From positions 1,426,001 to 1,490,000 of the forward strand of contig NZ_CP083666.1 of the NCBI RefSeq assembly GCF_020097835.1: a stretch of 64,000 nt of DNA. The letters run 5' to 3'. Positions 1 to 64,000 of this stretch are shown here, piece after piece. The stretch is from Haloprofundus halobius. GTDB taxonomy: Archaea > Halobacteriota > Halobacteria > Halobacteriales > Haloferacaceae. The notes below the pieces were generated by a model. It saw only the letters and a program-made list of their open reading frames with translations. It did no database searches and was not told the DNA's origin. The stretch's first letter is position 1; every line of letters begins with the position of its first letter. A program made the position numbers and the translations under genes.

Positions 1-1
1 C

Positions 2-1513
2 GTTCCGTTCCGGGCGTGGTCGTACTTCTATCCGACGGGGATGCTCGCGGCCGCGTTCTCGCACTCGGGAGCGGGCCACCTCGTCGGCAATCTGCTCGGG
101 ACGCTCACGCTCGCACCGCTCGTCGAGTACGCGTGGGGACACTATCCGCGGGACGAGAGAGAAGCGACGGCCGACTGGCGCTCGGACCCGCGAATCCGCG
201 CGTTCCTCGTCTTTCCGGCCGCCGTACTCGTCGTCGGCGTCCTCACCGCGCTGTTCTCGGTCGGTCCCATCATCGGATTCTCGGGTGTCGTCTTCGCGTT
301 CGCCGGGTTCGCGCTCGTCTACTATCCGCTGACGACGGTGCTGGCGCTCTCGGCGAGTCGCGTCGTCAACCTGCTGTACGACGCGCTGTTCGACCCGACG
401 ACCGTCGCGTCGTCGCGGGAGGCGTTCGTCTCGCCGTGGTGGGCGCAGATCGCGATTCAGGGCCACGCCATCGGCCTGCTCACCGGCGTCCTGGTGGCGC
501 TGTGGCTGGTCGAACGCCGCGGGGACGACCACCCCGACGCGCTCAGACTCTGGTCCGGCGTCCTCCTCTACTCGGTCTCGCAGTCGCTCTGGGCGGTGTA
601 CTGGTACCGCGGCGGCGACAGCTACGTGCTCTTTCGGGCCGTGGGTCTCGCCCTCGTCTTCCTCTTGGCGACGCTCGTCACGGCGGCGGCGAGCGCAGGC
701 GACCGGTCGCTTCTCGACCGCTTCGGTGCCGAGGTTCGCGAGCGAGCCGGCGACATCCGCAGCGACGGGTCGGGGCGCAGGGTCCGCGACAGTAGAGACG
801 ATTGCGGCGGTGACGGTGACCGCGGTGGACTGCGAGCGGTGACCGGCAAACAAGCGGCCGTCGCGCTGTTGCTCGTCGGCGCGGCGGCGATGGCCGGCTC
901 GGCCGTCGCGGTCAACATGGTGACGACGGCGGACGAGGAGCTGCCCGGCGAGTCCGTACAGGTCCGCGGCTACGAGGTGACCTACGCCGAGGACGTGACG
1001 AACGGGATGGTGTCGGTCGTCGACGTCGACGGCTTCGGCGAGTCGACGAGCGTCACGACGTCGGGTGTCGTCGTCCGGAACCCCGACCGCACCCTCTGGT
1101 CGCGAGAGATATCGAAAGGGCGGCTCGCGTTCGACGGGCGGTCGGCGGTCCGCGTCGGCGGCGTCGGCTGGCGCGAGACGGTCGTCGCCAACCGCACCGG
1201 GTGGTCGCTCGTCGGGAGCAACGCCAGTTACCGGGTCACACTCGCCGTCGACGGAAACGAGACGCCGGTGTACACGTCGCCGCCCGCGACGGCCGAACCC
1301 GTCGTCGCCGGGCAGAACGTCTCCATCGCCGCGGAGAACGAGAGCTTCCGTCTCGTCGTCGGTCGGGAGAACGACACCGTCTCCGCGCCGGTCCCGCGAC
1401 GCAACGAGTCGGTGACACTCAGGGAGATTCAGTTCACCAACCGCGAGGGGAAACTGTACGCGACGGCGAACGGGACGAAGGTGCGAGTTGCGGCGAAAGA
1501 GCGGTATAAGTGA
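2..1513 (+). CDS. Rhomboid-family intramembrane serine protease with C-terminal outer domain (5' partial)
   Basis: The frame is open from the window edge, so the true start lies upstream. Numbering from the internal Met at 41, an HSGAGHLVGN segment (residues 8-17), the catalytic GFSG (Ser81) and a GHAIGLLTG helix (His142) give the rhomboid Ser/His dyad in a multi-helix membrane core (to about residue 220). A charged linker follows, then another membrane helix (about 269-292) and a roughly 195-residue beta-rich C-terminal domain. That domain holds eight N-X-S/T sequons in its last ~115 residues, suggesting it faces outside and is glycosylated. The role is cleavage of membrane-embedded substrates; the substrate is unknown. 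It converges on the METTL5-like gene. Confidence 0.85.
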   Translation, partial: VPFRAWSYFYPTGMLAAAFSHSGAGHLVGNLLGTLTLAPLVEYAWGHYPRDEREATADWRSDPRIRAFLVFPAAVLVVGVLTALFSVGPIIGFSGVVFAFAGFALVYYPLTTVLALSASRVVNLLYDALFDPTTVASSREAFVSPWWAQIAIQGHAIGLLTGVLVALWLVERRGDDHPDALRLWSGVLLYSVSQSLWAVYWYRGGDSYVLFRAVGLALVFLLATLVTAAASAGDRSLLDRFGAEVRERAGDIRSDGSGRRVRDSRDDCGGDGDRGGLRAVTGKQAAVALLLVGAAAMAGSAVAVNMVTTADEELPGESVQVRGYEVTYAEDVTNGMVSVVDVDGFGESTSVTTSGVVVRNPDRTLWSREISKGRLAFDGRSAVRVGGVGWRETVVANRTGWSLVGSNASYRVTLAVDGNETPVYTSPPATAEPVVAGQNVSIAAENESFRLVVGRENDTVSAPVPRRNESVTLREIQFTNREGKLYATANGTKVRVAAKERYK

Positions 1514-1526
1514 GGGCGTCTCGCGG

Positions 1527-2162
1527 TCACGTCCACCGGATGCGAAACACCTCGGTGTCGAGGTCTCTCGTCTCCTGCTCGTGAAAGTCGAACTGCCGGT
1601 CCAGCGTCAGCGTCGCGCCGAAGGCGTGGGTGACCTCGCCGCCCTCGTCTGCGGCGAACGACTCGACGAACTGCCTGCTCCCCTGATTGTGAATCGAGTA
1701 CGAGACGTCGGCGAGTTCGGATGCGGTCCGGAGAAACCCCCGGTCGGCCCCGCGGCGGCCGTTCTGCGCACCGAACGGCGGGTTCATCAGCACCGTCGTC
1801 TCCGAGTTGCCGTCCGAGTGCACGCAGAGCGGCGAACGCGTCGCGTCGCCGCGAATCCAGTGAATCGGCGTCGTCGTCCCGACGCGGCGCTCGTTGTCGC
1901 GGGCGGTGTCGAGCGCCGCCGCGTCGAGTTCGACGCCGACGACGCGGCGGGGGCCGCGAAGCGCCGCGCCGAGCGCTAGCATCCCCGTGCCGGTGCCGAG
2001 GTCGACGACCGTCCGTCCGTCGACGTCGCCCTGCAGGTCGGCGAAGTGGACGACGTGGGCGGCGATGTCCGGCGGCGTCGGGTACTGTTCGAGTCGGGCC
2101 TGTGGGTTCTCGAATCCGGCGACGACCGCCAGTTGCGTCTCCAGCGCGCGCCTGTCTCCCAT
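1527..2162 (-). CDS. METTL5-like RNA N6-adenine methyltransferase
   Basis: This is a 211-residue class I SAM methyltransferase. It has the SAM loop VDLGTGTGMLALG, an acidic GVELD strand and the catalytic VLMNPPFGAQ motif of the NPPY/NPPF adenine-N6 methylases. Size and motif fit the archaeal METTL5 family, whose eukaryotic member makes m6A in small-subunit rRNA; an rRNA target here is inferred. I chose the ATG at 2160-2162 because it follows the conserved core and overlaps the upstream gene's TGA by one base (TGATG), implying translational coupling. Longer frames upstream are arginine-rich shadow sequence. Confidence 0.85.
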   Translation of the reverse strand: MGDRRALETQLAVVAGFENPQARLEQYPTPPDIAAHVVHFADLQGDVDGRTVVDLGTGTGMLALGAALRGPRRVVGVELDAAALDTARDNERRVGTTTPIHWIRGDATRSPLCVHSDGNSETTVLMNPPFGAQNGRRGADRGFLRTASELADVSYSIHNQGSRQFVESFAADEGGEVTHAFGATLTLDRQFDFHEQETRDLDTEVFRIRWT

Positions 2163-2560
2163 CAGGCGAGAGTAGCGTCGCCCGAGAGGGTAAGCGTGAC
2201 GCCCTCGCGGTCGGCGCGCTCGCGGAGCGCGGCCAGCGCGGGTTCGACCTTCTCGGTCGCACACACCTCGTCGACGGCGACGTCGAGACGGCCAGCGCCG
2301 AGGAACGAGGCGGCGCGGACGTGGTCGCGGAGACGGTCGACCTCCCGTTGGGTCGCCAGCGAACAGTCCTCGTCGAAATACGCTTCGACGGCGAGCGTCG
2401 CCGGTTGATAGCCCTCGTCACCGAGTTTGGTCTTCAGGTCTCGGAGGTACGACGGTGCGGTGGAGTCGAGCGTCGCCGCGTCGAGACGGACCGGCGTCAC
2501 GTTGGCGGGACGGCAACCCTCGACCGCCCGTTGGACGTTCTGCGAGCGAGTGGTACTCAT
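2162..2560 (-). CDS. Conserved haloarchaeal protein coupled to METTL5-like gene
   Basis: This is a 132-residue acidic soluble protein without signal or membrane segment. I do not recognise the family. The start MSTTRSQN at 2558-2560 is favoured because an AT-rich TATA-like stretch (about 2584-2594 on this strand) lies some 30 bases upstream. The protein is alpha/beta-like with a central YLRDLKTKL segment. Its stop overlaps the start of the RNA methylase gene, so a supporting role in RNA modification is possible, but that is context only. Confidence 0.75.
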   Translation of the reverse strand: MSTTRSQNVQRAVEGCRPANVTPVRLDAATLDSTAPSYLRDLKTKLGDEGYQPATLAVEAYFDEDCSLATQREVDRLRDHVRAASFLGAGRLDVAVDEVCATEKVEPALAALRERADREGVTLTLSGDATLA

Positions 2561-2943
2561 GCTACCTGTGCATACCTTTTGGTTATACAAAAATCTTCGT
2601 AAATGCGTAGTGCGCATACCACGGCACGGTTCACGGGAAGAGTGCAGTCGACGTATCGGTTCGAAGGGGGTGTCACGAACACTAATGGCCGATGCTGACA
2701 TAACGTTCCACGGGGGTCACACGCTCCAGCCCCCACTTCCCTCGAATCCGGTACCGTTCGGCCACGATACTCCCGTTGAGCCGACGGTACCGGATCGCTC
2801 GACGGAGTTCCCTCGAACTGGAATTTCAATCTCACTTACATGGGCGTGAACGAACGGTGAACGTGGTGGGCAAGATACATAACTAGATAAACATGGAAGA
2901 AGGCGTCGCTTTGTGAACACTTGTCAGTCAGGAGTCTGTTACA
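2561..2943. other. Divergent intergenic region upstream of tfb
   Basis: About 400 bases separate the METTL5 operon from tfb. Apart from the two promoters I see no credible gene; open frames here lack haloarchaeal codon bias. The stretch from 2820 to 2945 is noticeably AT-richer than its surroundings. Confidence 0.6.
2584..2594 (-). promoter_or_regulatory. TATA-like promoter of the METTL5 operon
   Basis: A TTTTTGTATAA-type AT-rich block reads on the minus strand about 25-35 bases before the ATG at 2560. This spacing is usual for leaderless or short-leader haloarchaeal transcripts. Confidence 0.5.
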
Positions 2944-2957
2944 AAGGTTTAAACCTT
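2944..2957 (+). promoter_or_regulatory. Palindromic TATA box of the TFB gene
   Basis: AAGGTTTAAACCTT is a perfect 14-base palindrome centred on TTTAAA at about 2951. The centre lies 27 bases upstream of the ATG at 2978, which supports that ATG as the start of a leaderless message rather than the GTG-type starts further upstream. Confidence 0.75.
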
Positions 2958-2977
2958 CCGTTGCCCACAAGCTTTTT

Positions 2978-3931
2978 ATGGAACGTCCGAGTCGGCAGCG
3001 TCAGCGAGAGCAGCAAGCGGAACAGACGTCGGACGAGACCCTGAAGTGTCCGGAATGTAGTTCTACTGAAGTTATCACGGATGCCGACCAGGGTGAACTC
3101 GTCTGCGACGACTGTGGCCTCGTCATCGACGAGCGCTCCATCGACCGGGGACCGGAGTGGCGGGCGTTCAACCACTCCGAGCGTCAGTCGAAGTCGCGCG
3201 TCGGCGCGCCCATCACCGAGACGATGCACGACCGCGGCCTGACGACGACGATCGACTGGAAGGACAAGGACGCCTACGGCCGCTCGCTCTCCTCTGAGAA
3301 ACGCAGCCAGATGCACCGCCTGCGCAAATGGCAGGAGCGCATCCGAACCAAGGACGCCGGCGAGCGCAACCTCCAGTTCGCGCTCTCGGAAATCGACCGA
3401 ATGGCCTCCGCGCTGGGTGTTCCGCGGTCGGTACGGGAGGTCGCGTCGGTCATCTACCGCCGCGCGCTCAACGAGGACCTCATCCGCGGCCGTTCCATCG
3501 AGGGTGTCGCCACGAGCGCGCTGTACGCCGCCTGCCGACAGGAGGGCATCCCGCGCAGTCTCGACGAGGTCGCCGAAGTGTCCCGTGTCCCGCAGAAGGA
3601 GATCGGACGGACGTACCGCTACATCTCCCAGGAACTCGGCCTCGAACTGAAACCCGTCGACCCCAAACAGTTCGTCCCGCGCTTCGCCTCGGCGCTCGAA
3701 CTCTCCGAGGAAGTGCAGGCGAAGGCGACCGAGATAATCGACGTCTCCGCCGAGCAGGGCCTGCTCTCTGGGAAGTCGCCGACCGGCTTCGCCGCCGCCG
3801 CCATCTACGCGGCGTCGCTGCTCTGCAACGAGAAGAAGACCCAGCGCGAAGTCGCCGACGTCGCGCAGGTGACCGAGGTCACCATCCGGAACCGCTATCA
3901 GGAACAGATCGAAGCGATGGGCTTCCGCTGA
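2978..3931 (+). CDS. tfb: Transcription initiation factor IIB (TFB)
   Basis: This is a 317-residue archaeal TFB. The N-terminal zinc ribbon uses C24-P-E-C27 and C43-D-D-C46. It is followed by the B-reader/linker region ([11 protein letters not shown]) and two cyclin-fold repeats (about residues 120-205 and 215-310). TFB binds the BRE and TBP-TATA complex and recruits RNA polymerase. The start at 2978 is fixed by the TATA box centred 27 bases upstream; an upstream in-frame extension from 2921 would lie before the promoter. Haloarchaea carry several TFB paralogues, so which one this is cannot be told from one copy. Confidence 0.96.
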
Positions 3932-3981
3932 ACTGTCGGCCGGCCTGAAAGTGCGTATCTCGTCTTCTCGACGGCGGTAAC

Positions 3982-4063
3982 ATGAACCGCCGCGCAGTTC
4001 TCCACGCGCTCGGAAGCGGTGCGTCCGCCGGTTTCGCTGGGGATGCTGACCGACTCGCGACCG
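3982..4063 (+). pseudogene. Tat signal-peptide stump (truncated gene 5' end)
   Basis: An ATG opens MNRRAVLHALGSGASAGFAG, a twin-arginine-type signal. After about 27 residues the frame runs into the antisense strand of the Agl23 gene and loses any protein-like character. It resembles the 5' end of a secreted-protein gene whose remainder was deleted. It may be chance, but similar stumps occur near 13.6 and 15.0 kb. Confidence 0.35.
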
Positions 4064-5704
4064 CTACTGCAGCACGAACACGTACACTTCCCGGTTCCAC
4101 AGCCCGAGTTCGTACTCCGTCGACTCGTACCCCTCCAACTGCCGGGCGACTTGACTTCTCTCCTCGTCCTCGACGACGACGACGGCGGGTTCGCTGTCGA
4201 CCATCTCCAACTCGTCCGGCGCGGCGACGCTCGTCTGGCGGGCGTCGATGCGCTCGAAGTACCACGGCAACGGGAGGCGGTTACCCCACGCATCCGAGAC
4301 CGGCGGCTGCAGGTCGCTGTCGGCGTCCAGCGTGTAGAACGCCTCGCCGACGTACACTACGTCGGGACCGTCGGTGCGCGCCATCGCCGCCGAGGCGTTT
4401 TCGAGCATCGGTTCGAGCGGTTGCGACGGCTGGGCGTACTGCGCGAGGTCGTCGTCGGGTCCCGGCGAACCGTAGACGTTCGTGGCGACGACGCCGCCGA
4501 CGTGCGCCGACAGCACCACGCAGACGAGTGCGACGGCACCGACCCGTGCCGCCCGGTCGCGTTCGAGTCCCGCAGCACCAACTCGAACGAGCGCCGCGAG
4601 GCCGACCGCCGCCGGGAGCGTCAACGCGACGACGGTGTGGACGGCGAGCCACGGGGCGAACTGCTCGGCGAGCATCGGCACCGCCAGCAGCGAGACGGCC
4701 GCCCAAAACGAGAAGAAGTGCAGCAGGGGACGACGGCCGCCGGTCAGATACCGGTCGGCGAGGAACGCGCCGACGGCCAGTACCACCACCGGCAGTGAGA
4801 GCACGACCAGCAGTTCGACGTACTCGACGATGTACGGCAGGAGTTCGTGGCCGTTCGTCCGCCGGTAGTCGATTCGGACCGCCCAGAACTTTCGGAACGA
4901 CCCGAGAAACGCCGACTCGACGGTCGCTGGAAGCGTCGACAGGTTCCAGAGACCGACCTCGTCGGTATCGCCGGCGCGCGGCGCGTAGAAGAACAACAAC
5001 ACCCCGAGCAACAGGAAGAGCGAGCGCGCCAGCGGCGTCGCCCGCGAGACGAACCCCCGCCAGGCGCGTTCGGCGGTCCCGACCGGGTTCCCGTCGCCGC
5101 GGACGCGGAGGTGATCGAACGTCAGAAACACCGCCAGCGTCCAGCAGAGTAGCGTGACGACGGCGAACCCGGAGGTGGTGAGAAGCAGTCCGACCGCGAC
5201 CACGCCGACGTACAGGTACCGCCGACCCCCGACGTCGACGACGCGGAGGAAACAGCCGACCGCGAGGAGCGAAAACGCGGCGAGGAGCAGCTCCCCCCGA
5301 GCGAACCGGGAGTAGTAGAGCAACACCGGTTCGACCGCGAGGACGAGCGCGAACGCGACCGTCTCGTCGTCCCGAAGCCTATCGCGGTACAGGAGCGCGA
5401 CCAGCGGGAGCAGTCCGCCGACGAGCGCGACGACGAGGCGTCCGGTGAAGTCGTTCGCGCCGAGGAGCGCGAACACGTGGCGGTTGACGAGCGGGAGGAA
5501 CGTCCCGCCGGCGACGGGGCGGTACTCGAACGCGCCCGAGTCGAGGTAGCGGAGCGTCCAGTAGCCGACGCGCGCCTCGTCCCAGTGGAACGCCCTGGTA
5601 CCGAGACCGACGAGGCGAGCGACGAGAGCGACGGCCGTGAGACCGACGACCGCGAGAGTCGTTCGGTCGAACCGGGTGGAGGCGCCGTCGTCGCGACGTG
5701 TCAT
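4064..5704 (-). CDS. agl23: Agl23-type membrane protein (flippase activity-associated, PMT/ArnT-like)
   Basis: This is a 546-residue polytopic membrane protein with about a dozen hydrophobic segments. The first extracytoplasmic loop carries FHWDEARVGYWTLRY (W41-D42-E43), the acidic signature of GT-C/PMT/ArnT-like glycosyltransferases. A C-terminal soluble domain starts at about residue 425. Length and motif fit the haloarchaeal family annotated as flippase activity-associated protein Agl23, linked to lipid-carried sugar transfer in N-glycosylation; the exact reaction is unproven. It stands alone here, without other agl genes beside it. Confidence 0.8.
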   Translation of the reverse strand: MTRRDDGASTRFDRTTLAVVGLTAVALVARLVGLGTRAFHWDEARVGYWTLRYLDSGAFEYRPVAGGTFLPLVNRHVFALLGANDFTGRLVVALVGGLLPLVALLYRDRLRDDETVAFALVLAVEPVLLYYSRFARGELLLAAFSLLAVGCFLRVVDVGGRRYLYVGVVAVGLLLTTSGFAVVTLLCWTLAVFLTFDHLRVRGDGNPVGTAERAWRGFVSRATPLARSLFLLLGVLLFFYAPRAGDTDEVGLWNLSTLPATVESAFLGSFRKFWAVRIDYRRTNGHELLPYIVEYVELLVVLSLPVVVLAVGAFLADRYLTGGRRPLLHFFSFWAAVSLLAVPMLAEQFAPWLAVHTVVALTLPAAVGLAALVRVGAAGLERDRAARVGAVALVCVVLSAHVGGVVATNVYGSPGPDDDLAQYAQPSQPLEPMLENASAAMARTDGPDVVYVGEAFYTLDADSDLQPPVSDAWGNRLPLPWYFERIDARQTSVAAPDELEMVDSEPAVVVVEDEERSQVARQLEGYESTEYELGLWNREVYVFVLQ

Positions 5705-5759
5705 GTCCCTTCCTGCCGCACCGCGGGGTAGAAGCCTTTCGGGTTCGCGTCGGCGGAAC

Positions 5760-6002
5760 TCAGCGGTCTGTCTCGAACGCCACGCCCCACTCGGACAGGC
5801 CGTTCGACTCGTAGAACCGCCGCGCGTCGTCGGTCACGTCACGAACCGCGAGCGCGACGCAGTCGCAGCCGTGCCCGTCGGCCCGCGTCTCGACGAACGA
5901 GAGCAGCGCCGACCCGTGGCCGTCGCCGCGGTGAGCCTCGTCGACGGCGATGGCGTGCCACGAAGTGACTCCTTGGCGCCTCTCGACCGGGCGCGTTCGC
6001 AA
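5760..6002 (-). pseudogene. GNAT acetyltransferase fragment (N-terminus lost)
   Basis: The frame encodes only the C-terminal half of a GNAT fold. It has IAVDEAHRGDGHGSALLSFVE, covering the acetyl-CoA binding R/Q-x-x-G-x-G/A-type motif, and the closing RRFYESNGLSEWGVAFE strand. A whole GNAT domain needs about 140-150 residues; here at most 80 are open. The only start is a TTG at 6000-6002, and the frame is closed by TGA at 6006-6008. The promoter of the next gene occupies the space where the N-terminus should be. It is most likely a 5'-truncated relic. Confidence 0.7.
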
Positions 6003-6034
6003 CCGTCAACAGGTCTAGTGACGTACCGCGTCGC

Positions 6035-6304
6035 ATGTCGATACTCGATTCGCTCCCGAGTCGCCCGCTTTCGGACGCCGAACTCGCCGCGTTGAACCGC
6101 GCCGACGCCGTGGAGTTGGCCATCGCCGTCGACGACGGTCCGACGGAGGCGCTGCTGTTGGCGACGGAGTCGTGGGTGAAGGCGCTCGCGTTCGACGCCG
6201 ACGGCGACGGGTGGCGAACCGTCGAGACGACGTCTCTCGACGAGATGGAGCGCTACGAGGCGCTCAAGCGATGCGAAGAGGCGATCGGTTCCTGTCGCTT
6301 TTGA
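6035..6304 (+). CDS. Small acidic haloarchaeal protein of unknown function
   Basis: This is an 89-residue soluble protein beginning MSILDSLPSRPLSDAELAAL. Its codon use is normal for the window. It has no signal, membrane segment or metal motif apart from two C-terminal cysteines (KRCEEAIGSC). I do not recognise the family. It is divergent from the GNAT relic and 56 bases before the stress-protein gene, so it is probably a separate transcript. Confidence 0.7.
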   Translation: MSILDSLPSRPLSDAELAALNRADAVELAIAVDDGPTEALLLATESWVKALAFDADGDGWRTVETTSLDEMERYEALKRCEEAIGSCRF

Positions 6305-6360
6305 CGACTCTCACGTCGGATAGCCGAGAGTTCTAACTACTCCTTCCCGTACACTCTCGT

Positions 6361-6798
6361 ATGTACGACCGAATTCTCCTCCCGACCGACGGAAGCGACG
6401 CAGCGGAGACGGCCGTCTCCGACGCACTCGAACTCGCCGAGGCGTACGACGCCAGGTTACGCGTGCTCTACGTCGTCGACACGCGAACGCTCGCGACGAT
6501 AGACCTCGGAGCCGACACGGTGCTGTCGACGCTCGAAGAGGAGGGGGACGCGGCCGTCGAACGAGTTCGCTCGCGCGCGGCCGAGGTCGGTGTCGACGTC
6601 GTCACCGCCGTCGAGGCGGGGTCGCCGCCCGACACCATCGTCGACTACGCCGACGAACACGACATCGACCTCGTCGTGATGGCCACGCACGGTCGCCGCG
6701 GCCTCGACCGGTATCTCCTCGGCAGCGTCACCGAACGCGTCGTTCGGAACAGCGAAGTCCCGGTACTCACCGTTAGACAGCCCCAGAACCCAAAATAG
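6361..6798 (+). CDS. UspA-family universal stress protein
   Basis: This is a 145-residue single-domain Usp. MYDRILLPTDGSDAAE forms the first strand and nucleotide-contacting Asp, and VVMATHGRRGLDRYLLGSVTERVV contains the ATP-binding loop in the form A-x2-G-x9-GS. Such proteins bind ATP or act as dimeric stress effectors in the cytoplasm; the client is unknown. The ATG is preceded by a CTAACTAC AT-rich box about 28 bases upstream, so the message is probably leaderless and monocistronic. Confidence 0.92.
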   Translation: MYDRILLPTDGSDAAETAVSDALELAEAYDARLRVLYVVDTRTLATIDLGADTVLSTLEEEGDAAVERVRSRAAEVGVDVVTAVEAGSPPDTIVDYADEHDIDLVVMATHGRRGLDRYLLGSVTERVVRNSEVPVLTVRQPQNPK

Positions 6799-7926
6799 CC
6801 CCGGCATACGTGTCGTAAGTAGCCGATACCGCCGGGTTGCGCGTCGCCGAGCGCAGCTCGCGGTGTCGGTGTCCGAACGGAACCGGAACCGTGACGTACC
6901 GGTTCCGAAGTCAGAGGCATGGTCACCGCGCGCAGGTAACGGCGCATAGATGCCGTCACGAATCGGTGGAACGTCCGGACACGGGCAGCGTCCGGCTACG
7001 CTGGCGACCGATACTGAGAACGCGCGTCTCCCGCATAACTGTTTCCCAGACGACGCCGGGGTCGGCGTCGGTGTGGTCCGGCGACGCACGCGGTGGAACG
7101 ACCGGGCGAACGCGAGAGCAGTCCGTCCGTCCAGTGACACAATCCGAACGTAACGGGTGGCCTGCGTCGGTTACGATGTCCATGACGACGGTCTAACAAC
7201 GGGAAATACTGGCTTGTCTGCTATTTGGCTGCACGTTACTTTGGGGATCTACCTCCTTGGGTAATCTGCATCCTGGCATGGATGGCGGTCCGACGACGCA
7301 CTATCCCCCTGGTGTGTCGACGGCCACGTCCGAGAGCTTGCATGGTTCGCGTCACGGATGCGTTACCCCCGGTTCAGTACACTCCCCCTGAATCGGACTC
7401 TTCATATCCACTTTTCGGTGACCCGACCGATGGTAGCGGCGCGAAACGACAGCGACGAGAGAGGTATCACACGCGGCACGAACATGAAAACATTTATTAA
7501 TGTTCACTTTGATACCCAGTCGTTGCTACAGAAGCCCCGGACGGCGCCGACATGCGCTGTGGGCATCTGCTGGCACACCTGACACACCACCTTCTCCGAA
7601 CCCGACCGACGAGCGACCGGTGTCCTCATCGATTCGGGCGACGCCTCGGGAACACCCGGTACTCACAAGCAAATCGGCTATCTCCGAGACGGGTGAACCG
7701 AAACCCGATTGTCGGACGCACGGACGGGTTCGCCACAGGCCCGTCGGTGCACGAGGCCCCGGCAATCACACGGCCACTTTCCGACCACCGATCCGTCCGC
7801 AACGCGACTGGTCTGTCCGCCCGACGACGTCCACGTCCGTCTCGCTTCGTCAGACCCGCGTGGACCGATTCCGGTGGGCGCTCCGACGAGCGGCATTCTG
7901 TCGCATCCATTACGACAGTATACACC
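6799..7926. other. 1.1 kb region without a supportable gene
   Basis: Between the stress protein and the ferredoxin no frame on either strand shows haloarchaeal codon bias or a recognisable protein. Base composition is lower in GC than the flanks, particularly 7190-7520. An AT-rich imperfect palindrome lies at 7487-7504 (AACAT...ATGTT arms). The region may hold a decayed insertion, a long regulatory leader or an unrecognised non-coding RNA. Confidence 0.55.
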
Positions 7927-7938
7927 ATAAAGAGTTTT
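7927..7938 (+). promoter_or_regulatory. Ferredoxin promoter element
   Basis: ATAAAGAGTTTT contains the TATA-like box and ends 25 bases before the ATG at 7964. The same 12-mer stands 26 bases before the geranylgeranyl reductase start on the minus strand (32904-32915). Confidence 0.55.
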
Positions 7939-7963
7939 CTCCGGTGTTTTCGTACCAGCGAGT

Positions 7964-8296
7964 ATGCCCGAGTACACTGTCGAGTTCGTCGGCACCGGCG
8001 AGACTATCGAGATCTCCGACAAACAGACCATCCTCAAAGCCTGCATCGACGAGGGAATCGCCCAGGAGTACTCCTGTCGCGTCGGGATGTGTCTGGCGTG
8101 TTCTGCCGAAATCGTCGAGGGCGAGGTGACCCAACCCGCGGCTCGCGGACTCACCGAGGAGGAAGCCGAAACGTACGCGCTCACCTGCATGGCGCGCCCG
8201 CAGAGCGACCTGAAACTCGACCGCGGGAAGTACCCGCCGAGCATCGAAGCGGACGCGCAGGCGACGGGTGACGCCACCGCGGCCGACGACGACTGA
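7964..8296 (+). CDS. Plant-type 2Fe-2S ferredoxin
   Basis: This is a 110-residue protein with the cluster ligands C38-x4-C43-x2-C46-x28-C75 in SCRVGMCLACSAEI and LTCMARP, the plant/cyanobacterial ferredoxin arrangement. It lacks the long N-terminal insertion of the classical haloarchaeal ferredoxin, so it is a shorter paralogue. The C-terminus is acidic (about ten Asp/Glu residues). It would carry single electrons in the cytoplasm; its partner is not shown by context, as neighbours are transcribed separately. Confidence 0.92.
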   Translation: MPEYTVEFVGTGETIEISDKQTILKACIDEGIAQEYSCRVGMCLACSAEIVEGEVTQPAARGLTEEEAETYALTCMARPQSDLKLDRGKYPPSIEADAQATGDATAADDD

Positions 8297-8340
8297 CCGA
8301 CGGCACCGATTCTCTCGTTCTCGTCGAGCACTAACCCCCC

Positions 8341-9498
8341 TCAATCCGCCGTCGCCGCGCAGTTGTTCGGGCCGAGTTCCAGTTCGAACGCCTCGTCGTC
8401 GCCGACCGAATCGCGCCCGAGATTCGTTGCGATTATCTCCTCGAAGTTGTTCGGCCGTGGCGGCATCCCCGACAATGCGTACTCCACGAACGCGTCCTCG
8501 TCCATCGACAGCGCCTCCAGACGGGATTTCAGTTCGCCGAGCGTCGCGGTGTAGGTCCCGTCTTCGGTCGGGTTCGCCGAGTCGCCGTAGTGACCGGGCG
8601 CGACCACCGTCTCGTCCGGTAGCGCGAGCACCCGCTCGCGGAGCGTCCGGTGGAGCCGTCGCGCCATCCCCTCGGCCCCCTCGTCGCCGCGTTCGAGGTC
8701 AGGTCGGGCGACGCTCTCGGTGAACAGCAGGTCGCCGTCGAAGAGGACAGTTCCGAGTCGGTACGCGGTCATCTCGGTGGTGTGCCCTGGCGCGTGCATC
8801 GCTTCGAGCGTCACGTCACCGACGCGGAGTTCGTCGCCGTCGCCGACCAGTTTCGCGTCGAACGCGAGTCCGCGCTCGGTCGCCCCTTCGGGAACGACCG
8901 GTTCGGCATCGCTGCGCTCGGCCACGTCGCGCACACCACTGACGTGGTCGGCGTGGACGTGTGTGTCGAGCGCGTAGCGGAGTTCCGCACCCCGGTCGCG
9001 GGCGTCCTCGACGTACCGGTCGGCGAACGTGCGGAGCGGGTCGACGACGGCGGCTTCGTCGCCGGAGACGACGAGGTAGGCGAGACACCCGCTCGCCGGA
9101 CGCTGGTACTGTATCACCGTCGCGTCCTCGGACTCGCCGTCGACTTCCTCGGCGTGGTACACCCGCGCCCATCCGCGCATCCCCTCGGCGAGGTTCACCG
9201 CGTCGACGCCGTGGTCGCGGAGCGCTTCGGCGACCGTCGCGCTCGACTCGCCGCGCCCGCAGATGACGACGACCCGCTGGCCGTCGTCGAACTCGTCGGC
9301 GATGTCGTCGAGTTCGTCCGCCGCCTGCGCCTGGACGAACTGCATGTACGGGAGATTCGTCGTCTCCACGTCGCCGCCGGAGAGCGGCCACTCATCGGCC
9401 TCGTCGCGGTTTCGTACGTCGAGCACCCGGACGCGCTCGCCGTCGTGGAGCGCCGCCGCCAGCGCCGACGGGGAGAGGGCAGTTTCGTCGGGACTCAT
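8341..9498 (-). CDS. Rhodanese / metallo-beta-lactamase fusion, persulfide dioxygenase-like
   Basis: This is a 385-residue two-domain protein. Residues 1-115 are a rhodanese domain with LDVRNRDEADEWPLSGG and the active-site loop C80-GRGESS. Residues 125-385 are an MBL-fold domain with THVHADHVSG (H180, H182, D184, H185), HAPGHT and LLFDGDLLF. The order and motifs fit the ETHE1-like sulfur dioxygenase group, which oxidises glutathione or other persulfides to sulfite; haloarchaea lack glutathione, so the natural thiol is probably gamma-glutamylcysteine (inference). The ATG at 9498 is chosen because upstream residues are low-complexity shadow. Confidence 0.88.
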   Translation of the reverse strand: MSPDETALSPSALAAALHDGERVRVLDVRNRDEADEWPLSGGDVETTNLPYMQFVQAQAADELDDIADEFDDGQRVVVICGRGESSATVAEALRDHGVDAVNLAEGMRGWARVYHAEEVDGESEDATVIQYQRPASGCLAYLVVSGDEAAVVDPLRTFADRYVEDARDRGAELRYALDTHVHADHVSGVRDVAERSDAEPVVPEGATERGLAFDAKLVGDGDELRVGDVTLEAMHAPGHTTEMTAYRLGTVLFDGDLLFTESVARPDLERGDEGAEGMARRLHRTLRERVLALPDETVVAPGHYGDSANPTEDGTYTATLGELKSRLEALSMDEDAFVEYALSGMPPRPNNFEEIIATNLGRDSVGDDEAFELELGPNNCAATAD

Positions 9499-9611
9499 AG
9501 CTCGGAGTACGCGCTCGGACGGCAAAAGCCCGCGGCGCTCGGGGAGCGCTCGGCGACTCGACCGCGGCGACCGGAGCAACGTTGAACTCGCGGGCACCCG
9601 TCACGACTCGT

Positions 9612-10265
9612 ATGGACGTCACGGAGTTCCGCGAGACCGTCGAAGCGGCGAAGCGAACCGAGCTCGACCGGTTGGGGTCGAGTCAACTGCTCGTCGCACT
9701 AACCGACGCCGAACTGGATGCCGAGTCGGTGCTCCGCGTCGCCGCCGGGAGCGAGGCCGCCGCTCACGGTACGTTCTCCTCGTGGGCCGACGACGAAGCG
9801 CACGACGCGGCCCGAGAGGCGTTCCAGACGGTGGCCGAGCAAGAGGCCGACCACTACGAGCGCGTCGTCGCCGAGATGGACGACGCCTCGGGCGAGGGCG
9901 TCGAGGCGACCGCCGAGGCCGACAGCGGCCCGATGCACGGCTACCTCCGCGGGCGCGACGACACCGTCTCGCGCGTCGCGGGCGGGATGGTCGGCCGGTC
10001 GCTGCTCTCGCTGCGGACGCACACGCAGATCATCAGTTTCTTCGTCAACGAGGCAGACGAGCGGCGGGCAAATGCGTTTCGGCAGTTGAAGAACGACACG
10101 CGGGAGACGTTGGAACGCGGACTGGAACTGTTGGAGGAACTCTGCGAGTCAGCGGAGGACTGGGAACGCGCGCAGGCGGCGGCGGAGTACGTGATTCAAC
10201 TCGCGTACGACGACTACGCCGACGCGCTGGGCGAACTGGGTCTGAACCCGAAGTCGGTGTGCTGA
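9612..10265 (+). CDS. Ferritin-like/rubrerythrin-family protein
   Basis: This is a 217-residue mostly helical protein. Paired carboxylate motifs such as AEQEADHYERVVAEM and EEAAAHG-type helices (SEAAAHGTF) suggest a ferritin-like four-helix bundle with a possible di-iron site. A rubredoxin-like CxxC domain is absent. The start MDVTEFRE at 9612 is chosen over an upstream ATG at 9582 because the latter lies in the likely promoter. Role in iron or peroxide handling is inferred from the family only. Confidence 0.7.
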   Translation: MDVTEFRETVEAAKRTELDRLGSSQLLVALTDAELDAESVLRVAAGSEAAAHGTFSSWADDEAHDAAREAFQTVAEQEADHYERVVAEMDDASGEGVEATAEADSGPMHGYLRGRDDTVSRVAGGMVGRSLLSLRTHTQIISFFVNEADERRANAFRQLKNDTRETLERGLELLEELCESAEDWERAQAAAEYVIQLAYDDYADALGELGLNPKSVC

Positions 10266-10283
10266 CGGGTCGAGAGACGGGTC

Positions 10284-11648
10284 TCAACCGCTCGCGGGGA
10301 CGATACGGTACAGCGCACCGCCGTCGAACGTCCCCCCGAGCACGAACAGTTCGCCCGCCGGGTTGCGGCCGAACGAGAAGACGCGTCCGAGGTTCTCGCT
10401 CCCCTCACCGACCACGTCGACGACGCGCGTCGGCCACATCCCCTGGCCCTCGGGTCGCGTCGCGACGAACAACTCGTTCTGCGCGTCCAGGTCGGCGAAG
10501 ACGTACCGTCCCGCGAGCGCGGGAAGCGCCGTCCCCCGGTAGACGTAGCCGCCGATGACGGAGTTACCGGTGAGCGGCCCGTCGCCGTGCGAGTACTCGA
10601 CGATGGGGTCGACGAGGCGCTCGCCGCCACGCACCGACTCGAGTGTCCGGTCCGGACAGGAATCCGCCGCGAAGCAGTTCGTCCCCTCCTTGACGTTCCA
10701 CCCGTAGTTTCCGCCCTTCGTGACGAGGTTCACTTCCTCGTAGTCGCTCTCGCCGACGTCGCCGACGAAGAGGTTCTCGCGGTCGAACGACAGCCGCCAC
10801 GGGTTACGAAAGCCCCACGCGTAGTGTTCGTCGAGGCCGGGTCGTCCGACTAAGGGGTTGTCGTCGGGAATCGCGTACGGTTTGTCGTCCTCGCGGCCGT
10901 CGACGTCGATGCGCAGGATGCTCCCGAGGAGGTTTCGGCGCACGTCCTGCGCGTTACCGCCGGGGACGGCGTCGTACCAGTCGTCGACGTGACCCGGACC
11001 CACGTCGCCGCCGTTGCCGCCGTCGCCGACGGCCACGTAGAGGTAGCCGTCCGGTCCGAACGCGAGGTCGCCCGCGTTGTGATTCGGCTGGGGTTCGGGG
11101 AGTTCGAGAACCGTGCGCTCGGAGTCGCGGTTCGCGCGCCTGCCGTCGGCGCTCACGGCGAACTCCGCGAGGACGAACGTGTGGCTGTAGTTCCGTGGCG
11201 TGTTCTCACGTCGTGGGGCGCTGTAGCGAACGAACAGTCGCCGGTTCTCGGCGAAGTTCGGGTGAAGCGCGATGCCGAGAAGCCCCTTCTCCAGGTCGAC
11301 CTCGACGGCGTCCCGCAGGTCGAGAAGGGGTCGGTCCCGAACCCCCTCGGCTTCGACGACCGAGACGACACCGCGCTGCTCGGCGACGTACCGCTGGTCG
11401 GAACCGGGGACGAACGCGACGTCCAACGGTATCTCGAACCCGTCGGCGACCGTCTCGATTCCGACCGAGTCGGGAATCGCCGCTCCCTGTACAGAGTCGA
11501 CCTCCGACGGGTCGGCCGTCGCTCCGACCGACGGCTCTGTCGACGCCCCCGCGGCGATGCCGGTCTCCGCGGCCGTGGCGACGACACCCACTAGTGCGCC
11601 CGAGAACGCCGTTCGGAGCAACTCCCGTCGACTCGATGCGAGTTTCAC
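10284..11648 (-). CDS. PQQ-dependent sugar dehydrogenase-like secreted beta-propeller (Gdh/YliI type)
   Basis: This is a roughly 454-residue protein starting with a Tat signal (SSRRELLRTAFSGALVG). A six-bladed soluble glucose-dehydrogenase-type propeller follows: IPLDVAFVPGSDQRYVAEQRG, GLLGIALHPNF, PNHNAGDLAFGPDGYLYVAVGDGG, YAWGFRNPWRLSFD and GGNYGWNVKEGTNCF. It probably oxidises sugars outside the cell, using PQQ if available. Start choice is uncertain: GTG at 11646-11648 gives the tidier signal; a TTG 15 bases upstream is also in frame. Confidence 0.85.
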   Translation of the reverse strand: MKLASSRRELLRTAFSGALVGVVATAAETGIAAGASTEPSVGATADPSEVDSVQGAAIPDSVGIETVADGFEIPLDVAFVPGSDQRYVAEQRGVVSVVEAEGVRDRPLLDLRDAVEVDLEKGLLGIALHPNFAENRRLFVRYSAPRRENTPRNYSHTFVLAEFAVSADGRRANRDSERTVLELPEPQPNHNAGDLAFGPDGYLYVAVGDGGNGGDVGPGHVDDWYDAVPGGNAQDVRRNLLGSILRIDVDGREDDKPYAIPDDNPLVGRPGLDEHYAWGFRNPWRLSFDRENLFVGDVGESDYEEVNLVTKGGNYGWNVKEGTNCFAADSCPDRTLESVRGGERLVDPIVEYSHGDGPLTGNSVIGGYVYRGTALPALAGRYVFADLDAQNELFVATRPEGQGMWPTRVVDVVGEGSENLGRVFSFGRNPAGELFVLGGTFDGGALYRIVPASG

Positions 11649-11803
11649 ACCGATATACAGCAACTGTAGGGTGAAGTAACTGTGTGTGATTTTCTACACT
11701 TCGGGAGAACTGTCCGCCGAAAGAGTACTCCAGCGTGCAGAGACGGTCCGCAGCGGACGGTCGGTTCGCGACGAACGGCCACGAACGTCGTCGACGCTCG
11801 CAC

Positions 11804-13486
11804 TCAGACGGCGCTACTGGGGTGGTACTCCTCGAACTCGTCGCGGAGTACGTTGCAGATCTCGCCAACCGTCGCGTACGCCTTCACCGCGTCGACGATG
11901 AGCGGGAGGAGGTTGGCGTCGCCGTGAGCGGCGTCGCGAATCGCCGCGAGCGCGTCTTCGACGGCCTCCGTGTCGCGCTCGTCCTTCAGTTCGCCGAGCG
12001 ACTCGACCTGTCGACGCTCGTCCTCCTCGGAGACCTCCTCGACGTCGACGTGCGCCTCGTCGTCGACTTGGAACTCGTTGACGCCGACGATGATGCGCTC
12101 GCCCGCCTCTATCTCGCGCTGGCGCTCGTAGGCGACCTCCTGAATCTGGCGTTGGACCCACTGCTCCTCGACGGCGTCGAGCATCCCGCCGCGCTCGTCC
12201 ACCTCGTCGATGATGTCGAAGGCGTCGGCCTCGACCTCGTCGGTGAGTGCCTCGACGTAGTAGCTCCCGGCGAGCGGGTCGATGGTGTCGGCCGCGCCCG
12301 ACTCGTGGGCGAGAATCTGCTGCGTTCTGAGCGCCGTCCGGACGCTCTGTTCGGTCGGCAGCGACAGCGCCTCGTCCTTCCCGTTGGTGTGGAGACTCTG
12401 CGTTCCGCCGAGGACGGCCGCCAGCGCCTGATAGGAGACGCGGACGATGTTGTTCTCCACCTGTTGGGCGGTGAGCGTGGAGCCGCCGGTCTGCGTGTGG
12501 AACTTCAGTTGCTTCGATTTGGGGTTCTCCGCGCCGAAGCGCTCCTCCATGATCTTCGCCCACATGCGGCGGGCGGCGCGGAACTTCGCGACTTCCTCCA
12601 AGACGTTGTTGTGCGCGTTGAAGAAGAACGACAGTTGCGGGGCGAACTCGTCGACGTCGAGGCCGGCGTCGATGGCGGCTTGGACGTACTCGATGCCGTT
12701 GCCGAGCGTGAACGCCACCTCTTGGGCCGCCGTCGACCCGGCCTCGCGGATGTGGTACCCCGAGATGGAGATGGTGTTGAACTTCGGCGTCTCCGCCGCG
12801 CAGAACGCGAACGTGTCGGTTATGAGCCGCATCGACTGCTCCGGCGGGTAGATGTAGAGGTTGCGCGCGACGTACTCCTTCATGATGTCGTTCTGGATGG
12901 TCCCGCGCAACTGGTCGCGGTCGACGCCCTGCTGGTCGCCGACGGCGACGTACATCGCCAGGAGGACCGCCGCGGGGGCGTTGATGGTCATGCTGGTCGA
13001 CACCTCGTCCAGCGGGATGCCCTCGAACAGCGTCTCCATGTCGCGCAGCGAGTCGATGGCGACGCCGGATTTTCCGACCTCGCCCGCGGCCATCTCGGCG
13101 TCGGAGTCGTAGCCCATCTGCGTCGGTAGGTCGAACGCCACCGAGAGTCCGGTCTGGCCGTTGTCGATGAGGTACTGGTACCTGTCGTTGGTCTCGGCGG
13201 CGGTCCCGAACCCGGCGTACTGCCGCATCGTCCACAGTCGCCCGCGGTGCATCGTCGGGTAGACGCCCCGGGTGTAGGGCTTCTCGCCGGGGAAGCCGAT
13301 GTCGTCGACGTAGTCGGTGTCGGCGATGTCGTCGGGGGTGTAGAGGCGGTCGACTTCGTTGCCCTCGGTGTCGGTCGTGAACGTCTCCTCGCGCTCCCCG
13401 AACCGTTCCAGCGTCGGCCCGAGCGTCTCCTCCTCCCACTCGTCCTTCGCGGAGCGGATTCGCTCCAAATCGTCGGGGTCGAACAT
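11804..13486 (-). CDS. mcmA1: Methylmalonyl-CoA mutase large (catalytic) subunit
   Basis: This 560-residue protein has the full TIM-barrel catalytic domain: [83 protein letters not shown] and GTQSLHTNG. The B12-binding domain is absent, as in archaea where a separate small subunit carries it; that gene is not in the window. It interconverts succinyl-CoA and methylmalonyl-CoA, serving propionate and odd-chain metabolism. It stands as a single transcription unit. Confidence 0.95.
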
Positions 13487-13598
13487 AGTCGAAGGTGAAG
13501 ATTGGCGGGACCTTAAGCGTTCGAGAGACGCGCTCCCCTGCCGACGGTTCGCTTAGCACGCCGATATAAAGCCCTCACCGCCGCTTCGCTCGACCGAG

Positions 13599-13765
13599 AT
13601 GGATTCGGAGCACACCCGGAGACGGGTTCTCGAACTCGCCGGCGTCGGAGCCGGTCTCCCGCTCGCGGGCCGTGTCGGCGGCGGCACCGACGCGGCGACG
13701 CCCCCCGACGAGACCGCTACGGCGACGCGTACGCTGCAGCAGACAGCGCCGAGACCGTCTCGGCT
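13599..13765 (+). pseudogene. Tat signal-peptide stump with Thr/Ala linker
   Basis: An ATG opens MDSEHTRRRVLELAGVGAGL, a twin-arginine signal, followed by a threonine-rich linker typical of haloarchaeal secreted proteins. After about 55 residues the frame enters the antisense of the DUF4397 gene and stops at 13856. It looks like a gene that lost everything after the linker, the second such stump in the window. Confidence 0.4.
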
Positions 13766-14563
13766 TCAGTCGCCGTCTTCGGCGAGCGTGACCTCGAACG
13801 GCGCGTCCGTCGGGGCGTCGTCGGGGGCGACGTACCCCATCCCGAACGCGGTATAGACGCCGCGGTCGTCGAGGGTCAGTTCCGTCGTCGTTACCGTGTC
13901 GCCGCCGTCCGTCGCTTGAACTTCTATCGAGCGTGTATCGGCCGACAGCGTCGTCGTCGACGCCTCGCCGTAGCCGACGTCGTCGAACACCGTCTCGTCG
14001 CCGTCGGCCGCGACGACTCGCAGGCCCGTGGTGTCCGGAGCGGCGTTGATGAACTGGAGTCGGGCGTCGCCCTCGTCGGGCAGCGAGAGGTCCTCCTCGT
14101 ACAGCCGGAAGTTGAGCGGTCTGTCCGTGTCGTCACCGAGTTCGCCGAGGGCGACGCCGGTGTAACTGCCGACGTCCAAGTCGAGCGACTCGTCGAAGAG
14201 GACGCGACTCGGCTCGTCCGTGACGACGAGTTCGAGGTCGGTCCGCTCCGCGCCGAGGTAGAGGTACTGACTTATCTGGCGGAACGGTTCGTCTTTCAGC
14301 GCCGCGTCACCGAAGACGACGATGTCGATGTTCGGCGCGTCGGGAACCGCGTGGACGACGCGGAGGTTCGAACCGCCGTCCGTCGACGCCGGCCCCTGGG
14401 TCGGCTCGTCGGTCGCCGTCCCCGTCGCCGCGGGTTCCGCCGTCGGCTCGTCGGTTGACGGGTGCATCTGGTCTTCGGCGAGCGTTCCACCGCATCCGGC
14501 GAGCGCGGAGAGGAGGGCGACGCCGCTGGCATGCAGGAACGTCCGGCGACGTGAGTCGGGCAT
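13766..14563 (-). CDS. DUF4397-domain Tat lipoprotein
   Basis: This is a 265-residue exported protein. It has a Tat signal (MPDSRRRTFLHASGVALLSA) ending in the lipobox LAGCGG (about residue 24), a Thr/Pro/Glu-rich tether, then a DUF4397 beta-sandwich starting NLRVVHAVPDAPNIDIVVFG and including RLQFINAAPDTTGLRV. The protein is anchored outside the membrane. Function is unknown; the fold resembles adhesion or surface modules. It stands alone, convergent with the signal stump. Confidence 0.88.
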   Translation of the reverse strand: MPDSRRRTFLHASGVALLSALAGCGGTLAEDQMHPSTDEPTAEPAATGTATDEPTQGPASTDGGSNLRVVHAVPDAPNIDIVVFGDAALKDEPFRQISQYLYLGAERTDLELVVTDEPSRVLFDESLDLDVGSYTGVALGELGDDTDRPLNFRLYEEDLSLPDEGDARLQFINAAPDTTGLRVVAADGDETVFDDVGYGEASTTTLSADTRSIEVQATDGGDTVTTTELTLDDRGVYTAFGMGYVAPDDAPTDAPFEVTLAEDGD

Positions 14564-14635
14564 CGTACGTCCTGTAGCTCTCCGAATATCTCAACGTTTC
14601 CCCCGTTATCAAGTAGTGAAATTGAACTGTGCGCC

Positions 14636-14815
14636 TCAGCTACGAGTCAGCGACGACTCCCCCGGCTGTGGGTCGACGTGCGGTTTCGGTACCAGCGCGT
14701 CGAACGGTTGGGCGTCGAGCCACTCCAGTAAGCGGACGAGTTGCTGCGTCGCCGCCTCGAACAGCGCTTCTCCGTTCTCGGGCGTCGCGTCCGTCTGGTC
14801 GCCGAGGACGCCGTT
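14636..14815 (-). pseudogene. Creatininase-family C-terminal fragment
   Basis: A frame of about 59 residues starting [20 protein letters not shown] and ending at TGA 14636-14638 matches, from memory, the C-terminal end of creatininase-family amidohydrolases (the GxxGD-x-T/DAT...G-x-x-LFEAA segment). No start codon or metal-binding core remains. It continues in the same frame as the PQQ-repeat stump just upstream, separated only by its stop codon, so one deletion probably removed the end of one gene and the beginning of the other. Confidence 0.65.
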
Positions 14816-14992
14816 TCAGGTGTTGTCGGCGGCGTCGTAGCGCGGCATCGGCCAGTCGGTGAGCGAGCTGGCGCTGGTCACGTCTGCCTCAGCGCCGTCG
14901 ACACCGTTGGCACTTCTTGCACCGATACCTGTGACAGCGGCCGCACCGAGCGCGCTGAGATAGCCTCGACGGGAGGGCGAGTCGGAAACCAT
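14816..14992 (-). pseudogene. Truncated PQQ-repeat beta-propeller protein (5' end only)
   Basis: The ATG at 14990-14992 opens a Tat signal ([20 protein letters not shown]), followed by [17 protein letters not shown]. The last part is the opening blade motif (W-P-M-x-R-Y-D-x-A-x-T) of haloarchaeal PQQ-binding-like propeller proteins. The frame then stops at 14816 after 58 residues; intact relatives have several hundred. The creatininase tail follows directly in frame. Confidence 0.7.
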
Positions 14993-15121
14993 AGCGGAAG
15001 CGACCGACGCCGACCGCAAAACTGTTGCTGTCGAGACAGCACCGCCACGACTTACCGCGCAGTCCGCTGTTCTCGCCGGGCGTTCGCCACGTTTTTGCCC
15101 GCCCGCCACGACGCTCCGGGT

Positions 15122-15508
15122 ATGTTTGGTGGCGGCGGTATGAACCCGCGGAAGATGAAGCAGATGATGAAGCAGATGGGCATCGACGTCTCCGAGATAG
15201 ACGCCGAGGAGGTCATCATCCGGACGGCGGACGAGGAACTCGTCTTCAGCGACGCGCAGGTGACGCAGATGGACGCACAGGGGCAGCAGACCTACCAGAT
15301 CGTCGGCGAACCCGAGTCACGAGCGCTCGGCGCGGGCGACGACGAGTCGGCCGAAGCCGACGACTCGACGAGAGCCGGCGGCGACGAGATCCCGGACTCC
15401 GACATCGAAATCGTCGCGACGCGCGCCGGCGCGAGCAAGGACGAGGCCCGGGAGGCGCTCGAAGCCGAGAACGGCGACCTCGCCGCGGCGATTTCGCGCC
15501 TGGAGTGA
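15122..15508 (+). CDS. nac: Nascent polypeptide-associated complex protein (archaeal NAC)
   Basis: This is a 128-residue archaeal alpha-type [23 protein letters not shown] is the family N-terminus and ribosome-binding element. A NAC beta-barrel follows (about 20-65), then an acidic linker and a C-terminal UBA domain ([20 protein letters not shown]...AISRLE). It binds nascent chains at the ribosome exit. Its TGA overlaps the GTG start of the tRNA methylase by four bases, so the two are translationally coupled. Confidence 0.95.
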
Positions 15509-16224
15509 TACTCCTCGTCCACGGCGACCGCGAGTACCTGCGCGGCCCGGGCGACGAACTGCAGACGGACCTCGGCGTACTCGAAGTCCCCGAGGACGTC
15601 TCGTCGGGCGACGTGCTGGAGACGCATCTCGGCGAGGAGTTCGTCGTTCGCGCGCCGCGCGGTCCCGACCTGTTCAACCACTTCGAGCGCACGGGCGCGC
15701 CAATGATGCCGCGCGATGTCGGTCTCATCGTCGGCCACACCGGCGCGGCCGCGGGCGACCGCGTGCTCGACGCCGGAACCGGGACGGGCGTGCTCTCGGC
15801 GTACCTCGCACGTCTCGGCGCCGAAGTGACGACGTTCGAGCGCGACCCCGACTTCGCCGACGTCGCCCGCGAGAACATGGAACTCGCCGGCGTCGCCGAC
15901 CGCGTTGACGTTCGGACCGGCGATCTGACCGAAGAACTCGACTCGCTCTCCGGGTTCGACCTCCTGACGCTCGACACCGGCGACGCGCCCGAGGTGGTCG
16001 CCCGCGCGCCCGACCTCCTCGTCTCCGGCGGCTTTCTCGCCGTCTACTCGCCGTTCGTCGAGAACTCCCGCGAGACGGTGCGGACGGCTCGGGAGGTCGG
16101 TCTCTCCGGCGTCGAGACGCTGGAGACGATTCAACGACAGATGGACTTCGGCGACCGGGGGTCGCGGCCGTCGACGGCGGGCGTCGGACACACCGGCTAT
16201 CTGACGTTCGCGCGCAACGAGTAG
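15505..16224 (+). CDS. trmI: tRNA (adenine-N1)-methyltransferase, TrmI type
   Basis: This 239-residue protein has a short N-terminal beta domain ([20 protein letters not shown]) and a Rossmann methyltransferase domain with [19 protein letters not shown] (residues 87-105) and [13 protein letters not shown]. That matches archaeal TrmI, which makes m1A57/m1A58 in the tRNA T-loop. The GTG at 15505-15507 is chosen because it overlaps the NAC stop (GTGA) and begins the conserved VHGDRE block. The NAC-trmI pair links nascent-chain and tRNA maturation genes. Confidence 0.93.
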
Positions 16225-16323
16225 CGGGTTCGCCGCCGAGAGCGCTCGAAAACGGCGACGGGTCGGGTCTCCGCTCCGGCCGCAGAACCACTAAGTCGGC
16301 AGCCTCCTAACAGAACGTACGTC

Positions 16324-16542
16324 ATGAGCACCGACGAGATGTCCGAAATCGACGAGACCCGAACGTGGCCCGAACTCGCCCTCGGTCTCTACGAGCGGTT
16401 GACCGGGCGAGGCGCGGAGATAACCTACGAGTTCGAGGATATGGAAGTCGACGTGCCGAGCAAGACGGGGGAGGACGCCGACCACGCCCACTGGCGACTC
16501 GACGGCACGCTCCGCATCAGCACCCGCGAACCGGACGAGTGA
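16324..16542 (+). CDS. Small acidic haloarchaeal protein of unknown function
   Basis: This is a 72-residue cytoplasmic protein (MSTDEMSEIDETRTWPELAL...) with an amphipathic N-terminal helix followed by beta strands (ITYEFEDMEVDVPSK, WRLDGTLRIST). I do not recognise the family. Its stop overlaps the GTG start of the next gene by four bases (GTGA at 16539-16542), so the two small proteins are probably made together and may interact. Confidence 0.75.
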   Translation: MSTDEMSEIDETRTWPELALGLYERLTGRGAEITYEFEDMEVDVPSKTGEDADHAHWRLDGTLRISTREPDE

Positions 16543-16889
16543 CCGACAACGTGACCGACGCGCGCCGTCCGCTGGACGTCACGGCCGAACTAACGCTGAC
16601 AGTCGAGGGCGAGCAACTCCGCGTGGTCGGTTTCGGCGAGTTGGTCGTCGTCGACACCCCGTCGCTCGACGCCGCGCTCGCGCTCCTCCGCGGAACGGGA
16701 CGACTGCCGACCGAGCAGTTCGGCGAGGACGTCCGCGCCGCCGACGTGACCGTCGACGTGCGCGTCGACGGGGTGAGCGTCGCCCGTCTCGGTCCCGGTA
16801 TCCGACCGGGCTACCTGTCGCGAGCGCTCGGCGTCGCCCCGGCCCGACTCTCGCTCGGCGGGACGGCGATGGCGCTGCTCCGGCGCTGA
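16539..16889 (+). CDS. Haloarchaeal hypothetical protein coupled to the preceding gene
   Basis: This is a 116-residue soluble protein starting at GTG 16539 (alternative GTG at 16551). It is beta-rich at the N-terminus (LDVTAELTLTVEGEQLRVVGFGELVVVDTPSL) and ends in a helical segment (LSRALGVAPARLSLGGTAMALLRR). I know no family. The 4-base overlap with the 72-residue gene supports co-translation. Confidence 0.65.
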   Translation: MTDNVTDARRPLDVTAELTLTVEGEQLRVVGFGELVVVDTPSLDAALALLRGTGRLPTEQFGEDVRAADVTVDVRVDGVSVARLGPGIRPGYLSRALGVAPARLSLGGTAMALLRR

Positions 16890-16900
16890 CACTTCTCGCC

Positions 16901-17500
16901 TCACCGGGTCGCCCGAATCAACGCGAACAGTTCCTCTCTGAATCGCTCGGGGTCGGACGCGTCGAACGACGCTGCCTCGGCGGCGCTGGCGGTCGCCGAA
17001 CGCTCGTCGACGACGCCCGTCGGGTACGCGCCGCCGGCGAGCAGAAACTCGCCGCGAGCGTCGGTCGGCCAGACCGCGAGCCACCCCTGCACGGAGACCA
17101 CCGTCCCGTCGACCCGAGAGCGGGCCTCGTACCGTGCGAGTCGGGCGTCGGTGCCCCGGACGCCGAAGCGACGCTCCTCGACTCTATCGGCGGCGAGAAA
17201 GCCGCGTTCGCGGAGTTGGTCCTCGAAGCCGGCCATCGAGCGGTCGGCGACGAGACGCCACAGCATCCGTGACGGAGGGGGTCTCGGCGTGAGTCGCAGT
17301 CGACTCGCGAAGAAGAACCGTTCGGCGCGGGTCCCGTCCGCCCCTCCGACGGACCGCTCGTGAGGGGCTTCGGCTTCGTAGACGACGGTGTGTGCCGTCG
17401 CCCGAACGAGGCCCGCGTCGAAGAGCCGGTCGACGCTCGATTCGACCCGTCGCCACCCGCCGAGACGGTCCTCCGGGACCGTCGGCGGCGACACGGTCAT
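16901..17500 (-). CDS. Haloarchaeal hypothetical protein downstream of tfs
   Basis: This is a 199-residue soluble protein. It contains RRVESSVDRLFDAGLVRATAHTVVYE, a long middle domain (RLRLTPRPPPSRMLWRLVADRSMAGFEDQLRERGF) and ends in a helix. I do not recognise it. It starts three bases after the TFS stop on the same strand, so the two form an operon and are presumably expressed together; a link to transcription is context only. Confidence 0.75.
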   Translation of the reverse strand: MTVSPPTVPEDRLGGWRRVESSVDRLFDAGLVRATAHTVVYEAEAPHERSVGGADGTRAERFFFASRLRLTPRPPPSRMLWRLVADRSMAGFEDQLRERGFLAADRVEERRFGVRGTDARLARYEARSRVDGTVVSVQGWLAVWPTDARGEFLLAGGAYPTGVVDERSATASAAEAASFDASDPERFREELFALIRATR

Positions 17501-17503
17501 CGC

Positions 17504-17821
17504 TCAGTGGTCGTCTTCGCGCCACTTGTGTTCGCACTCGGTACAGACGAAAAAGCGCGTCTCGGACTCGTCGGCCGAGCGAATCTGCTGCATGTACCAG
17601 TAGGCGGTGTCGTTGCCGCACTCGGGGCAGTGCGCCGTCGTCGTCGGCAGGCCGCTCGTGCCGCCCTCGGACTCGATGACCTCCGACTCCTCCTGGGACT
17701 GGGTGGTCACCATCGCCTCCTCTTTGGCCTGGTCGCGCAGTTTCTCGTGGCCGCACTTCGTACAGACCCAGTTGTCGCCTTGCGGCTGCATCATCGACCC
17801 GCATTCGTCGCAGAACTCCAT
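17504..17821 (-). CDS. tfs: Transcription factor S (TFS), RNA polymerase cleavage factor
   Basis: This is a 105-residue protein with an N-terminal zinc ribbon (C4-DEC-G...C-TKC-G) and a C-terminal zinc ribbon (CPECGND...CTECEHKWRE). The C-terminal hairpin tip reads RSADESETRFFVC, retaining the adjacent Asp-Glu pair that enters the polymerase funnel to stimulate transcript cleavage. It should therefore be an active TFS, able to rescue backtracked polymerase. The ATG at 17819-17821 is unambiguous. Confidence 0.95.
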   Translation of the reverse strand: MEFCDECGSMMQPQGDNWVCTKCGHEKLRDQAKEEAMVTTQSQEESEVIESEGGTSGLPTTTAHCPECGNDTAYWYMQQIRSADESETRFFVCTECEHKWREDDH

Positions 17822-17925
17822 AGGAGTGATACCAGCGTACTCGGCTACTTAAACGTCGGGATTCGAGTCGAAATCACCCGACTGCGCCCCTCCGACGTCG
17901 ACCGTCCAGCAGGTTCGGGGGTAGT

Positions 17926-18183
17926 TCAGGCGTCGCCCTCGGACTGCCCCGGTTCGCCGACCGCCTCGATGGGGAGCACGTTGTACAGCTCCTCCGAGAG
18001 GTCCTCCGCGCTGTAGTACCGGTCGCTTCGCGTCTCGGAGACGAGCTCCCCCAGATTCGCCTCCCCGTCGGCGAACGTGACCGTCGTCTCGGCGTACGTC
18101 GCGGCCGTCTCCTCGCGCGTGATCGGGTAGGACAACTCCTCGAACACCGACTCGACGCGGCTCAACTTGACTGTCTCACTCAT
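17926..18183 (-). CDS. Small haloarchaeal DUF5789-type protein
   Basis: This is an 85-residue acidic protein starting MSETVKLSRVESVFEELSYP and ending GEPGQSEGDA. The composition and length resemble, from memory, the small haloarchaeal DUF5789 family. Helical N-terminal and beta-hairpin (ETTVTFADGEANLG) elements are suggested. Start at 18183 is favoured over an ATG 27 bases upstream because the conserved MS(D/E)TVKLSR opening begins there. Function is unknown. Confidence 0.75.
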   Translation of the reverse strand: MSETVKLSRVESVFEELSYPITREETAATYAETTVTFADGEANLGELVSETRSDRYYSAEDLSEELYNVLPIEAVGEPGQSEGDA

Positions 18184-18249
18184 GGGTAGCGAATCGCTTT
18201 CGAGACGCATAGCTTCAACGTCAGTGGAGCGGAGAGTCCCGAGCGAAGA

Positions 18250-18330
18250 CTGTCGACTTCCGGACGTTCGACTCCCGGACGTTCGACGGCCGACTCTCGA
18301 CGGCCGACTCTCGACGGCCGACGACCGAGA
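18250..18330. repeat. Short tandem repeats downstream of nothing coding
   Basis: Two copies of a CCGGACGTTCGACT-type unit are followed by about three copies of a CGACGGCCGACTCT-type unit in head-to-tail array. They lie in the gap between two divergently read small genes. This is slippage-type repetition, not a CRISPR array. Confidence 0.7.
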
Positions 18331-18381
18331 CGGACGAAAGACGCCGTGTCGAGGGTGAACGACCCGGAAACGCGACGGTCC

Positions 18382-18573
18382 TTAGCTGGTCGAGTCGTCG
18401 TTGAACTCGGCGACCGGGTTGTACTCGCTCTCGACCGAGTAGCCGCCGCAGGTCGGACAGACGTGATACTCCAGGGCGTAGCCTTCACCGCAACTTCGAC
18501 ACTGGTACGGCCCGCCGCTCACATCGCTGTCGCCGTCGATGAGTCGGTCGACGATGGCCGCGAACGGATTCAT
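18382..18573 (-). CDS. Small zinc-ribbon protein
   Basis: This is a 63-residue protein starting MNPFAAIVDRLIDGDSD. A CRSCG...CPTCGG pair (C25, C28, C39, C42) forms a one-zinc ribbon. An amphipathic N-terminal helix and acidic tail flank it. Haloarchaea encode many such mini-proteins of unproven role. The start is supported by an AT-rich box about 25-30 bases upstream (18590-18605, TATAGTAACATT region). Confidence 0.78.
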   Translation of the reverse strand: MNPFAAIVDRLIDGDSDVSGGPYQCRSCGEGYALEYHVCPTCGGYSVESEYNPVAEFNDDSTS

Positions 18574-18663
18574 GACTCCGACAAAGGAATATAGTAACAT
18601 TGTTATGAACGTACTAAACAGAAGAAATTTAGTCGTTAACGAGTATCTAATCGGGCGGAACGA

Positions 18664-19437
18664 CTACTCGAACTCGGGGTCGCGCTTGTCGAGAAACGCG
18701 TCCATCCCCTCGCGCTGGTCGTGGGTGCCGAACAGGCCGCTCCACGCCCGTCGCTCGTAGACGAGGCCGGCTCCCTGCGGTTCCTCGTGGACGGCGTTGA
18801 TGGTCTCCTTGGCCGTCTGTAGCGCGAACTTCGGTTTCGCGGCGAGGTCGGCGGCAAGTTCCGAAACGACATCGTCGAGTTCGTCGTGGGCGACGACGTC
18901 GCCGACCAACCCGAGGTCGTACGCGTCGGTGGCGTCGACGCGGTCGCCGAAGAAGATGAGCCGTCGGGCCGTCTCGTCGCCGACGAGGCGCGGCAGTCGC
19001 TGGCTCCCGCCCCACCCGGGCGTGATGCCGAGGTCGATCTCGGTCTGGCCGATGACGGCGCGCTCTGAGGCGACGCGGAGGTCGCAGGCCAGCGCGAGTT
19101 CGCAGCCGCCGCCGAAGGCGTAGCCGTTGATGGCGGCGATGACGGGGGCGGGAAACGTCTCCAGGCGGTCGGCGACGCGGTGGCCGAGTTCGGCGTATCC
19201 CTGCGCTTGGGGCACCGAGAGGTCTTTCATGTAGGAGATGTCCGCCCCGGCGATGAACCCTTTCTCGCCCGCGCCGGTGAGTACGACGACGCGCGCGTCG
19301 GCCGCCTCGGCCTCGTCGAGGGCGTCTTCGAGCGCTTCGAGCGTCTCGACGTTGAGCGCGTTGAGTCGGTCCGGTCGGTTGACGGTGATGGTCGCCACGT
19401 CGTCGCTGTCGATGTCGAGAAGTACGGTGTCCGACAT
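18664..19437 (-). CDS. Enoyl-CoA hydratase/isomerase family protein
   Basis: This 257-residue crotonase-fold protein has the oxyanion-hole segment GFIAGADISYM and the two catalytic glutamates in GGGCELALACDLR and GQTEIDLGITPGWGGSQRLPRLVG. That fits a hydratase rather than a dead homologue. It would hydrate 2-enoyl-CoA in fatty-acid or short-chain acyl-CoA degradation. It stands alone; no dehydrogenase or thiolase is adjacent. Confidence 0.92.
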   Translation of the reverse strand: MSDTVLLDIDSDDVATITVNRPDRLNALNVETLEALEDALDEAEAADARVVVLTGAGEKGFIAGADISYMKDLSVPQAQGYAELGHRVADRLETFPAPVIAAINGYAFGGGCELALACDLRVASERAVIGQTEIDLGITPGWGGSQRLPRLVGDETARRLIFFGDRVDATDAYDLGLVGDVVAHDELDDVVSELAADLAAKPKFALQTAKETINAVHEEPQGAGLVYERRAWSGLFGTHDQREGMDAFLDKRDPEFE

Positions 19438-19624
19438 ACTCGTGGGTCACGCCGATTCGGGATAATCGTTCGGCCCGCGGTCGAGACGACAGCGAGTGAA
19501 CCCGACGCGTCCGCGTCCGCTCGAACCCCACTACGAGATCCCGTCCGCGGGACGCTAGCGTGACTCACGCTCGTCCGTCCGCACTCCAGAACACCGATAT
19601 CCTCCCTCCCCGAACACCCCGACA

Positions 19625-20122
19625 ATGACCCTCTCGGACGAGGACAAAGAGCGGTTGGCGGACGTGGTCAACCTCCAACCGACGAAGAACAAGGAACTGC
19701 AGAACCGGTGGGACCTCGACAGCGGCAGCGAGGTCCACCGCTACCTCGAAGGGACGCTCAAGGAGTACTACTACCGCGACGAGAACAGCCTCATCCGGGC
19801 GACGACGGAGGCCGCGGAGCTGCTCGGCATCGACCCGCCGGTAGACGACGAACGCGACGAGGGCGCGCCGAGCGTGCTCCGCGTCCCCGAACTGGAGTCG
19901 CAGGTGTTCGCTGTCGTCGCCGGACCCGACGAGCGCTCCGAGAGCGTCGTCAGCGTGTTGAACAAACTGCGCGAGCGGTTCGACGTCGACCCCGAAGCCG
20001 CCGACGTCCGCCGCGCGCTGCAGAGCCTCAAGCGGAAAGGGGTCGTCGAGGTCACGTATCGGACGGTTCCGACGTTCAAACTCGCCGTCGAGCGCGACGA
20101 GGTCGACGTCGAGGTCGTCTGA
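19625..20122 (+). CDS. Haloarchaeal winged-helix-like protein (DUF5797 type)
   Basis: This is a 165-residue soluble protein. The first half (LADVVNLQPTKNKELQNRWDLDSGSEVHRYLEGTLKEYYYRDENSLIRATTEAAELL) and the last part (VRRALQSLKRKGVVEVTYRTVPTFKL) both read like winged-helix units. As I recall it matches the haloarchaeal DUF5797 family. A DNA- or RNA-binding role is plausible but unproven. Confidence 0.75.
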   Translation: MTLSDEDKERLADVVNLQPTKNKELQNRWDLDSGSEVHRYLEGTLKEYYYRDENSLIRATTEAAELLGIDPPVDDERDEGAPSVLRVPELESQVFAVVAGPDERSESVVSVLNKLRERFDVDPEAADVRRALQSLKRKGVVEVTYRTVPTFKLAVERDEVDVEVV

Positions 20123-20213
20123 GTTCGGATCGGCTGCGTTCGACACGACGGACCGAGACAGGTCGCCGCCGACCACCGAAACGTTCTCCGAGCGCTGCCC
20201 GGTATCTACTGAC

Positions 20214-22043
20214 ATGGGAGACCACCGCCTCGCCGACCCGCTCGACGTCGCATCGTTCGGTGCGGTCGGCGACGGCGACGCCGACGACGGACCCGCCATA
20301 CAGGCCGCGCTCGACGCCGCCGACGACCGCGGCGGCGGCGACGTGACGCTGCCGACGGGCACGTACCGCCACACCCGCACGCTGCTCTACGGTTCGAATC
20401 TGGTTCTCGCCGGCTCCGGTGCGACGCTTCTGTTCGACCCGCCGGACCCCGACGCGACGGCGCTCGTTCCGCGAAGCTACGGCGGCGGCGAACGGGTGAG
20501 CCACGTGGTCGTCGACGGACTGACGCTCACCTCCGTAGACCCTGCGAAGGGAAACGGCATCGGCGTCGCCCACGCCGAGGACGTGACGGTCCGTGGCTGC
20601 CGCGGGGAGAAACTCCGGTGGCACCTCGTCGACGTCGCGGGCGGAAAGGACGTCCTCGTGCGAAACTGCTACGCCGTCGACCTGCGGTCGGCCGCCTATC
20701 AGGCCGACAACCTCACCGAGTACGGCGGCCTCGTCGTCGCCCCGCCCGAGGGAGACGTCGAAAACGCCGTCGTCGACGGCTCCGCCAACGAGAACGTCGC
20801 CATCGTCCACAACGTCGCCGAGGACTGCACCCGCGGCGTCCACCTCCACCGCAGCGGCGGTCACGACCTCTCGGTCGACCAGAACAAGATCCGCCGCTGC
20901 ACCGACGTGGGTATCCTCGGCGACGACGGCACCGACTGGCACGACGTGCGGGTGACGGGCAACATCGTCGAAGGAACCGAGACGTCGACGGGTATCCGCC
21001 TCGACGGCCACTACCGCAATATCTCCGTCGAGAACAACACCGTCCGAAACCACGGTGGCGACGGCATCGCCGTCCACCCCGGCGGGCACGGAACGTCGGG
21101 CGACGTGTCCGACGGGCCCACCGAGTTCGAGGGGGCCGTCGCCGAGGGCGTCAGCGTCTCGGACAACACCATCGAGCGAGTCGGCGGCGCGGGTATCGCG
21201 CTCCGCCGCGCCTCGGGAGAGGTCGCCGACAACTACGTTTACGACGTGGGAGGCGGGGAGAGTCGGAGGGAGGGCCCGACCGAGGGGCGCGAGGACGGTC
21301 TGTTGCAGGGCCACCCGGTCCACGAACCGTCGGCCGTCGTCGTCGAGCGCGGCGACGGCGTCACCGTCACCGACAACGTCTGCCGGAACGTCGCGGGCGT
21401 CGGGTTCGTCGTCCGCGGCGGCCGAAACGTCGCGGTCACGGCGAACGAACTGTTCGGTTTCGAGGTCGGCGTGCTCGCGGTCTCCGACCCGACGCCGACC
21501 GCTCGGATTCGGGTCGCGAGCAACACGCTCGAAGGCCAGGAGAACTCGCGGTGCGGCATCCGCCTCCGCGGCGGCTTCGACCACCGACTCGACGGGAACG
21601 ACTGTCGACGGGTCGCCCGCGGCGTCGAACTGCTCGACGCTCGCCGCGTGTTCTTCCGTGACACCGACGTCGTCGGCGACGGCGGTGGCGACCCCGACGG
21701 AGCGGGCGAGAACGGCGAAGTGGGCTACCGTCTCGACGGCTGCGAGGAACTCCGGTTCCGCGACAACGACGCCGAGGGGTTCGAGCGATCGACGGTGCTC
21801 TCGAACTCGGTCGACGTCGAGGGGGAACTGCCGCACGCCGACGTCCGCGTCGGCTCCGACTGCGCCGACGTGACGCTGACGATGCCGGGGCGGGCCCCGC
21901 CGACCGAGGGGCGCTTCGACGCCGGCTGTCGCGTCCGCAACACCGAGCCCTCGCCCGGCGGACCGATGGGGTGGGTCTGCGTCGATGGCGGCGACCCCGG
22001 GATCTGGCACGCGTTCGGCCGCATCGACGACGACCCGGCGTAG
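20214..22043 (+). CDS. Right-handed parallel beta-helix protein (pectate-lyase-3-like)
   Basis: This is a 609-residue protein. The N-terminus (VASFGAVGDGDADDGPAIQAALDAADDRGGGDVTLPTGTY) is the signature of pectate-lyase-superfamily helices. About twelve repeating coils with N/D-rich turns follow (NKIRRCTDVGILGD, NIVEGTETSTGIRLD, NTVRNHGGDGIAV, NTIERVGGAGIAL). It has no Tat or Sec signal and no catalytic triad I can assign. Relatives act on polysaccharides or serve as tail-spike-like surface binders. It is a lone gene, and export by an unusual route or a cytoplasmic role remain open. Confidence 0.85.
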   Translation: MGDHRLADPLDVASFGAVGDGDADDGPAIQAALDAADDRGGGDVTLPTGTYRHTRTLLYGSNLVLAGSGATLLFDPPDPDATALVPRSYGGGERVSHVVVDGLTLTSVDPAKGNGIGVAHAEDVTVRGCRGEKLRWHLVDVAGGKDVLVRNCYAVDLRSAAYQADNLTEYGGLVVAPPEGDVENAVVDGSANENVAIVHNVAEDCTRGVHLHRSGGHDLSVDQNKIRRCTDVGILGDDGTDWHDVRVTGNIVEGTETSTGIRLDGHYRNISVENNTVRNHGGDGIAVHPGGHGTSGDVSDGPTEFEGAVAEGVSVSDNTIERVGGAGIALRRASGEVADNYVYDVGGGESRREGPTEGREDGLLQGHPVHEPSAVVVERGDGVTVTDNVCRNVAGVGFVVRGGRNVAVTANELFGFEVGVLAVSDPTPTARIRVASNTLEGQENSRCGIRLRGGFDHRLDGNDCRRVARGVELLDARRVFFRDTDVVGDGGGDPDGAGENGEVGYRLDGCEELRFRDNDAEGFERSTVLSNSVDVEGELPHADVRVGSDCADVTLTMPGRAPPTEGRFDAGCRVRNTEPSPGGPMGWVCVDGGDPGIWHAFGRIDDDPA

Positions 22044-22071
22044 CGAACGCCGGGGGCCGCGACGGCGACCC

Positions 22072-23079
22072 TCAGGAGTCGGGAGCGGACCGCTCGCGGA
22101 CGCGTTCGCGCCGCCGTTCGAGCAACCGCTTGATCCCCTTCCCCGGCCCGCCCTCGATGGGCCACCCTCTCGTCCGCCACTGCGGCGGTTCGGGCTGGAA
22201 GGAGGCGCACGACCCCGAGCACTCGGCGGCGGTCTGGTGACGCCCCTTCGCCTCACACCACGGGAGTAGTGCATCACCCTCGCGCCGCAACTCGAAGTAC
22301 CGGCAGTCGGGTCGCATCGTCCCGTGGTACGAGCGCCACCCGCGGCCGTACGCGCGTTCGGCGAGTCGCAGACGCGTCTCCGCGCGGTCGGAAGCCGCTT
22401 CGTGGTCCTCGGGATCCGGCGAGAGCGAACTCGGGTACCACGCCACCTCGCCCGCGTCGGCGCTGACCCCCGCCCTGAAGTCGAGCGCGAGGATGCCGAC
22501 ATCGACGGGGATGTTTTCGAGCAGCGCGGGTTCGACGTCCGCGCCGGTCGCCGCCGTCGCCAGCCACACCTCGTCGGCCAACGCCGTCTCCACGTCGTAC
22601 TCCAACTGTCCCGAGAGGGCGCGGGCGGCGCTGGCGTCCAAATCGGGTTTGTTCTCGACGGCGACGATGCGGCGGACCCAGTCGGGGTACGGTGCGACGC
22701 GTCGAATCTCGATTCGCCTCCCCTTTCGTCGCTTCTCGACGACGCCGCGGGCGGCCGCGCGGTGAATCGCCGCGAGCACATAGCGCCACGGGTAACCGGG
22801 ATGCGGGAGTGCGTCGCGGTACCACGCCCACTCGCTGGGCGCGTGGCGGACGACGTGCAGGAGGTCGGAGTCGAGTTCGCCGTCGCCGAACGCCGCGCGC
22901 GCGGCGAGCGCCTCGGGGTCGGCCTCGACGACGACGGTGTCCCAGCGGCGTCGCTTCGTGCCGAGTTGCCGGGCGACGACGAGCGCCGACTTTCGGTCGC
23001 TCTCCGGCGGCCACGCGCGTTCGGCCCACCGGCAGGTCAGAAGTTCGAAGACGAACTCCGAGTCGGCCGGGTAGCTCAC
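22072..23079 (-). CDS. DUF5787-type protein; candidate PD-(D/E)XK nuclease with cysteine cluster
   Basis: This is a 335-residue soluble protein that I recall as the haloarchaeal DUF5787 family. Residues 132-144 read P-D-x8-E-N-K, the spacing and order of a PD-(D/E)XK nuclease core. It is followed by a Q158/Y161 helix and an ADEVWLAT strand, as in RecB/Cas4-type nucleases. A C-terminal cluster C259, C275, C287, C291 plus C16 near the N-terminus resembles the one-plus-three Fe-S cysteines of Cas4/AddB. An N-terminal winged-helix-like stretch is also possible (YVLAAIHRAAARGVVEKRRKG). Function is inferred only. Confidence 0.7.
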   Translation of the reverse strand: MSYPADSEFVFELLTCRWAERAWPPESDRKSALVVARQLGTKRRRWDTVVVEADPEALAARAAFGDGELDSDLLHVVRHAPSEWAWYRDALPHPGYPWRYVLAAIHRAAARGVVEKRRKGRRIEIRRVAPYPDWVRRIVAVENKPDLDASAARALSGQLEYDVETALADEVWLATAATGADVEPALLENIPVDVGILALDFRAGVSADAGEVAWYPSSLSPDPEDHEAASDRAETRLRLAERAYGRGWRSYHGTMRPDCRYFELRREGDALLPWCEAKGRHQTAAECSGSCASFQPEPPQWRTRGWPIEGGPGKGIKRLLERRRERVRERSAPDS

Positions 23080-23154
23080 ATCTCGACTGCGAGCGCCGTC
23101 GCTATTCGTGTTACGGAACGGAGTCGGCGTGGTCGCGCCGCCGCCGACGCGGGG

Positions 23155-23619
23155 TCAGGCGAGGTACTTTCGTTCGGACTCCTCTTCGCCGTTCTTCGAC
23201 GCGAGTTCGTTGAGGTACTCGTGCGCCTCTTCGAGAATTTCGCGCGGGCCGTCCTGCGTGATGGTGTTGATGGCCTGCTCGTAGTCGCGCCACTGCAGGT
23301 CGCGGTGTTCGCTCGACAGTTCGGCGCTGGCCTCGAACGACCGGGCGATGAACAGGTGGACCGTCTTGTGGATGGTCTTGCCACCGGCTTCGAACACGTA
23401 GTCGTACTCTTTGCGGAACCCGTCGACGAGGCGGAAGTCGTCGATACCGGCCTCTTCTCCGATCTCTCTGATTGCTGTCTGCTGGAGTTCCTCATCCCCT
23501 TCGACCCCGCCTTTCGGGAACTCCCAGTCCCCGGGTCGGCTCTTCAGGAGCAGATACTCCCGTTTGCCGCGGGTGTCGCGGAAGAGGATGGCTCCAGCAC
23601 TGACCGCTTCGACCGTCAT
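23155..23619 (-). CDS. Nudix hydrolase, Ap4A-hydrolase-like
   Basis: This 154-residue protein has an exact Nudix box, GGVEGDEELQQTAIREIGEEAGI (GX5EX7REUXEEXGU), and the LLLKSRPGDWEFPKG lead-in typical of asymmetric diadenosine tetraphosphate hydrolases. It likely removes Ap4A or other nucleoside polyphosphates in the cytoplasm. The ATG at 23619 is favoured over one 18 bases upstream because conserved MTVEAVSAGAILFR begins there. It lies 76 bases after the DUF5787 gene stop region, on the same strand and upstream of it, so the two could be co-transcribed. Confidence 0.92.
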   Translation of the reverse strand: MTVEAVSAGAILFRDTRGKREYLLLKSRPGDWEFPKGGVEGDEELQQTAIREIGEEAGIDDFRLVDGFRKEYDYVFEAGGKTIHKTVHLFIARSFEASAELSSEHRDLQWRDYEQAINTITQDGPREILEEAHEYLNELASKNGEEESERKYLA

Positions 23620-23838
23620 TGCACCCACGTAGACCATCCCGTGTTAAGAGAATATCGGAGGCGTCGGCACAGCGCCGAAGAGACGAGTCTCGATGGGACG
23701 ATTTCTACGGAAACGAACCCCCGTTTATCAGTACTCTCCGCCGCATTCGTGCGTGCATGCGTGACAGTCACGCGGTGCGTGGGCTGTAGATGCGTTTTTA
23801 CCGCTCCGCGTGTGAAAGAGAGAGTAACCCCTCAGCTC

Positions 23839-24171
23839 ATGACTTTTGTAACCAAACTCACCTTCGAAAGCGGTGACAGAGCCGTGCTCGACGACGTCGT
23901 CTCCGAGCTCAAACGGCTGCTCGAACGGAAGGGCGCGGAGTGTAAGGGCCCCCACTCGTCGCCGCCCGAACGGCTGCGCGTCCCGCAGTACCGGACGTTG
24001 GGACGCGGCCGGGAGTTCTCGCCGTGGTCGTACGCGGTGTACACCCGTCGCCTCGAAATCCACGGCGCGGACCAGATAGCGCGCAGCGTCGCCGAGCGGC
24101 AGTTCCCCGACAGCGTCCACGTCGAGATCGAGATCGAACAGAAGAAACCGCTCGGTCATCGGCAGCAGTAG
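23839..24171 (+). CDS. Ribosomal protein uS10-like paralogue
   Basis: This is a 110-residue protein with the S10 ferredoxin-like layout: VTKLTFESGDRAVLDDVVSELKRLLERKGAECKGPHSSPPERLRVPQYRT, then a long loop, then YTRRLEIHGADQIARSVAERQFPDSVHVEIEIEQ. The genuine archaeal uS10 is about 102 residues and normally sits next to EF-1 alpha; this copy does not. It resembles the uS10/mL48-like proteins annotated in haloarchaea. It may be a ribosome-associated or moonlighting paralogue. ATG 23839 gives the conserved N-terminus; a longer frame upstream is shadow. Confidence 0.78.
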   Translation: MTFVTKLTFESGDRAVLDDVVSELKRLLERKGAECKGPHSSPPERLRVPQYRTLGRGREFSPWSYAVYTRRLEIHGADQIARSVAERQFPDSVHVEIEIEQKKPLGHRQQ

Positions 24172-24242
24172 AAACGCGGACGCACTCGTCGACCGTCGAC
24201 GGCGGTGGCGAGTCGACGCCGACGAAATCGACGGCGGCGCGT

Positions 24243-24509
24243 TCAGAACGCGCTGTCGCCGACCTTCTCGACGAACTCCGCCTCGCCGACGTGTTCGTTC
24301 GGATCGAACGATGTGACGCGGAGTCGGACGCGGCTATCGACCATCCCGTCGGGCGCGTCGGGGACGCGGATGCGCGTGTCGCCGATGCGAGCGACGGCGA
24401 CACCGCCTTCGTAGCCCGTGAGGAACGCCGAGAGCTCCTGACCCGCCTCGAACGTCGGGTGGGTCGTCCGGAGGCTCCACCCTTTCAGGTACTTGCCGAG
24501 GAGACTCAT
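24243..24509 (-). CDS. Small TRAM/OB-like protein coupled to nhaC
   Basis: This is an 88-residue protein: MSLLGKYLKGWSLRTTHPTF, then a beta-barrel-like segment (GGVAVARIGDTRIRVPDAPDGMVDSRVRLRVTSFD) resembling TRAM/OB folds. Its ATG overlaps the antiporter stop by four bases (ATGA, 24506-24509), so it is translated after NhaC. Function is unknown; RNA binding is a guess from fold. Confidence 0.75.
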   Translation of the reverse strand: MSLLGKYLKGWSLRTTHPTFEAGQELSAFLTGYEGGVAVARIGDTRIRVPDAPDGMVDSRVRLRVTSFDPNEHVGEAEFVEKVGDSAF

Positions 24510-26119
24510 ACGCGAGCCACCTCCTCGGTCTCGCGGTCGGTCGTGTACTCGCGTCCGAAGCCGGTGAGCGCCGCGAGGAGGAACACGAACAGCAGCAGCC
24601 AGCCGTGGAAGACGAACGGCCACACCTCTATCGGGTTGACGACCATCGACTGCGTGAACCACTCGTACTCCTCGGGCAGTCCCTGCAGGACGGCGTACCC
24701 GACGAGCACCCCGCCGGACCACGGGAAGATGTACCCGAGCGCCGAGGTGTTCGCGTCGAGGATGTTCGCGCGCCGGTAGCCGTTGATGTTGAACCGCTCG
24801 CCGAGGCGGGCGATGTACGGCGCGATGGCGATCTCGGCGGCCGTGTTGATGGTGATGAGCGCGTTGACCAGCGCGGTGCCGAGCACCATCGTCGTCTCCG
24901 CGCGGCGCACGGAGGTCGCGACGGTGTCGAGCAGCCAGTCCTGTATCGCCCCGAACCCGCCGCCGCGGATCATGATCTGCGCGCCGGCGACGATGAGCAG
25001 CGTCAGTACGATGAGCGGGAAGAACCCTTCCGCCCCCGCGTACAGGCTCCCGCCCACGCCGGCCTCGTCGGACGGGACGAGGGTCACGAACGGCAGCACC
25101 GACAGCGCCTGCGCGATGCCGAGATTTTCCGGGGCGGCGAAGTTGAGCATCTCGCTCGTCGCTGCGAGCCCGAGGGTCACGTTGAACACGAAGGCGACGA
25201 CGATGCCCCACGAGATGGCTTCGACGATGTGGCGACCCCGTACTGCGGTGTAGATGACCACGCCCATGGAGACGAGGTGGACGAGCCCGAAGGGGTTGCT
25301 CTGCTCGCCGAGGATCTCCTCGGCCCCCGGACCGAGGTTGAGGCCGGGCAGCATCGACCCGGCGACGATGTAGCCGGCGAACGCGAACACCGCGGCGACG
25401 ATGGCGTACTTGAACCGCGAGGCGACGACGCCGCCGATGTCGGCGTCCTGCGTGACGGCGCTGACGATAGTCGTGTCCGACACCGGCGCGAGGTTGTCGC
25501 CGAACACCGCCCCCGAGAGAATCGCCCCGAACATGAGGACGGGATTCGCGCCGACGAGCAGGCCGGCCGGGAAGAACAGCGCCGTGAAGGCGATGGTGGT
25601 GCCGTAGCCGGTGCCGATGCCGGTCGCGAGCAGCGCGGCGAGAACGAACGTGATGGCCGGAAACAGCGTCGCGCCGACGCCGAGCGCCTGCGCGGCCCAG
25701 ACGAGTCCGTCGACGAACCCGCCGGTCTGAATCGTCTCGGCGAACATCCCCGCCCAGAGCCACGCGACGATGGCCGTCGCGGCCACGCGCTGGGTCATCC
25801 CCTCGAAGATGGTGTTGGCGTACTTCGCCCACGAGCCCTTCGCGAGGAACATGCCGACGACGAGCGAGACGAGCATGCCGGCGACGAGACCCGTCGTGTC
25901 CCCGATTCGAAGCACGCCGCTCTGGAAGATGGCCCACACGACGAACAGTCCCAGCGGAACGGTGCTCGCGATTGGACCACCGTAGAACTCGATGCGCGAC
26001 TCCGTGCGGGCGCGCTCGGCCTCCGCCAACTCCTCTTCGACCTCGTCCTCGTAGTCCTCGCCGTCCGACCCGTCGACCGGTCGATCCGGATCCTCCGGCG
26101 GTTCACGATCAGTTCCCAT
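24506..26119 (-). CDS. nhaC: NhaC-family Na+/H+ antiporter
   Basis: This is a 537-residue protein with an acidic cytoplasmic N-terminus (about 45 residues) and about eleven membrane helices. NhaC hallmarks include GIGTGYGTTIAFTALFFPAG, GAILSGAVFGDNLAPVSDTTIVSA and IIVTLGLAA-type helices. It exchanges sodium for protons, which a salt-in halophile needs for pH and sodium balance. A TATA-like box lies on the minus strand at 26151-26160. A small TRAM-like gene is coupled at its 3' end. Confidence 0.93.
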   Translation of the reverse strand: MGTDREPPEDPDRPVDGSDGEDYEDEVEEELAEAERARTESRIEFYGGPIASTVPLGLFVVWAIFQSGVLRIGDTTGLVAGMLVSLVVGMFLAKGSWAKYANTIFEGMTQRVAATAIVAWLWAGMFAETIQTGGFVDGLVWAAQALGVGATLFPAITFVLAALLATGIGTGYGTTIAFTALFFPAGLLVGANPVLMFGAILSGAVFGDNLAPVSDTTIVSAVTQDADIGGVVASRFKYAIVAAVFAFAGYIVAGSMLPGLNLGPGAEEILGEQSNPFGLVHLVSMGVVIYTAVRGRHIVEAISWGIVVAFVFNVTLGLAATSEMLNFAAPENLGIAQALSVLPFVTLVPSDEAGVGGSLYAGAEGFFPLIVLTLLIVAGAQIMIRGGGFGAIQDWLLDTVATSVRRAETTMVLGTALVNALITINTAAEIAIAPYIARLGERFNINGYRRANILDANTSALGYIFPWSGGVLVGYAVLQGLPEEYEWFTQSMVVNPIEVWPFVFHGWLLLFVFLLAALTGFGREYTTDRETEEVARV

Positions 26120-26148
26120 ATGGTTTCACGTTCGCTCATGGCGGGGTG

Positions 26149-26160
26149 AATTATAATAAA
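26149..26160 (-). promoter_or_regulatory. TATA box of nhaC
   Basis: The minus strand reads TTTATTATAATTC, centred about 35 bases before the ATG at 26119. This gives a leader of some 8 bases. Confidence 0.6.
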
Positions 26161-26414
26161 TCCACACGGCTCGCCGAGCCACCGTCCGATTCGGACACCG
26201 GTACTCCGATACTGTTTGACATCCGTCGTCGAGTCCTCCACGCGTCGAAACCACGTCACGTCCGTACTCACAGCGCGTGGTACGCGCTCACGTCGACTTG
26301 AAGCGCTCACGTCGATCACCGTCTGACGGCTGTTGCGTACCGACCGATGGGCGACCGGCTCCGACGGTTGCCCCCTTGTCGGGCTTTATGAACCGGCACC
26401 GCCATCACCGAGAC

Positions 26415-27689
26415 ATGAGTCAGACGACAGACGACCTCGTCGCGCTCCGCCGCGACCTGCATCAGCATCCCGAACCGGCGTGGCGCGAGTTCTACACCAC
26501 CGCCCGCATCGTCGACGAACTGGAGAAGCGCGACCTCGACGGACTGTACGTCGGCCGAGAGGTACTCGCCGACGACCGGCCGGGCGTCCCCGACGACGCG
26601 GAACTCGACGAGTGGTTCGAGCGGGCCCGCGAGGCGGGCGCGCGCGAGGACGTCCTCGAAAAACTCGAAGGCGGCTACACCGGTGCGGTCGCCGTCGTCG
26701 AGAAAGGCGACGGACCGACCGTCGCGCTCCGCGTCGACATCGACGCGCTGCCCATCACCGAGGCCGACGAGGACGACCACGCGCCGGTCTCCGGCGGCTT
26801 CCGCTCCGAGCACGAGGGGTTCATGCACGCCTGCGGCCACGACGCCCACGCGACCATCGGCCTCGGCGTTCTCGATTCGGTCATCGCAAGCGAGTTCTCG
26901 GGGACGTTCAAGGTGTTCTTCCAGCCGAGCGAGGAGATCGTCTCCGGCGGCGGTCCGATGGCCGAGAGCGGCCACCTGGACGACGTGGACTACCTCCTGG
27001 CCGTCCACATCGGCCTCGACCACCCCTCTGGCGAAATCGTCGCGGGCGTCGACGGTTTTCTGGCTGTTCACCACTTCCGCGCGGCGTTCACCGGCCATCC
27101 CGCCCACGCCGGGGCGCGACCCGAGGAGGGCGACAACGCCGTGCAGGCGATGGCCGCCGCGATTCAGAACCTCTACGCCATCCCGCGCCACGCCGACGGT
27201 GCGACCCGCATCAATGCAGGGTTGGTCGGCGGCGGCACGGCAACGAACATCATCCCCGAGGAGGCGTTCATCGACGGCGAGGTCCGCGGCGAGACGACCG
27301 AACTGATGGAGTACATGCAGGAGAAAGCCTACCGCGTGATGGAGGCCGCCGCGGAGATGCACGGCTGTGAGGTGTCGTTGACGACGGAGGGCGAAGCGCC
27401 GAGCGCGCGCAGCGACGACGCGCTCGTCGACGTCGTCGCCGCAGTCGCAGGCGACAACGACGGCGTCTCCTCGCTCGTCGAACGCGACGCCCTCGGCGGC
27501 AGCGAGGACGCGACGTTCCTCATGCAGAAGGTCCAGGACAACGGCGGGAAGGCCGCCTACGTCGGGGTCGGCACCGATCACCCCGGCGGCCACCACACGC
27601 GGACGTTCGACGTGAACGAGGACGACCTCGACTTGGGCGTCGAGGTACTCACCGACTCGATTCTCGAGATCGCGGCGACGCGGCCGTAG
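26415..27689 (+). CDS. M20-family amidohydrolase (AbgA/AbgB-like)
   Basis: This 424-residue metallo-amidohydrolase has RRDLHQHPEPAWREF at the N-terminus, VALRVDIDALP, the metal loop HACGHDAHATIGLG, FQPSEEIVSGG and a dimerisation domain (HFRAAFTGHPAHAGARPEEGDNAVQA). The C-terminal HHTRTFDVNED supplies the last metal ligand. Relatives cleave N-acyl amino acids, p-aminobenzoyl-glutamate or indole-acetyl conjugates; the substrate is unknown. ATG 26415 begins the conserved region; an in-frame GTG-type extension upstream is improbable. Confidence 0.9.
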   Translation: MSQTTDDLVALRRDLHQHPEPAWREFYTTARIVDELEKRDLDGLYVGREVLADDRPGVPDDAELDEWFERAREAGAREDVLEKLEGGYTGAVAVVEKGDGPTVALRVDIDALPITEADEDDHAPVSGGFRSEHEGFMHACGHDAHATIGLGVLDSVIASEFSGTFKVFFQPSEEIVSGGGPMAESGHLDDVDYLLAVHIGLDHPSGEIVAGVDGFLAVHHFRAAFTGHPAHAGARPEEGDNAVQAMAAAIQNLYAIPRHADGATRINAGLVGGGTATNIIPEEAFIDGEVRGETTELMEYMQEKAYRVMEAAAEMHGCEVSLTTEGEAPSARSDDALVDVVAAVAGDNDGVSSLVERDALGGSEDATFLMQKVQDNGGKAAYVGVGTDHPGGHHTRTFDVNEDDLDLGVEVLTDSILEIAATRP

Positions 27690-27704
27690 GCCGTCGCAAC
27701 TCCG

Positions 27705-27848
27705 CTACCGCCTGACGAACAGGACCACGATTCCGAGGACGAGCAGCGCGATTCCGTACCACAGCGAATCTCCGGGCAGGTACGCGAGAATCAGCGTGAC
27801 AATTCCGGAGGAGAGAAGCGACCAACCGATAGTGGTTTGATACGACAT
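27705..27848 (-). CDS. 47-residue two-helix membrane protein
   Basis: MSYQTTIGWSLLSSGIVTLI starts the first hydrophobic helix. A short GDSLW turn and a second helix (IALLVLGIVVLF) ending VRR complete the protein. The positive end should be cytoplasmic. Haloarchaea encode many such mini membrane proteins; the role is unknown. It converges on the amidohydrolase. Confidence 0.65.
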   Translation of the reverse strand: MSYQTTIGWSLLSSGIVTLILAYLPGDSLWYGIALLVLGIVVLFVRR

Positions 27849-28069
27849 AGGGAGAGAACGACGCCCAGACGGATAGTGCTGGGGGCGAGGCGGCACTGTG
27901 GGGATGGCAGGTCGGCGTCGCGGGAGGGCGAATCGGCGTCGTGGAAGGGCGAGTCGACGTCAGGCCCGCCCGCTCCCGAATCGAGTTGGCGTAGCAGTAG
28001 ACGGACGGGAGTGTTCAGCGAACGACCGAGTGTGACGACGCTTTTGCTTTCAGGCGTGGTTTGCACACT

Positions 28070-28570
28070 ATGACGAGGCACATCAGCGCCGACCAGGTTC
28101 GCTCGTGGCTGGACGAACAGGTCGTCAGCGACGTCCAGCGCGTCTCCGGTGACGAGACCGAGTTCAACTTCCAACTCGAACTCTCACGGCTCCCCCTCCA
28201 CGTCATCAAAGAGGAGACGTGGGGCCCGATTCGGCTGGTCGGCAACAACGCCTTCGACACCGACGACGTGCGCGCGCTCGTCGAGGACGACGAGCGGCGC
28301 GAGGCGCTCCTCACGAGGTTCGGCCCGGTGCTCGCGGCGACGCCCGGCTTCTACACCTTCCTCGACGAGGAGGGCGTCTCCTGTCCGCTCGCCGAGGCGC
28401 ACTCGATCCAGCTCGAACACCGCATCTACCCCGACGGCGCGAGCCAGCAGTCGCTGATGAGCGGGCTGATGGCGATCGCCACCGCGATGCGCTACCTCCA
28501 GAACACGGCCGCCGAGATGCCTCGCGAGCGGGGTGGGAGTTCGGTAGCCGCGAACGGTCAGGACGAGTAG
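28070..28570 (+). CDS. Haloarchaeal conserved protein, possibly chaperone-like (DUF2299/YbjN-like)
   Basis: This is a 166-residue soluble protein. HISADQVRSWLDEQVVSDVQRVSGDETEFNFQLEL... and a C-terminal amphipathic helix (LMSGLMAIATAMRYLQNTA) suggest a two-layer alpha/beta fold as in YbjN or type III chaperones; DUF2299 is my best family guess. The stop codon lies inside a short tandem repeat. ATG 28070 is preferred over a TTG nine bases upstream. Confidence 0.6.
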   Translation: MTRHISADQVRSWLDEQVVSDVQRVSGDETEFNFQLELSRLPLHVIKEETWGPIRLVGNNAFDTDDVRALVEDDERREALLTRFGPVLAATPGFYTFLDEEGVSCPLAEAHSIQLEHRIYPDGASQQSLMSGLMAIATAMRYLQNTAAEMPRERGGSSVAANGQDE

Positions 28571-28619
28571 GTGACTCGCGTCGGACGAGTAGGTGAGACG
28601 TCGACGGGCGAGTAGGTGA
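28564..28619. repeat. Triple CGAGTAGGTGA repeat
   Basis: The 11-mer CGAGTAGGTGA occurs at 28564-28574, 28586-28596 and 28609-28619 (periods 22 and 23). The first copy contains the stop codon of the preceding gene. It is probably a slippage product. Confidence 0.85.
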
Positions 28620-28658
28620 CTCGCCCCTCGGTGTGCCGGAGGAACGACCGCCGCTCGG

Positions 28659-29537
28659 CTACGCCGACTTCCGGGTCCGCCACCACCGCAGCGTGCGTAT
28701 CGCCGGGTCACTCGACAGCACCCGGAGACCGATCCGAGAGGCGACGTCGCGAACGCGCCCGCGGACGAGCGCGCCGGCGAGCGTTCCGAGCTTCGCGCTG
28801 GGACCGACACGGTAGACCGGTTTCGGGTTCCCCGCGATCGCCACGTCGTATAGTCGCTCGGCGACTCGTTCGGGCGAGTTGACGCCCGGAGGCTGTGTCT
28901 CGACGAGGGAGATTTCGTCGAGTACGCGGTAGAGGTCGGCGTACGCCGGGGAGTGGTCGGCCTCCGCGACTTCTTCCAGAACGCGGTCGTAGAACTCGGT
29001 CGCGACGATGCCGGGTTCGACGGTCACCACGTCGACGCCGAACCGTCCCGTCTCCTGACGGAGCGCGTCGGTTACTGATTCGAGGCCGAACTTCGACCCG
29101 GTGTAGATACCGAGTCCGGGCACCGTGAGACCGCCGACTCCCGCGGTGACGTTGACGACGGTACCGTGCCCGCGTTCGCGCATTCTGGGCACCGCCGCGC
29201 GAATCAATCGGAGCGGTCCGAACGTGTTGACGTCGAACTGCTCGACGACGCCCGCCATCGGCACGTCTTCGACCGGGCCGAACTGCCCGTAGCCCGCGTT
29301 GTTGATCAAGCAGTCGAGGTGTCCCCGCTCGTCGAACACGCGGTCGACTGCGCGCAGAACCTCGTCGTCGTCGGTGACGTCGAGTTCGAGCGTGCGACAG
29401 CCGCGCGTGCCGAGGTCTTCGATGTCGTCGAGGTCGCGTGCAGTCGCGTACACCGTCCAGCCGCCGTCGAGAAACCGCTCGGCTGTCGCGCGTCCGATAC
29501 CGGTCGAGCAACCAGTGATGAGAACCGTCCGGCTCAT
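28659..29537 (-). CDS. Short-chain dehydrogenase/reductase with altered catalytic serine
   Basis: This is a 292-residue classical SDR. It has the cofactor loop TGCSTGIG (residues 8-15), LINNAG and the Y145-x3-K149 pair in YTGSK. The residue 13 before the Tyr, normally the catalytic Ser, is Ala132 with Thr131 beside it. The extended C-terminus (about residues 200-292) is typical of the retinol-dehydrogenase-like branch. The substrate is unknown. The start MSRTVLITG at 29537 is chosen over a longer frame with a non-conserved extension. Confidence 0.85.
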   Translation of the reverse strand: MSRTVLITGCSTGIGRATAERFLDGGWTVYATARDLDDIEDLGTRGCRTLELDVTDDDEVLRAVDRVFDERGHLDCLINNAGYGQFGPVEDVPMAGVVEQFDVNTFGPLRLIRAAVPRMRERGHGTVVNVTAGVGGLTVPGLGIYTGSKFGLESVTDALRQETGRFGVDVVTVEPGIVATEFYDRVLEEVAEADHSPAYADLYRVLDEISLVETQPPGVNSPERVAERLYDVAIAGNPKPVYRVGPSAKLGTLAGALVRGRVRDVASRIGLRVLSSDPAIRTLRWWRTRKSA

Positions 29538-29709
29538 GGAGAGGAGCGCAACGTCGAGACGGGTAACGGTTGAGGCGTGCCGCGGCGACGGGGTCAACGT
29601 GGGCGTCCGTCACCCTCCCTTCAGAAGTACTGACGTTCGCCGCCGAAGATGTTGTGAACGCGAATCGGTCCGCGTTTTCGGTCAAAACCGTTCGGTGATA
29701 GTATCAATG

Positions 29710-29736
29710 TGTGAGATATGCTAGCGTATTCTCACA
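29710..29736. promoter_or_regulatory. 27-base operator-like palindrome
   Basis: The arms TGTGAGA (29710-29716) and TCTCACA (29730-29736) flank a GCTAGC centre (29720-29725). Only two symmetric positions per side are imperfect. It lies about 32 bases upstream of the FAD-oxidoreductase relic's ATG, in the TATA/BRE zone, as a repressor site would. Confidence 0.6.
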
Positions 29737-29767
29737 GGTGTTGTAGCAGTATGCGATGTGAGTGACT

Positions 29768-31137
29768 ATGGCAGACGCACGAGAATCAGCTAGGAAAGGT
29801 GCGCTAACGGCCCAGTACACCGTCACCACCAGCGACGGAGCGGCCGTCACGTTGCCCGGGGAGACCGTCGAAGCGTTCCGACGGCAACTGCGCGGGTCTT
29901 TGTTGACCCCGGAAGACGAGGCGTTCGAGAGCACGACCTCGCGCTCTCGGTGAAAGGCGGCGGCCACAACATCGCCGGTACCGCGCTGACCGACGGCGGT
30001 CTGACCCTCGATATGTCCCGCCTCCGGGGCGTCTTCGTGGACCCCACAGCGCGGACCGCGACGGTCCAGTCGGGCTGTCTCCTCGGCGACGTGGACCGAG
30101 AGACCCAGCTTCACGGGCTGGCGACGGTGCTGGGTTTCGTCTCGGAGACGGGCGTCGCCGGGCTGACGCTCGGCGGAGGGTTCGGCTACCTCTCGCGCCG
30201 GTTCGGGTGGACCGTCGACAACCTGCTCGAAGTCGAGGTGGTCACCGCCGACGGGCGGGTCCGCCGCGCCAACCGCGAGGAGAACGCGGACCTCTTCTGG
30301 GCAGTCCGCGGTGCCGGGGCGAACCTCGGAGTCGTCACGTCGTTCACGTATCGACTGCACAAGGTCGGACCGACCGTCTACGGCGGGCTCGTCGCCTGGC
30401 CGTTCGAGAGCGCCGACGAGGTTCTATCGGCGTACCGGGAGATTACCGCCGAGGCGCCCCGAGAGCTGACGCTGTTTCTGCTCCTCCGTCGGGCACCGCC
30501 CGCCCCCTTCGTCCCCGAGGAGTGGCACGGAAAGCGAATCTGCGCCATGGCCGTCTGCTACAGCGGCGACGTAGCCGACGTCGACGAGGTGTTCGCCCCG
30601 ATTCGGGCGCTCGGCACTCCCGTGATAGACCAGCTCCGAGCGCGACCCTACGCCGAGCTCCAGTCCTGGCTCGACGCGACGCAACCGAAGGGGAACCACT
30701 ACTACTGGAAGACCGAGTTCGCCGCCGAGCTGAGCGACGAGTTTCTCTCGACGCTCCGGGAGTTGGCCGCCGAGTGCCCCGTCCCGGGAGCGCAGCTCGT
30801 GGTCGCGCACATCGGCGGAGCGCTCAACGAACGCGACGCCGACGACGGCGCAATCGGAAACCGCGACGCCCGTTTCGTCTACGGTGCGGCGGGTATGTGG
30901 CCCCCGGAGGAGCCGAACGAAAAGCGGTTCACGCAGTGGGTCCGCGATGCGTGGACGGGGCTCCGACCGTTTTCGACGGGTGGAAACTACGTCAACTTCC
31001 AGACCGCCGACGACGGCGACGAACGAATCCGAGCGACCTACGGCGACAACTTCGACCGTCTCGTCGAAATCAAGACTAAATACAACCCCGAAAACGTGTT
31101 CCGCTCGAACCGGAACGTCCGGCCGCTGGAGGCGTAA
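29768..31137 (+). pseudogene. FAD-binding (berberine-bridge-type) oxidoreductase, internally deleted and frameshifted
   Basis: An N-terminal piece (29768-29953, MADARESARKGALTAQYTVT...) runs out of frame. The rest (about 29930-31137) continues in another frame: REHDLALSVKGGGHNIAG, FAD-binding core LFWAVRGAGANLGVVTSF, and a BBE C-terminus ending NFDRLVEIKTKYNPENVF. Compared with the intact paralogue at 33076, about 35-45 residues around the first FAD-binding strand are missing at the junction near 29925-29935 and the reading frame shifts. Translation from 29950 could still give 395 residues, but without the start of the FAD domain. Confidence 0.8.
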
Positions 31138-31504
31138 TCGTCCGCTCTCTGCGGACGCGCTTCGCTCTCGTCCGCTCGCCCTTCGCGGACGCTAGTTGGT
31201 CACATATCCGATACCACTCGAACGGGCGACGACGAGAACGGTCCGGCTTACAGACCGGTGACAGCTCCCGAACGGGTAACCGTCGAGGCGAGTGCGGACA
31301 GATGCGGTTAGTTGCTATCTCGTCGTACCGCGAGCGAGTGAAACGAGCGAGCGGGCCGCCCTCAGACCGCAGGTCTGATGTGCCCGAAAATCGCAGTACG
31401 ATTTTCGGCCGACGACTGAGCGGAGGCCGAAGGCCGAAGCGAAGGAGGAGTGCTTTTGGTGCAGCTTTTGCCGAGGGCCGCGCAGCGGCCCGCAGCGCAA
31501 AAGG
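31138..31504. repeat. Hairpin-dense intergenic cluster
   Basis: Perfect inverted repeats follow each other. Two hairpins share the same 7-base arms CGTCCGC/GCGGACG (31139-31157 and 31169-31191). Others are CAGACC/GGTCTG (31363-31377), a 10-base stem CCGAAAATCG/CGATTTTCGG (31384-31408) and GGGCCGC/GCGGCCC (31475-31491), the last nested in an outer CTTTTGC/GCAAAAG stem (31465-31504). No gene is supported. The cluster separates the FAD-oxidoreductase relic from the converging geranylgeranyl reductase and may contain terminators for both. Confidence 0.75.
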
Positions 31505-31506
31505 TG

Positions 31507-32877
31507 CTAGTACTTGGGCTCCGCCCCGGTCGTCTCGTAGATCTGGTCCATCAGGTCGTCGCGGTGGGTCTGCCACCCAGAGAGCGCGCTCGGGCGCGTC
31601 GGATAGCGGTCGTAGTGGTTTATCAGTCGCTCGGCGAGCCGTTTTGTCTGGTAGAACGTCCGTATCTCCCGCCAGTAACTGGCGCTCTTGAACGCCGTCT
31701 GCGCCATCACGAGCGGGCTCATCGAGGTCTTCCCCGAATAGAGCGCCTCGGCGAGCTTCTCGCCCGGCAGCGCCGCGAGCAGCCCCATCAGGTCGTCGAC
31801 GTCGACGGCCGTCGAGAGGATATTGTACACGTCGAGGCCGGCGTAGCGACCGCCGAAGTGGTCCATCACGCGCTCGTTGTAGTGCCAGAGCGCCTCCTCG
31901 GAGACGTCGCCCGCCTCGATAGCGCGGACGGCCTGTTCGGCGGCGTACTTCCCGGCGTAGGCCGCGCCGGCGATACCGCCGCCGGTGGTCGGGTTGACGT
32001 GGCCCGCGGCGTCGCCGGCGGCGACGAAGCCCGGTGCGGTGGCCGAGTCGTACGGTCGCCGCGTCGGCAGCGCCGCACCGAGTTTGTCGGTGACCGTCGC
32101 GCCCTCGAACTCGGGGCGCGCGCGGAGGTCCTGTTTGAGGTCCTCGACGAGTTTCATCGGCTGTTCGTTCATCTGGAAGCCGAGACCCGCGTTGATGGTC
32201 GTCGAGGTGCGCGGGAAGTACCAGAGGTAGCCCGCCGCGCGCTTCGTCGGCTTGAACACGAGCGCGTCGTCCCACTCCACGGGCTCTTTCACTTCGACGA
32301 TTTCGCGGTACGCCGAGCAGAACTGCGAGTAGCGGACGTTCGTGTCGAACGTCGCCTCGGAGAGGTCGGCGGCGTCCTGCAGGTACGACAGCGACCCCGC
32401 GGCGTCGATGGTGACGTCGGCCTCGTACTCGACGACGTCGCCCTTGCGCTTACCGCGGACGCCCGTCACGGTGCCGTCGTCGGCCTGTGTCACGTCCTGC
32501 ACGACGGTGTCGTAGTGGAGGTCGACGCCCGCGTTCTCGGCTCCTTCGATGAGCAGGCGGCCGTACTCCCATCGGTCGATGACCGCGAGTTCGCCGGGGA
32601 CCGGGATTTCGAGCACCGTGTCGTGGCTCGGAATCTCGAAGCGGCCGTGGTCGACGCCCGTGTTGGTGAACGCGGGCTGAATCTGTTCCTTCGGAATCGA
32701 CTCGGGGAACGCGTCCGCGCCCTTCAGCGCGTCGCCGCAGGCGATGTGGCCCGCTTCCTCCTCGTCCTTTCGCTCGACGATAGCGACGTCGAGACCCGCG
32801 TTCGACGCCGTCGCGGCGGCGTAGCACCCGGCGGTCCCCGCGCCGACGACGACGATATCGTACTCGTGCGTACTCAT
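31507..32877 (-). CDS. Geranylgeranyl reductase family flavoprotein
   Basis: This is a 456-residue FAD protein. It has the dinucleotide motif VVVGAGTAGCYAA (residues 9-21), an ERKDEEEAGHIACGDALKG segment with the family Cys47, AAGYLWYFPRTS, and the second FAD motif GDAAGHVNPTTGGGIAGA. It saturates geranylgeranyl double bonds in archaeal lipids or isoprenoid precursors. The ATG at 32877 begins the conserved block. An ATAAAGAGTTTT promoter element ends 26 bases upstream. Confidence 0.92.
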   Translation of the reverse strand: MSTHEYDIVVVGAGTAGCYAAATASNAGLDVAIVERKDEEEAGHIACGDALKGADAFPESIPKEQIQPAFTNTGVDHGRFEIPSHDTVLEIPVPGELAVIDRWEYGRLLIEGAENAGVDLHYDTVVQDVTQADDGTVTGVRGKRKGDVVEYEADVTIDAAGSLSYLQDAADLSEATFDTNVRYSQFCSAYREIVEVKEPVEWDDALVFKPTKRAAGYLWYFPRTSTTINAGLGFQMNEQPMKLVEDLKQDLRARPEFEGATVTDKLGAALPTRRPYDSATAPGFVAAGDAAGHVNPTTGGGIAGAAYAGKYAAEQAVRAIEAGDVSEEALWHYNERVMDHFGGRYAGLDVYNILSTAVDVDDLMGLLAALPGEKLAEALYSGKTSMSPLVMAQTAFKSASYWREIRTFYQTKRLAERLINHYDRYPTRPSALSGWQTHRDDLMDQIYETTGAEPKY

Positions 32878-32903
32878 TGGACGTGAGTCTCGTAGGCGGG
32901 AGC

Positions 32904-32915
32904 AAAACTCTTTAT
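32904..32915 (-). promoter_or_regulatory. Geranylgeranyl reductase promoter element
   Basis: On the minus strand ATAAAGAGTTTT ends 26 bases before the ATG at 32877. The identical 12-mer precedes the ferredoxin gene (7927-7938) at almost the same distance. Confidence 0.55.
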
Positions 32916-33075
32916 TCCCAAATCCGTCCTCTAACGGCCGACAGTATTCTCTCGTGTGTGAGTTTCGCCGATACGGTCGGTTCTCACGTGCACTCGGGTT
33001 ACCGTACCGACGAAACGACATACACACCTACCCCAAATACGCGGTTATCCTCCCCGGAGACGTACGCTACTCGTC

Positions 33076-34512
33076 ATGTCTTCGCACGAACGACCCCCCG
33101 CGGACAACCGGCGGTCGACGCCCGTTCCCGAGGCTCTCGACGCGTTCGCCGACGCCTTCGGCGGTGAGGTACTGCTCCCTTCCGACGAGGAGTACGACGA
33201 GGCGCGGCGTATCTGGAACGGGATGATAGACAAGCGGCCGGCGGTTATCGCGTACTGCTCGGGGACCGCCGACGTCGTCGCGGCGGTGCGCTTCGCCCGC
33301 GAGCACGACCTCCCGCTCGCGGTCCGCGGCGGCGGTCACAACGTCGCGGGCACCGCCGTCTGCGACGATGGACTCGTCGTCGACCTCTCGGCGATGGACG
33401 GCGTGTTCGTCGACCCTGACGCGCGGCGGGTCCGCGCGCAAGGTGGCGCGACGCTCGGCGATGTCGACCGCGAGACCCAGTTGTTCGGCCTCGCGACGCC
33501 GCTCGGCGTCGTCTCCGACACCGGTATCGCGGGCCTCACGCTCAACGGCGGCCTCGGCCACCTCCGGCGAGAGTACGGCCTCTCCTTGGACAGCCTCACC
33601 TCGGTCGAGCTCGTCACCGCCGACGGGTCGGTACTGAAAGCGAGCGACGACGAGAATCCGGACCTCTTCTGGGCGGTCCGCGGCGGCGGCGGCAACTTCG
33701 GTGTCGTCACGTCGTTCGAGTACGAACTCCACGCGGTCGGCCCGGCGGTGTTCGGCCTGTTCGTCTGGTTCCGCGGCGACGACGTGACGGCGGCGCTTCG
33801 CGCCTTCCGCGACTACTCGGCCGGCGCCTCCCGGGAGGCGAGCGTCCTCCCCTTCTACGCGACGGTTCCCGAACTCGACGAGTTCCCAGAGGACGCGTGG
33901 GGCGAGTCTGCCGTCGCCTTCCTGGGTTGTTACGACGGGTCGACCGAGGACGCCGAAGCCGAGTTCGAGGCGTTGCGAACGGTCGCCGACCCCCTCGTCG
34001 ACTTCAGCGGCGTGATGGCGTACACCGAACTCCAGTCGATGCTCGACGAAGACTACCCCGACGGACTGCGATACTACTGGAAGTCCAGTTACGTCACCGA
34101 CCTCACCGACGAGGTACTCGACCTCGTGGTCCGATACGGCGAGGAGCGTCCGTCGCCGTTGTCGACCGTCGACATCTGGCACCTCGGCGGCGCTATCTCG
34201 GACGTCGCCCCCGACGAGACGGCCTTCTGGCACCGCGACGCGCCGTTCATGGTCACGTTCGAGGCGAACTGGGAGGCCCCCGAGACCGACGACGCCAACG
34301 TCGCGTGGGCGAGAAACGGCCTCGCCGAACTCCGGGAGATGGACGTCGCAGCGGGCGCGTACGGCAACTTCCCCGGATTCGGCGAGGACCCCGCACGGAC
34401 GCTGTTCGGCGACAACTACGACCGACTGGTCGAGATAAAGACCGAGTACGACCCCGAGAACGTGTTCCGGCTGAACCAGAACGTCGTACCGAAGACGGAG
34501 TCGGCGCGATGA
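33076..34512 (+). CDS. FAD-binding (berberine-bridge-type) oxidoreductase
   Basis: This is a 478-residue intact member. It has the N-terminal FAD domain with VRGGGHNVAGTAVC (R84-G-G-G-H88, His for covalent FAD attachment in this family), GGLGHLRREYGLSLDSL, LFWAVRGGGGNFGVVTSF and a BBE C-terminal domain ending NYDRLVEIKTEYDPENVFRLNQN. It would oxidise alcohols, sugars or aromatic side chains with O2 as acceptor; the substrate is unknown. It shares about half its residues with the broken copy at 29768. Divergent from the geranylgeranyl reductase. Confidence 0.9.
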   Translation: MSSHERPPADNRRSTPVPEALDAFADAFGGEVLLPSDEEYDEARRIWNGMIDKRPAVIAYCSGTADVVAAVRFAREHDLPLAVRGGGHNVAGTAVCDDGLVVDLSAMDGVFVDPDARRVRAQGGATLGDVDRETQLFGLATPLGVVSDTGIAGLTLNGGLGHLRREYGLSLDSLTSVELVTADGSVLKASDDENPDLFWAVRGGGGNFGVVTSFEYELHAVGPAVFGLFVWFRGDDVTAALRAFRDYSAGASREASVLPFYATVPELDEFPEDAWGESAVAFLGCYDGSTEDAEAEFEALRTVADPLVDFSGVMAYTELQSMLDEDYPDGLRYYWKSSYVTDLTDEVLDLVVRYGEERPSPLSTVDIWHLGGAISDVAPDETAFWHRDAPFMVTFEANWEAPETDDANVAWARNGLAELREMDVAAGAYGNFPGFGEDPARTLFGDNYDRLVEIKTEYDPENVFRLNQNVVPKTESAR

Positions 34513-34522
34513 ATCGGGTCGA

Positions 34523-35587
34523 CTACCGATCCTCGCCGGACTCGTAGTGCTCGCCTGCCGCTTCCGGCAGTCGAGTTCTGCCGAACAGGGCGAGGACGAC
34601 GATGACCGCGATGTACGGAATCGTCCGCACGAGCGACTGCGGGACGGCGATGATGGCCGCCGCCTGCAGGCGCAGTTGCAGCGCGTCCAACCCGGCGAAG
34701 AGGAACGTCGACAGCAGCGCGCCGACGGGGTTGTAGTTGCCGAACAGGTAGGCAACGATGGCGATGAACCCTTTCCCGTTTACCATCGTCTGCCCGTTGC
34801 CGACGAACTGGCCGAGACTGAGCGACAGCGCCGCGCCGCCGATACCCGCGAGTAGTCCCGAGATGAGCACCGCCGCGTAGCGGACGCGGTTCACGTCGAC
34901 GCCCGCCGTGTCGAGCGCCTGCGGGTTCTCCCCGCTGGCGATGACCCATCGTCCGAACGACGTGCGGTTCAGCGTGTACCACGACGCCGCGGTGGCGACG
35001 AACATCAGGTAAACGATCGGCGACGCGTCGAACAGCGCGCCGAAGAAGGGGACACCCGCGAGACCGGGCACCGTGATGGTGCCGAAGGTCTGCACGCTCG
35101 TGGTGTTCGGGCCGCCGTAGATGACCTGCGAGGCGAACGGCGCGAGGCCGAGCGCGATGAGCCACACCGCGAGACCGGCGATGATCTGGTCGGCGCGGAA
35201 CTCGATGCAGACGACGGCGAAAACCGCCGCGAGGAGGACGCTCGCGACGACGCCGACGAGCAGGCCGAGCCAGATGTCGCCCGTCACGTCCGTCGCGTAG
35301 ACGCCGACGAACGCCGAGATGATGAGCAGGCCTTCGAGACCGATGTTGATGACGCCGCTCTTCTCGGCGAAGATCCCGCCCAGCGCCGCGAACGCGATCG
35401 GCACCGAGAGCCGTAGCGTCGCCGACAGCGCGCTCTTGGTGAACATGACGCGGAGGACGCGCCCGGGCGTCGACGCCGGGGCGACGAGCCCCCAGAGCAC
35501 GAAGAGGGCCGCAGCGGCGATGGCGATGATGCCCGCGATGCGCCGCGTCGAGAGTTCGGCGGGTCGGCCGAGCGTCGCGTTACTCAT
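34523..35587 (-). CDS. Nucleoside-type ABC transporter permease 2 (NupQ-like)
   Basis: This is a 354-residue membrane protein with about nine helices of the BPD_transp_2 family. Family motifs include LSVPIAFAALGGIFAEKSGVINIGLEGLL and RTSFGRWVIASGENPQALDTAGVDVNRVRYAAVLISGLLAGIGGA. It forms a heterodimer with the next gene's product. The last gene in a four-gene operon, it overlaps the preceding permease by eight bases. Confidence 0.92.
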   Translation of the reverse strand: MSNATLGRPAELSTRRIAGIIAIAAAALFVLWGLVAPASTPGRVLRVMFTKSALSATLRLSVPIAFAALGGIFAEKSGVINIGLEGLLIISAFVGVYATDVTGDIWLGLLVGVVASVLLAAVFAVVCIEFRADQIIAGLAVWLIALGLAPFASQVIYGGPNTTSVQTFGTITVPGLAGVPFFGALFDASPIVYLMFVATAASWYTLNRTSFGRWVIASGENPQALDTAGVDVNRVRYAAVLISGLLAGIGGAALSLSLGQFVGNGQTMVNGKGFIAIVAYLFGNYNPVGALLSTFLFAGLDALQLRLQAAAIIAVPQSLVRTIPYIAVIVVLALFGRTRLPEAAGEHYESGEDR

Positions 35588-36881
35588 CGGACTCGCCTCC
35601 TTCGTGTTCTACGACTCCCCCGTCCGTCGCGACGGCCCGTTCGTCGGAGCTGTCGACGACGAACTGCTTGCCGAGGAGTCGGAAGAACTCGGGCATCGCG
35701 ACGAAGAGGATGATGAGACCCCGAAGCACGCCGACGAGCTGCGGCGGCACGTCGGTGCTCACGTCGACGATGATGGAGCCGCTCTTGAGGACGCCGAACA
35801 GTAGCGCCGCGAAACCGACGCCGAGGGGGTTGTTGCCCGCGAGAATCGAGACGGTGATGCCGTCGAAACCGTACGCCGGGACGCCGGTCTGGTAGTTGCC
35901 GAGAATCATGAGCACGTACATCGCGCCGCCGATACCGCCGATGGCGCCCGACAGCGTCATGCTGGAGACGATGGTCCGCGCGGCGTCGACGCCGCCGTAC
36001 TCGGCCGCTTCGGGCTGAATCCCGCTCGTCCGGATGTCGTACCCGAACGACGTGTGTTCGAGCAGGTAGTACGACCCGCCCACGAGCGCGACGGCGATGC
36101 CGAGCGAGACGATGGAGAAGTCGTCTCTCGCGTCGTACAACACCGGCGGGATAGTGGTGAACTCCGGCAGGCCGACCGTCTCGTTGGCCGGGCTCTCGGG
36201 GTCCTTGAACGGGTTCGAGACGAGGTAGAGCGCGATGCTCGTCGCCACGAAGTTCAGCATGATGGTCGTGATGACCTCGTTGGCGTCGGCGTACGCCTTC
36301 AGCGCGCCCGGAATCGCCGCGAACAACCCGCCCGCGAGCGCCCCGACGAGGAGGCCGAACGGGACGAGCACGAGCGTGCCGACGAGCCCCGAGAACAGCG
36401 GGGAGGCCCACAGCACGGTGAGCGCCGTCGCCAGCGCGCCGACGACCAACTGCCCCTGCATTCCGATGTTGAAGATGCCCGCGCGGAACGCGAGCGCGAC
36501 GCCGAGACCGGTGAAGATGAGAATCGTCGTCTCCCGGAGCGTCACCGCCATCTGACTGTTCAGCGGCGTCCAGCCCCTGCGGAACGGCGGCGCGAGCTCT
36601 CCCTGCAACGGCTGGAACAGCGGGTTGATGGGGTCGCCGAGCGCGCCGAGGAAGAGGCTGTCGTAGACGGCGAACGGGTCGTAACAGAAGCCGACGCCGA
36701 AGAACGTCGTCGCCGCCGTCGTACACGTCGTCATCCGCCCGGCGGCGAGGATGATGAGTACGCCGACGAACATCGACAGCAGGAGCGCGGCGGTGCTGAT
36801 GAGCACCCGCTCGAACGCCGACGCGCAGACGAGTCGTTCGAGCGCGCTCCGGCCGCGGGCGCGCCAGTCGCCGGCGCTCAC
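35580..36881 (-). CDS. Nucleoside-type ABC transporter permease 1 (NupP-like)
   Basis: This 433-residue permease has an extra N-terminal extension and about nine to ten helices. It contains LRETTILIFTGLGVALAFRAGIFNIGMQGQLVVGALA and YDIRTSGIQPEAAEYGGVDAARTIVSSMTLSGAIGGIGGAMYV, the cytoplasmic coupling loop. It pairs with the 35587 permease. Its start overlaps the ATPase gene stop by four bases (ATGA). Confidence 0.92.
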   Translation of the reverse strand: MSAGDWRARGRSALERLVCASAFERVLISTAALLLSMFVGVLIILAAGRMTTCTTAATTFFGVGFCYDPFAVYDSLFLGALGDPINPLFQPLQGELAPPFRRGWTPLNSQMAVTLRETTILIFTGLGVALAFRAGIFNIGMQGQLVVGALATALTVLWASPLFSGLVGTLVLVPFGLLVGALAGGLFAAIPGALKAYADANEVITTIMLNFVATSIALYLVSNPFKDPESPANETVGLPEFTTIPPVLYDARDDFSIVSLGIAVALVGGSYYLLEHTSFGYDIRTSGIQPEAAEYGGVDAARTIVSSMTLSGAIGGIGGAMYVLMILGNYQTGVPAYGFDGITVSILAGNNPLGVGFAALLFGVLKSGSIIVDVSTDVPPQLVGVLRGLIILFVAMPEFFRLLGKQFVVDSSDERAVATDGGVVEHEGGESDE

Positions 36882-38545
36882 CGCTTCTCACCTCCGGCGG
36901 CGACGCCGGTGTCGTCGGTCGTCTCGCCGTCGGCGACTTCGGTCTCGGAGTCGGTGCGGAGACTCGTCGCCGACGACTCCTCGGGCAACTGCTCGCCCGC
37001 CATCAGCAGCCCGATCTCCTCCTCGGTGACCGTCTCGGGGTCGACGACGTCCATTATCTCGCCGTCGTGCATCACCGCGAGACGGTCCGACAGCCCCTGT
37101 ACCTCCTCCAGTTTCGAGGAGACTAGCAGGACGGCTTTCCCCGCCGAGCGGAGTTCGAGCAGTCGGTCGTGGATGAACTCCGTCGACCCGATGTCGACGC
37201 CGCGGGTCGGGTGGGTAGCGACGACGAGCGCGGGGTCACGCTCGAACTCGCGACCGACGATGAACTTCTGCTGGTTGCCGCCGGAGAGGGAGGCGGCCTT
37301 CGTGTCGCGGTTCGGCGGGCGCACGTCGTACTCGTCGATGATGTCCTGTGCGTGCGTCCGCGCGTGGCCCCACTCGATGCGTCCGCTCTCGGCGAACGGC
37401 CGGCTGTGCTGGCTGCCGAGGAGGCCGTTCTCGGTGAGGTCGAACGCCATCACGAGCCCGCGCTCGTGGCGGTCCTCCGGGATGTACGCCATCCCCTCGT
37501 CGATGCGGCGCTGGCGCGACCACTCCGTGACGTCCTCGCGCTCGAAGGCGACGCTGCCCGTCGTCGGCTCCCGGAGACCGGTGATGGCCTCGACGAGTTC
37601 GGCCTGTCCGTTGCCGTCGACGCCGGCGATACCGAACACCTCGCCCTCGTGGACCGACAGGGAGACCTCGGAGACGGCCTCGACGCCGCGTTCGTCCTCA
37701 GCGGAGAGACGGTCGACCGAGAGCACCGGCTCCCCGCGTTCGACCGGCGGTTTCTCGACGGTTCCGAGCACTTCGCGACCGACCATCAGCTCCGCGAGCT
37801 GTTTGCGGGTCACGTCGTCGGCGGCGACGGTGCCGACGTTCTCCCCGTCGCGGAGGACGGTGATGTCGTCGGCGGCGTGCATCGCCTCGCCCAGCTTGTG
37901 CGTGATGAAGATGATAGTCTTGCCCTGCGCGGTGAGCTCCTCGAAGACCGAAAAGAGATCTTCGACCTCCTGTGGCGTCAGCACCGCGGTCGGTTCGTCG
38001 AGGATGAGGACGTCCGCGCCGCGGTACAGCGCCTTCAGAATCTCGACGCGCTGTTGGACGCCGACGCTCACGTCGGCGAGAGTCGCGTCGGGGTCGACGT
38101 CGAAGCCGTAGCGATCACAGAGGTCGACGACTTCGCTTCGGGCGCGGTCGCCGTCGACGGCCAACCCGCCCCACTTCCGGGGTTCGTTGCCGAGAGTGAT
38201 GTTCTCGGTGACGGTCATCGGGTCGACCAGCATGAAGTGCTGGTGGATCATGCCGACGCCCGCGTCGATGGCGTCGGCCGGCGAGTCGAACCGTCGGGGG
38301 GCGTCGACGTATCGGCCGGTGGTGTCGTCGTCCGCCGCTTCGAGTCCGTCGCCGTTGACGTAGACGTCTCCCTCGGTCGGTTCGTACAACCCGTAGAGGA
38401 CGTTCATCAACGTCGTCTTCCCCGCGCCGTTCTCGCCGAGGAGAGCGTGGACCGACCCCCGCTCGACGACCAGATCGACGTCGTCGTTGGCGACGACGCC
38501 GGGGAAGCGTTTCGTTATTCCGTCGAGGTGGACGGCCGGTTCCAT
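36878..38545 (-). CDS. Nucleoside-type ABC transporter ATPase (double domain, NupO-like)
   Basis: This 555-residue protein has two ABC cassettes. The N-terminal one is canonical, with Walker A GENGAGKTT, signature VGVQQR and Walker B LILDEPTA. The C-terminal one has the degenerate P-loop GVDGNGQAEL and signature LSGGNQQK with THPTRGVDIG, as expected for the sugar/nucleoside importer type where one site is inactive. It powers uptake with the two permeases downstream. An acidic 40-residue C-terminal tail is present. Confidence 0.95.
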   Translation of the reverse strand: MEPAVHLDGITKRFPGVVANDDVDLVVERGSVHALLGENGAGKTTLMNVLYGLYEPTEGDVYVNGDGLEAADDDTTGRYVDAPRRFDSPADAIDAGVGMIHQHFMLVDPMTVTENITLGNEPRKWGGLAVDGDRARSEVVDLCDRYGFDVDPDATLADVSVGVQQRVEILKALYRGADVLILDEPTAVLTPQEVEDLFSVFEELTAQGKTIIFITHKLGEAMHAADDITVLRDGENVGTVAADDVTRKQLAELMVGREVLGTVEKPPVERGEPVLSVDRLSAEDERGVEAVSEVSLSVHEGEVFGIAGVDGNGQAELVEAITGLREPTTGSVAFEREDVTEWSRQRRIDEGMAYIPEDRHERGLVMAFDLTENGLLGSQHSRPFAESGRIEWGHARTHAQDIIDEYDVRPPNRDTKAASLSGGNQQKFIVGREFERDPALVVATHPTRGVDIGSTEFIHDRLLELRSAGKAVLLVSSKLEEVQGLSDRLAVMHDGEIMDVVDPETVTEEEIGLLMAGEQLPEESSATSLRTDSETEVADGETTDDTGVAAGGEKR

Positions 38546-38626
38546 TGGTGGTGGCTTGTCAGGTGTGTGCTTAAGAGCGTGGTTTCTCGCCTGTTCGGCT
38601 GTCGAAGCGGGAGTCGGACGGCCGAG

Positions 38627-39766
38627 TTACAGGTTCGAGGGGTCCGACGGCACCTCGATGTCGCCGTCGATGATCGCCTGTCGCGACTCGTCGACCGCCG
38701 ACTTCACGTCCTCGGAGATATCGTCGCCGAGTTCGTCGCCGTAGACGGCCGCGACGCCCTCCTGTTCGAGACCGAGCGTGGTGACGTTGCCGCCGTCGAA
38801 CTCGTCGTTGACGACGTTCTCGATGGACGTGTAAACGGCGGTGTCGACGCGCTTGACCATGCTCGCGAGGATGACGTCGGCGTACCCCGACTCCGTCATC
38901 GACTGGTCCTGGTCGACGCCGATGGCGAACCGGCCCGCCTCCTGGGCGGCCTCGAAGACCCCCCGACCGGCGTTTCCGGCGGCGTGGTAGACGATATCGA
39001 CGCCGTCGTTGTACATCGCCGTCGCCGCTTCGCTGCCCGCTTGCGTGTCGTTAAAGTCGCCGACGTAGCTGACCTGTACCTCGATGTCTTCGCTGACCTC
39101 CGCGACGCCAGCGCGGTAACCCGCCTCGAACTTCCCGATGAGGTCGCCCTCGACGCCGCCGACGAAGCCGACTCTCGTCTCGTCGGGGTTCGTCTCGCCG
39201 GCACCGGCGCTGAACTCCTCTTGGGTCAGCAGTCCGGCGAGCTGTCCGACGAGGAACGACCCCTCGTTCTCGCCGAAGACGTAGCTCGCGACGTTCGGCT
39301 CCTCGACGACGGTGTCGACGATCATGAAGTTCTGGTCGGGGTAGTCGGGCGCGTTCCCCGCCAGCGCCTCCTCCTGCAGGTAGCCGATACAGCAGATGAG
39401 GTCGTACTCGCCGCCCTGCGCGAACTGCTGCTGGTACGTCTGGAACTCCGTCACCTCTTCCGGTTGGACGTCGTCGCTCGAGACGTTGTACTCCTCGGCG
39501 GCGTCCCGGAGACCGCTCTGCGCCTGGTCGTTGAACGACCCGTCGCCCAGACCGCCCGTCGCGTACACCATCCCGACGTTCACGTCGGCGCTGCCGGAGC
39601 CCCCGGAACCGCCGTCGCTCGACTCGTTCCCGGACTCGTTGTCGCCGCCGGTTCCGCTGTCGTTGCTCCCGTCGCTGTCCTCGGTCGGGCCGCCGGTACA
39701 GCCAGCCAGTCCCGCGATACCCGCCGCACCTGTCGCCTTGATGAGCGTCCGCCTATCCAGATTCAT
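38627..39766 (-). CDS. BMP-family substrate-binding lipoprotein (NupN-like)
   Basis: This is a 379-residue protein. It has a Tat-type signal MNLDRRTLIKATGAAGIAGL with lipobox LAGCTGG, a Ser/Gly/Asp-rich tether, then a BMP/PnrA domain (VNVGMVYATGGLGDGSFND, FMIVDTVVEEPNVASYVFGENEGSFLVGQLAGL, DIVYHAAGNAGRGVFEAAQEAG). It captures nucleosides or related purine compounds outside the membrane and feeds the downstream ATPase and permeases. It is the first gene of the operon, 81 bases before the ATPase. Confidence 0.94.
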   Translation of the reverse strand: MNLDRRTLIKATGAAGIAGLAGCTGGPTEDSDGSNDSGTGGDNESGNESSDGGSGGSGSADVNVGMVYATGGLGDGSFNDQAQSGLRDAAEEYNVSSDDVQPEEVTEFQTYQQQFAQGGEYDLICCIGYLQEEALAGNAPDYPDQNFMIVDTVVEEPNVASYVFGENEGSFLVGQLAGLLTQEEFSAGAGETNPDETRVGFVGGVEGDLIGKFEAGYRAGVAEVSEDIEVQVSYVGDFNDTQAGSEAATAMYNDGVDIVYHAAGNAGRGVFEAAQEAGRFAIGVDQDQSMTESGYADVILASMVKRVDTAVYTSIENVVNDEFDGGNVTTLGLEQEGVAAVYGDELGDDISEDVKSAVDESRQAIIDGDIEVPSDPSNL

Positions 39767-39844
39767 GGCTATGTCTGGACGGACATGACTCGGAAATAGG
39801 GATAAAGCCGTCGTTTGCCGTGGAACGGCCCTCGGTAGCGGTTC

Positions 39845-41209
39845 TCAGTCCCTCGCCGCCTCGACGGCGTCTTCGACCACGCCGTCGGCGTGGGCGACGA
39901 GCGAATCCACGTCGTCGCTCTCGGCGTAGAGGCGGACGTACGGCTCGGTGCCGCTCGGCCGGACGAGCAGCCACGAACTGTCGGGGAACTCCAGTCGGAC
40001 GCCGTACTCGGTGTCGACGCTCGCCTCGGGGAAGGCGTCGGGGAGCGTCCGCTCCAGCGCCGCCATCGTCTCGCGCTTGGCTCCGTCGGGGCAGTCGACG
40101 CTCACCTTCCGGTACGGGCGCTCGGTGACGGGTTCGCGGAGCGCGTCGAGGCCCGCCTCGGCGACGAGTCGGCTGACGACCGCCGCGGAGGCGACGCCGT
40201 CTATCCACCCGCCGAACTGCGTGTGGATGTGTTTCCACGGTTCGGCCGCGAAGACGACCGTCCCCCCCGCCGCTTCGGCCGCCGCGATGCCCTCGTGGAG
40301 CGCGCCGAGACGGATGCGCTCGACCCGTCCGCCGGCCTCGCGGACGCGTTCGTCGATGCGCGCGGAGGCGTTCGGCGTCGTCACGACGACGGGGTCGTCG
40401 CTCTCGACGCTCCGGACGTAGTGTTCGGCGAGAATCGCGACGATAGTGTCCTCGTGAATCACCTCGCCGTCGGGCCCGACGACGACGATACGGTCGGCGT
40501 CGCCGTCGTGGCCGATACCGAACGCGAAGGGGTCGCCCTCCGCGTTGGCGTCGGCGACGAACGTCCGGAGGTCCCGCAGCGACTCGGGCGTCGGCTTGCT
40601 CTCGCGGCCGGGGAAGTGACCGTCGACGTTCGCGTTCAGCGTGACCACGTTCGCGCCGAGGGCGCGAAGCACCTGCGGGGTTGCGAGACCGGCCATCCCG
40701 TTGCCACAGTCGACGGCGACGCGGAGTCCGGAGAGCGGCGCACCGCGGCCGCGAGCGTAGTCGGCGACGGCGCGTCGGTACGTCGAGAGCACCGCCTCGT
40801 CCTCGCTGTCGCCCCACCGGTCCCACGCGCCGACGGCGTCGTCGTCGGCGACGCGCTGTTCGACCGAGCGCTCGGCCGCCCGGTCGTACTCGACGCCGTC
40901 GTCGAACACCTTGATGCCGTTGTCGGTCGGCGGGTTGTGGGACGCGGTGAGCATCACGCCGCGTCGTCCCCGCGAGGCGAACGCGAGCGCGGGCGTCGGC
41001 AGCATCCCGGCGCGTCGAACGTCCGCCCCGGCGGACAGGAGTCCCGCTTCGACAGCGGCGGCCAGCGCCGGGCCGGTCACTCGACCGTCGCGCGCGACGA
41101 CGACCGCTCCCCCGTCGCGACCGACCGCACGGCCGACGGCGAGGGCGAGTTCGGGCGTCACGCGCTCCGTGGCGCTTCCGCGGATTCCGGCGGTTCCGAA
41201 CAGTTCCAT
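39845..41209 (-). CDS. glmM: Phosphohexomutase (phosphoglucosamine/phosphomannomutase family)
   Basis: This 454-residue enzyme has catalytic TASHNPPTDNGIK (phosphoserine Ser90), the metal loop GIGHDGDADRIVVVG (D235, D237, D239) and the C-terminal phosphate-binding RPSGTEPYVRLYAE. The usual sugar-binding GG-E-x-S-G-H loop is replaced by AAEPWKHIHTQFGGWIDG, so the exact sugar specificity is uncertain. It supplies hexosamine or hexose 1-phosphates for glycan synthesis. It lies just beyond the nucleoside transporter but on its own promoter. Confidence 0.85.
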   Translation of the reverse strand: MELFGTAGIRGSATERVTPELALAVGRAVGRDGGAVVVARDGRVTGPALAAAVEAGLLSAGADVRRAGMLPTPALAFASRGRRGVMLTASHNPPTDNGIKVFDDGVEYDRAAERSVEQRVADDDAVGAWDRWGDSEDEAVLSTYRRAVADYARGRGAPLSGLRVAVDCGNGMAGLATPQVLRALGANVVTLNANVDGHFPGRESKPTPESLRDLRTFVADANAEGDPFAFGIGHDGDADRIVVVGPDGEVIHEDTIVAILAEHYVRSVESDDPVVVTTPNASARIDERVREAGGRVERIRLGALHEGIAAAEAAGGTVVFAAEPWKHIHTQFGGWIDGVASAAVVSRLVAEAGLDALREPVTERPYRKVSVDCPDGAKRETMAALERTLPDAFPEASVDTEYGVRLEFPDSSWLLVRPSGTEPYVRLYAESDDVDSLVAHADGVVEDAVEAARD

Positions 41210-41301
41210 ACGCGGAGGTATCGGGCGGTGTACTTAGATGGTCCCGGTTCGACCGCGTCCGCGGCCCGACGTATTTTGCCGGTCGACCTCGAACGTCGAC
41301 T

Positions 41302-41598
41302 ATGAGCGAGACACCGTCCGAATCAGACCGAACCCGCGCGCACGTCTTCATCAGCGGTCGCGTTCAAGGCGTCTTCTACCGGGCGAACACCCGGGATGCG
41401 GCCCGCGAGCGCGGCGTCGACGGTTGGGTCAGAAACCTCGACGACGGCCGCGTCGAAGCGGTGTTCGAGGGCTCCGAACCGGCCGTCGACTCGATGGTCG
41501 ACTGGTGCGAGACCGGTAGCCCCGACGCGAACGTCGAGGACGTCGACGCCGAGTACGAAGCACCCGAGGGTCTCGACGGGTTCGAGGTCCGACGGTGA
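41302..41598 (+). CDS. acyP: Acylphosphatase
   Basis: This 98-residue protein has the acylphosphatase core GRVQGVFYRANTRDAARERGVDGWVRNLDDGRVEAVFEG, with the phosphate-binding Arg27 and catalytic Asn45 in the expected places. It hydrolyses acyl phosphates in the cytoplasm. The N-terminal ten residues are acidic and poorly conserved, typical of halophile extensions. Confidence 0.95.
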   Translation: MSETPSESDRTRAHVFISGRVQGVFYRANTRDAARERGVDGWVRNLDDGRVEAVFEGSEPAVDSMVDWCETGSPDANVEDVDAEYEAPEGLDGFEVRR

Positions 41599-41735
41599 GC
41601 GGCGACAACCGGCGCTGAGCGCTAACTCCGCTCGCGAGCGTCGATCCGCGACACCCGTCCCGTCGACGAGGGGGAGACGACGAGGAGACGGCCTATCACG
41701 CGGCGGTTATCTCCTCCTGCGCCGTCCACTCTCCC

Positions 41736-42230
41736 GTGAACGACATCACCACCGCGATCGACATCGACGCGCCGCCCGAGACGGTCTGGCGCGTCCTCAC
41801 CGAGTTCGAACACTACGCCGAGTGGAACCCGTACACCGTCGTCAGCGGGAGCGCGACCGAAGGGAGTCGCCTCCGCGTCTCGCCCGGTCCCGAGGCCGGG
41901 CGCGCGCCGACGTTCAGGCCGCGCGTCCTTCGCGCCGATCCGGGCCGCGAACTCCGGTGGCTCGGCCACCTGTACGTCCGCGGCCTCTTCGACGGCGAAC
42001 ACCGGTTCGTGGTCGAACCTCGCGGAGACGGCCGTTCGCGACTCGTCCAGTCGGAGTCATTTTCCGGAGTACTGATGGGACCGATTCTCCGTCGCATCGG
42101 AGCCGACACGGAGGCGAACTTCCGCGGCGTGAACGAGGCGCTGAAAGCGCGGGCGGAGGCGCTGTGGACCGACCGAGGCGGCGAGTCGGAGTCGAGTACT
42201 GGCGACGGAGCCCCGGAACCGACGGCCTGA
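41736..42230 (+). CDS. SRPBCC (START-like) domain protein
   Basis: This is a 164-residue cytoplasmic protein from a GTG start. ITTAIDIDAPPETVWRVLTEFEHYAEWNPY is the classic Bet_v_1/polyketide-cyclase opening. Later come a HLYVRGLFDGEHRFVVEPRGDG sheet and the long C-terminal helix (NFRGVNEALKARAEALW). Such domains bind hydrophobic ligands; ligand unknown. Confidence 0.88.
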   Translation: MNDITTAIDIDAPPETVWRVLTEFEHYAEWNPYTVVSGSATEGSRLRVSPGPEAGRAPTFRPRVLRADPGRELRWLGHLYVRGLFDGEHRFVVEPRGDGRSRLVQSESFSGVLMGPILRRIGADTEANFRGVNEALKARAEALWTDRGGESESSTGDGAPEPTA

Positions 42231-42279
42231 CCCGCCGCGAGAGTAACATTCATACACCAGCCCCGTGAGAGCAGGTCCA

Positions 42280-42360
42280 ATGCAGCTCGTCAAATTGTCG
42301 GCGACACGCCGACGCGCAGAGACCGACCCCCGTCCGCGACTCGCCGGAGGCGTCGCGTGA
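42280..42360 (+). CDS. 26-residue coupled leader ORF
   Basis: An ATG opens a 26-codon frame (MQLVKLSATRRRAETDPRPR then LAGGVA). Its TGA overlaps the GTG start of the next small membrane gene by four bases (42357-42360). It is arginine-rich, unlike typical acidic haloarchaeal proteins. It may be a translated leader or a chance frame. Confidence 0.35.
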   Translation: MQLVKLSATRRRAETDPRPRLAGGVA

Positions 42361-42566
42361 GAGTCGCCGCGATTCCGTGGACGATTCTGACCGTCGTCGG
42401 CCTCGTCGCCACGCTCTCGACCGGCTTCCTCATCGTCCGGGGACCGTTCTTCGGCGGACCGACGCTCGACCCCCTCTGGCTGCTCGTCGCCACCGGCGGG
42501 TTCATCGCCGCCATCATCACCCTCGCGTTCGGCGGGTCGAAGCTGGCGCGCGTCGTCCTGTTCTGA
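42357..42566 (+). CDS. 69-residue two-helix membrane protein
   Basis: From the GTG at 42357 the protein has two membrane helices (IPWTILTVVGLVATLSTGFL and LWLLVATGGFIAAIITLAF) joined by a glycine/proline-rich loop. A C-terminal GGSKLARVVLF completes it. Function is unknown. A small leader ORF overlaps its start. Confidence 0.65.
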   Translation: MRVAAIPWTILTVVGLVATLSTGFLIVRGPFFGGPTLDPLWLLVATGGFIAAIITLAFGGSKLARVVLF

Positions 42567-42685
42567 ACCGCCCCTTCGACCCCGTCTTCGGCCCCCGAAG
42601 CGTCGGAAAACGCCATTTTCCGCAGAGAGGCGCGCGCTGTCGCCTGAGCATTCGAAAACTGGGGTCCCCCTCGAAAATCCGGCGC

Positions 42686-43591
42686 TCAGCCCCGAGCGGC
42701 GCTGACGACGCCGACGCCGACGGCCATCACGACGCCGCCGACGAGAAACGTCGGGCCGACGTGTTCGCCCAAAAGCGCCGCGCCGAGTGCCGCGCCGACG
42801 GCCGGTTGCGCGAAGAAGAAGACGGCGACGGTTCCCGCGCCGACGTACTCCAGCCCTTTGTACCACAGATACCACGCCGCCGCCGTCGACGCGACGCCGA
42901 GGTAGAGGACCGCGCCGAACGTCTGCGGCGACGGCGCGAACGCGTCGGCGGGGACGCCGACCGCGAGGAGTTCCGCCAGCGAGAGCACTCCGAGCATCGG
43001 CGTCGCCGCGAGCGTCGCGTACGTCGCCGCCGTCAACGCCGAGTAGCGCCGGACCACCGGTACGCCCCAGACGGTGTAGCCCGCCCACGCGACGCTCGCG
43101 GCGACGAGGGCGACGAGGCCCGCGAGATTCCCGGCGGCGAGGTCGGAGAGGCGGTACTGGCCGGCGACGACCAGAAGCGTCCCGACGACGGCCAACGCCA
43201 TGCCGGCGGCTTTCTTCCCCGTCAGCCGTTCGCCGAGCACCGACACGCCGAGGACAACGGTGAAAACCGGGGTGAGGACGGTGAGTAGCGACCCTTGACT
43301 CGCGTTCGTCAGTTCGGTGCCGACGAACTGGGTGGCGATGGTGAGCGCCACCCACCCGCCGAGGACGACGAACCGGCCGTAGTCCTCGCGGCGGATGCGG
43401 ACGTCCTTGCTCTTCGTGACGGCGAACAGGACGACTGCGCCGATGACGACGCGCAGAAAGCCGAGCGTCACCGGCGGTATCGTCGTGAACGTCCACTTCG
43501 AGACGACGTACATGCCGCCCCAGAGCGCCGCCGCCGACAGCGGGGCGAGCGCGAAGGCGTACCGTCGCACGCCGGAGGCCGTTCGGGACAC
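42686..43591 (-). CDS. EamA/DMT-family transporter
   Basis: This 301-residue protein has ten predicted membrane helices in two EamA halves (LAPLSAAALWGGMYVVSKWTF... and LVALVAASVAWAGYTVWGVPV...). It contains the conserved VGTELTNASQGSLLTVLTPVFTVVLGV segment. It exports metabolites or takes up small solutes; the substrate is not predictable. The start is a GTG at 43591, with a second in-frame GTG seven codons later. Confidence 0.88.
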   Translation of the reverse strand: MSRTASGVRRYAFALAPLSAAALWGGMYVVSKWTFTTIPPVTLGFLRVVIGAVVLFAVTKSKDVRIRREDYGRFVVLGGWVALTIATQFVGTELTNASQGSLLTVLTPVFTVVLGVSVLGERLTGKKAAGMALAVVGTLLVVAGQYRLSDLAAGNLAGLVALVAASVAWAGYTVWGVPVVRRYSALTAATYATLAATPMLGVLSLAELLAVGVPADAFAPSPQTFGAVLYLGVASTAAAWYLWYKGLEYVGAGTVAVFFFAQPAVGAALGAALLGEHVGPTFLVGGVVMAVGVGVVSAARG

Positions 43592-43850
43592 CTCAGGCGG
43601 AGTCGACCCCGAAACGGGCGGTACAGGCGGTACGCGCGCCGACGGGTCGACCGCGATCGGCCCGGTTCCGTTCGCGCGTCTCCGCCGCGTGGATGCGCTC
43701 TCGGTCGAAAGCGGTGCTCGGGTCAGTACCGTTCATGACGGGCCGTACGTCGTCGCCGACGGCCAGAAACGTTTGGCTTCTCGGCAGAATACCGCGCCGT
43801 ACTCGCGCGCCCGCCGCAGGCCGGTCCCCGCAGGGGACCGTCGCCGACGG

Positions 43851-44639
43851 CTACGGCTGGTTTCTGCCGACGAGCGCGTCGATACCGTTTCCGGCCGCGC
43901 GGGTCAGCACCGCCGCCATCGCGGTTCCGGCGCTCCAGATGGCGGTCTCCTCGGGCGGTTCGGACCCGTCGCCTTCGTACAGCACCGAGAGCAGGAAGAT
44001 GTCGTCGTCGGCGAGAATTACCCGCCCGGTGAAGTCGCCGGGGGAGTCCGCCGGCGGGGCGGCGATGCCGACGGCGTCTATCTCGTCGAACTGCTCGCGA
44101 ACCGCGGCGCTGGCGCTGACGACGTGAACGTCCAGCCCGGCGGCGGCGCGCTCTCGAAGCGCCGTCATCACGTCGTCGCTGAGCAGGTCGAGCGAGTCCG
44201 CGCCGAAGACGATCCGGGTTTCCGCCCGGTGGACGAGATCGACGGTCCGGTCGTCGATGGGTTTTCGGCCCCGGACGGTCCACACGTCGTCTCGGGTCTC
44301 CTCGCCGTGCTCCTCGCGACGCAGTTCCGCGAGCGCGTCGAACGCTCGGTCCCGTTCGCGTTCGAGGCGGGCGGTCAGCAGTTCTTTGGCCGCGTCGAGG
44401 CTGACCGGCCGGTACCGCTTCGGCGTCGACTGCTGGAGTTCGACGAGCCCTCGCGCTTCGAGGTCCTCCGCCGCGCCGTACACCTGCGAGCGCGGGACGC
44501 CCGCGAGGTCGTGGATATCCTTCGCCGTCCCGGTACCGAGTCGGTGGAGCGCGACGAAGACCCGCGCCTCGTAGTTCGTGAGGCCGAGACGTTCCAGCGC
44601 CTCCTCGACGTCGCGTTCGTCGGGTCCGTCGTCGCTCAT
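43851..44639 (-). CDS. TrmB-family transcriptional regulator
   Basis: This 262-residue protein has an N-terminal winged helix (LERLGLTNYEARVFVALHRLGTGTAKDIHDLAGVPRSQVYGAAEDLEARGLVELQQS), followed by a helical linker and a C-terminal TrmB-type effector domain (VWTVRGRKPIDDRTVDLVHRAETRIVFGADSLDLLS). It should bind DNA as a dimer and respond to a ligand. It is the last gene of the surface-protein/RND operon; its ATG overlaps the RND stop (ATGA), so it probably regulates its own operon. Confidence 0.9.
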   Translation of the reverse strand: MSDDGPDERDVEEALERLGLTNYEARVFVALHRLGTGTAKDIHDLAGVPRSQVYGAAEDLEARGLVELQQSTPKRYRPVSLDAAKELLTARLERERDRAFDALAELRREEHGEETRDDVWTVRGRKPIDDRTVDLVHRAETRIVFGADSLDLLSDDVMTALRERAAAGLDVHVVSASAAVREQFDEIDAVGIAAPPADSPGDFTGRVILADDDIFLLSVLYEGDGSEPPEETAIWSAGTAMAAVLTRAAGNGIDALVGRNQP

Positions 44640-47239
44640 CGTTCCCACCTCGCTGCGCGCCCTTTCGACTGTTTCGCTTCCGGCCGCGTCCGCCGTTCGC
44701 CGGCCGGTGCGTCTACGACCCCACCGTCCGTCGCGACGCCGTCGCCGCGGGCCGGGCCGCCGGTCGTCCCGTGTCCGATGGGAACTTCCGGGTCGTGGCC
44801 CTGATAGCGGTCCCACAACACGAGCACCGAGGGGAGGACGAGCAGCGAGACGAAAAAGGAGTACGTGATGCTGAGCGCCGTCAGCACGCCGAACTGCCCG
44901 AGCACCTGCAGCAGCGAGAGCACGAGCACGCCGATGCCGAACGTCGTCGTGAGCATGCTCCCCGCGAGCGCGCCGCCGGTGCCGCGGACGGTCCGGTCAA
45001 GCGCGGTGAAAAGCGAATGACTCCGTCGCTCGTCGACGAAGCGGTGGACGACGTGGACCGAGTAGTCGATGCCGAGGCCGATGGTGATGGCGAGAATCGT
45101 CGCCGTGAACGCGTTAAAGGAGATGCTCAAGAGGCGCATCGTTCCCGCGATGAGCGCGACGGCGACGCCGATGGGGACGGTGTTGGCGACGCCGAGCGAC
45201 GGATACCCCTCGACGAGCCAGTAGACGAAGACGAGAAACGCCACGGTTGCGCCGAGTGCGAGCGCGAGACTCGAAATCGCCGACTGCAGGATGAGGTCCG
45301 ACACCGCCTTGAACACGACGGTGTCGCCCGTCGCGACGGCGTCACCTCTGAACCGGTCGGCGACGTCGCGGGCGTCCTCGGTCACCGCGTTCTGCCCGGC
45401 GCTGGCCTTCGTCGAGTAGACGATTCGAGTGCTGCGGCGGTCCTCGGAGAGATAGTCCAGCGCCTCGGCGCGAGCCGACGAGTCCAGCAACGCGTCGTAC
45501 ACGTCGTCGAGGTTGCGGTCGGGGATGCCGTCGCCGTCGGGGTCGTTGCGGTCGACGACGGCGCGGAACTCGGGGTCGCTCTCGGCCTGCGACTGGATGA
45601 CCGTCACGATGCTCTCGGCGTCCGCGCGTCCGCCGGAGCGGACGAACGAGTCCGGCGGGTCGTCGCCGGCGCGGTGAATCTCGTCGAGCGTCGTGTCGCG
45701 TTCCATGTTCGTCTCCAGATAGACGGTCGCGCTCCCGCCCTGGGTCGTCTCGAACTTCTCTTCGAGGAAGTTCAGCGTCGCCACCACCGAGTAGTCGGCG
45801 GGTGCAAACGGCTCCGGGAGCGCGTCGAGGTAGTCGGGCGTCTCTTCGGGCGGGAGGAAATCCTCCTGGGTGAAACTCGTGTCGACACCCGTCGCGTACG
45901 CGCCCGCGCCGGCGCTCACGAGCACGATGACGAGCAGGAACAGCGCGGGGGCTTTCCCGGCGACGACGACGCCACCGCGAAGCAGCTCGCCGAGTCGCGA
46001 CCCCTCCGCCCCGAGGGGCGTCTCGCTGAACGTCGGAATCGGCCAGTCGTCGCGGCGGCGGTCGATCCACACCTTCGCCGCCGGGAGGAAGACGCCGAAG
46101 ATGAGGAACGTGAAGACGATGCCGACGGCGGCGACGATACCGAAGTCGCGAATCGGCGCGAGGTCGGAGACGAGGTTCGACAGGAAGCCGATGACCGTCG
46201 TCCCGGTGACGATGAAGAACGCGACGAGCAGTTGGTCGGTCGTCAGTCGCATCGCGCCGTCGATGTCGTGGCCGTCCGCTCTGTCCTCGCGGTAGCGGTT
46301 GATGGCGTGGATACCGAAGTCGATGCCGACCGCGAGCAACAGCGGCGGCACCGCGATCATCATCTGACTGAACGGGATGCCGGCGAGGCCGAGGAAGCCG
46401 AACGTCCAGATGACGGTCATGAGCAGCGACAACCCGCCCAGCAGGAGGTCGAGGAGGTCACGGTAGGCGACGACGAGGAAGAACACGATGAAGATGACCG
46501 CCGCGGGCGTGACGATGAGAAGCGAGTCGGTGATGACCGAACTGAACTCGTCGGCGGTGATCCCGCTGCCGAACACCGTGATGTCGTCGCTCGTCGTCGC
46601 GACGACGCGCTCGGCGCGCTGTTGAATCGGCGTGAGCGGACTCGTTCCCCCCTGCCCGGCGGCCGACGACTCGTAGCCGGGGACGTCGTGCTCGACGACG
46701 CCGATGGTCGCCGACGCCGACGCGGAGCGCCGGTTGAAGTCGTTGCTCACGGTGCCGGTGAAGCCGGGGTTGTTCGCGTTCTCTCTGACCGCCGCGCGAA
46801 TCTCACTGGGCGACGCCCGCTCGACGGCGGTCATCTGCGCGTCGAGCGTCGTCGCTTCGGGGTCCAGCGTCTGTGCGACGACGGTGGCGGCGCTGCTCGT
46901 CGACGACACCCGTAGGTCGGTGCGGTCGTCGAGCGCCTCCTGCGTGCGCAGCATCTCCAACAGCGCCGGTTTCGCCAGCACGTTCCGGCTGCGCTGTATC
47001 AGCTGCGTCGACCCCGACCCGCTCTCGAACGACGCGCCGAACTCGCGGTTGATGTCTTCGAGCGCCTGGTTCGCCGGGATATCCTCGGCGAACTGTTCGG
47101 TTCCCGCCTCCGTGGAGACGTTGCCGAGACCGGCGGTGAACACGAGCGTCAAGACGAGAAACAGGACGACGACGCGTCCCGAGCGCTCGACGATACGCTC
47201 GTCCACCCAGTCGACGACGCGCTGGTGGTCCAGCGCCAC
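44636..47239 (-). CDS. RND-superfamily (MMPL-type) exporter
   Basis: This is an 867-residue protein with the duplicated six-helix RND topology: a first helix after residue 20, large extracytoplasmic loop with TEAGTEQFAEDIPANQALEDIN, and helix clusters at about 215-385 and 640-840. Sequence such as GIDFGIHAINRYREDR and GLGIDYSVHVVHRFVDERRSH marks the two MMPL cores (GxDY/F region). It moves lipids, drugs or envelope components outward using the proton or sodium gradient. It lies three bases after the COG1361 gene, whose product may be its partner. Confidence 0.9.
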   Translation of the reverse strand: MALDHQRVVDWVDERIVERSGRVVVLFLVLTLVFTAGLGNVSTEAGTEQFAEDIPANQALEDINREFGASFESGSGSTQLIQRSRNVLAKPALLEMLRTQEALDDRTDLRVSSTSSAATVVAQTLDPEATTLDAQMTAVERASPSEIRAAVRENANNPGFTGTVSNDFNRRSASASATIGVVEHDVPGYESSAAGQGGTSPLTPIQQRAERVVATTSDDITVFGSGITADEFSSVITDSLLIVTPAAVIFIVFFLVVAYRDLLDLLLGGLSLLMTVIWTFGFLGLAGIPFSQMMIAVPPLLLAVGIDFGIHAINRYREDRADGHDIDGAMRLTTDQLLVAFFIVTGTTVIGFLSNLVSDLAPIRDFGIVAAVGIVFTFLIFGVFLPAAKVWIDRRRDDWPIPTFSETPLGAEGSRLGELLRGGVVVAGKAPALFLLVIVLVSAGAGAYATGVDTSFTQEDFLPPEETPDYLDALPEPFAPADYSVVATLNFLEEKFETTQGGSATVYLETNMERDTTLDEIHRAGDDPPDSFVRSGGRADAESIVTVIQSQAESDPEFRAVVDRNDPDGDGIPDRNLDDVYDALLDSSARAEALDYLSEDRRSTRIVYSTKASAGQNAVTEDARDVADRFRGDAVATGDTVVFKAVSDLILQSAISSLALALGATVAFLVFVYWLVEGYPSLGVANTVPIGVAVALIAGTMRLLSISFNAFTATILAITIGLGIDYSVHVVHRFVDERRSHSLFTALDRTVRGTGGALAGSMLTTTFGIGVLVLSLLQVLGQFGVLTALSITYSFFVSLLVLPSVLVLWDRYQGHDPEVPIGHGTTGGPARGDGVATDGGVVDAPAGERRTRPEAKQSKGRAARWER

Positions 47240-47241
47240 GC

Positions 47242-48774
47242 TCAGACGCCGCCGTTGCGTCGGCGGTACAGTACCGCGCCGACGCCGAGGGCGGCGAGAG
47301 CGCCGACGCCGACGAGCGTCAGCGACAGGCTACCGCCCTCGCCCTCGGTGACCTCGACGGGGAGTCGGTAGGTGTCCGAGAGCTGGCTGTCGCCGGAGCG
47401 GTCCTCGTAGCGGAAGTCCATCTGCACCGGGTACGTCTTCGCGAGCGCGTCGCCGCCGACGCTGACGCCGAAGACGAGTTCCGCGCTCTCGCCGGGAGCG
47501 AGTTCGTCGACGTACGCCTCGCTGCTGTCGGCGGTGATGGGACCGTCCGGGAATATCTTCGCCGACACCTCGTGGAGCGGTTCGTCGCGTTCGTTCGTCA
47601 CCTCGACGACGAGTTCGCCGCTCTCGCCCGCCTCGAACGTCGCGTTGACGCCGTCGAGACTGAACTCGTCGCGCTGTTCGTCGATGTCGACCTGCACGTC
47701 GAGCGGGTCGCTCGTGCGCCGGTCGCCGTCGGCGTTGCGGTACTGCGCCTCCAGCGAGAACTGTCGCGGCCCGGCGTCGGCGTTGTCGGTCACGTCCGTC
47801 GCGAAGTCGAACTCGGCGCGCTCGCCCGGACCGAGCGTGCCGACGGCGTACTCGGTCTCGACGGGTTCGACGTTGGAGTTCTGGCTCTCGAAGACGAGGA
47901 CAACGTTGCGGGCGGGCGTCTCGCCGGCGTTGACCAGTTCGCCCGACAGACTGCCTTCCTCGCCGACGTGCAGCGAGCCGTCGACGTTCTCCAGGTCGAA
48001 CGACTGTTCGGGAAGCGGCGTCACGCCGAAGGAGACGGGCGCGGACTCGGCGCTCTCGCCGTCGGCGTTCTCGTAGGCGGTGGTCGCGCGCATCGTGTGC
48101 GCACCCGAACTGGCGTCGTTCGCGACGGTTAGGTCGTACCGGAACGTCTGCGTCTCGCCGGGTTCCCACCGCTCGACGAATCGGCTAGCGGATTCGCTCT
48201 CGCCGAAGCTGACGTCGGCGCTCGTCGTCTCGGTGCTCACCGAGGCGTTGTGGGCGACGCTCTCGCCGACGTTCCGCATCGTGACGTTCATCCCGCCGCT
48301 GCCGCCGGCGGGCGCGTCCGTCTCGACGTCGGTGACGACAAAGCGCGCGCGGTCGTCGACGCGAACGGTCACGTCGACGGTGTCGGTGGACCGCTCGTCG
48401 TTGTCGTACTCGTACGTCAGTTCGAGTTCGAGGTCGTACGTCCCCGACTCGACGTCGTTGGGGACGCCGATTCCGAAGTCGAGGGTCGCCGGTTCGCCGT
48501 CCGGCATCGTGCCGACGAGACGCGTGCCGGATTTAACCGAGATGGGCGTGCCGCCCGACTTCAACGTCGCTTTGACGTTACGCGCGTTTCGCACCTCTTC
48601 GTCGACGTCCTCGGCGTCGTTGACGAGTTGTACCGAGAGGTTCGACTGCGTGCCGGGTGCGACCGTCGGTTCCGGGACGTACGCCTCGAACCGCGGGTCT
48701 TCGATGGCCGACACCGTCGCCGGCGTCGCGAGCAGTACGAGAACGAGAAGAACGCTGAGTGCCTTTCTACGCAT
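47242..48774 (-). CDS. COG1361-type surface (S-layer-domain) protein
   Basis: This is a 510-residue secreted protein. It has a Sec-type signal (RRKALSVLLVLVLLATPATVSA), about four successive CARDB/immunoglobulin-like beta domains with repeated NVGE/NAGETP-type motifs (for example VTMRNVGESVAHNASV, LVNAGETPARNVVLVF), and a C-terminal helix with RRRNGGV, anchoring it in the membrane. COG1361 proteins often accompany RND exporters in haloarchaea and probably form the extracytoplasmic adaptor. It is the first gene in the operon. Confidence 0.85.
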   Translation of the reverse strand: MRRKALSVLLVLVLLATPATVSAIEDPRFEAYVPEPTVAPGTQSNLSVQLVNDAEDVDEEVRNARNVKATLKSGGTPISVKSGTRLVGTMPDGEPATLDFGIGVPNDVESGTYDLELELTYEYDNDERSTDTVDVTVRVDDRARFVVTDVETDAPAGGSGGMNVTMRNVGESVAHNASVSTETTSADVSFGESESASRFVERWEPGETQTFRYDLTVANDASSGAHTMRATTAYENADGESAESAPVSFGVTPLPEQSFDLENVDGSLHVGEEGSLSGELVNAGETPARNVVLVFESQNSNVEPVETEYAVGTLGPGERAEFDFATDVTDNADAGPRQFSLEAQYRNADGDRRTSDPLDVQVDIDEQRDEFSLDGVNATFEAGESGELVVEVTNERDEPLHEVSAKIFPDGPITADSSEAYVDELAPGESAELVFGVSVGGDALAKTYPVQMDFRYEDRSGDSQLSDTYRLPVEVTEGEGGSLSLTLVGVGALAALGVGAVLYRRRNGGV

Positions 48775-49127
48775 GTGTGAGGGTGAGGCCCGGACGACGA
48801 TTTCCGACCGGTGCCGGGCGAAGCGGTCGGCGTCGGCACGGGTGGCCGACTGGTCACACCCGCGGCTACACACTAACGGTACATAAGTGGTTGTAAATTT
48901 CTACAAACTGCCAGGCGGTTCGTCGGATAGCTGCGAACTCCGGTGCAGGAGGTCCTAAACGGAGTGGACCACTTCCACAGAGTTCGAATCTCCGAGTGAG
49001 CCATTTCGCCCCCCTCTATCACTACACTCAATGACGTGCCGTGGTCATCGCTTCGCTTTCGACGAGTGCCCAATTTGGTTCGTCAGAGTGACAAGAGATA
49101 TATCCTCGTAGCGTAATGTCGTTTTAG
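48775..49127. promoter_or_regulatory. Divergent control region (RND operon / histidine kinase)
   Basis: This 353-base gap contains both promoters. A palindromic block with TTGTA/TACAA arms sits at 48891-48906, near the likely operon promoter (TATGTA-type box around 48880). An AT-rich GATATATCC box at 49096-49104 lies 27 bases before the histidine kinase ATG, so that message is probably leaderless. No gene is seen. Confidence 0.6.
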
Positions 49128-50099
49128 ATGATATCACCGCTCGCGCAGACGGGGGCCGACGTCCGCCGAGTGGTCGTCCTCGGCCGCGGCGAGTTCGTCG
49201 ACGAGTTCGTCGAAACGCTTCGCGAGTCGGCCGTCGCCGTCGTCCACACCGACGACGCGCCCACAGCGCTTTCGACGCTCGACGAGGGCCGCGTCGGCTG
49301 TCTGGTCGTCGTCGCCGACGGTTCTCCGTCGACCCCGTCGTCGGAGATCTTCTCGCTGGCGCGGACGCGCTCGGACGCACCCGGACTGTTCGTGAGCGAC
49401 GAGACCGCCGCGCTCCCGCCGGGCGTCGAACAGGTTCCAGTCGACGCGTCGCTGGCGACGGCGCGCGTTCGGCGGGCGCTTCTCGACGCCGCCGCGGACG
49501 ACGTCGCGGCGTCGTCGTCCGTCGACCCCGTCGACCCCGTCGACGCGTACGGGTCGACGCTCGCGCACGAACTCGGCAATCAGCTCATGAAGCTCGATTT
49601 CGCGGCCGACGCGGCGGAGTTCGACGACGCGCCGGTACGACTCGACGACGTGATAGAGCGACTGCGCCGGTTGGCCGACGAGGCCGAAGCGGTCGCCAAC
49701 GGCACCGCCTCCCCGGAGACGGTCGACCTCGGCGACGTGGCGACGGACGCGTGGACGCGCGTCGGCGCGTCCGACGCCGAACTCGTCGTGGAGGACGAGT
49801 GCTCACTCGACGCCGACCCGCTGCTGCTGACGCTGTTTTTCGAGAACGTGTTCCGCAACGCCGTCCGTCACGGCGGGAGCGACGTCACCGTCCGCGTCTC
49901 CGAGACGCCACGGGGGTTCGCCGTCGTCGACGACGGGTCGGGCTTTCCGGAGGACTCGCGCCTGTTCGAGTGGGGCCACACCACCGGCAACGGCTCCGGC
50001 ACGGGGCTCGGCATCGTCGCCCGGATCGCCGACGCTCACGGCTGGACCGTCACCGCGTTCAACGACGGCGGCGCGGCGCTCGACGTGCGGACGGAGTAG
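49128..50099 (+). CDS. Histidine kinase with degenerate N-terminal receiver-like domain
   Basis: This 323-residue soluble protein has no membrane segment. Residues 1-125 are alpha/beta and resemble a receiver that lacks a clear phospho-acceptor Asp. The H-box is LAHELGNQLMKLDFA (His147). The ATPase domain has the N-box FFENVFRNAVRHGG, G1 VVDDGSGFP and G2 GNGSGTGLGIVARIADAHG. It is a cytoplasmic sensor. The likely partner is the convergent HalX regulator, 91 bases away. Confidence 0.88.
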   Translation: MISPLAQTGADVRRVVVLGRGEFVDEFVETLRESAVAVVHTDDAPTALSTLDEGRVGCLVVVADGSPSTPSSEIFSLARTRSDAPGLFVSDETAALPPGVEQVPVDASLATARVRRALLDAAADDVAASSSVDPVDPVDAYGSTLAHELGNQLMKLDFAADAAEFDDAPVRLDDVIERLRRLADEAEAVANGTASPETVDLGDVATDAWTRVGASDAELVVEDECSLDADPLLLTLFFENVFRNAVRHGGSDVTVRVSETPRGFAVVDDGSGFPEDSRLFEWGHTTGNGSGTGLGIVARIADAHGWTVTAFNDGGAALDVRTE

Positions 50100-50103
50100 C
50101 GGG

Positions 50104-50182
50104 TCGGCGAGGGGGCGGAATCGGTGAGGCGGCGGAATTAGTGAGAAAACCGAATCGGTGAGGGGGCGGAATCGGTGAGGCG
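50104..50182. repeat. Imperfect direct repeats between kinase and regulator
   Basis: Several AATCGGTGAGG(G/C)GGCGGAAT-like units recur two to four times in this gap. A pair of near-identical units stands near 50110-50135 and 50154-50182. This is probably slippage; a regulatory role cannot be excluded. Confidence 0.6.
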
Positions 50183-50190
50183 GTAAGACG

Positions 50191-50748
50191 CTACGTGGTG
50201 TTGCCCGGCCCGATGGCGACGGCGTAGCTCTCGGCCCCGAGTTCCTCTAGTTGGTCGGTCGTCTGTCGCCGCAGGCTCGCGAGACGACGCTTCAGCAACT
50301 GGTAGTTCGAGTCCGATTCGAGTTGTCGCGCGTCGTGTTCGGTCTCCAGCAGCGCGACCTTCGAGGCGACGGCGAAGAACTCCTGCAACTGCGAGTCGTA
50401 CGTCGCACGGGCCAACAGGCTCTCGACCGCCGCGAAGAGGTCGTCGCGACGGACGGGTTTGACGAGGTACTCGTCGAACGGCATCTCTGCGATGTCCGTC
50501 GTCGGGTCGACGGCGGTGACCATCGCCACCTGCGGCGGGTTCTCGTGCTCGTACAGCGCGGTGAGCACTTCGTCGCCCGACATGCCGGGCATCCGGCGGT
50601 CGAGCAGCACGGCGTCGGCCTCGTCGGCGAGTTCGAGCGCTTCGGCCCCGCTGGTGGCGGTCAGCACGCGATATCGGTTCCGCAAGCGCTCGGCGTGTCC
50701 GTGCGCGATGTCCGGGTCGTCGTCGACGACGAGTACGGTGTGGTCCAT
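50191..50748 (-). CDS. HalX-domain response regulator
   Basis: This 185-residue protein has an N-terminal receiver: TVLVVDDDPDIAHGHAERL, phospho-acceptor Asp50 in VLLDRRMPGMSG, Thr/Ser switch VTAVDP and Lys97 in EYLVKPV. A C-terminal HalX-like helical domain (about 110-185, DSQLQEFFAVASKVALLETEHDARQLESDSNYQLLKRRLASLRRQ) follows. HalX is a haloarchaeal output domain of unclear activity. It converges on the kinase and is its likely partner. Confidence 0.92.
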   Translation of the reverse strand: MDHTVLVVDDDPDIAHGHAERLRNRYRVLTATSGAEALELADEADAVLLDRRMPGMSGDEVLTALYEHENPPQVAMVTAVDPTTDIAEMPFDEYLVKPVRRDDLFAAVESLLARATYDSQLQEFFAVASKVALLETEHDARQLESDSNYQLLKRRLASLRRQTTDQLEELGAESYAVAIGPGNTT

Positions 50749-50833
50749 AGTTCGCCTCTCTTAATCGACGCTATTCTTTCCAGTAGGTTAATAGTTTGGT
50801 AATACATCACAGTCAAAGATACTGACATTATCG

Positions 50834-51160
50834 TCAGACGGACGGTTCGACGGTTCGCCGCGAGGAGAGACGACAGCCGTCACGAGGGGCAACACCGAGG
50901 TCATCGAGCGCCCACCGGACGACCGTCGCCTCGACGACCGCCCGCGTCTCGGCGTCGTCGGTCAGCACCTGGTCGCTCTTTTCGAGCAGTCGACGCTCGG
51001 TCTCCGTCTGGCCGGGTTCGTCACGGGTCGCGCTCAGCAGCGCCTCGAAATCCTCTCGGAGGTCGAACGAGGCGTAGGCGACGTTGCAGCGGGTTAGAAC
51101 CGCTCGAATTTGGGCGTGTCGAGAAAACGGGACGGCGGCGCGAGAAGTCGCATCGGCGTG
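50834..51160 (-). pseudogene. Decayed gene: C-terminal fragment of a haloarchaeal protein
   Basis: On the minus strand a frame with strong GC-rich third positions runs for about 108 codons from a TAG near 51163 down to TGA at 50834-50836: ...RAVLTRCNVAYASFDLREDF, EALLSATRDEPGQTETERRL, LEKSDQVLTDDAETRAVVEA. There is no ATG or GTG at the beginning, so it cannot start properly. It reads as a true coding tail whose 5' part was lost. The family is unknown to me. Confidence 0.7.
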
Positions 51161-51344
51161 CTACCCCGATGCGACAGTACTGGTCGAAGACTCACACGGT
51201 TGGCACAGGACTTTCGCGCCGATTCGACGAACTCGCCGTACTATGAAGAAACTTTCGTACAAACGGGGGTTAAGTATTCGTATATAATTAGACTCCCCAA
51301 GGAAATATCCGTTTCGGCCAGAAACTACACTTACGATACTTCGC

Positions 51345-51443
51345 TCAGTTTGGCAAGTCGACGATTTCCATCGACAGACCGACCGCGTCCTGCAGTAGGT
51401 CGGCGGGAATCGTCGCGAGCGGGGTCGGTGCGACGACGGTCAT
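51345..51443 (-). other. 32-residue ORF of uncertain status
   Basis: An ATG at 51441-51443 opens MTVVAPTPLATIPADLLQDA followed by VGLSMEIVDLPN and a TGA. It is too short to classify and sits downstream of the HxlR gene. It could be a gene remnant or a mini-protein. Confidence 0.3.
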
Positions 51444-51474
51444 CGTTCGACGTCGACGCCTCTCTCACTCGCGG

Positions 51475-51837
51475 TCACTGCGGCGGCGACTCGGCCGTCG
51501 ACTCGGCGTCGGCGGCGAGCCACTCGTCGGCCCACGACTCGATCTCCTCGAACACCGGACAGAGCGACTGTCCCTTCGGTGTGAGGCTGTAGTACGTCGC
51601 CACCGGCGCGTCCTCCTCCAGTCGCCGGTCGACGAACCCCATCTCGCGGAGGTCGTCGAGCACGCGCGAGAGGGTGCGCGAACTCGCGTCGGTCGAGCGT
51701 TTCAGTTCGTTGAACCGCTTCTCGCCGTCCTGGAGGTCGTGCAGGACGATGAGTCGCCACTGCGACCCGATCTGTTCGAGCGAGTCGATGACCGGACAGA
51801 CCGCCAGCGGCTTCTCGGGGTCGAGTTCGGATGACAT
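51475..51837 (-). CDS. HxlR-family transcriptional regulator
   Basis: This 120-residue winged-helix protein has the HxlR hallmarks: an N-terminal Cys (AVCPV, C14), VIDSLEQIGSQWRLIVLHDLQDGEKRFNELKRSTDASSRTLSRVLDDLREMGFVDRR and a C-terminal dimerisation helix (FEEIESWADEWL). HxlR proteins sense aldehydes, quinones or thiol stress through cysteines. It is divergent from DoxX and the VOC/flavin-reductase genes. Operator-like TACCWGGT sites flank the shared AT box. ATG 51837 is favoured over an upstream in-frame start inside the promoter. Confidence 0.92.
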   Translation of the reverse strand: MSSELDPEKPLAVCPVIDSLEQIGSQWRLIVLHDLQDGEKRFNELKRSTDASSRTLSRVLDDLREMGFVDRRLEEDAPVATYYSLTPKGQSLCPVFEEIESWADEWLAADAESTAESPPQ

Positions 51838-51843
51838 CGGTGA

Positions 51844-51901
51844 TACCTGGTCACGTCTATGTCCGCGAACGGATATATAGGTTCGTATCGAATACCAGGT
51901 A
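51844..51901. promoter_or_regulatory. Divergent HxlR/DoxX control region with paired operators
   Basis: Two copies of TACCWGGT, TACCTGGT at 51844-51851 and TACCAGGTA at 51893-51901, lie about 25 bases either side of one AT box (GGATATATAGG, about 51870-51880). The box is suitable as TATA for both directions: about 27 bases to 51848 (HxlR side, ATG 51837) and to 51903 (DoxX side). This is a plausible autoregulated divergent promoter. Confidence 0.6.
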
Positions 51902-51906
51902 ACGTG

Positions 51907-51984
51907 ATGCAACTACGTTTCACGACGACAGCGGAATCGGTGATCGGCTTCCAGCACGACGGGCCCACGGAGGCGACGCGATGA
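51907..51984 (+). CDS. 25-residue leader ORF coupled to doxX
   Basis: An ATG at the predicted transcription start opens MQLRFTTTAESVIGFQHDGP then TEATR. Its TGA overlaps the DoxX ATG by four bases (ATGA at 51981-51984). If transcription starts at about 51903, this is the first start codon in a leaderless message, and DoxX translation would depend on coupling. It may alternatively be a chance frame. Confidence 0.4.
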   Translation: MQLRFTTTAESVIGFQHDGPTEATR

Positions 51985-52409
51985 CGCCGCTGCAGAGTGC
52001 GGTCGCATTCGACGGCCCGGCGGCCGGGCTCGCCTTCCTACTCGGCCGCGTCCTCTTCGGAGGTGTGCTCGCGTTCAGCGGTCTGAACCACTTCCTCGAC
52101 ACCGAGAGCATGGTCGGCTACGCGCAGGCCAAGGGCGTCCCGACACCGGGACTCGCGGTCCCGTTCACCGGCGGGATGCTGCTGTTCGGCGGCGTCGGCA
52201 TCGCGCTCGGTCTGCTACCGACGCTCGCGGCGGGGGCGCTCGTCGTGTTCCTGCTCGTGACGACGCCGCTGATGCACGATTTCTGGGCCGCGCCCGCCGA
52301 GCAACAGCAGAGCGAGCTGATAAACTTCCTCAAGAACGTCGCCATGCTCGGCGGCGCGCTCGCGTTCCTCGCGCTCAGCGCGGCCGGGTCGTGGCCGTAC
52401 GCGCTCTGA
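51981..52409 (+). CDS. DoxX-family membrane protein
   Basis: This is a 142-residue four-helix membrane protein. AFLLGRVLFGGVLAFSGLNHFLDTESMVGYAQAKGVP is the DoxX family opening, with GLPVPFTGGMLLFGGVGIALGLLPTL-like later helices. DoxX proteins act in thiosulfate/quinone oxidoreduction or redox-stress membrane complexes. It is followed by a VOC dioxygenase and a flavin reductase, fitting a redox or aromatic-detoxification unit. Confidence 0.88.
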   Translation: MTPLQSAVAFDGPAAGLAFLLGRVLFGGVLAFSGLNHFLDTESMVGYAQAKGVPTPGLAVPFTGGMLLFGGVGIALGLLPTLAAGALVVFLLVTTPLMHDFWAAPAEQQQSELINFLKNVAMLGGALAFLALSAAGSWPYAL

Positions 52410-52421
52410 GTCGACGGCGAG

Positions 52422-52451
52422 CGACCGCGAACGACCGCGAACGACCGCGAA
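52422..52451. repeat. Triple 10-base tandem repeat
   Basis: CGACCGCGAA occurs three times head to tail, between DoxX and the VOC gene. It is a simple slippage array. Confidence 0.9.
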
Positions 52452-52491
52452 CTGCCAACACGATTAACCGACCGTCACCCCAACGACAGCC

Positions 52492-52977
52492 ATGACCGAC
52501 GCACCACCGACGACCGGACTGCACCACGTGACGAACATCTGCACCGACATCGAGGAGACGAAGGCGTTCTACGAGGACGTCCTCGGCTGGCACACGGTGA
52601 AGCTGACCCAGAACTACGACGACCCGGGGACACCGCACTACTACTTCTCCTCGACGCCCGAGGGCAAACCGGGAACGAACGTCACCTACTTCGAGTACCC
52701 CGACTCCCGGGGCGTCCCCGGCCCGGGGGCGAGCCACCACTTCGCCTTCGGCGTCGAGGACAGAGAAACCCTCGGCGAGTGGCGCGAGCACCTGATGGAC
52801 CACGGCGTCCGTGTCTCCAACGTCAAGGACCGGACGTACTTCGAGAGCATCTACTTCACCGACCCCGACGGCCTCGTCTTCGAACTCGCGACGATGGGTC
52901 CGGGGTTCACCTACGACGAGGAGAAACCCGGCAGCAGCGAAATCGACCCGTTCGAGAAAGGCTACGGAGACGACTGA
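52492..52977 (+). CDS. VOC-family (glyoxalase/ring-cleaving dioxygenase-like) protein
   Basis: This 161-residue protein has the vicinal-oxygen-chelate layout: GLHHVTNICTDIEETKAFYEDVLGWHTVKLTQNYDD with an N-terminal metal His, ASHHFAFGVEDRETLGEWREHLMDHG, and FTDPDGLVFELATMGPGF with a metal Glu. The GPGFTYDEEKPG C-terminus resembles MhqO-type ring-cleaving dioxygenases. It ends exactly where the flavin reductase begins, so the two are co-translated. It likely acts on quinone or catechol-like compounds. Confidence 0.88.
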   Translation: MTDAPPTTGLHHVTNICTDIEETKAFYEDVLGWHTVKLTQNYDDPGTPHYYFSSTPEGKPGTNVTYFEYPDSRGVPGPGASHHFAFGVEDRETLGEWREHLMDHGVRVSNVKDRTYFESIYFTDPDGLVFELATMGPGFTYDEEKPGSSEIDPFEKGYGDD

Positions 52978-53562
52978 ATGGAGGGCGCGCCCGACGCGTT
53001 CGGTTCGCCGTATCGCCTCCTCGCGGGGGCGGTCGTCCCCCGCCCCATCGCGTGGGTGAGCAGCCGTAGCGAGGACGGCGTCGACAACCTCGCGCCGTAC
53101 AGTTTCTTCAACGTCGTCACGCCCGATCCGCCGGTGGTGATGTTCTCGCCGGTCGGCGTCGGCGACGATCGGAAAGACACGACGAAGAACGTCCTCGCCA
53201 CCGAGGAGTTCGTCGTCCACGTCGTCACCCGCGACCTCGCCGGGGCGATGAACGCGACGAGCGCGACGCTCGAACACGGCGAGAGCGAGTTCGACCACGC
53301 CGAGTTACAGAAGGTTGAGGCGACGACCGTCGACGCCGCACGCGTCGCCGACGCGAAAGTCGCCTTCGAGTGTCGCCTCTACGACGCCCAGGAGGTCGGC
53401 CGGTCGACGATGATTCTCGGCGAAGTCGTCCACGCGCACGTCGCCGACGAACTGCTCACCGACGGGAAGATGGACGTGACGAAACTCGACGCAGTAGGTC
53501 GGCTCTCGGGAAGCCAGTACGCGACGACCGACGAGCGGTTCTCGCTGGAACGGCCGCCGTGA
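52978..53562 (+). CDS. Flavin reductase-like protein
   Basis: This is a 194-residue split-barrel FMN-binding protein. AGAVVPRPIAWVSSRSEDGVDNLAPYSFFNVVTPDPPVVMFSPVG is the diagnostic FMN pocket of the flavin_Reduct family. It begins immediately after the VOC gene stop (no spacer). It would provide reduced flavin or bind flavin in a redox pathway with the VOC dioxygenase. Confidence 0.92.
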   Translation: MEGAPDAFGSPYRLLAGAVVPRPIAWVSSRSEDGVDNLAPYSFFNVVTPDPPVVMFSPVGVGDDRKDTTKNVLATEEFVVHVVTRDLAGAMNATSATLEHGESEFDHAELQKVEATTVDAARVADAKVAFECRLYDAQEVGRSTMILGEVVHAHVADELLTDGKMDVTKLDAVGRLSGSQYATTDERFSLERPP

Positions 53563-54084
53563 GCGTTCGAGGGTAGTTCTCTCGGCGACGAGACGCTCGA
53601 TTCGTCGGAGCGCAACGGTACAGACGACGGCGTAGCCCGCAACCGGAATCGGAAGACGACCGAAACCCGGTATCGCGTCGGATTCGAGAGATTCGACGCG
53701 GTGGCCCGTCGCTGGGACGCCCGCGACGCGAACGTGGCCCGTCGCTGGGACGCCCGTATCCGTGTGTCCGGTGGGTCGACCGCCCGGACGCTCGGTCCCC
53801 ACTCGGGCCAGTACGCGTCTCGACCGATACGTCCCGCGCGCGCTCGGCGGGAACGCCGACGATACGACTGACGACGAGTCGTCTTCCGTTCGGCGTTCGT
53901 CGTACTGCCACCTGTGTTCTCCCCACACCCTCTGGCCGCCCGTCGCGTCAAAGTCCCGTCGTCGGCCGATAGGCGGCGACTCCCGCCGAATCGACGCCGA
54001 ATATAAGGACGTAAGTGTGATATTGAATGTTATTACGTCCTCCCGGAAAGCGTTAAGAAGGGTCGCTGGGTAGCGTGGTCCAAG
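53563..54084. other. Intergenic region with a 23-base direct repeat
   Basis: About 520 bases carry no credible gene. An exact 23-base direct repeat occurs at 53701-53723 and 53734-53756 (spacing 33). The left part (53563-53760) shows GC-rich third positions in a short minus-strand frame but no recognisable product. A TATA-like AT block lies at about 54015-54035, before the small ORF at 54085. Confidence 0.6.
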
Positions 54085-54225
54085 ATGTCACGGAGCACCG
54101 ACGCACGAGACGGAGAGAAACGAACGATGAAAGACGTGAGCCACACCGCGCCGAACGGCGTCTCCGCGGACAACGTCTGGCGACGCGGCGGTAACCGAGA
54201 CGAATCGGACCGCGACGACGACTGA
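54085..54225 (+). CDS. Small 46-residue hydrophilic protein
   Basis: An ATG opens MSRSTDARDGEKRTMKDVSH followed by TAPNGVSADNVWRRGG and an acidic DDD tail. The composition and the KDVSH-TxPNG segment resemble small conserved haloarchaeal proteins I have seen, though I cannot name the family. An AT-rich box (ATTGAATGTTATT region, about 54025-54035) precedes it. Confidence 0.55.
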   Translation: MSRSTDARDGEKRTMKDVSHTAPNGVSADNVWRRGGNRDESDRDDD

Positions 54226-54251
54226 TCTGAGCGACGCTCGGTAACTGGTTC

Positions 54252-54476
54252 TCACTCCTCGAACACGACGAGATACATCGCGCCAGCGACGCCACCGGCG
54301 AGGATCGCGACGCCGAGTACGGCAAAGACGCCGACGAGCACTGTCGTTCCGAGCAACCCCGGTCCCAGAATCGAGAGGATCGCCGCCGCGACGAAGCAGA
54401 CGAGCGCGATCCCTCCGGTAATGAGCAACGTCGAGCGCGGGGTTAGGTCGTCACCGTACGCCACACCCCCCACCAC
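54252..54476 (-). CDS. Small two-helix membrane protein
   Basis: This is a 74-residue protein with two hydrophobic helices (LITGGIALVCFVAAAILSIL and TVLVGVFAVLGVAILAGGVAGAMYLVVF) separated by a GPGLLG turn. The start is not certain among several GTG/ATG-like codons at the N-terminus. Function is unknown. It is divergent from the ABC operon. Confidence 0.65.
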   Translation of the reverse strand: MVGGVAYGDDLTPRSTLLITGGIALVCFVAAAILSILGPGLLGTTVLVGVFAVLGVAILAGGVAGAMYLVVFEE

Positions 54477-54593
54477 GACCTTTCACGTAGTAAAAGGTCG
54501 CACGAGTGAACAAATCGACATATCGAGAGACAGACACCGCGGAACGTATCTTATCTGCAACTAGTTAGGAGGTAGAAGTCTCCGAAGACACTC

Positions 54594-54605
54594 AATAATT
54601 TTATC
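54594..54605 (+). promoter_or_regulatory. TATA box of the ABC-2/PrsW operon
   Basis: AATAATTTTATC is centred about 54600, roughly 27-30 bases before the GTG at 54630. This favours that start over a TTG at 54612. Confidence 0.6.
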
Positions 54606-54629
54606 AAGTCGTTGGTCTTCGACCCGACC

Positions 54630-55550
54630 GTGATAACAGTCGAGGGCCTCAGAAAGGAGTACGGCGGGTTCGTCGCCGTGGAGGGGAGTTCGTTCGAGGT
54701 CGGCGAGGGGGAGATATTCGGCGTCGTCGGGCCGAACGGCGCGGGGAAGACGACGACGCTGAAGATGCTCTCGGGGCTCATCGAACCGACCGCCGGGGAA
54801 GCGACCGTCGCCGGCTACGACGCCGTCGACCCGAAGATGCGCTCGTCGCTCGGCTTTCTGCCCGAGGAGTCGCCGCTGTACGAGGACATGACGCCGCGGT
54901 CGTACCTGCGGTTCTTCGCGGACCTCTACGACGTGCCGCGGGCGGAGGCGATTCGGCGGAGCGAGGAGACGCTGGACCGCCTCGACCTGGAGCACCGAGA
55001 CCGTCGTCTCGGCGATATGTCGAAGGGGATGAAGCGGAAAGTCGCCATCGCGCGGTCGCTCGTCAACGACCCCGACGTACTGATTTACGACGAACCGGCC
55101 AGCGGTCTCGACCCGCTGACGACGAACTACGTGCTGGAGTTCACGCAGGAACTCGCCGCGGCGGGCAAGACCGTGCTGTTCAGCGCACACAACCTCTACC
55201 ACGTCGAGAGCGTCTGCGACCGCGTCATCATCATGAACCGCGGCCAAATCGTCGCTCGCGGCACCGTCGCCGAGATTCGGAAGCGACACGGCCGGACGAC
55301 CTACCGCGTGTTCACGACAGTGCCCGTCGAAGGAGCCGAGCGGGTCGAAGACAGTACGACCCCCGCGGACGCGATGCGAACCCGCTACCGCCGAGTCGTC
55401 GGCGACATGGCCGCCGTCGAAGCAGTCCGCGCCGAGGCCGAGTCCAACGGCGGCGAAATCGCCGACATTCGAACCGAGGAACCGAGCCTCGAAGCGCTCT
55501 TTCTCGATATCGCCGGCGACGACGGGTCGACGGCCCGAGGTGAGTCGTGA
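54630..55550 (+). CDS. ABC-2 transporter ATPase
   Basis: This 306-residue ATPase has Walker A VVGPNGAGKTTT, signature LGDMSKGMKRKVAIARSL, Walker B LIYDEPASGLDP and the H-loop SAHNLYHV. A C-terminal extension (about 215-306, TYRVFTTVPVEGAERVED...EEPSLEALFLDI) is typical of NatA/DrrA-type exporters. It starts the operon and overlaps the next gene by GTGA. It energises the two permeases that follow. Confidence 0.93.
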   Translation: MITVEGLRKEYGGFVAVEGSSFEVGEGEIFGVVGPNGAGKTTTLKMLSGLIEPTAGEATVAGYDAVDPKMRSSLGFLPEESPLYEDMTPRSYLRFFADLYDVPRAEAIRRSEETLDRLDLEHRDRRLGDMSKGMKRKVAIARSLVNDPDVLIYDEPASGLDPLTTNYVLEFTQELAAAGKTVLFSAHNLYHVESVCDRVIIMNRGQIVARGTVAEIRKRHGRTTYRVFTTVPVEGAERVEDSTTPADAMRTRYRRVVGDMAAVEAVRAEAESNGGEIADIRTEEPSLEALFLDIAGDDGSTARGES

Positions 55551-57460
55551 GCGACGGTGGTCGAGGCGATATCCCCGACCGAGTCGGCAACTGGACTCGA
55601 ACGACAGCCGAGCGCGTCGCCGACTGGACGCGAAAGACGCTCCGCGTCGCTCGCTGGGAGACCGCCCGAACGGTCGGCGTCTTCGACCGCAAAACCGCCG
55701 GGGCGGCGTTCGCCGCCGCGGTTCTCGTCGGCGTCTTCGGTATGGCTGCGCTCTCGACGGGCGGTGCGGGCGTCGCGCTCGACGAGGACATCTACCGCGT
55801 CGGCATCGCGACCGACAGCCCGTACCACGACGCGGTGACCGAGAGTCCCCCGCTCGCGGCGCACCCGCCCGACGAGACGGCGCTCCGTGACGGCGAGATA
55901 GACGCGCTGGTTCGAGGTAGTACCGTCACTCCCGCCGACTCCGAGCGCGGCCGCGCGGCCGCCGCCGCGTACCGGTCGGCCGTCCAGTCGTACAACGACC
56001 GGCGGATGCTCGCCGAGGGGAATCAGTCGGCGGCGTTCCCCGTCGTCGTCGAGATACGCTACGCTGAACGCGGCGAGACGTCCGGCGGGTCGGCGGCGAC
56101 GGACGGAGCTACAGGCGGTCCAGCGACGGGAAGCGACGACCCGTCGGCGTCCGAAAGCGAGTCGAGTTCCGCTGACGGGTCGGGCGAGTCGAGCGAATCC
56201 GACGAATCCGGCGGGACGAGTGATGCGGGTAGCTCGTCCGACGACGACGGTGCGCTCGCCGTCCCCGACGTCGGCGGTACCGGCGCGCTGTTCGGCGGCC
56301 AGAGCACCGGCTCGCCCGCGGACGTCGCCCCGCCGTTCCCGTTCGGGTCGCTCGTCCTCGCGTTCGCCTTCCTCGTGCCGGTGAACTTCGTCATCCAGTC
56401 GTACGGAAGCACGATGCTCAACGAGCGCATCAACCGCCGCGGCGAACTGCTGCTGGTCGCGCCGCTGTCGCCGACGAGCATCGTCGCCGGGAAGACGCTC
56501 CCGTACGCGCTGGCCATCCTCTGCGTGACGACGCTCGTCGCCGTCCTCGTCGGCGGCGGTCCGCTCTCGGTGGCCGCGGTGTTTCCGCTGGCGCTCGCGT
56601 ATCTGGCGGCGACGTTCGTCGGCGCGATGTTCGCCCGGTCGTTCAAGGAACTCACGTTCGTCACCGTCGCGCTCTCCGTCTTCCTGACGACCTACGCGTT
56701 CGTCCCGGCCATCTTCACCGACGTGACGCCCATCGCGCTCATCTCGCCGCTGACGCTCGTCGTCCGCGACCTGCAGGGCGCGGCCGTGTCGGCGGGCGAG
56801 TACGCCTTCGCCACCGGGTCCTTCTACTTCGGTTCCGGCGTGCTGTTCCTGCTCGGCGTCGGCGTGTATCGAGAAGAGGACCTGTTCACCCAGCGGGCGG
56901 TCCCGCTGAAGTTCCTCGACGCGCTCGACAGTCGCCTCTCGGGGAAGCGCTCCGTCGCCGTGCTGAGCGCGCTGTTCATCCCGTTCGTCTTCGTCGCCGA
57001 ACTGCTCACCGTCGCCGTCCTCTTCGCGCTGCCGGTACAGCTCTCGATGCCGCTTCTGTTGGCATCGATCGCCGCCGTCGAGGAGTTCGCCAAGAGCGTC
57101 CACGTCTACGCCGGCTTCGAGAAGAACCGCTTCGAGCGGTCGGTGTCGACGGCGGTCGTCTTGGGCTCGCTGTCGGCCGTCGGCTTCTTCGTCGGCGAGA
57201 AAGTGACCGCCGTCGTCCAACTGGTCGGGCTTCCGGAGTTGGCGCTCGGACAGGCGGCGTTCGTCTCCTCGGGCGTTCCCGGCATCGGCGGGGCCGGCGC
57301 ACTCGCGCTCTTGGCCGCGCCGCTTCTCCTCCACGTCGTCACGACGAGCCTGACTGCAGTTGGCGCGAGCAAGAATCGGTTTCACTACGCCGCAGCGTTG
57401 GTGGTCGCCGTCGCCGTTCACACCTTCTACAACCTCGCGGTGGTGATCGCCGTTGCGTGA
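55547..57460 (+). CDS. ABC-2 permease fused to a PrsW-like intramembrane protease domain
   Basis: This is a 637-residue protein. Residues 1-430 are an ABC-2-type permease: N-terminal helix after RWETARTVGVFDRKTAGAAF, a large Ser/Gly/Asp-rich extracytoplasmic insert (about 170-255), then five or six helices with FVIQSYGSTMLNERINRRGELLL and SPTSIVAGKTLPYALAI. Residues 450-637 are a separate membrane domain with VEEFAKS (E512, E513, K516), FFVGE (F547-x3-E551), H596 and HTFYN (H625, N629). These are the EExxK / FxxxE / H / HxxxN signature of PrsW-type metalloproteases. The domains are in one frame; the GTG start overlaps the ATPase stop. Confidence 0.85.
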   Translation: MSDGGRGDIPDRVGNWTRTTAERVADWTRKTLRVARWETARTVGVFDRKTAGAAFAAAVLVGVFGMAALSTGGAGVALDEDIYRVGIATDSPYHDAVTESPPLAAHPPDETALRDGEIDALVRGSTVTPADSERGRAAAAAYRSAVQSYNDRRMLAEGNQSAAFPVVVEIRYAERGETSGGSAATDGATGGPATGSDDPSASESESSSADGSGESSESDESGGTSDAGSSSDDDGALAVPDVGGTGALFGGQSTGSPADVAPPFPFGSLVLAFAFLVPVNFVIQSYGSTMLNERINRRGELLLVAPLSPTSIVAGKTLPYALAILCVTTLVAVLVGGGPLSVAAVFPLALAYLAATFVGAMFARSFKELTFVTVALSVFLTTYAFVPAIFTDVTPIALISPLTLVVRDLQGAAVSAGEYAFATGSFYFGSGVLFLLGVGVYREEDLFTQRAVPLKFLDALDSRLSGKRSVAVLSALFIPFVFVAELLTVAVLFALPVQLSMPLLLASIAAVEEFAKSVHVYAGFEKNRFERSVSTAVVLGSLSAVGFFVGEKVTAVVQLVGLPELALGQAAFVSSGVPGIGGAGALALLAAPLLLHVVTTSLTAVGASKNRFHYAAALVVAVAVHTFYNLAVVIAVA

Positions 57461-58502
57461 CCGGCGTCTCACCGTCGCGCGTCGCGAGCTCTCGGTCCTG
57501 CGGTCGGAGAAGACCATCGTGCTGGCGCTGCTCATCCAGCTGTTCATCGCAGCGTTCTCGTCGTTTCTCGTGGTCGGCCTCGTCTCGCTGTACGACCCCG
57601 GCGGCGCCGACGGGTACGAGGTCGACGTCGGCGTCTCCGGCGAGGCCCGCTACGAACTCGTCTACGCGGCCCACAGCGTCTCCGGGACACAGCCGGTTCT
57701 CTTCGACTCGGAGACGGCGGCACAGCAGGCGTTCGACCGACGGCAGGTCGACGCGGTGCTCCACGCCGACCGCCGCGGCGGGCGGATACACGTCGCCGCG
57801 ACGGTCCGCGACGAGAACGTCAGGACGACGGTGACCGTCACACAGGTGCGCGACACGCTCCGGGAACTCGAACGTCGGGAGCGAGCCGAGCGCGCGGGAC
57901 AGCTCTCGTCGCCGCCGCTGAAACTGCCGGACGCGCCGCCGACGAGCCCGTACCACGGCTTCACCTACACGGCGCTGATTCCGCTGTTGCTCTTTCTCCC
58001 TGTCTTCATCAGCGGCTCGCTCGTCGTCGACTCCGTGACCGAGGAGTTCGAACGCGGCACGCTCGAACTCCTCCGCGTCGCGCCGCTGTCGCTGACCGAC
58101 ATCGTCGACGGCAAGTCGCTGGCGGCGGCGGGACTCGCCCCCGCGCAGGCGGCGCTGTGGCTCGCGGTGCTCTCGCTCAACGGTACCGCCGTCTACGGGG
58201 CGGGGCGGTTGCTCGCGCTCGTTGCCGCGCTGGCGGTGCTCGCGGCTGGTTTGGGCGTCGTTGTTTCGCTCCTCACCGCGGAGCGGCGGACTGCCCAGTT
58301 GCTTTACTCGCTCGGCGTGCTCCTCGCCTTCGCGGGCGCGACCCTTTCCCCGTTGAGTCCGACGAACGTCGTCGCTCGTCTCGCCATCGGCAGCGCCGAT
58401 GCGACGGTGACACTCGTCGTCGCCGGCTACGTCGCCGTCGCCGTCGTCGCGTACGGCGGGGTTCGCGCGGCGGTCGGTCGGTTCGACGCGACGAGCGTCT
58501 GA
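57453..58502 (+). CDS. ABC-2 permease, second subunit
   Basis: This 349-residue membrane protein has a first helix after ARRELSVLRSEKTIVLALLIQLFIAAFSSF, a large extracytoplasmic domain (about 50-170) and about five further helices, with VDSVTEEFERGTLELLRVAPLSLTDIVDGKSL as the coupling motif. It is homologous in layout to the first permease half of the preceding gene, so the two should form the export channel. The TTG start overlaps the preceding stop (57453-57460). Confidence 0.9.
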   Translation: MRDRRLTVARRELSVLRSEKTIVLALLIQLFIAAFSSFLVVGLVSLYDPGGADGYEVDVGVSGEARYELVYAAHSVSGTQPVLFDSETAAQQAFDRRQVDAVLHADRRGGRIHVAATVRDENVRTTVTVTQVRDTLRELERRERAERAGQLSSPPLKLPDAPPTSPYHGFTYTALIPLLLFLPVFISGSLVVDSVTEEFERGTLELLRVAPLSLTDIVDGKSLAAAGLAPAQAALWLAVLSLNGTAVYGAGRLLALVAALAVLAAGLGVVVSLLTAERRTAQLLYSLGVLLAFAGATLSPLSPTNVVARLAIGSADATVTLVVAGYVAVAVVAYGGVRAAVGRFDATSV

Positions 58503-58535
58503 GTGCCGCGGAGGTGGTCGCAGCGCGTCTTCGGT

Positions 58536-59942
58536 TCAGGGAGCGACGATTTCGACGAACGTCTCCGCGTCGACGACGAGGTTGTACGCCTCCTCGTCGT
58601 CGTTCCAAAGACACAGAACGTTCTCGAAGCCGAGAATCGCGCCGTACTCCGCCTCTGTGAGTTCGCGGTTCAGTCCCGACTCTCTCGTGAGTACGGCGTA
58701 GTGGTCGACCGACTGGCTGCCGTCGCCGACTTTGAACACCGGGTTCCTGCTCTCGTCGTCGGCGAGATTGTGACTGAGTTTCACCGCCAGGAGGTCGATG
58801 CGGTCGGTGACGTGCCGTTCCATCTCGGCCATCCGCGCGTGGCGACTCCGGTCGGCGCGCAGGTCGACGCGGCGTTTTTCGTCCTTTCGGAGTACGCTGT
58901 AGGAGAACTGCACCGACGTTTTCGTGAACGTGCCGTCTCCCTCGCCGCCCTCGTCGAGGCGGCGTTGGAACGCCGGCGTCCCCACGTCGTCGCGCACGTC
59001 GAACGACCACCCGCGGTCCGAGGGCGTCATCCCGGGCCACAGGCGGAGTTCGGGCGAGTACACCGTCGCGCCCGCCTCCGATTCGACCGCGCGTTCGACC
59101 TCCCGGAGTCCGATGCTCGTGTTTCGATCGGCGGGTGCGAGCGCGACGACGGAGCCGTCGTCGGCCAGCGCGTCGAGGTAGCGACGAACGACCGCTACGG
59201 GGTCGTCCAGTTCGCTGAGTACGTTGCCGAACAGCACGAGGTCGACGTCACCGAGCGAATCGAGGTCGAACTCTTCGGCGGTTTCGCGGTGAACCGTCGT
59301 CCGGAAGTTCTCGCGCGTCTCCCCGAGCAGTCGGTCGAGCACGTCGGCGGCGGCACTCGGTTCGACGGCGTGGTAGTCGACGAGTGAATCTTCGGGCAGG
59401 TAGTCGTGCAGGCCGAGCGCCGGACCGCCGACGCCCGCGCCCACGTCGACGACGCGGAGTGTTCTCGGGAGCAGGCCGTTCTCGGCGAGGTCGTTCGACA
59501 CGTAGCCCACCTCTGCGTAGTAGTCGGCGAGGTGGTAGACGGCGTAGCCGAGTGCGGCCGTCTCGTCGTACGCCACGTCGTTCTGGTAGTAGTAATCCTC
59601 CTTCAGCCGACGCACGGCCTCGCGGAGTTCGTCTCCTGATTCGCCCGTGTGCCAGTTCGCGCCGTAGCGCTCGACGAGCAGGTCCTCGACGGCGAACGAG
59701 TAGTCGTCGGGAAGCGCCGTCGGTCGCCAGTCGCGGACGGGAACGGGCGTGTCGTCGACGGGGACGAACGTGCCGTCCTCCTGTTCGACTAACCCGAGGT
59801 CGAACGCCTCCTCGCGGAGGGTCTGCTTGACGACGGCCGGATGCGGGTAGCCCTCGATGTACTCGGCTATCTCCTCGGGGTCGATGGGGCGGACGTTGCG
59901 CAGATACTTCGCGTTCGAGACGACGGCCTCGCGGTCGGTCAT
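58536..59942 (-). CDS. Rsm22-type small-subunit ribosome methyltransferase family protein
   Basis: This 468-residue protein has an N-terminal region (LRNVRPIDPEEIAEYIEGYPHPAVVKQTLREEAF...) and a Rossmann methyltransferase domain (LRVVDVGAGVGGPALGLHDYLP, DLVLFGNVLSELDDPVAVVRRYLDALADDG). A C-terminal domain (about 290-468) follows. It matches archaeal homologues of mitochondrial Rsm22/METTL17 that act in small-subunit assembly. Only one cysteine occurs (LCLW near the C-terminus), so the Fe-S cysteine set known from METTL17 is absent. ATGA overlap with tyrA upstream. Confidence 0.85.
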   Translation of the reverse strand: MTDREAVVSNAKYLRNVRPIDPEEIAEYIEGYPHPAVVKQTLREEAFDLGLVEQEDGTFVPVDDTPVPVRDWRPTALPDDYSFAVEDLLVERYGANWHTGESGDELREAVRRLKEDYYYQNDVAYDETAALGYAVYHLADYYAEVGYVSNDLAENGLLPRTLRVVDVGAGVGGPALGLHDYLPEDSLVDYHAVEPSAAADVLDRLLGETRENFRTTVHRETAEEFDLDSLGDVDLVLFGNVLSELDDPVAVVRRYLDALADDGSVVALAPADRNTSIGLREVERAVESEAGATVYSPELRLWPGMTPSDRGWSFDVRDDVGTPAFQRRLDEGGEGDGTFTKTSVQFSYSVLRKDEKRRVDLRADRSRHARMAEMERHVTDRIDLLAVKLSHNLADDESRNPVFKVGDGSQSVDHYAVLTRESGLNRELTEAEYGAILGFENVLCLWNDDEEAYNLVVDAETFVEIVAP

Positions 59943-60727
59943 CGCTCCTCGCCTCCGTCGTCGCCGACGCCGCGTCCGAGTTCGTCGGGTTCGACCGACT
60001 CGTGACGCCCCGCCTCCCGGTACAGTCGCTCGAACGCGTCGCCGTCGGCGTCTGCGATTCGGGCGGCTGCCTCGGCAACGGCGGACGCGCCGTCGAACGT
60101 CTCCTGAATCTCCGCGTACACGCGCGGGGTGCCGCCGGTGACGGTGTCGACGATATCGTCCAACGCGGCGGAGACGGGCGTCGCGAACTCCTCGCGCACG
60201 TCGTCCGCGGCGAGCGCGTAGGCGAGCACCGCGGCGTGCGCGCCGGACTGGACAGTCTTCATCGCGCCGTCGTGTTCGCCGGCCGTCGTCTCGAAGACAT
60301 CGTTTCCGGCGACCGTGAACGCCTCGTCGACGGCGTCGAGCGTCGGGCCGCCTTCGTCGACGACGGCGGCGACGTTCCCCGGCGCGTTCTCGGGGGCGAA
60401 AAGCGGGTGGTAGCTCGCGCGTTCGCGGTCGGCAGCGTGTTCGCGCAGCGCCGACAGCGGACTGGCCATCACCCCGGTCACGTCGAAGACGGCGCTGTCG
60501 GCGTTCGGTGCGAACGTGGCAATCGCCGACTCGACGGCCGAGATGGGGACGGCGAGACAGACGGCGTCGAAGCGCTCGTCGGTGTCCGTCGAGACGGCGC
60601 GGCCGCCGTGGGCCGTGGCCGCCGCCTCGGCCACCCGAGCATCGGTGTCGGCGAACGCGACCTCCGCCGAGAGCGTGTCGGCGACCCATCGACCCATCGA
60701 CCCGGCGCCGACGATGAGCAGTTTCAT
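59939..60727 (-). CDS. tyrA: Prephenate dehydrogenase (TyrA)
   Basis: This 262-residue protein has the dinucleotide motif LLIVGAGSMGRWVADTL (residues 3-19), AVPISAVESAI, ASYHPLFAPE (active-site His) and a helical C-terminal dimerisation domain (AMKTVQSGAHAAVLAYALAADD...). It oxidises prephenate or arogenate for tyrosine synthesis. It is the first gene of an operon with the Rsm22-like gene, overlapping it by four bases. Confidence 0.9.
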   Translation of the reverse strand: MKLLIVGAGSMGRWVADTLSAEVAFADTDARVAEAAATAHGGRAVSTDTDERFDAVCLAVPISAVESAIATFAPNADSAVFDVTGVMASPLSALREHAADRERASYHPLFAPENAPGNVAAVVDEGGPTLDAVDEAFTVAGNDVFETTAGEHDGAMKTVQSGAHAAVLAYALAADDVREEFATPVSAALDDIVDTVTGGTPRVYAEIQETFDGASAVAEAAARIADADGDAFERLYREAGRHESVEPDELGRGVGDDGGEER

Positions 60728-60833
60728 TGCGCATCCGTTGCCAGTGGCGTCGCAAAAGCCGTTCGATGCTGCCTATCCGGTATCACGTGTCAGAGTCGCA
60801 ATCTTTAACGGGTCCGTGATACGTTGACACAGT

Positions 60834-61052
60834 ATGAGAGACACGAGAGCCGAGGACGCCAAACGGCGTAAGTTCGGGGCGGCCGTGATTGCCCTGTTGG
60901 CAGTCGTCGCCGTCGTCACCCCGTTTCTCGCGGGTGCGCACGCCCTCTGGATTGCGTTCGGCGTCGGAACCGGCCTCGTCCTGCTCGTCGTCTCGCTCAC
61001 TATCGCGACGGACTCGGATTTGAACGGTCCGCCGCCGCAGCGAATCGGCTGA
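60834..61052 (+). CDS. Small two-helix membrane protein
   Basis: This is a 72-residue protein with a charged N-terminus (MRDTRAEDAKRRKFG) and two helices (AVIALLAVVAVVTPFLAGAHAL and IAFGVGTGLVLLVVSLTIAT). A CTTTAAC TATA-like box lies about 27 bases before the ATG. Function is unknown; the N-terminus should be cytoplasmic. Confidence 0.7.
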   Translation: MRDTRAEDAKRRKFGAAVIALLAVVAVVTPFLAGAHALWIAFGVGTGLVLLVVSLTIATDSDLNGPPPQRIG

Positions 61053-61080
61053 TTCGTCGCCCGCGACGAACTCTCGCTTC

Positions 61081-62253
61081 TCACAACCCCAACTTCAGCG
61101 CTCGATTCACCGCGAGCACCGAGAAGCCGACACCCATCACGACGACGAGGAGGCCGACGGCGACGGCCCACCCCGCGGTGTCCGAGAGCGCGCCGACGAC
61201 GAAACTGCCGGTCGCACCGAGCAGCATGTACACCGTGCGGACGAGACCGAACCCCGCGCCGCGCTCCTCCGCGGAGAGTTTGTCGATGAAGCGCGACTGA
61301 ATCGGTGCGCCCCAACTCATCGCCACGCCGACCATGCACGCGCCGACGGCGAAGACGGGGAGCGTCGACCCTTCGACGAGCGTCACGTAGCCGATTACGC
61401 CGAGACCCATCGACAGCGAGGCGGCGGCGTCGCGGTCGAACCGGTCCGAGAGGTAGCCCATCACCGGTTGGGTCGCGCCGTGAACGACGAAGTATAGCGA
61501 GAACAGCGCGCTCGCCGTCGCCGCCGAGAGGTCGTGGTAGGCGACGAGAAACGTCGGGAGAAACGAGGCCGTCGCCTGCCAGGTGAACGCGCCGGCGACG
61601 GCCAGAACGGTGGTGTAGACGATTTCGGGCCGCGAGAGCAACTCGAACAGCGAGGCGAACGCGAACCGCTCGCGCATCGGCTGGTCGGGCCGCTCCGGCG
61701 TCGTGGGTTCGATGCGCCGCTGGAACAGGAGGAACACCGGAACTGCGGCGATTGCGCCGAGCAGCATCGCAGTTTGCCAGTCGTAGCGCGCGGCGACGAG
61801 CGCGGCGACGACGGGCACCGAGAGTCCCGCGAGCGGGCCGCCGGCGACGTGGACGCCGATGGCGCGGCCGATGTTCGAGAACTGCTTGGAGATGAACGTC
61901 GTCGCGACGGTGTAGTGCAGTCCCGCGCCCGCGCCGAGTGCGATGGTGAACAGCGCGAACGCCGGAAACGAGGGCGAGACGGCGAGAAGGAGGCTGGCGA
62001 CCGCAGTGAGTCCGACGGCCGCGAGGATGACGCGGCGTTCGCCGAATCGTTCGCCGAGGACGCCGCTGGGAAACTGCATTGTCGCGTAGGCGGCCCACAT
62101 TCCCGCGAGCGCGAGGCCGACCGCACCGTTCGAGACGCCGAACTGCGCCGTAATGTCGGGGACGACCGGACTGATGGCGAGGCGCGCGACCATCGTCGCG
62201 AAGAACGCGAGCGTACAGAGGACCAGTACGGTGTTCCGGTAGCGCCAGTTCAC
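61081..62253 (-). CDS. MFS transporter
   Basis: This 390-residue protein has twelve membrane helices. MFS motifs include MQFPSGVLGERFGERRVILAAV (motif A: G-x3-D/E-R-x-G/F-R) between helices 2 and 3 and GYLSDRFDRDAAASL between 8 and 9. The start is a GTG at 62251-62253 that begins conserved NWRYRNTVLVLC. It is probably a drug, sugar or anion exporter or importer; specificity is not readable. Confidence 0.92.
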   Translation of the reverse strand: MNWRYRNTVLVLCTLAFFATMVARLAISPVVPDITAQFGVSNGAVGLALAGMWAAYATMQFPSGVLGERFGERRVILAAVGLTAVASLLLAVSPSFPAFALFTIALGAGAGLHYTVATTFISKQFSNIGRAIGVHVAGGPLAGLSVPVVAALVAARYDWQTAMLLGAIAAVPVFLLFQRRIEPTTPERPDQPMRERFAFASLFELLSRPEIVYTTVLAVAGAFTWQATASFLPTFLVAYHDLSAATASALFSLYFVVHGATQPVMGYLSDRFDRDAAASLSMGLGVIGYVTLVEGSTLPVFAVGACMVGVAMSWGAPIQSRFIDKLSAEERGAGFGLVRTVYMLLGATGSFVVGALSDTAGWAVAVGLLVVVMGVGFSVLAVNRALKLGL

Positions 62254-62358
62254 GCCGAGCGTTGTCGGCGCCGGGCGAAGTGGGTTCTGATAGCGGAACT
62301 CCGCACGAGAGACTGTAACACGAGTAACATTTTTTGCCGTGCGTTTGGCCTCACTCCT

Positions 62359-63360
62359 ATGCGCGTATTCGTAGCCGGTGCGACAGGTGTGTTGGGGCGG
62401 CGTCTCGTCTCGCAGTTCACAGAGAGCGGTCACGACGTGGTCGCTCTGACGCGGGACGCCGAAGGGGACGAACTCGTCGCTGACCGCGGCGGCGAACCGT
62501 ATCGAGGTGACCTCTTCGACGCGGACTCGCTCGCGCTCGCCGCCGAGGGCGCGGATGTCGTTATCCACGCGGCGACCGCTATTCCGACCGACCCGAACCC
62601 GACGACGGAGGCGTGGAACCGAAACGACCGCGTCCGCCGAGAGGGTGCGCGCGCGCTCACGACCGCCGCCGCGTCGGTCGGGGCGGAACGCTACATCCAG
62701 CAGAGCGTCGTCTGGGTAGCCGCGAACTCTCGGGGCGACCCGTTCGACGAGTCGTCGCCGCCAGAGCCGACGCGCATTACGCAGTCGGCCGTCGACGCCG
62801 AACAGATAGCGATGGCCGCGAGTCACGACGCGCCGTTTTCGGCCTCCGTGTTGCGCTGCGGCGTCCTCTACGCGCCGGACGCGGCGCACACTCGCCAGTA
62901 CGCCGAGCGGCTCCTGCGGCGTCGCCTCCCCGCTCTCGGACGAGGGCCGCTCGGCCGCGACGAGGTCGTCGTCGCGCCGATCCACGCCGACGACGCCGCG
63001 AGCGCGTTCGTCGCCGCCGCCGAGTCGGGAGCCGACGGCATCTGGCACGTCGTCGACGACGAACCGGTGTCGACCCGAGAGTTCCTCCGAACGTTCGCCG
63101 ACTATCTGGACGCGCCGAGGCCGCTTCCGGTACCCGCGTGGCTCGCGCGAGCGACCGTCGGGTCGGAGGCCGTCTCGCAGTTCACCACGTCGATGCCGAC
63201 GACGAACGAGCGATTCCGCGCGGCGACCGGTTGGGAGCCGACGTACCCGACCTACCGCGAGGGGCTCCGGCAGGTCGTCGACGAGTGGCGCGAGGACGAG
63301 ACGCTCGAGGATCTGCGGTCGGGGGCAGCGGCGGAGCGACCGGACGCCGGGACGTCGTGA
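62359..63360 (+). CDS. NAD-dependent epimerase/dehydratase family protein
   Basis: This 333-residue extended SDR has VAGATGVLGRRLVSQF (nucleotide-binding GxxGxxG), VVIHAATAIPTDPN and a QSVVWVA strand. In place of the usual Y-x3-K of extended SDRs only scattered Tyr/Lys residues appear, so it may belong to the atypical group or bind NADP without epimerase activity. A C-terminal substrate domain follows (to about 310). It is divergent from the MFS gene; an AT block AACATTTTTTGCC lies some 25 bases before the ATG. Confidence 0.85.
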   Translation: MRVFVAGATGVLGRRLVSQFTESGHDVVALTRDAEGDELVADRGGEPYRGDLFDADSLALAAEGADVVIHAATAIPTDPNPTTEAWNRNDRVRREGARALTTAAASVGAERYIQQSVVWVAANSRGDPFDESSPPEPTRITQSAVDAEQIAMAASHDAPFSASVLRCGVLYAPDAAHTRQYAERLLRRRLPALGRGPLGRDEVVVAPIHADDAASAFVAAAESGADGIWHVVDDEPVSTREFLRTFADYLDAPRPLPVPAWLARATVGSEAVSQFTTSMPTTNERFRAATGWEPTYPTYREGLRQVVDEWREDETLEDLRSGAAAERPDAGTS

Positions 63361-63438
63361 CGCGGGACGCGACAGACGCGAACGGCACGTGGCGGGAGCG
63401 ACGCGAACAGTCAAGGCCCGACCGCGAGAACGTGACCC

Positions 63439-64000
63439 ATGACCGAGAAACCGCTCGACGGGCGCGTCGCGTTCATCACCGGAACCAGTCGAGGCATCGG
63501 GAAGGCGCTGGCGCTCGCCTTCGCCGACGCCGGGGCCGCCGTCGTCTCGACGGGGAAGACGATGGACGAACACGAGCGCCTGCCGGGGACCGTCACCCAG
63601 ACGACCGAGGAGATACGCGAACGCGGCGGCGACTCCATCGCGCTGCAACTCGACGTGCGCGACGAGTCGAACGTCGAGGAGGCCATCGAACGGACCGTCG
63701 ACGAGTTCGGCGGGCTCGACATCGTCGTCAACAACGCCGGTGCCATCCAGTTTGGCGGCGTCGACGAGATTCCCGCGAAACGGTTCGACCTCCTGATGGA
63801 TGTCAACGCCCGCGGGGCGTACGTGACGTCGCGCGCGGCGCTGCCGTACCTCCGCGAGAGCGACCACGCCCACGTCGTGATGAACTCGCCGCCGACGACG
63901 ATGGAACCGTCGCCCGGAAAGGCAGCGTACGCGCTCTCGAAGTACGGGATGACGTTCCTCGCACGCTCGCTCGCCGACGAGCTCCAGAGCGACGAGATCG
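63439..64000 (+). CDS. Short-chain dehydrogenase (HSDL2-like), 3' partial
   Basis: The gene runs off the window after 187 residues. It has the cofactor motif TGTSRGIGKAL, NNAG, MNSPPTTMEPSPGKAAYALSKYGMTFLAR with the Y-x3-K pair, and the SPP sequence seen in hydroxysteroid dehydrogenase-like (HSDL2) SDRs. It would be an NAD(P)-dependent dehydrogenase of unknown substrate. The start ATG at 63439 precedes the conserved core. Confidence 0.92.
   Translation, partial: MTEKPLDGRVAFITGTSRGIGKALALAFADAGAAVVSTGKTMDEHERLPGTVTQTTEEIRERGGDSIALQLDVRDESNVEEAIERTVDEFGGLDIVVNNAGAIQFGGVDEIPAKRFDLLMDVNARGAYVTSRAALPYLRESDHAHVVMNSPPTTMEPSPGKAAYALSKYGMTFLARSLADELQSDEI

Follow-up and report, generated by a model that had tools for sequence, protein, structure and literature searches.

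The 335-aa protein under study belongs to the DUF5787 family (PF19100), and we consider it probable that this family consists of metal-dependent PD-(D/E)XK DNA nucleases specific to Halobacteria, with a core split by a winged helix, a cysteine metal site, and one of two paralogues, B, recruited to PCNA. The protein is paralogue A and is encoded in a 64,000-nucleotide stretch of the Haloprofundus halobius genome (hereafter, the window). The most likely role of A and B is that of a housekeeping DNA nuclease pair, of which B is recruited by PCNA. What is new here are the two ancient paralogues and a PIP-box-like tail confined to B. A and B belong to the nearly universal gene core of an archaeal class that is amenable to genetics, and neither has an assigned function; the evidence yields a concrete hypothesis for them, namely that they code for split PD-(D/E)XK nucleases, one of which is probably tethered to the sliding clamp. 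Since Haloferax volcanii, the control genome in the distribution search, carries the family, the genes can readily be knocked out and put through damage assays there.

The DUF5787 family and its two paralogues

The ORF of paralogue A lies at the coordinates originally given (Table 1), and every residue named in the original prediction is present under its number. The PF19100 match scored 362.3 bits, against a Pfam gathering cut-off of 25, with residues 34-296 aligned to the full profile (1-278); PF19100 also matched 54/54 A proteins and 3/3 B proteins that were scanned. The protein had been described as a haloarchaeal one that carries the label of an uncharacterised DUF, and the Pfam entry indeed gives no function; nor does it tell the A and B clades apart. 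An NCBIfam search with the protein returned no match, PDB sequence searches gave nothing significant, and a literature search on the family found no paper. The nearest named relative found for paralogue A, from Haloprofundus marisrubri, is 88% identical. A 615-aa open frame antisense to the gene (window 22324-24171, plus strand) crosses both the DUF5787 gene and the adjacent NUDIX gene. Over most of its length it is probably a high-GC artefact, while its 3' end appears, by comparison with the Natronorubrum annotation, to be a uS10/mL48-like gene.

The family was searched for in 295 genomes of the phylum, including 53 of the same order. It was found in 52 of these 53, with at least two matches in each, and no match above the cut-off was seen in the sampled genomes outside the order, which suggests that DUF5787 is specific to Halobacteria. 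A weak match outside the order (genome G228) was rejected, the ORF there reading as methionyl-tRNA synthetase. The sole sampled genome of the order without a match (G134) is a 1.9-Mb assembly in about 120 contigs, rated 98% complete. No relatives were found in the viral contigs and phage records searched, and only one plasmid record, from Natronorubrum bangense, contained the family. In that organism the chromosome and an 828-kb plasmid each carry a 13-kb neighbourhood of paralogue A, and the two copies (L079, L080) are 100% identical, as a result of either a recent duplication or an assembly artefact.

Paralogue B of the same genome (G000:C1:3151590-3152444; L002 1387-2454, minus strand) is 36% identical to A. 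In a tree of 45 sequences, all A proteins were separated from all B proteins by a branch with 100/100 support, suggesting that the duplication probably predates the sampled haloarchaea.

The two clades also differ at the C-terminus, where QxxLxx[F/W] followed by 0 to 5 residues occurs in 19/19 B proteins and 0/101 A proteins. The own-genome paralogue B ends in the PIP-box-like sequence QSGLDQFG; FEN1 of the same genome ends in SQTGLDRWT. The PIP-box consensus is QxxI/L/MxxFF/Y, normally terminal (PMC2737543); the polymerases of H. volcanii have a less bulky residue in place of the second aromatic one (PMC3504372). The B tail is likewise terminal and lacks the second aromatic residue; given its position and the polymerase precedent, it fits a halophile PIP-box. 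This motif makes it probable that PCNA brings paralogue B to sites of replication or repair. A search of the same genome with a strict DNA pattern, which does not match paralogue B and whose result is not a count of PIP-boxes, returned FEN1 and one other site, at G000:C1:3043728-3043754 (L186), where QFFLDKFD may be a C-terminal PIP-box-like end.

Conserved residues and the predicted fold

Conservation was assessed in an alignment of 120 relatives (101 A, 19 B). Just 29 of the 335 columns are strictly invariant, among them E8, E12, E20, R44, D47, E142, Q158, and D162. The conservation of E142 (120/120), K144 (119/120), Q158 (120/120), C16 (119/120), and C259, C275, C287, and C291 (each 120/120) is therefore well above background, in agreement with the original prediction, which had singled out the first three as core residues and the cysteines as being placed like those of Fe-S nucleases. 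Its title spoke of a one-plus-three cysteine arrangement and its text listed one plus four; the sequence has the latter. The sole exception at K144 is an N in the paralogue B of locus L116 (genome G114), and the sole exception at C16 is an S in the paralogue A of locus L120 (genome G162). Two further residues that had been assigned to the motif vary. Y161, proposed to share a helix with Q158, is H in 59 proteins, Y in 23, R in 21, T in 10, and other residues in the rest. Position 133, thought to hold the "PD" acid, is D in 105, E in 8, N in 3, S in 2, and other residues in 2, so that the "PD" half of the proposed motif is wrong. D133 was rejected as the catalytic acid on this ground and on its location, which is in a loop preceding core strand 3 of the structural model.

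The model was built by AlphaFold2 with 54 A proteins and had a mean pLDDT of 82 and a pTM of 0.83. When an insert comprising helices 71-79, 87-90, and 98-110 and strands 114-119 and 122-127 is taken out, the remaining elements (Table 1) follow the PD-(D/E)XK order; the sheet order was inferred from the order of elements. The structure prediction that had been put forward as a check thus supports a PD-(D/E)XK core with a conserved ExK. In proteins of this fold, the second core strand carries motif II (xDxxx) and the third carries motif III, and further residues, of motifs I and IV, are found in the core helices (PMC1913061). In the model, D47 is part of strand 45-53, and the end of strand 135-143 holds E142, with K144 coming after it. 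We propose D47, which is invariant and stands close to where the second strand begins, as the better motif II acid. The predicted positions of E8/E12 (helix 1), D47 (strand 2), E142/K144 (strand 3), and Q158/D162 (helix 2) all fit PD-(D/E)XK motif placement, and helix 1 is a candidate for both motif I and the first metal-site cysteine.

Table 1. Features of paralogue A and its neighbours, by position in the window.
Feature	Position	Strand	Basis or remark
DUF5797 gene	19625..20122	+	often next to paralogue A, in convergent orientation
DUF5787 paralogue A, whole ORF, 335 aa, GTG start	22072..23079	-	PF19100, 362.3 bits
C-terminal cysteine region (C259, C275, C287, C291)	22207..22305	-	all four invariant in 120
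Core strand 4 (residues 170-176)	22552..22572	-	AlphaFold2 model
Core helix 2 (residues 149-165), Q158 and D162, candidate motif IV	22585..22635	-	model; conservation (both invariant)
Core strand 3 and K144 (residues 135-144), E142-x-K144 as motif III	22648..22677	-	model; conservation
Winged-helix-like insert (residues about 71-127), between core strands 2 and 3	22699..22869	-	model; Foldseek; Pfam
Core strand 2 (residues 45-53), proposed motif II acid D47	22921..22947	-	model; D47 120/120
Core strand 1 (residues 32-40)	22960..22986	-	AlphaFold2 model
Core helix 1 (residues 8-22)	23014..23058	-	model; E8, E12, E20 invariant, C16 119/120
NUDIX hydrolase gene (bis(5'-nucleosyl)-tetraphosphatase-like)	23155..23637	-	75 bases upstream of paralogue A; conserved

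The insert, residues 71-127, had been overlooked; in the model it looks like a winged helix. Its Foldseek matches include ArsR-type repressors (probability up to 0.96), and single family members gave sub-threshold Pfam matches to PaaX, GntR, and Rrf2. The best PDB fold match of the whole model was PaqCI (8em1; probability 0.93, E 0.033, TM-score 0.27, rmsd 7.2 A), which we take to be of the PD-(D/E)XK class; in this PDB search no match passed E 0.001, and TM-scores were low. The top matches in the viral library were two uncharacterised proteins from phages (probability 1.00, best E 0.001), and the next was an MmcB family DNA repair protein (probability 0.99, E 0.004). The best fold matches other than winged helices are PD-(D/E)XK proteins, and these matches, while weak, are suggestive. 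Neither in sequence nor in structure did a characterised nuclease match significantly. A model of fragment 128-302 was low in confidence (pLDDT 62, pTM 0.38), and its Foldseek matches were therefore set aside.

PaqCI is a DNA endonuclease, but it is a type IIS restriction enzyme. The DUF5787 genes, in contrast, are a chromosomal pair present almost universally; no methyltransferase gene was noticed beside DUF5787 in the parts of the neighbourhoods that were read. We know of no described nuclease family with a winged helix between motifs II and III together with a conserved cysteine site and, to our knowledge, MmcB has neither a winged-helix insert nor a cysteine site. MmcB-like proteins (PF06319), while among the best viral-library fold matches, have no sequence-level match to DUF5787, and PF06319 did not exceed threshold in any of 148 sampled genomes of the phylum. 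MmcB itself is a PD-(D/E)XK endonuclease that protects against mitomycin C in Caulobacter (PMC9578287).

The cysteine site, competing explanations, and a possible mechanism

The original prediction placed the protein with Cas4/RecB nucleases. The DUF5787 profile was compared by hhalign with sets of archaeal Cas4 (PF01930) and AddB-like (PF12705) proteins, each taken as the longest ORF at mid-locus, with a length filter for Cas4, so that a few wrong ORFs may be included; the probability was 0.1, that is, no similarity was detected. A Pfam scan of 54 DUF5787 members gave no match to PF01930 or PF12705, and the 50 best PDB fold matches of the model include no Cas4 and no AddB. A QxxxY motif after the ExK is absent: Q158 is invariant, and the position aligned with the Y is occupied by the invariant D162. 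Following C16, the cysteines are spaced C-x14-19-C-x11-C-x3-C in the A clade and C-x12-23-C-x12-C-x3-C in the B clade. Cas4 has four conserved cysteines (PMC5704561), and an archaeal example (L125) shows the usual CxxC-x5-C tail, which is found in neither A nor B. DUF5787 thus differs from Cas4 in having five cysteines rather than four, in their spacing, in the winged-helix insert, and in the lack of a conserved QxxxY. It is like Cas4/AddB-type Fe-S nucleases in that one cysteine is on helix 1, the rest are C-terminal, and the ExK core lies between. Of the claim that the cysteines are placed as in Cas4 and AddB, the one-plus-four layout, which recalls iron-staple nucleases, can be kept, and the spacing and number cannot. 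Given the negative profile comparison and the different spacing, membership in the Cas4/RecB family is not supported, and we rejected this identity. A true Cas4/RecB-family Fe-S nuclease working through D133-x8-E142-x-K144 would account for the helix 1 cysteine and the retained ExK motif, but the drift of D133 and Y161, added to the profile, fold-match, and cysteine results, makes it very improbable.

Cysteines other than the five vary, with 0 to 5 extra per protein; because these come and go, the five that are kept stand out, and they fit a metal site, either Fe-S or zinc. How the five are used is a closer call. The same nuclease may carry a zinc module made of the four C-terminal cysteines alone, with C16 in some other role and no Fe-S cluster, and we give this arrangement close to an even chance. 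Four cysteines suffice for zinc, DUF7140 matches part of the C-terminal cysteine region weakly, and this region has a pLDDT near 80 even in the fragment 128-302 model, from which C16 is missing, which favours a self-contained module. However, that fragment model is poor as a whole, and the near-invariance of C16 in both clades, while other cysteines vary, is what is expected of a ligand and favours its taking part in the metal site. An unlikely alternative of a different kind is that the protein has kept the nuclease fold but does not catalyse anything, and acts mainly as a DNA-binding regulator or as a structural factor associated with the clamp. The winged-helix insert and the many transcription factors among the fold matches would suit such a protein, but the PIP-box on B suggests a role in replication or repair, and both ancient paralogues have kept D47 and E142 without exception and K144 with a single one, which reads as a signature of retained catalysis.

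We therefore prefer a catalytically active nuclease, which might work as follows. Helix 1 and strands 1-2 (E8/E12, D47), the winged-helix-like insert, and then strand 3, helix 2, and strand 4 (E142-x-K144, Q158, D162) would together make up a split core, in which D47 and E142 would be the ligands of Mg2+ or Mn2+, with the attacking water placed by K144. The insert would pick the substrate, probably a particular DNA structure. C16 on helix 1 and the four C-terminal cysteines would form a probable metal site that joins both ends of the protein and stabilises the fold, the layout being similar to that of the iron staple in AddB, Cas4, and Dna2. The ancestral gene would have been duplicated early into A, linked to the NUDIX gene, and B, recruited to PCNA by its C-terminal PIP-box. 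A more far-reaching version sees A and B as a previously undescribed pair, found across the order, of structure-specific nucleases that contain a metal cluster and are divided by a winged helix; B would work on PCNA at replication forks, and the pair would be a lineage-specific part of haloarchaeal replication-coupled repair. We offer it tentatively, as a possibility that falls somewhat short of even.

Gene neighbourhoods

Neighbours of paralogue A were counted in 68 full-length loci, with NUDIX and DUF5797 gene names taken from the Natronorubrum bangense annotation. The NUDIX gene is upstream of paralogue A in 66 of the loci, on the same strand every time. The DUF5797 gene is nearby in 48 and convergent in 47 of those 48. 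The link to the NUDIX gene could be a hint of a role in nucleotide or damage metabolism; the data allow shared regulation, no more.

Divergent to paralogue B in the same genome is a gene that, by sequence recognition, we take to be aIF2-gamma, and beyond it lies presumably a PIN-domain gene resembling FCF1. In H. volcanii, aIF2-gamma is HVO_1901; with the gene order, this makes HVO_1902 a possible counterpart of paralogue B, which is only a lead. FCF1 of H. volcanii is HVO_1900 (PMC12175516), and HVO_1902 is a conserved hypothetical protein reported among those of decreased abundance (PMC12240190).

Between the DUF5787 and DUF5797 genes of the window there is a 609-aa ORF (20214-22043, plus strand) with the repeat pattern of a parallel beta-helix protein. 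A relative of this ORF is present in just 1 of the 68 full-length loci, and it therefore looks like a lineage-specific insertion.
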